A stretch of 19,714 bases of DNA from an uncultured Asticcacaulis sp. (GTDB lineage Bacteria > Pseudomonadota > Alphaproteobacteria > Caulobacterales > Caulobacteraceae), in contig CAMLIY010000030.1 in the NCBI GenBank assembly GCA_946480125.1, forward strand, positions 1 to 19,714. The letters are read 5' to 3'. A model generated the notes under the pieces. That model searched no databases and was not told the origin of the DNA. It saw only the letters and a program-made list of their open reading frames with translations. Below are positions 1-19,714 of the stretch, one piece after another (positions within the stretch are counted from its first letter, which is position 1; the number at the start of each line of letters is the position of its first letter). The position numbers and the translations under genes were made by a program.

Positions 1-328
1 CGACCATCTGCATCACACGCATTTCGACATTGCCTGTGGTCAGGCGGAAGGTGCCCTCATGCGGCAGGGCCGATTCAAACAGGGTGACTTCCTTGAATGG
101 CGTGCCCTTGGCCGTAGTGGCCACGCCTTTATCATCGATGATCTGGAAATTATCTACCTTCAGCGCACCTTCCGGGGTGAAGACGTTTTCCGAAGTCGCC
201 GCTTCCGCCGTCACATAGGCTTCGGTCGGGGCAAAATTATAGGGCAGAATATAGCTGGTGCGCGCATCGGCGGAGACTGAAGCGAACAGGGCGACCGCCG
301 CAAGGCCGAAGAGGACAGGTTTTATCAT
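1..328 (-). CDS. DUF4198-type exported protein, partial (C-terminus beyond window)
   Basis: Starts at ATG 328 (minus) with a GGGAG-like ribosome site 7-8 nt upstream; 109 codons are visible before the window edge. Residues 1-22 form a Sec signal peptide (basic Lys3, hydrophobic core, probable cleavage after S-A-D-A). The mature start, R-T-S-Y-I-L-P, and the following beta-rich stretch resemble DUF4198 proteins (NikM-like, metal-uptake associated, periplasmic), but half or more of the protein is missing, so the family call rests on the N-terminal region and the context. It lies 36 nt downstream of the flavoprotein reductase and is probably the last visible gene of the Fur-controlled operon. 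DUF4198 genes commonly sit with PepSY, DUF2271 and ApbE genes in iron-uptake clusters of proteobacteria (established knowledge); the molecular role is unknown and might be metal or ligand binding. Confidence 0.72.
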   Translation of the reverse strand, partial: MIKPVLFGLAAVALFASVSADARTSYILPYNFAPTEAYVTAEAATSENVFTPEGALKVDNFQIIDDKGVATTAKGTPFKEVTLFESALPHEGTFRLTTGNVEMRVMQMV

Positions 329-364
329 GATAGGCTCCCAGAAAGGCCAAAAAAACGAATGTAT

Positions 365-1678
365 TTAATAAAGATCACGGCGGTATCGCCCGGATACCTT
401 GGCCTCATCGACCCAGGTTTGTCCGAGCGCGCCGGCAAGCGCCTGCTCAACCGCAAGCCCCATATCGCGGCCACCGCAGCACAGGATCGCGCCGGTATCC
501 CCCAGCCAGGACGGGATATCCGCATGCGCGCTTACGACGGCCTGAACATATTGGCCGGGGCCTTCGTCCGGCCGTGAAAAAGCCAGATCGAGTCGCGCCA
601 GACGGCCTTCGTCGCGCCACGCCTGCATGGTATTTGGCAGGGTGCCGTCACGTTGCGGATGGCGTTCGCCATAGATCAGCCAGACCTTGCGTCCTTGCGC
701 ATTCGCCTGAAGGATATGCGCCCGCAGGCCGGCCAGACCGGAACCCGCGCCAACCAGCAACAGCGGCCCGTCACCTTCCGGCATATGGAAACCCTTGTGC
801 GATTTGACGCGCAACGGCAGGCTGTCGCCGGCTTGTATGCCTTCGATCAGCAGGCCGGAGCCATCACCGCGCTCTCCGCTTGCTTTGCGCACTTCGCGCA
901 CGAACAGATCGAGCCGTCCCTCTTCCGGCAGCGTCGCTATCGAATAATCGCGCCGGTGGCCATTCTGAGTAGTGATTTCCACCAGATCCCCCGCCTGCCA
1001 GTCGATCGTTTGGCCGGTAAAGCTGAGGTGATATAGCGGATGGTCGCCCCGCTGATTGAGCCGCGTCCGCGACTCCAGCCGCCACGGCAGGCCGCTATCG
1101 GCATGAGCCGTTTCCTGCCCCCCCAGACCTGCCAGCAGATCATGCCATTTTTTCAGTGCCGCCGGATCAAGATCGTCAACCTCGATCACCGGCGTCACGG
1201 CTTCGCCTCCGCACGACACCAGCCAGTTGAAAATCTGGTGGCCGAAGGCACAGAACTGGTCGTACTTGCGATCGCCAAGGGCCAGAACAGCCACACTCCG
1301 CCCGGAAAAATCGGGTCTCTCACGCATCAGAGTTGCTTCAAACCGCAAGGCCTCATCGGGCGCGTCGCCCTCGCCGGTGGTCGACACCACGCAGAGGATA
1401 TGTTTGGCCGCCTGTAACTGCGCCACCGTCACCTTGGCGGTGGAGAGGACCTGAACATCGCGCCCGCCGGCTAGCAAGGATGCGGCGCTGTCATGGGCAA
1501 TCTCCTCCGCCTGTCCGGTCTGGGAGGCGTAAATCACCAGATAGTCGCTGGTGACGTCCGATGTTTTCCGGCCTTTCAACGCCGCCCACAGGCTGACCGC
1601 CACGAATCCTGCCGCCCAGGCGCCGGCCCAGGCCCAGCGCGCCGGATCATCGGTCAGACTATCAATGAAGGGAGTCAC
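365..1678 (-). CDS. Membrane-anchored flavodoxin/FNR-type flavoprotein reductase (sulfite reductase alpha-like)
   Basis: A 437-residue diflavin reductase. Residues about 15-34 are one hydrophobic segment, a likely N-terminal membrane anchor. Residues 46-185 are a flavodoxin domain: FMN phosphate loop Y-A-S-Q-T-G-Q (50-56), S-T-T-G-E-G-D (99-105) and L-G-D-R-K-Y-D (134-140). Residues about 200-437 are a ferredoxin-NADP reductase domain: R-D-Y-S (243-246) for FAD, G-A-G-S-G-L-A-G (310-317) for NADPH, C-G-G-R-D-M-G near 401-407, and a C-terminal Tyr as in plant-type FNRs. It is shorter than CysJ (about 600 residues), lacking most of the connecting domain, and no CysI partner is nearby, so assimilatory sulfite reduction is unlikely. 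It starts with GTG at 1678, overlapping the ApbE stop by 4 nt (GTGA), indicating translational coupling. Inferred role: cytosolic NADPH input for the membrane PepSY/DUF2271 redox system. Confidence 0.9.
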   Translation of the reverse strand: MTPFIDSLTDDPARWAWAGAWAAGFVAVSLWAALKGRKTSDVTSDYLVIYASQTGQAEEIAHDSAASLLAGGRDVQVLSTAKVTVAQLQAAKHILCVVSTTGEGDAPDEALRFEATLMRERPDFSGRSVAVLALGDRKYDQFCAFGHQIFNWLVSCGGEAVTPVIEVDDLDPAALKKWHDLLAGLGGQETAHADSGLPWRLESRTRLNQRGDHPLYHLSFTGQTIDWQAGDLVEITTQNGHRRDYSIATLPEEGRLDLFVREVRKASGERGDGSGLLIEGIQAGDSLPLRVKSHKGFHMPEGDGPLLLVGAGSGLAGLRAHILQANAQGRKVWLIYGERHPQRDGTLPNTMQAWRDEGRLARLDLAFSRPDEGPGQYVQAVVSAHADIPSWLGDTGAILCCGGRDMGLAVEQALAGALGQTWVDEAKVSGRYRRDLY

Positions 1679-2664
1679 AGCCAGGCCTCCAGACGCGGGC
1701 TTACCCGCTCACGGAAGGCACCGCCCTCACGCAGCCAGAACAGGCACGGGATATCGTGCGTCACGGCAAATTCCATGGCGCGCATCTCACCCATTACCAT
1801 CAGGGCCGTGGCCAGGGCATCGGCGCGCCAGCACTCGTGGTCGAACACTGTCACGCTGACAATGCCTGAGCGCGTCGGGGCCTGGGTACGGCTGTCGATG
1901 ATATGCGAATGCACCTGCCCGTCGTGTACGAACGATCGCACCTGTTCGCCGGAAGTCGCCACCGCCATGTCGCACAGGGCGGCCACGGTCGCTGCCTTGA
2001 CGGGCGTTTCAATTTCCACCCAGAACGGCAGGCCATCCGGCTGGACACCCCAGCCCTTCAGTTCGCCACCGACCTCGACCAGCGCGGAGCATACGCCCGG
2101 TTCAGCCTTGAGCAACTCCATCAGGCAATCGACGGCATAGCCCTTAGCGATGGCGCAGAGGTCGATTCGCACATCCACCGGCTTGATCAGGCCCTCCGCC
2201 TGCCAGGCCAGATCACGCCAGCGGCTGTTTGGCATATCCGAAACATCCGGCAATCCGGCAGGCACCGCCCTGGCGCCAAAACCCCACAACTCCACAGCCG
2301 ACAGAATGGCCGGATCGAAAGCGCCGTCGCTCAGGTCTGCCACATCAAGCGCATGGCGCATGACGGTCATAATCCGCGCCGGCAAGGCGACAAACGTGCC
2401 AGCCGGCGCCAGATTGAAGCGCGTCAGGTCGGAATCGATCCGGTACGGACTCATCTCGCGGTCGATTCCGTCCAGCACTGTTTGCAAGCGTACCTGCAAT
2501 CCCATCAGGACCGCATCGGCCTCGGCATAAATACTGACCCGCCAGGTCGTGGCGAAGGCCATGCCGCCCAGATCGTGACGCACTGTTCCGGCAGGCGCCT
2601 TTGGTTCCGCGACCAGGTCGGGGATCAGGACGCGCCGGTCAAAGGCGGGCAGCGGCAGGGTCAT
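1675..2664 (-). CDS. apbE: FAD:protein FMN transferase (ApbE family)
   Basis: A 329-residue ApbE. Family enzymes transfer FMN from FAD to a Thr/Ser in a [S/T]GA[T/S] motif of target proteins, using a divalent metal. Visible motifs in order: G-G-M-A-F-A-T-T-W (33-41), R-E-M-S-P-Y-R-I-D-S-D (69-79), D-G-A-F-D-P (113-118), D-L-C-A-I-A-K-G-Y-A-V-D (168-179; usually DLGGIAKGYAVD), V-E-V-G-G-E-L (196-202), A-T-S-G-E (236-240), H-I-I-D-S-R-T (254-260) and the metal-binding A-D-A-L-A-T (281-286). ATG 2664 follows the TAA of the DUF2271 gene with no gap, and that TAA is in frame, so the protein cannot start earlier. It has no signal peptide or lipobox, unlike the common periplasmic lipoprotein form; whether it works in the cytoplasm is an open question. 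The likely substrate is the DUF2271 product encoded just upstream. Confidence 0.93.
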   Translation of the reverse strand: MTLPLPAFDRRVLIPDLVAEPKAPAGTVRHDLGGMAFATTWRVSIYAEADAVLMGLQVRLQTVLDGIDREMSPYRIDSDLTRFNLAPAGTFVALPARIMTVMRHALDVADLSDGAFDPAILSAVELWGFGARAVPAGLPDVSDMPNSRWRDLAWQAEGLIKPVDVRIDLCAIAKGYAVDCLMELLKAEPGVCSALVEVGGELKGWGVQPDGLPFWVEIETPVKAATVAALCDMAVATSGEQVRSFVHDGQVHSHIIDSRTQAPTRSGIVSVTVFDHECWRADALATALMVMGEMRAMEFAVTHDIPCLFWLREGGAFRERVSPRLEAWL

Positions 2665-3186
2665 TTATGGCTTGTAGCTGAGCTTGACCGTGCCCAGTTC
2701 GGCGGTGCCCCTGGCGCTGGCCGTCGCCGCCTTGGCCGGGTTCCAGTTGAGCGGCAGCTTCACCTGATCATGGCCGCCCTGCTCACGCACGGCCTCTACG
2801 ACAAAGCTGTAAGCGCCGGGCTTCAGGCCCTTGAAAGCGGAGCTATTGGTATCCAGAGCCAGGGTGTTACGGCCGGGCGCGCGCGTGGCGCCGCTGAAGC
2901 CATCGGTCGAGGACAGGTCGCGGCCGCTCTTGCGCCACCACGAGCGCAGATCCTTCAGCCACTTGGCGCCGCGATTTTCCGGCTTCTTGACGTCGTACCA
3001 CAGAAAGGCGTTGGCGAGGTGATTGCCGGCGGCGTCCTCGATCCAGCCGGCGACATAGGGCTTGTGATATTCGGCGACTTTCTGCGTCGGGATTTCGATA
3101 TCGAGCACGACCTGGCCGGCATTTGCCGTGGAAACAGTGAGTCCTGTGGCCGCGACGGCGGCGAAGGCAAGGAATTTGGCAGTCAT
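2665..3186 (-). CDS. DUF2271 exported protein with predicted flavinylation site
   Basis: A 173-residue protein from ATG 3186. This start is preferred to one 35 codons upstream because it begins a clean signal peptide (residues 1-23, cleavage after A-N-A) and has a TGAGG ribosome site that overlaps the TGA stop of the PepSY gene, 8 nt away. The mature part is beta-rich, with W-I-E-D (48-51), W-Y-D-V-K-K-P (63-69) and R-S-W-W-R (81-85), as in DUF2271. Residues 95-101 read D-G-F-S-G-A-T, matching the FMN attachment motif of NqrC/RnfG-type flavoproteins, with Thr101 the expected acceptor. With apbE following immediately, this is probably a periplasmic FMN-carrying electron carrier working with the PepSY membrane protein. 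The family assignment is firm; flavinylation is inferred from motif plus context. Confidence 0.88.
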   Translation of the reverse strand: MTAKFLAFAAVAATGLTVSTANAGQVVLDIEIPTQKVAEYHKPYVAGWIEDAAGNHLANAFLWYDVKKPENRGAKWLKDLRSWWRKSGRDLSSTDGFSGATRAPGRNTLALDTNSSAFKGLKPGAYSFVVEAVREQGGHDQVKLPLNWNPAKAATASARGTAELGTVKLSYKP

Positions 3187-3194
3187 ATGAAACC

Positions 3195-3815
3195 TCAGGC
3201 GTGAACAAACAGCAGGAAAAGGATGAAAGGCAGTACTATGCCGAGTGCGACCAGCGGCCAGGTGACGCGGCGGCCTCTCGAATAAAGCCATAACAACCCG
3301 AAGCCGGTGATGGCGAAGACCACGCAGGCAATAGCGATCAGATCGATGAACAAGGCCCAGACCGGACCGGAATGACGGCCCTTATGCAGATCATTAAGCA
3401 CGGCAATCAGCCCGCGGTCGGTGCGTTCATAGGTGGCGTGGCCGTCGATGCGGCTGATCTCCAGCGTGGAATCGACACCCGGCGCCGACAGGGTGAGATA
3501 GATGCCGTCGTCATCGGCATCGACCGTGGCGCCGCGCACATCCACACCTGTCGCGCCGCGGATGGCCGTGGCCTGAACCGGCGTCAGCGGCACATTGGCG
3601 GTGACAGAAGACAAGCCGGCCAGTGTGGTTGGCGGCACCTGCCGCTCGATCTTCGTGACCTTGGGCTCGGCCTCAATCTGCGCGGCGTGGTTCAGCGTGA
3701 AGCCGGTCACGGAAAACAGCAGCAGCCCCATCAATGAAACAGCCGAACTGATCCAGTGCCACTGACGCAACTGGTTACGCCAGAAGCCTGATTTTGCCGT
3801 TGAGTAACTGGCCAT
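3195..3815 (-). CDS. PepSY-associated transmembrane protein (putative haem/redox membrane component)
   Basis: A 206-residue inner-membrane protein, first gene of the operon. Predicted membrane segments: about 22-42, 153-177 and 186-205. The intervening 50-150 region would be periplasmic and PepSY-like. The N-terminal signature W-H-W-I-S (19-23), the T-G-F-T-L-N-H segment (37-43) and L-H-K-G-R-H-S-G (143-150) are typical of PepSY_TM proteins. The four histidines H20, H43, H144 and H148 sit at membrane borders and could ligate haem; PepSY_TM proteins such as Pseudomonas FoxB are haem-containing ferric-siderophore reductases (established). This copy is much smaller than FoxB, so it could be a minimal version needing the flavoprotein partners. 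ATG 3815 has no clear Shine-Dalgarno sequence (pyrimidine-rich leader), but no better start exists upstream. A Fur-box-like sequence lies 20-54 nt upstream. Confidence 0.88.
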   Translation of the reverse strand: MASYSTAKSGFWRNQLRQWHWISSAVSLMGLLLFSVTGFTLNHAAQIEAEPKVTKIERQVPPTTLAGLSSVTANVPLTPVQATAIRGATGVDVRGATVDADDDGIYLTLSAPGVDSTLEISRIDGHATYERTDRGLIAVLNDLHKGRHSGPVWALFIDLIAIACVVFAITGFGLLWLYSRGRRVTWPLVALGIVLPFILFLLFVHA

Positions 3816-3834
3816 GGAGAGAAAAATACCGCAC

Positions 3835-3869
3835 GAATATGATAATCATTCGCATTAGCAATAATTATC
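3835..3869. promoter_or_regulatory. Fur box (iron-responsive operator), with weaker overlapping second site
   Basis: Bases 3835-3853 match the classical 19-bp Fur consensus GATAATGATAATCATTATC at 15 of 19 positions, with an unbroken ten-base core gataatcatt at 3841-3850. A second, overlapping AT-rich match (3851-3869, 11 of 19, ending aattatc) would extend it. The site lies 20-54 nt upstream of the PepSY start, where a promoter is expected, so iron-replete Fur would repress the five-gene operon. Caulobacter Fur recognises boxes of this kind (established). Binding itself is inferred. Confidence 0.75.
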
Positions 3870-3894
3870 CAGCATGACAAGCGTTTAGGGTATT

Positions 3895-3924
3895 AAAAAA
3901 GAAGGCGGCCCTATCAGGACCGCC
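3895..3924 (-). terminator. Rho-independent terminator after the GH97 gene
   Basis: Read on the minus strand, an 8-bp G/C-rich stem (3917-3924 with 3904-3911, one G-T wobble) with a 5-nt loop is followed by TTC and six T residues (3895-3900). It sits 28 nt past the GH97 stop and just upstream of the Fur-controlled promoter region, isolating the iron operon from glucosidase transcription. Confidence 0.85.
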
Positions 3925-3951
3925 CTAAAGCACCGGGGAGGAAGCTCAGGT

Positions 3952-6051
3952 TTATTTTTTGACCTTTCCCTTGCCTTGGCTCTGAGGCACGAAGCGGATC
4001 GCCTCGCCACCGCCAGGCGCCAGTTTCAATGTCAGCGTATCAGCCGAGGTCACAGTCTGCTTTTCGATGACGATATCAAAGCGCGCGTTACCCTTGAGAT
4101 CGGCGTTCGGACCGTCGCGATAAATTTCCGCCGTATAGGTTACGCCCGGAGCCAGAAAAGCCAGTGGCGCTGACAAGGTGCGGGCATTCTCGTCCGTGAT
4201 CGATCCCAGGAACCAGTTGTCGGAATGGCGATCCTTGCGCGCAAAAGTGACGTAATCGCCGATCTCGCCGTTCAGCACCTGCGTATCGGCCCAGTCAACC
4301 GCCACGTCCTTGATAAACTGGAAGGGTTTTGGATATTTGGCGTAGTTCTCCGGCAGGTCGGCGGCCATCTGGATCGGCGAGTAGAGCACCACATAAAGCG
4401 CCAGTTGCCTGGCCTGGGTCGATAGCAAATCCTTTTTGTTACCTTCCAGGCTGAGTATGCCCGGCGTATAATCCATCGGGCCGGAAAGCATGCGCGTGAA
4501 GACGAGATTGACGTCATGCTCGGGCGGATTGATCGGGTTGCCCCAGGCATTATATTCCTGTCCCCTCGCCCCTTCGCGCGACACCCAGTTCGGATAGGTG
4601 CGGCGCAGGCCGGTATCCTTCACCGGCTCGTGGGTATCGATAGCGACGTGATATTTCGCCGCCGTGATGACGTTTTTCACATAGTGCTCGACCGCCTGCT
4701 GGCTGTCAGTATTGCCATAGAAGATGGTACCATCGGGCGCCCGCATCTGCGCCGCGCCAAATTCGTGGACATATCCTGTCTTGACGCTGTCGATACCGAG
4801 GCTTTCATCCAGCTTGAAAGCGGCCTCCATCTGGTCTTCGTAATGGGCTATATTACCGCCGGTCTCATGGTGTCCGATCAGGTGGACACCCTTTTTCAGC
4901 CCGTAAGCCGACAGCGCTTTGATATCGAAATCGGGATAGGCCTCGGTGAAGCTGAAATCCTTGCCATCACCGTACCAGACGCCATCCCAACCCTTGTTCC
5001 AGCCCTCAACCAGCACACCGCGAAAGCCATTATTGGCGGCGAAATCGATATATTTCTTGGTGTTCTCGGTCGTCGCCCCATGTTTCGGACCGGACGCCCA
5101 GGTCGATTTCTCCAGGTGCATCTCCCACCAGATGCCGACATACTTATAGGGTTTCACCCACGACACATCGCCAAGTGTATTGGGCTCATTGAGGTTCAGT
5201 TCGATGTTCGAGGTCAGCAGCGCCGGCGCGTTGTCAGTGATGATCATGGTCCGCCACGGCGTGGTGAATGGCGCCATCCGCACCGCCGCCGGCCCGATGG
5301 CCGAAGGCGCCAGTTGCGTGCGCAGGCGCTGGCCATCGACGCGCCTGATCCACATGGCCGGGTAATCGACCAAAGCGGCTTCATGGAAGGCGACATAGGT
5401 GCCGTCTGCCGTCTTGATCGTCATCGGCGTCTGGGCCTGACTGACCTCATCGAGCGGCGTCTGCTTGTAGAGATATTCGAGATTGGACAGTTCGCCGCCA
5501 AGTGCCCATAGCGCTGTCGCCTTGTCGACCACGGCGAATTCGGTCAGTTCCTCGCTGATCTTGACGTCGTGCAGTTGCGCCTGATCGGGGAATTCGTAGC
5601 GAAAGCCGACGCCATCATCGAAGACACGAAATACCACCGTCATTTTGCGGTTATCATAGGCGGCCTGAACGAGGTTGACGCGTACCTCATTATAATGGTC
5701 GCGCACGAACTGGCGCTCGCCCCACGGCTGTTCCCAGGTGTCGTCGTGGGTAGCCGAAGATGTGCTGCCGAGTGTGAACTTACCGTCGAGCTTCGGGGCA
5801 TTGGTCAGCACGAAACCCAGACGCGACGGCGAAATGACCTCGACACCCTTGCGCCTGACCTCATAGGCAGCGCGGCCCTCGCCATCGATCGAGACATCAA
5901 CCTGCAACTGGCCATCGGGCGACTGGACCGTAGCCACCACCGAACTGGCCGGCGCCGAGATACCTACGCCGTCGGCAAAAGCCGGCGTAAAGGCTGTCGC
6001 CATAGCCAGAAGGCAGACAGAGGCCAGACAGGCATTGAGTTTAAGTCCCAT
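3952..6051 (-). CDS. Glycoside hydrolase family 97 alpha-glucosidase-like enzyme (SusB type)
   Basis: A 699-residue exported enzyme: signal peptide 1-26 (cleavage near A-F-A), N-terminal GH97 beta-sandwich about 40-295, (beta/alpha)8 catalytic domain about 300-590, C-terminal beta domain to the end, with a basic tail. Length fits the family. Aligned by spacing to Bacteroides SusB (Glu508, Glu526, Glu532), the glutamates are E475 (T-H-E-P), E493 (R-E-G) and E499 (R-G-Q-E-Y); the spacing of 18 and 6 residues is exact. E396 in H-H-E-T probably equals SusB Glu439. The segment where retaining GH97 enzymes carry the Asp nucleophile reads V-K-T-G-Y here (G426), so an inverting, Ca-dependent alpha-glucosidase is likeliest. 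ATG 6051 has a GCGGA-like ribosome site. It is preceded by a LacI-type operator and the lacI-family gene, suggesting malto-oligosaccharide induction. Exact substrate is not proven. Confidence 0.93.
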   Translation of the reverse strand: MGLKLNACLASVCLLAMATAFTPAFADGVGISAPASSVVATVQSPDGQLQVDVSIDGEGRAAYEVRRKGVEVISPSRLGFVLTNAPKLDGKFTLGSTSSATHDDTWEQPWGERQFVRDHYNEVRVNLVQAAYDNRKMTVVFRVFDDGVGFRYEFPDQAQLHDVKISEELTEFAVVDKATALWALGGELSNLEYLYKQTPLDEVSQAQTPMTIKTADGTYVAFHEAALVDYPAMWIRRVDGQRLRTQLAPSAIGPAAVRMAPFTTPWRTMIITDNAPALLTSNIELNLNEPNTLGDVSWVKPYKYVGIWWEMHLEKSTWASGPKHGATTENTKKYIDFAANNGFRGVLVEGWNKGWDGVWYGDGKDFSFTEAYPDFDIKALSAYGLKKGVHLIGHHETGGNIAHYEDQMEAAFKLDESLGIDSVKTGYVHEFGAAQMRAPDGTIFYGNTDSQQAVEHYVKNVITAAKYHVAIDTHEPVKDTGLRRTYPNWVSREGARGQEYNAWGNPINPPEHDVNLVFTRMLSGPMDYTPGILSLEGNKKDLLSTQARQLALYVVLYSPIQMAADLPENYAKYPKPFQFIKDVAVDWADTQVLNGEIGDYVTFARKDRHSDNWFLGSITDENARTLSAPLAFLAPGVTYTAEIYRDGPNADLKGNARFDIVIEKQTVTSADTLTLKLAPGGGEAIRFVPQSQGKGKVKK

Positions 6052-6150
6052 TGATTCCGCTCCCGCTATGGGGACAGATACCCGCCCCTCATTATTGTTC
6101 GCTCCAGCTTTAAATGAGGATCATCATATCTGAAACCCTCAAACGATTAA

Positions 6151-6164
6151 TGCATACGTATTCA
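6151..6164. promoter_or_regulatory. LacI-family operator upstream of the GH97 gene
   Basis: The sequence TGCATACGTATTCA is an inverted repeat centred on CG (12 of 14 bases symmetrical), the form TGnnAnCGnTnnCA typical of LacI/PurR-family operators. It lies about 100 nt upstream of the GH97 ATG, in the 132-nt gap between lacI and GH97. A possible minus-strand -10 element TATGAT (6123-6128) would place the operator just at or upstream of the -35 region. The regulator encoded next to it is the natural candidate ligand. Confidence 0.6.
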
Positions 6165-6183
6165 ATCTGTGTGGACCAAGGAC

Positions 6184-7227
6184 CTAATGCCGTTTCAGGT
6201 TCAGGCCGCCGCAAGATTCCCGGATAACCAATCTGGTCGGCATCCGCGTCACATGCACCGGCTCATTCTCGATCAGACAGGTCAGTCCGTCGATGAGGGC
6301 CCTGGCCGCGGCTTCGGTATCCTGCCGCACCGTACTGAGCGACGGCGACAACGACGAACAGACCCACAGGTCGTCGAACCCCATCACCGAGACGTCCTCC
6401 GGCACCCGTACCTTGCGCCGGATCAGTTCCTGCATGGCGCCCATGGCCAGCAGATCGGTGGCGGCAAAGACGGCATCGAACGCAATACCGTCATCGAGCA
6501 GAGTATCGATGGCGGCCACGCCCTCCTCGCGTTCCAGAAAAACATCGGCGTGCAGGGCCGCGTCAATCTTCAAACCGGCATCTTTAAGCGCCCGGCAATA
6601 GCCTTCATAGCGCTCCTTGAATTCCGGGTGCTCAATGGACGACTTGCCGAGATAGGCGATGCGCGTGCGGCCGAGATGGATCAGGTGCTGGACCGCCGCA
6701 TAAGCCCCGCCTTCATTGTCCGAGCCGATGCACAGCCGGGCGCAATCCGGCCGGTCGACGCCCCAGACCACCCACGGATCGCCGACTTCGTTGAGGTATT
6801 CGAACTTGTGGGTATAGGACTGGTAGTCCTTGCAGCCGAGGAAGATAATGCCATCGGCGCGGCGCGAAAACCCGTAATCCGTGCCCCAGTCATCGCTCTG
6901 CTGTTGCAGCGAAATCAGCACGTCATAGCCCTTCTGGCCGGCATATTTGAGGATGGAGCCGATCAGCGGCAGAAAAAACGGATTGATCGGATTGTCACTC
7001 TTGTCGAGATCTTCCGAGATCAGCACGGCCAGGGTATGAATCTTCTTCGAGCGTAGTTTGCGCGCATTGGAATCAACCTTGTAGTTCAGGCTCTTGGCGG
7101 CCTCCATTACCCTCTGGCGCGTTTCGTCATTGACCAGCGGCGATTGTGACAAGGCGCGCGATACTGTGGTTTGTGACACGCCGGTTATGGCGGCGATATC
7201 GAGCGATGTCGGTCGTTTTACAGCCAT
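6184..7227 (-). CDS. LacI-family transcriptional regulator
   Basis: A 347-residue LacI/GalR repressor. Residues 7-50 form the N-terminal helix-turn-helix and hinge (T-S-L-D-I-A-A-I-T-G-V-S at 7-18, T-V-S-R-A-L at 21-26, and the usual N-Y-K motif at 48-50). Residues about 62-345 are the periplasmic-binding-protein-like sensor (R-A-D-G-I-I-F, V-M-G-F-D-D and S-T-V-R-Q signatures). The ATG lies 3 nt beyond the TGA of the halogenase gene, so the two are cotranscribed, and the GH97 gene follows 132 nt later with its own operator. The nearest targets are therefore the GH97 gene and perhaps the halogenase promoter; the ligand is likely a glucoside or malto-oligosaccharide (inferred from GH97). Confidence 0.95.
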   Translation of the reverse strand: MAVKRPTSLDIAAITGVSQTTVSRALSQSPLVNDETRQRVMEAAKSLNYKVDSNARKLRSKKIHTLAVLISEDLDKSDNPINPFFLPLIGSILKYAGQKGYDVLISLQQQSDDWGTDYGFSRRADGIIFLGCKDYQSYTHKFEYLNEVGDPWVVWGVDRPDCARLCIGSDNEGGAYAAVQHLIHLGRTRIAYLGKSSIEHPEFKERYEGYCRALKDAGLKIDAALHADVFLEREEGVAAIDTLLDDGIAFDAVFAATDLLAMGAMQELIRRKVRVPEDVSVMGFDDLWVCSSLSPSLSTVRQDTEAAARALIDGLTCLIENEPVHVTRMPTRLVIRESCGGLNLKRH

Positions 7228-7230
7228 GGA

Positions 7231-8748
7231 TCAGCTCGCCACAAGCATTTTGGCGATACGGTCGAGATAGGCGCGGTGATCGGGCAAGCTGTTCACCCGG
7301 TCGCTAATGCCGGTGCGGATTTTCGCCAGGCGCAGCTTCAGATTATCTTCTGAAATCGTATCGGCCAGCGGGTGATAATTTTCCGGGAAAAGCCCCTGCC
7401 CGACCAGGACGGCAAACCAGCTTGGCTCCCTGAAAAGCTCATAGGGCTGGACGTGGACATGGCCGGTTTCGCGGAAGATGTCCAGCCGGCTTTTCAGGCT
7501 GTCGGGAATCTCCATATATTTGCAGTGCTTCCAGAACGGCGTGTCTTCGCGGTCCGTCACCTTGTAGTGGGCGATGAGAAAATCTTTCACATTGACATAA
7601 TCAGCCAGGACATCGGCATTGAACTGGTCGACCACGCTCTGGGAAATGCCGTTTTTGGGAAACTGGTTGATCAGCTTCGTGATCACCGCCTGGCCAAGAT
7701 GGATGGAGGTCGATTCCAGCGGTTCGAGAAAACCAGACGCCAGCCCGACCGCGACGACATTCCTGTTCCATATTTTCCGGCGATGCCCGGTAGTGAAGCG
7801 CAGCACTTTCGGATCTTTGAGCGCCTGCCCCGGCAGGCGCGACAGCAGTTTTTCACAGGCTTCGTCTTCGCTGATATAATCTGAGCAGAAGACGTAACCA
7901 TTACCGGTGCGGTGCTGCAACGGAATCCGCCACTGCCAGCCGGCCTCGCGCGTGGTGCAGACGACATACGGATCGATCGGCCCTGACGGGGACTCGCACG
8001 GCACCGCGGCGGCGCGATCGCAGGGCAGCCAGTGGCGCCAGTCCTCATAGCCGCTTTTCAGCGTCTGCTCGATCAACAGACCGCGGAAGCCCGAACAGTC
8101 GATAAAGAAATCGCCTTCGACAATCTGGCCATCCTTGAGATGAACGGCGGTCACAAAGCCGGACTCGGCCGCCTGATCGACCTGCGTCACCACACCTTCG
8201 ACCCGCCGCACACCACGCTTTTCCGAATAGCGCCGCAAAAAGGCGGCATACAGACCGGCATCGAACTGGAAGGCATAGGTGAGCGGATATTTGTCACGGC
8301 CATCGCCCGGTGGCGAGCGGCCAAACCGGGCCTGCATCGCCGCCTGTGTTTCGGTATTGAAGCGGCCAAAATCGGCATTGCCACTCAGATGGGCGAAGCG
8401 CATCCAGTAATGGTTAAAACTGATGCCATCCATATCCTGGCCCAGATAGCCAAACGGATGGAAATAGCTGTCCTGGCCGTCGCGCCAGCCATCGAAGCGG
8501 ATACCCAGCTTGAAGGTGGCGCTGGTTTCGCGAATGAACTCATCCTCATTGATATCGAGCAGTTTATTGAACTGGAGGATCGGTGGAATGGTCGCCTCGC
8601 CGACGCCGACCGTACCGATTTCATCCGATTCGATCAGGGTGACATCGTACATCACCGTGCCCATCACCTTGGAAAACAGCGACGCCGCCATCCATCCCGA
8701 AGTGCCGCCGCCGACAATGACGATTTTCCTGATGCGTTGCGTCTGCAT
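7231..8748 (-). CDS. Flavin-dependent (tryptophan-type) halogenase
   Basis: A 505-residue member of the tryptophan halogenase family. FADH2-dependent halogenases form hypohalous acid at the flavin and deliver it through a tunnel to an aromatic substrate. Visible: FAD loop G-G-G-T-S-G-W (13-19), G-V-G-E-A-T-I-P (48-55), the tunnel lysine K80 in T-F-K-L-G (PrnA Lys79 equivalent), the halogenase signature W-x-W-x-I-P at 271-276, and E345 in P-L-E-S-T-S-I-H (PrnA Glu346 equivalent). All key residues are present, so it should be active. No flavin reductase or secondary-metabolite gene is adjacent; it is cotranscribed with the LacI regulator. Halogenases of this branch often sit in TonB-receptor/sugar-utilisation loci of Caulobacterales and Xanthomonadales, and characterised relatives (for example BrvH of Brevundimonas) accept indole; the native substrate is unknown. 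Confidence 0.92.
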   Translation of the reverse strand: MQTQRIRKIVIVGGGTSGWMAASLFSKVMGTVMYDVTLIESDEIGTVGVGEATIPPILQFNKLLDINEDEFIRETSATFKLGIRFDGWRDGQDSYFHPFGYLGQDMDGISFNHYWMRFAHLSGNADFGRFNTETQAAMQARFGRSPPGDGRDKYPLTYAFQFDAGLYAAFLRRYSEKRGVRRVEGVVTQVDQAAESGFVTAVHLKDGQIVEGDFFIDCSGFRGLLIEQTLKSGYEDWRHWLPCDRAAAVPCESPSGPIDPYVVCTTREAGWQWRIPLQHRTGNGYVFCSDYISEDEACEKLLSRLPGQALKDPKVLRFTTGHRRKIWNRNVVAVGLASGFLEPLESTSIHLGQAVITKLINQFPKNGISQSVVDQFNADVLADYVNVKDFLIAHYKVTDREDTPFWKHCKYMEIPDSLKSRLDIFRETGHVHVQPYELFREPSWFAVLVGQGLFPENYHPLADTISEDNLKLRLAKIRTGISDRVNSLPDHRAYLDRIAKMLVAS

Positions 8749-8787
8749 ATGGTTCTTCCCCGGCGCCGTTGCGCGACCTTAAGCCTA

Positions 8788-8816
8788 TTTACAAAAGACT
8801 TCCACACTGGAGTCAA
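8788..8816 (-). promoter_or_regulatory. Candidate promoter of the halogenase-lacI operon, with inverted repeat in the spacer
   Basis: Read on the minus strand, TTGACT (8811-8816) and TGTAAA (8788-8793) are separated by 17 nt, fitting a sigma-70-like promoter 40 nt upstream of the halogenase ATG. The spacer region holds an inverted repeat, GACTTCCA-cac-TGGAGTC (8797-8814, one bulged base), which could be an operator. It is not CG-centred, so a LacI-family protein is not the obvious binder. The rest of the 184-nt divergent gap (8749-8932) shows nothing else I can name. Confidence 0.4.
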
Positions 8817-8932
8817 CGCTGCGGGACGTGTATCTGCGGCTGTCACAAGGGAAATAGTGGCATATGGCTATTTTTCGGGTTGGGCGAGATCGCTGGCTGG
8901 TCTAGGAGTGAAGCTTTTCAGAGCTTAACTTC

Positions 8933-10078
8933 ATGACTGGTGATATCGACCCCTTCCACGCCATCGCCATCAGCCGGCTGGCGCACGCGCTCAAGGCCGA
9001 GGGGCGTTCGATCATCCATATGGAGTTCGGCCAGCCGTCCACCGGCGCACCGGCCGCCGCCATTGCCACAGCGCATCAGGTTCTCGATACGGACGGCCTC
9101 GGTTATTGGGAAAGCCCGGCGCTCAAGGCCCGCCTCGCCCGCCACTACCTGGAAACCTACGGTGTGACGGTCGCGCCGGAACAGTTCATCCTGACCTGTG
9201 GGGCCTCACCGGCCCTGCTGCTGGCGCTGATCTCAAACTTCGAACCTGGCGCCCGTATCGCCATGGCGCGACCAGGTTACGTCGCCTATCGCAATACGGT
9301 CAAGGCCTTGCGTCAGGTCCCGGTCGAAATTCCATGTGACGCCGCGGTGCGCTTCCAGCTGACCGCCAACGCCCTGGCCGCTATAGACCCGGCGCCGGAT
9401 GGCGTCATCATCGCCAGTCCGGCCAACCCGACTGGCACGATCATCGCGGCTGATGAACTTGAGGCGATCGCCATGGTCTGCCGCCAGCGCGGCATTCGCA
9501 TCATCTCCGATGAGATTTACCATGGCCTGAGCTATATCGAACTGGCGCATTCCCTGCTTGAATTCGCGCCGGATGCTTGGGTCGTGAGCAGTTTCTCCAA
9601 ATATTTCAGCATGGTCGGCTGGCGACTGGGCTGGCTGCTGGTGCCGCCCCAACATCTGGAGCGGGCGCGCGCCTATGTCGGCAACCTGTTCCTGACCGCG
9701 CCCTCCCTCAGCCAGCACGCCGGCCTGGTGGCGCTCGACTGCCGCGCGGAACTCCAGGGCCATGTCGCGGTCTATGCCCGCAACCGCCAACTGCTGCTCG
9801 ATGCCTTGCCGCGCCTGGGACTGACCGTGATCGCCCCGCCCGACGGCGCCTTTTACATCTATGCCGATATCGGTCACCTGACCAACAACAGCCTGGACTT
9901 CTGCCAGGACCTGCTGCGCGGAACCGGCATCGCCACCGCCCCAGGCCTTGACTTCGATCCGGTCGAGGGCCATCGCTTTATCCGCTTCAGCTTCGCGGTA
10001 TCGACGCCTGAGATAGAGGACGCGATAGAGCGACTGGCCATCTGGTTCGCGGCCCTGCCGACTCTAGTCGGCGCGTAA
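8933..10078 (+). CDS. PLP-dependent class I/II aminotransferase
   Basis: A 381-residue fold-type I aminotransferase, related to aspartate/aromatic aminotransferases. Visible: substrate/PLP region G-Y-W-E-S (57-61), P-A-N-P-T-G-T (163-169), D-E-I-Y (193-196), PLP lysine K223 in S-S-F-S-K (219-223) with W-R-L-G-W following, and the alpha-carboxylate arginine R351 in R-F-I-R-F-S (348-353). It probably moves the amino group of an amino acid to 2-oxoglutarate or pyruvate in the cytoplasm; the substrate is not predictable. An in-frame stop just upstream fixes the start at ATG 8933, whose AGGAG lies 24 nt away across a small hairpin. It is divergent from the halogenase and overlaps the convergent TetR gene by 15 nt. 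Confidence 0.9.
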   Translation: MTGDIDPFHAIAISRLAHALKAEGRSIIHMEFGQPSTGAPAAAIATAHQVLDTDGLGYWESPALKARLARHYLETYGVTVAPEQFILTCGASPALLLALISNFEPGARIAMARPGYVAYRNTVKALRQVPVEIPCDAAVRFQLTANALAAIDPAPDGVIIASPANPTGTIIAADELEAIAMVCRQRGIRIISDEIYHGLSYIELAHSLLEFAPDAWVVSSFSKYFSMVGWRLGWLLVPPQHLERARAYVGNLFLTAPSLSQHAGLVALDCRAELQGHVAVYARNRQLLLDALPRLGLTVIAPPDGAFYIYADIGHLTNNSLDFCQDLLRGTGIATAPGLDFDPVEGHRFIRFSFAVSTPEIEDAIERLAIWFAALPTLVGA

Positions 10079-10747
10079 GGCTGATTTGCGGGCGGGTTTG
10101 GCGCGGGGAATTTTTAGCGGCGCCGGGGTCACTTCGGTTTCAAAGCCAAAGTCTGGCTGATAGATTCGCAGCCGTGCCAGAATAGCGCCATGGGCCGCGC
10201 TGGTAATGTGCTTCTGCATGACCGGCGACTTCACCGCCCGCGCCATGATCACCGCGCCGGACATATCGGCCAGCAGTGCCACGGCCTGGTTCATGGCGTC
10301 ATCAGGCGAAAAACCGATCAGCCGAAACTGAGCGGCGATCAGCTTTTGCAGGGTGGTGACACCGACTTCGAAGCGTTTTCGCGCCTCCGGCTCCAGCCGC
10401 GACACATCGCCGGCCGTCGCCGGAATAGCGCAGCCTTGTCCCGGCTTGTTGTAATGGGCGGCCGACAGATAATAGCCAATATAGGCCAGCAGCGCCGCCT
10501 GCGGTTCCAATCCGCGCGTCTTCATCTGGAAACGCTCGCAAGTGCGCTCGAACATCACATCGATGGCCTGGGCGATCAGGTCGTCCTTGGAGGCGAAATG
10601 GGCGTAGAAGCCGCCGTGGGTCAGGCCTTGCCGCTTCATCAGGGTGGCGACGCTCAGGCCGTGCGGTCCCTCCTCGCGCAGCATGATGGCGGCCTCGGTC
10701 AGCAACCGCAGGCGGGTCCGTTCTTTATGTTCGGTATCGTAACGCAT
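10064..10747 (-). CDS. TetR-family transcriptional regulator
   Basis: A 227-residue TetR repressor. Residues about 10-60 are the DNA-binding domain, with helix-turn-helix L-S-V-A-T-L-M at 31-37 and T-H-G-G-F-Y-A-H-F (43-51), the family's most conserved segment. The C-terminal ligand domain contains G-Q-G-C-A-I-P near residues 104-110, as in many TetR proteins that sense small hydrophobic or electrophilic compounds, followed by a basic, Pro/Ala-rich tail (about 207-227). The gene lies 68 nt downstream of the Lrp gene without a recognisable terminator, so read-through from that operon is possible. It ends inside the aminotransferase gene end (15-nt convergent overlap). Its target is unknown. 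Confidence 0.92.
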   Translation of the reverse strand: MRYDTEHKERTRLRLLTEAAIMLREEGPHGLSVATLMKRQGLTHGGFYAHFASKDDLIAQAIDVMFERTCERFQMKTRGLEPQAALLAYIGYYLSAAHYNKPGQGCAIPATAGDVSRLEPEARKRFEVGVTTLQKLIAAQFRLIGFSPDDAMNQAVALLADMSGAVIMARAVKSPVMQKHITSAAHGAILARLRIYQPDFGFETEVTPAPLKIPRAKPARKSALRAD

Positions 10748-10815
10748 GTGCCGTGTCCGCCGCGAAGTGGGGGCAAGGTCGCGTTTTTTATCCCCGCCGT
10801 CAAGATCGCGCCGGA

Positions 10816-11268
10816 TTAACGTTCGAGCTTCGCCGCCAGGATGATCGAGGTCGTGGTGCGCTCCACACCATCAAGCAGACCGATGCGGTTTATCAGTTCA
10901 TTCATCTCAATACTGTCAGCCGCCTCGACCAGCACAATAATATCGTATTCGCCGCTGATGGCATAGACAGCCGACACTTCCGGAATCTCCGGCAGCTTCA
11001 ATTCGACCTCCTGGCACAGGCGCGGCATTGTTTTGATCATGACATGCGCCCGCAGGCGGGATTTCGAATAAGCCTGGCCTAATCTCACGGTGTAACCGTC
11101 AATAATGCCCTCGGTCTCAAGCCGTTCCAGCCGGGCATAGACCTGAGTGCGCGGGATATCCAACATGCTTGCCAGCTGTGACACCGGAAGACGGGAATTT
11201 TCGCGCAAGGAGGCCATAAGCTTGCGGTCAATGGCGTCCAGTTCAGGTGCGGGCTTGCGGGTGGTCAT
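10816..11268 (-). CDS. Lrp/AsnC-family transcriptional regulator
   Basis: A 150-residue Lrp/AsnC protein. Residues 9-60 form the winged helix-turn-helix (L-D-A-I-D-R-K-L at 10-17, T-Q-V-Y-A-R-L-E-R-L at 41-50, G-I-I-D-G-Y at 54-59). Residues about 72-148 are the RAM amino-acid-binding domain, with the typical V-Y-A-I-S-G-E-Y-D motif. The ATG overlaps the stop codon of the peptidase fusion gene (ATGA, 11265-11268), so synthesis is translationally coupled to it. This is unusual for a global Lrp and points to a local, amino-acid-responsive regulator, sensing perhaps the products (such as Asp, Asn or Arg) of the fusion enzyme, and possibly acting on the repeat-rich region at 13212-13422. Confidence 0.94.
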   Translation of the reverse strand: MTTRKPAPELDAIDRKLMASLRENSRLPVSQLASMLDIPRTQVYARLERLETEGIIDGYTVRLGQAYSKSRLRAHVMIKTMPRLCQEVELKLPEIPEVSAVYAISGEYDIIVLVEAADSIEMNELINRIGLLDGVERTTTSIILAAKLER

Positions 11269-13211
11269 TTTTTCAGCTTTTCATCGCCATAGATCGCCGT
11301 TCGGATAACGGGGGAATCGGAAGATACAGTCCCACGATACATGCCAATGTCGTTGATGGCAAAGGCCGGTTTGCCGCTCGCGTCCATGGCGATCAGACCA
11401 CCGTCACCCCCGATCGATCCGATCGACATGATGGTGTCGTAGGCGGCCGCTTCGATATCCTGATGGTTCCAGCGCACGCGGTCGCAGACCTGACGGCCGG
11501 CGGAATCGCGGATGAAATATTCGCCGGTGCCGGTGGCCGAGACGGCGCAGTCGCCATCGCGCGCATAGGTGCCTGAGCCAATAAGCGGCGAGTCGCCGAT
11601 ACGGCCCCATTGCTTGCCGGTCAGGCCGCCGGTCGAAGTCGCCGCCGCCAGATGGCCGTCGCTGTCGATCGCCACCGCGCCCACCGTGCCGTACATATGG
11701 GTCGGGTTTATCATGGCGGTGTTGTCTTTCTTCCACGCCTTGAGCATCTGCTCACGTTCGGGCGTATGGAAATAGCCGGGATCTTCCTGCACCAGACCCT
11801 GGGTTTTTGAGAAGGCGTCCGCGCCCTCACCCGCCAGCAAAACGTGGCGCGTCTTGTCCATGACGGCGCGCGCCGCCATGATCGGGTTTTTGGTGCGCGT
11901 CAAAGCCGCCACGGCGCCGGCTTTCATCGTGCCGCCGTCCATGATGGCGGCGTCGAGATAGACATTGCCGTCCGCCGCGATCGCCGCGCCCTTGCCGGCG
12001 TTGAACAGGGGATTGTCTTCCAGCGGCTTGAGCGTCGCCTCGACCGCATCGAGCGACGATCCGCCCTTATCGAGCACGGCCTGCCCCGCCGCCAGCGCAG
12101 CATTGAGCCCGGCGCGATAGGCGGCGTCGGTTTCCGGCGTCAGATCTCCGCGATCGATCACGCCGGCGCCACCATGAATGGCGAGCGACCAGTGATTTTG
12201 TTTTGTCAGCACCCCGTCTGTGACATCATAGGTGCGCGTAAAGGCCGGCTGGCCGACCTCCAGAGTTTTGATATTGAAGGTGCTGGTCTTGCCGATGCCG
12301 GTGACGCTGACATTCCTGATATTAAGCGGCTTGCCCGGCGCCAAGTCATGAAGTTCACCGCCCTGAACCAGCCAGGCATGACCGTCGAGATTGGAATAAA
12401 CCCTGGCTGCACCGTCCGCCTCTATCGTCATGGCAGCTTCCTGATCGATACCCAGGCCGACCAGGGGTTGGGCATAACGTTTACCATCGGCATCGCGAAG
12501 GCTTTCGGCCTTCACCACGAAAGCAATCAGGCGCCCCAGGCGATCGCGGACATCGAAATGGCTGTCGGTGACGATATTGGCCAATGGTGCCGAATGCAGG
12601 AAATCGCCCACAATGGTATTCCCCGGCCCCATCGGGTCCTTCATGGCTTCCGGCGAGGTAATACTGTTGCCATCCATGGCGCCGTAAAGCCAGGACCCTT
12701 GCACCGCCAAACCAGCCGAGGTGCCGCCGATCGGCTTGCCCGCCGCCACATGGGCGTCAAGCGCTGCGTTGAGCGGCGTGCCCTTCCACATGCGGACATA
12801 GTTGGACTGATCGCCACCCGCCAGGAAAATACCGTCTGCATGCTTCACCGCGTCGAGCAATCTGGCGTCATAGGACGCCTTGCGGTCGGTGAACAGGAAG
12901 GTACGCACCGAGGCCGCGCCCTTTACTTTGTTATAGAATTCATCCTGTGATTCCGTGGTGCCCGAAGCCCGCAGCACGACAATATGGCCGTGACCGGCGT
13001 GGGCGGTAAACCAGCGGAAGGCATCATAGGCCCATTCGCCGCCGCCACTGAGCAGGAAACCGCCCTTGACCGGATCGGTGGTCGGCTTCGCTTCATCACC
13101 GATGATGAATGTCTTGTAGCCCGGACCGGCCTTCCATTCTTCTGCCTGCGCGACATTACCGAGATTTAACGCCACCAGGGCGAGACTTAAGGCGAGAATC
13201 GGATAACGCAT
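11265..13211 (-). CDS. Exported fusion: S51 cyanophycinase-like peptidase + isoaspartyl peptidase/L-asparaginase
   Basis: A 648-residue protein from ATG 13211 (GGAG ribosome site 7 nt upstream; a start 15 codons earlier would spoil the signal peptide). Residues 1-23 are a signal peptide (cleavage near A-Q-A). Residues about 45-300 are S51 peptidase: G-G-D-Q (132-135), nucleophile Ser165 in G-T-S-A-G, and D-x-H-F-x-x-R-x-R-x-x-R (216-227) with His218, as in cyanophycinase. Residues about 340-648 are a complete Ntn-hydrolase isoaspartyl peptidase: nucleophile Thr509 after the Gly508 cleavage point, Thr527, Arg537, Asp540 and Thr560, exactly at the spacings of E. coli IaaA (179/197/207/210/230). 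The pair matches the two steps of cyanophycin breakdown: polymer to beta-Asp-Arg, then to Asp and Arg. Odd: the third triad position (Glu in G-I-D-E) reads Gln257. It is upstream of the Lrp gene and divergent from a TonB-dependent receptor. Confidence 0.9.
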   Translation of the reverse strand: MRYPILALSLALVALNLGNVAQAEEWKAGPGYKTFIIGDEAKPTTDPVKGGFLLSGGGEWAYDAFRWFTAHAGHGHIVVLRASGTTESQDEFYNKVKGAASVRTFLFTDRKASYDARLLDAVKHADGIFLAGGDQSNYVRMWKGTPLNAALDAHVAAGKPIGGTSAGLAVQGSWLYGAMDGNSITSPEAMKDPMGPGNTIVGDFLHSAPLANIVTDSHFDVRDRLGRLIAFVVKAESLRDADGKRYAQPLVGLGIDQEAAMTIEADGAARVYSNLDGHAWLVQGGELHDLAPGKPLNIRNVSVTGIGKTSTFNIKTLEVGQPAFTRTYDVTDGVLTKQNHWSLAIHGGAGVIDRGDLTPETDAAYRAGLNAALAAGQAVLDKGGSSLDAVEATLKPLEDNPLFNAGKGAAIAADGNVYLDAAIMDGGTMKAGAVAALTRTKNPIMAARAVMDKTRHVLLAGEGADAFSKTQGLVQEDPGYFHTPEREQMLKAWKKDNTAMINPTHMYGTVGAVAIDSDGHLAAATSTGGLTGKQWGRIGDSPLIGSGTYARDGDCAVSATGTGEYFIRDSAGRQVCDRVRWNHQDIEAAAYDTIMSIGSIGGDGGLIAMDASGKPAFAINDIGMYRGTVSSDSPVIRTAIYGDEKLKK

Positions 13212-13280
13212 GACGAACTCCGTACGGTTTAGTGCGCAAATGCAACATATGACCATAACTGTGATCGCAAATTGTCCTTA

Positions 13281-13300
13281 TGGCAACAATTTGATTGCCA
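13281..13300. promoter_or_regulatory. Inverted repeat TGGCAA-N8-TTGCCA in the divergent control region
   Basis: A 20-bp inverted repeat with six perfect outer base pairs, 70 nt upstream of the fusion-peptidase ATG on the minus strand and 122 nt upstream of the receptor ATG. Its size and symmetry suit a dimeric regulator such as the adjacent Lrp protein; no direct evidence of binding. Confidence 0.4.
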
Positions 13301-13304
13301 AGTT

Positions 13305-13320
13305 TGACACAATGATGTCA
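13305..13320. promoter_or_regulatory. Inverted repeat TGACA-N6-TGTCA in the divergent control region
   Basis: A perfect 5-bp inverted repeat, 4 nt from the neighbouring TGGCAA repeat. Its left arm also forms a TTGACA (13304-13309) that could serve as a -35 element for the receptor, but no convincing -10 follows at 17 nt. It may be an operator. Confidence 0.35.
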
Positions 13321-13346
13321 CTTTTCCTCATGTTTCCGCAAAAATA

Positions 13347-13388
13347 GTGCAATTTGAAACTATATTTGCACATTTATCCCATTTGCAC
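13347..13388. repeat. Triplicated GTGCAAAT/ATTTGCAC half-sites before the TonB-dependent receptor
   Basis: ATTTGCAC occurs at 13364-13371 and again at 13381-13388 (17-nt period), and its near-complement GTGCAAT at 13347-13353, so that GTGCAA (13347-13352) and TTGCAC (13366-13371) make an inverted repeat. A related GTGCGCAAAT lies at 13232-13241. The cluster lies 35-76 nt upstream of the receptor ATG and looks like a multi-site operator, which would suit Lrp-type cooperative binding. Confidence 0.4.
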
Positions 13389-13422
13389 TTGCGAACAACG
13401 TTACGTAAAACAGGAGCTGCCC

Positions 13423-16221
13423 ATGCTGAACACCAGGCCTAATATGACCCTCGGCCGTCTTTGCAAGCTGACCTTGCTTGCCGGATGCAGCTTTTACGGC
13501 CTGCACGGCGCGGCCAATGCACAGGATACCGCAGCCACACCTGCCGCCGATGAACCCCAGACCGTTGTCGTCCTCGGTTCGCGCATTCCGCGTACGCAGA
13601 AGGAAGGTCCGGCGCCGGTCACCGTGATCACCTCCGATCAAATCCGCGCCGGCGGCTATGCCAGTGTGCCTGATGTGCTCAAGACGGTGACACAAAATGG
13701 AGGTGACACCCAGGGCCAGCAATCCGGCAATGCCGCCGACTATTCGCCGGGCGCGCAACAGGTTGATCTGCGCGGCCTTGGCCCTAACCATACCCTGGTC
13801 ATGGTCAATGGGCGGCGGGTTGCCGATTTCCCAATGCCGTTCAATGGCGATTCCAACTTTACCGATATCTCCAATATTCCGCTGGGCATGGTGGATCAGA
13901 TTGAAATCCTCTCCGGTTCCGCCTCCGCCATTTATGGCTCGGACGCCCTGGCCGGGGTGGTGAACTTCAAGCTCAAAGAGCATTATGACGGCACCACACT
14001 CGATTACCGCTACGGCTGGACCGAGAAGGGCGGTGGTCAGTCGCACCGCCTGAACTATTCTTCCGGCTTTGACGCCGGCAAGTTCCACGGCGTCTTCGGT
14101 GGCGAAGTCCAGTGGACCGATCTGATCTATGGTTATCAGCGCAAGGCGCAGGATTCGGCGCTCGATGCGCCCGCCGGCTCCGGCTACGATCTGCCGGTGC
14201 AAAACTGGCTTCGTGTTAATTACGATGTCTACGCCATCGATCCGACCGAAGCGCAATGCGCGCTCTCCAGCGGCACCAATGGCGGAACCACCCAGTACGC
14301 GACGGACGACTATTACAGCGACGGAGACAATCTGGGCGGCTATTGCGGCAGTAACGAAGCCGTGGCTTACCGCACCATCCAGTCCGAACGCCACTCAGCC
14401 AATTTTGTCGGCTCGTTTACCTACGACCTTAACGACCGCACCCATTTCTTTACCGATGTCCAGTTCGGCATTTCAAAGCTGAAATTGTTGAAACGCCCGA
14501 CCTCGTGGGGCTATCAGGATGAAACCGGCAATGATGTCGGTGACTTTTATAATATAAACCCGGGCACCGACGGAACCGACAACTGGTACCGCATCTTCAC
14601 GCCTGAAGAAATGGGCGGGCTTGATAAGGCCATGCGCCGCGTTGATGCCACCACCTTCACCATCACGCCCGGCGTACGCGGCACCTTCGGCAGCGAAGAC
14701 AAGTGGTCATACGAACTGTCGCTCAATGCCAGCGTATACAACGCGGAAGTCAAGTTCCCCTTCATCAATGCCGCCAAGGCCAATGCCTTCTTCCTGGGGC
14801 CACAGCTCGGCATGGACACAGATCCGGAATATCTCGGTGAAGACGATGGCTATGGCCTGCCTGTCTTCAACGCCGACCCGACGCGCTTCTATACCCCCCT
14901 CACGCCGGCGGAATATGCGTCCATTGCCGAGACCGGCACCTATAAGCCGCGCAGCTCCGTGGCCGAACTCTCGGCCCAGATCGGCACCCAGGACCTGTTC
15001 CAGATGCCTGCCGGGCCTGTGGGTTTCAACTTCCTCGTCGAAACCGGCCGCCAGGATTACAATCAGGGCACCGACCCGAAAGCCACGCAACCCTACTATT
15101 TCAGCTGGGTGGATTTTACCGCCAAGGGACACCGTACGCATTCCGCGGCCGCCGTGGAATTTTCGATCCCGCTGCTTTCCACCCTGTCATCCAGCGCCGC
15201 CGCCCGCTACGATCATTATGATTATGCCGGCCACAGCGTGGGCGAGGCCACCTATAATCTCGGTCTCGAATATCGCCCGCTCAAAACCCTTCTGTTCCGC
15301 GCCGCCTGGGGTACAGGTTTCCGCGCCCCGGACCTCAACTATGTCTATCGCGGCATCGGTTATGAAGAAGGCAGCGCCACCGATTATTACCAGTGCTACA
15401 ACGATCCGGATTCCGAGTATCCGGATGATTGCGGGCGCGGCGGGCGCATCCGCGTCCAGACCGGCGGCAATCTGAATCTGAAACCCGAAACCAGTGAATC
15501 GGTCAATGCCGGTATCGTCTGGGCGCCATCCCGCATGTTTGATATCAGCGTCGACTATTTCAACATCAAGATGGAAGGTGAAGTCGAGGATCTGGTGGTC
15601 AATAACCTGACCCGTACCGAAGGCGAATGCCGCAACGGTTTGCAGGATATATCCAGCCCCACCTGCCAGGACGCCATTTCCCGCGTCACGCGTGACGGGG
15701 ACGGCGATATTTCGATGGTCTTCGTCAGTCCGATCAATGTCGCCAAGGAATCGACCTCAGGTATCGATATCGCCGGTCATCTGCGTTTCGATACGCCGAT
15801 CGGCATTCTGGGGCTGAGTGGCAGCTATACCCATGTCAATGATCACGACTATACGCGTTATGCCGGCGATGACGCCATCGATAAACTGGCCGTCGATTCC
15901 GACTATTACATACCGCGTAATAAGGCTTCGGCCAGCGTCAACCTGAAAACCGGCAAGTGGAAATTCAACATTGACGGTAATTTTGTCGACCGCCTGCCTA
16001 ATTACGACGAAGATGCCTGGGTTGCGTCTTACACCACCTATAACGGCTCGGTACAATATGAAGTGAATGAGGATGTCAGCATTTCGCTGGCGATCGACAA
16101 CCTCTTCGACACCAAACCGCCGCATGACGACACGTGGGTCAGCTATCCCTACTATTACAGCAACTGGTATGACGGCATCGGCCGCTCAGGCTTCCTGCAA
16201 GTTACCTACAAATTCAAATAA
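13423..16221 (+). CDS. TonB-dependent outer-membrane receptor
   Basis: A 932-residue receptor from ATG 13423, chosen over an ATG 23 codons upstream because AGGAG (13412-13416) is 6 nt away and it begins the signal peptide (1-33, cleavage A-N-A/Q). A TonB-box-like T-V-V-V-L-G (47-52) precedes the plug domain (about 55-185; D-L-R-G-L-G-P at 115-121, V-N-G-R-R at 128-132, I-Y-G-S-D-A-L-A-G-V-V-N at 170-181). The rest is a 22-strand barrel ending in V-T-Y-K-F-K. Three closely spaced cysteine pairs fall in probable surface loops. It is divergent from the cyanophycinase/isoaspartyl-peptidase fusion, so it may import the peptide or polymer fragments that this enzyme digests. Substrate is inferred from context only. 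No partner SusD is present; Caulobacteraceae generally lack them. Confidence 0.95.
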   Translation: MLNTRPNMTLGRLCKLTLLAGCSFYGLHGAANAQDTAATPAADEPQTVVVLGSRIPRTQKEGPAPVTVITSDQIRAGGYASVPDVLKTVTQNGGDTQGQQSGNAADYSPGAQQVDLRGLGPNHTLVMVNGRRVADFPMPFNGDSNFTDISNIPLGMVDQIEILSGSASAIYGSDALAGVVNFKLKEHYDGTTLDYRYGWTEKGGGQSHRLNYSSGFDAGKFHGVFGGEVQWTDLIYGYQRKAQDSALDAPAGSGYDLPVQNWLRVNYDVYAIDPTEAQCALSSGTNGGTTQYATDDYYSDGDNLGGYCGSNEAVAYRTIQSERHSANFVGSFTYDLNDRTHFFTDVQFGISKLKLLKRPTSWGYQDETGNDVGDFYNINPGTDGTDNWYRIFTPEEMGGLDKAMRRVDATTFTITPGVRGTFGSEDKWSYELSLNASVYNAEVKFPFINAAKANAFFLGPQLGMDTDPEYLGEDDGYGLPVFNADPTRFYTPLTPAEYASIAETGTYKPRSSVAELSAQIGTQDLFQMPAGPVGFNFLVETGRQDYNQGTDPKATQPYYFSWVDFTAKGHRTHSAAAVEFSIPLLSTLSSSAAARYDHYDYAGHSVGEATYNLGLEYRPLKTLLFRAAWGTGFRAPDLNYVYRGIGYEEGSATDYYQCYNDPDSEYPDDCGRGGRIRVQTGGNLNLKPETSESVNAGIVWAPSRMFDISVDYFNIKMEGEVEDLVVNNLTRTEGECRNGLQDISSPTCQDAISRVTRDGDGDISMVFVSPINVAKESTSGIDIAGHLRFDTPIGILGLSGSYTHVNDHDYTRYAGDDAIDKLAVDSDYYIPRNKASASVNLKTGKWKFNIDGNFVDRLPNYDEDAWVASYTTYNGSVQYEVNEDVSISLAIDNLFDTKPPHDDTWVSYPYYYSNWYDGIGRSGFLQVTYKFK

Positions 16222-16242
16222 AGTCTGAGTGACAGTGACTTA

Positions 16243-16275
16243 GGGCCGGCGAATATCCCCCTCGCCGGCCCTTTT
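16243..16275 (+). terminator. Rho-independent terminator after the receptor gene
   Basis: A perfect 10-bp G/C-rich stem (GGGCCGGCGA at 16243-16252 with its complement at 16262-16271), 9-nt loop, followed by TTTTC. It lies 21 nt past the receptor stop. No T-run follows on the minus strand, so it serves the receptor rather than the convergent amidohydrolase. Confidence 0.92.
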
Positions 16276-16314
16276 CTTTGCGTGAACTTCAGAACCCGTT
16301 GGTGTTGGGGAGTC

Positions 16315-18066
16315 CTATTTCAGGTCATCCGCTTGATAGACCACCTTGCCGCCGATCATGGTCATCAGCACCTGCGTGCCGCTGATTTCTACCGGCTTGA
16401 TCTGGAACAGATTGCGATCAAGCACGATCAGGTCGGCGAATTTGCCGGCTTCGAGCGAGCCTGTTTCCTTATCCTGACGCAAGCTGTAGGCGGCATTGAA
16501 GGTGATTGCCCGCACCGCCTGCGCCACCGTCAGACCGGGATCGATGCCCAGCCGATCCGGATAGGTCACGGCATCCTCGCCGATCGCCTGGCGCGTCACG
16601 GCGATCTGCAGGGCCAGCCATTCATCGAGCGCATCCACCGGCCAGTCCGAACCATAGACAATGCGCGCGCCGTAGATTTCAAGCAGGCCCGCCGGCTCCA
16701 TCAGCGCCGACCGCACCGGCCCCAACGCCGCCATTGATTGTGCGATATCGATGGAAGGCCGTTCCCACTGAAAGGACAGCACCGGCAGAGCGCCCACCGC
16801 GGCATAGCGTTTGTAATCCGCCGGATCAACGATCTCGTCATGGGCGATAGCCGGACGGATATCATCCGCCGGATGCACTTTTCGCATCGCCTCGACCGCA
16901 TTCAACCCCATCCGTACCGAGCCATCGCCATCGGCGTGCATATGCGGATTAAGCCCCGCCGCCGCCAGTTTGATCAGGGTGTTATCAAGCTGTGCCTGCG
17001 AAAAATAGGGCTTCGGCCCGTAATTATGCCCTGGCTTGCCATTTTCGAAATAGGGCTCGACCATCACCGCTGAAAGGGCCGGCGCCGAATAGACGCCATC
17101 CAAAAACAACTTGGCTGTATCGACTTTCATTATCGGTTTGGCGCCATCCGGCTTTTGCTCGAACCGGGCCTTCTCCTCCAAAACCTCGTCTATGGCCTTG
17201 TCGGCATCATAATCTGCCGGGGAATCGATCAGTACGGCGAAATGCGCCCGCGCCGTTAGCCCGCCTTCTTTTGAGATGGAGCGATAGGCCGTCATGGTCT
17301 CGATATCGGTATAGGCATCAAGAAACGAGGTAATCCCCTGCTCACGCATGGCCTTTAGCGCCAGTTGCGTCGCCTGGTAATTTGTCTCGACCGAGGGCGG
17401 CGGCACCAGTTTGTCAATCAGCTCCTGCGCCGCATCCTGTAACAGCCCCGTCGGCTCGCCTGAAGAATCGCGCACGATCTTGCCGTCCTTGGGGTCGGGC
17501 GTTTCACGGGTGATACCGGCCAGTTGCAGACCACGCGTATTGGTCAGGTTAGAATGGCCGAAGGACGAATGGACCTTGATCGGTCGGGTAGTCTTCACGC
17601 CATCGAGCGCGACCCGCGTCAGGACGGTGCCCTGCGGCTTCGCCCCCTGCTCGAACCAGTTGATGACCTGCAACCAGTCGTCGGGCCCCGCTCCCTTGTC
17701 ATCATCGGCGCATTTCTGGATGCGCGCCTGAAATTCAGGGATGGTCAGGCTTTCATAGTTGAGATTGCAGTTGAGCATGCGCAATCCGCCCGATTGCGGG
17801 TGCATGTGACCGTCGATCAGGCCCGGCATGACCATTCGGCCTTTAAGGTCGATCACCTGCGTCTGGCGGCCAGTAAAGGTTTTCGCCCCGGCCTCATCCC
17901 CGACATAGACGATCCGGCCGTCCTTTACCGCCATCGCCTGGGCCACGCTGTTGGCCGCATCGACCGTATAGATATAGCCATTGCGGTAGACCGTATCCGC
18001 TGCGGGCATTTTCGCCTGTACACCAAAGGCCATGAATACCAGCCCCAAAAGCAAAACTCTCTTCAT
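16315..18066 (-). CDS. Exported amidohydrolase, YtcJ-like (amidohydrolase 3 family)
   Basis: A 583-residue metal-dependent amidohydrolase. ATG 18066 is preferred to an ATG 12 codons upstream because it begins a signal peptide (1-18, cleavage V-Q-A) and has AGGGGA 9 nt upstream. Small N-terminal beta part (20-80), then metal site: H87-x-H89 in D-G-H-M-H-P, K319 in T-A-K-L-F-L-D-G, H377 in H-M-H-A-D-G, H409 in A-I-A-H-D, and D474 in Y-G-S-D-W-P. C-terminal residues [15 protein letters not shown] are typical. Family members hydrolyse N-substituted amides, but specificity is not predictable. It faces the receptor gene across a terminator and is divergent from the ABC transporter with a 75-nt gap. 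Periplasmic location could fit scavenging of amides. Confidence 0.9.
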
Positions 18067-18141
18067 CGGCAAACATCCCCTGTCGTTTTTTGGCGCATGC
18101 ATGACTATATAGGCGGCACACTATCCGGCAAAGGAAATCAG

Positions 18142-19064
<923 letters not shown>

Positions 19065-19065
<1 letters not shown>

Positions 19066-19714
19066 TGCCCCTCAATCTCCACGCCGTCCGCGCCATCTAT
19101 TTTTTCGAACTGCACCGCACCTGGCGCACCCTGTTCCAGAGCATCGCCGCGCCGGTCATCTCGACCTCGCTCTATTTTATCGTCTTCGGCTCGGCCATAG
19201 GCAGCCAGATGAGCCTGGTTGATGGTGTTTCCTATGGCGCCTTTATCGTGCCGGGCCTGACCCTGCTGTCGATACTGACCGAGAGCACCTCCAACGCCTC
19301 GTTCGGTATCTATCTGCCGCGCTTTACCGGCACGATCTATGAATTGCTGTCGGCGCCGGTTTCAGTGGTCGAGGCCTTGCTGGGCTATGTCGGGGCGGCG
19401 GCCACAAAGTCGGTGATCCTCGGCACTATTATCCTCATCACGGCGCGCCTGTTCGTGCCCTATGATATCGTTCACCCAGTCTGGGCGTTTGTGTTCCTGA
19501 TCATGATCGCCCTGACCTTCTCGCTGTTCGGCTTTATTCTGGGCGTCTGGGCTGATGGTTTCGAGAAGCTCCAGGTGGTGCCGCTGCTGATCATCACCCC
19601 CCTGACCTTCCTTGGCGGCACCTTCTATTCGATCAAGATGCTGCCGGAATTCTGGCAACACGTCACCCTGTTCAACCCGATCGTCTATCTGGTCAACGGC
19701 TTCCGCTGGACCTT
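19065..19714 (+). CDS. ABC-2 type permease, partial (C-terminus beyond window)
   Basis: Begins at ATG 19065, which overlaps the ATPase stop (TAATG), and stays open through the window end, giving 216 complete codons. Membrane segments are seen around residues 25-45, 60-75, 97-130, 140-160 and 170-190, with the family motif [10 protein letters not shown] (about 178-187) and a following amphipathic [10 protein letters not shown] segment. YadH-like permeases are about 256 residues, so roughly 40 residues are missing. It forms the membrane part of the transporter whose ATPase is encoded upstream. Confidence 0.92.

Follow-up and report, generated by a model that had tools for sequence, protein, structure and literature searches.

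An S51–isoaspartyl peptidase fusion beside a TonB-dependent receptor in Asticcacaulis and its relatives: a candidate periplasmic enzyme for two-step breakdown of cyanophycin or related beta-aspartyl peptides

The isoaspartyl peptidase EcAIII (structures 2zak and 3c17; RhIaaA, 8dqm, is another structure of the IaaA type) is a cytosolic single-domain enzyme. CphB (3en0, 7uqw), an S51 hydrolase, is intracellular and single-domain as well. According to the accessible part of the relevant paper, Gln101, Asp172, Gln173, Arg178, Arg180 and Arg183 of CphB are critical next to Ser132, and the counterparts in the extracellular CphE of Pseudomonas alcaligenes/anguilliseptica are Ser171, His224, Glu251, Gln136, Asp222, Thr223, Arg228, Arg230 and Arg233; both enzymes act on cyanophycin, and no Ntn domain is described there for CphE (PMC3235067). 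Cyanophycinase and iaaA genes without cphA1 were recorded in 32 genomes, 94% of them clustered, and the words fused, fusion, bifunctional and multidomain are absent from the accessible text (PMC10206079). For Citromicrobium, a receptor encoded beside a cyanophycinase gene was predicted to take up cyanophycin; the accessible portion of that paper makes no mention of asparaginase (PMC3400609). A search of titles and abstracts, with most subscription papers outside it, found no paper describing the fused architecture or the locus presented here. The parts and the pathway are already known, and the one-chain exported form with a receptor appears undescribed in the literature searched.

The window, i.e., the whole 19,714-nucleotide stretch of uncultured Asticcacaulis DNA analysed here, contains the following features.

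10816..11268, minus strand: Lrp/AsnC-type regulator, overlapping the fusion gene by 4 nt
11265..13211, minus strand: S51–isoaspartyl peptidase fusion gene, 648 aa (open reading frame and translation)
13143..13211, minus strand: signal-like peptide, residues 1–23, cleavage between A23 and E24 by eye (crude signal test)
12246..13070, minus strand: cyanophycinase-like S51 domain, about residues 48–322 (profile matches, structure comparison)
12807..12809, minus strand: Gln135, counterpart of CphB Gln101 (alignment)
12717..12719, minus strand: Ser165, S51 nucleophile, CphB Ser132 (alignment)
12531..12566, minus strand: Asp216, Ser217, His218, Arg222, Arg224 and Arg227, catalytic His and substrate pocket (alignment)
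12441..12443, minus strand: Gln257, codon CAG, at the triad Glu position of most relatives (alignment)
11280..12197, minus strand: Ntn isoaspartyl peptidase domain (plant-type asparaginase), residues 339–644 (Pfam, structure comparison)
11685..11690, minus strand: putative Gly508-Thr509 autocleavage motif with the nucleophile Thr509, EcAIII Thr179 (alignment)
11592..11603, minus strand: Arg537 and Asp540, EcAIII Arg207 and Asp210 (alignment)
13423..16221, plus strand: divergent TonB-dependent receptor, start by eye at MLNTRP (the longest ORF begins at 13354)
16315..18102, minus strand: Amidohydro_3 family protein with a signal-like N-terminus by eye, kept beside the locus in Asticcacaulis

The sequence-only reading had proposed a single chain joining an export signal, an S51 domain and an isoaspartyl peptidase domain, each with its nucleophile. 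The 648-aa gene is in agreement with this: Ser165 and Thr509 are in place and invariant in the fused set, and the identical architecture of all 120 relatives among the matches listed rules out a chance ORF or a frameshift artefact. The placing of both steps on one chain was confirmed, though not as a singular find, since the searches for relatives revealed it in many proteins. In contrast to the single-domain EcAIII, the window Ntn domain lies behind an S51 domain on a chain predicted to be exported. The S51 domain is 25% identical to that of CphB over the aligned part. With CphE it shares the export signal and the same Ser, His, Gln, Asp and three Arg, and both CphE and the fusion family have Thr/Ser where CphB has Gln173; the differences are the Ntn domain, 12 extra residues between the catalytic His and position 257, and Gln instead of Glu in the window copy. 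Like the cyanophycin utilisation loci with cyanophycinase and iadA/iaaA but no cphA1, the locus brings both steps together with no synthetase; those loci consist, as far as the accessible text goes, of clustered separate genes, whereas here one gene is accompanied by a TonB-dependent receptor and an Lrp regulator (PMC10206079). With slightly better than even confidence, we favour a TonB-coupled periplasmic bifunctional enzyme which would degrade cyanophycin or related beta-aspartyl peptides in two steps for scavenging.

A database search with the window protein scored 7996 proteins, 6861 of them at E 1e-3 or better, and both Pfam domains are present in 120/120 relatives among the matches listed (the best 120 of 6861), which include Asticcacaulis, Novosphingobium, Sphingopyxis, Altererythrobacter and Steroidobacteraceae. 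A second search, started from a fused protein of 50% identity, gave 2823 matches with both domains again in 120/120 listed; the names here are Pseudoxanthomonas, Thermomonas and Lysobacteraceae. The S51-Ntn architecture is common to many proteins of Alphaproteobacteria, Steroidobacteraceae and Xanthomonadales. Its distribution is patchy, as only one of 385 genomes in an even sample of the class of Asticcacaulis taihuensis carries the fusion (E 1e-60, three candidates scored per genome); the family of this species has it in 14 of 149 genomes, along with five lone S51 loci. Two Novosphingobium fusions reside on plasmids of 1.76 and 1.82 Mb. In one genome (G135), a second, shorter copy (L082) lies about 25 kb from the first and adjoins a receptor-like sequence which reads as short ORFs.

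Unfused S51 and isoaspartyl peptidase genes are adjacent in several genomes, S51 first, and where the start of the peptidase gene in such a pair was inspected (L096-L100 and L144), its product has, by eye, its own signal-like N-terminus. In a 398-genome phylum sample, ten genomes matched the S51 half at E 1e-40, with three candidates scored per genome, so that lone S51 genes may be missed; the gene is fused in three of them (G001, i.e., A. taihuensis, G863 and G554) and adjacent to the peptidase gene in seven (G037, G662, G785, G605, G609, G800 and G878).

All trees carry long branches. In the Ntn-half tree, seven Xanthomonadales-type fusions fall into a clade with seven unfused pairs (support 100/100), apart from 38 alphaproteobacterial-type fusions. 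A single clade of all fused Ntn halves was rejected with p 8.28e-54 (45 fused vs 26 unfused rows), the fused groups having been named after a first tree had been inspected. As unfused rows nest within the alphaproteobacterial fused set, the test was rerun minus nine unfused alphaproteobacterial-side rows, and one fused clade was rejected again (p 4.66e-36, 45 vs 17). The S51 tree has fused and standalone rows mixed with nine changes; some of the standalone proteins there, taken from short metagenome contigs, are possibly fragments. Since the Xanthomonadales and alphaproteobacterial-type fused proteins do not form one clade, the simplest account is that S51 and Ntn probably fused twice; a single ancient fusion followed by several splits is possible. 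Two enzymes joined more than once would suggest teamwork, and the probable repeat of the fusion, together with the adjacency of the separate genes elsewhere, argues for the two steps acting together.

The cyanophycinase model TIGR02069 gives the window protein 83.5 bits, below the curated cut-off of 126.6, and three unfused relatives 78.2–86.5. The PepE model NF003642 covers residues 76–174 only, with 20.1 bits vs a cut-off of 156; this coverage and the fold ranking rule out a PepE-type S51 domain and, together with the residues, uphold the cyanophycinase type that had been named before. In the alignment, the pocket residues Gln135, Asp216, Arg222, Arg224 and Arg227 match CphB Gln101, Asp172, Arg178, Arg180 and Arg183, and the Asp-to-Arg spacing is identical to that of CphE. 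The Ser, His, Gln, Asp and three Arg are invariant in all 121 fused sequences (window included), where position 217 is Thr or Ser (Thr in CphE); position 135 is Gln in 119 of 120 standalone S51 proteins.

Of the S51 triad, Ser165 and His218 are present in the window and Glu is replaced by Gln257. Glu occupies this position in 118 of 121 fused sequences (Gln in two, the window and P0048, and Asp in one), in 117 of 120 standalone proteins (Gln in three) and in all 120 sequences of the second fused set. The CAG codon at 257 is therefore a warning on the window copy, which may have a real substitution or a single-base sequence error, and it is what would speak for the window protein being only an isoaspartyl dipeptidase, its S51 half having lost activity or kept a reduced one and serving as a scaffold or binding module. 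We find this improbable, because the remaining checked S51 residues are intact, Gln is perhaps tolerated, given its presence in one more fused and three standalone proteins, and an error in the record is conceivable. Among solved structures, the closest in sequence is 7uqv, titled pseudo-CphB, which has the same pocket residues and the Glu; if it is not a cyanophycinase, these are insufficient to define the activity. A literature search on its organism and cyanophycin found no paper.

The Ntn half matches PF01112 (MEROPS T2) with 317.3 bits (cut-off 27) and the beta-aspartyl-peptidase equivalog NF007589 with 253.2 bits, under the curated score of 567. EcAIII Asn67, Thr179, Thr197, Arg207, Asp210, Thr230 and Gly231 align with Asn404, Thr509, Thr527, Arg537, Asp540, Thr560 and Gly561, all invariant in both fused sets (121 and 120 sequences); the three Thr correspond to the catalytic ones. 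Arg537 and Asp540 presumably clamp the substrate Asp, as Arg207 and Asp210 do in EcAIII. The Gly508-Thr509 motif, at which autocleavage had been expected from the start, is conserved and would allow it.

Single isoaspartyl-peptidase genes occur elsewhere. A lone paralogue 66–68% identical to the window Ntn half is found in six loci (L101-L106); in L101, the one scanned, it stands beside GH31 and GH42/DUF5597 glycosidase genes, and these paralogues might act on glycosylasparagine. On an Azospirillum lipoferum plasmid (L115), an isoaspartyl peptidase gene of the single-domain kind has M55 and P1 peptidases and a glutathione/dipeptide ABC transporter as neighbours.

The neighbourhood survey covered 47 loci: 20 fused, 12 adjacent, five S51-only and 10 lone Ntn. 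A divergent TonB-dependent receptor gene lies no more than 500 nt upstream in 19/20 fused, 9/12 adjacent and 4/5 S51-only loci, that is, in 32 of 37 S51 loci, fused or unfused; the loci are related, so these counts are not independent. The search for the same architecture and its neighbours, which the sequence-only reading had suggested, was fruitful in both respects: the fusion recurs and so does the receptor. Among the other S51 loci, the receptor is 2.3–2.4 kb away in L142 and L145 and downstream in L149, L110 has one about 5.5 kb off, and in L146 only about 1 kb of contig precedes the S51 gene. None of the ten lone Ntn loci has a receptor within 500 nt in the survey, which searched for relatives of the window receptor, and a follow-up covering some neighbours of the lone peptidases likewise found none within this distance. 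Farther upstream there are other receptors, at about 7 kb in L101 and at about 2 kb in L095, where the survey puts the best-matching part at 3.9 kb. In L109, a large ORF opposite the peptidase gene has no Pfam match. Four genomes of 3.7–4.8 Mb contain 45, 60, 78 and 99 receptor plug domains, so adjacency of S51 and receptor genes should be rare by chance.

That the protein is a plain asparaginase or glycosylasparaginase providing asparagine in the periplasm, with S51 as a passenger, is very improbable in view of the repeated fusion and adjacency to S51 and of the receptor linkage, which tracks S51 and not the Ntn gene. An Lrp/AsnC-like sequence follows no more than 150 nt downstream, in the same orientation, in 12/20 fused and 5/12 adjacent loci, and an Amidohydro_3 gene within 4 kb in 16/20 fused loci and 0/12 pairs. 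In three close relatives (L085, L087 and L090), an SDF-family symporter gene (GltP/DctA-type) is 23 nt from the fusion. No arginine-specific gene was seen among the scanned genes of the window. The suggestion that the enzyme is self-contained does not hold, since the locus includes the TonB-dependent receptor and, in many genomes, the Lrp-type regulator. Between the two locations proposed earlier, the receptor locus favours the periplasm and disfavours the outside of the cell, and the missing lipobox of the window copy is also consistent with a periplasmic location.

Cyanophycin synthetase (TIGR02068) gave no match at E 1e-60 in any of 21 carrier genomes (completeness unstated); two genomes have weak matches, none above 85.8 bits, which presumably come from other ligases. 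Own cyanophycin synthesis was rejected on this basis, which makes storage turnover unlikely and scavenging likely. Against the cyanophycin reading stand the TIGR02069 score below the cut-off, Gln257, the same pocket in 7uqv, the lone S51 loci, DgcN beside some unfused pairs and the failure to see an arginine-specific gene among the scanned window genes. Lasso peptides and microcystin were also considered as possible substrates.

Five Caulobacteraceae genomes have unfused S51-IaaA-Lrp operons (L096-L100). DgcN and a D-aminoacylase-like Amidohydro_3 gene adjoin all five (DgcN with 469–477 bits, just under the cut-off of 480), DgcA four (not called in L096; the one scored has 391 bits vs a cut-off of 400) and an M61 peptidase four (not called in L100). 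DgcN adjoins 5/12 unfused pairs, which points to another diet there. As a general partner it was rejected: it was matched in only 5/23 genomes, never above its cut-off, and in none of 14 fused-gene genomes at E 1e-20.

These neighbours, together with an S51 paralogue overlapping a D-aminoacylase-like Amidohydro_3 gene by 4 nt (L110:9597-12181), would suit a TonB-coupled degrader of isoaspartyl and D-acidic peptides generally (aged proteins, cell-wall cross-bridges) and not of cyanophycin specifically, in which S51 would remove beta-aspartyl-containing units and the Ntn half would split the isopeptide bond. We consider this possible but rather doubtful, as DgcN was not found in the 14 fused-gene genomes searched and the S51 pocket matches that of CphB and CphE, described in the accessible text as acting on cyanophycin (PMC3235067). 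In our view it is unlikely that TonB-coupled uptake of isoaspartyl and D-acidic peptides as such, derived from damaged protein, cell-wall material and also cyanophycin, has the S51-IaaA pair with its probable two fusions as its catalytic core; a literature search of titles and abstracts found no account of a separate nutrient route of this sort.

In the favoured scheme of cyanophycin or related peptide scavenging, the organism would live on other microbes' polymer. Through the receptor, pieces of cyanophycin or comparable peptides with beta-aspartyl branches would enter. Because cyanophycin dissolves poorly at neutral pH, the intact polymer may be unable to get through a TonB receptor; the receptor arrangement suggests that oligomers, not granules, are what is imported, unless the protein is also released from the cell. 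Judging by residues and fold, the S51 serine hydrolase with its cyanophycinase pocket would trim the imports to beta-aspartyl dipeptides. The Ntn domain, as is well supported by homology, would cleave itself at Gly508-Thr509 and then convert the dipeptides to aspartate and the second amino acid; the free amino acids would be taken up and sensed by the Lrp/AsnC regulator of the same operon. If so, both steps in breaking down cyanophycin (or isoaspartyl peptides) would be placed on one exported chain tied to an outer-membrane importer, giving heterotrophs a concrete route to feed on cyanobacterial nitrogen stores and offering single-gene enzymes that might yield aspartate and arginine from the polymer.

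Between the divergent genes (13212-13422), no inverted repeat with arms of at least 10 was found. The sequence TGACATCATTGTGTCA, near-palindromic by eye and not reported by that search, lies there on the fusion-gene strand and is conserved in the alignment of the closest Asticcacaulis loci. Further off in the window, a GH97 glycosidase, a LacI regulator and a tryptophan-halogenase-like gene stand in a row on the minus strand (3952-8748), and another minus-strand gene row (365-3815) includes genes for an ApbE-like and a flavodoxin/FAD-reductase-like protein, named by eye from their translations.
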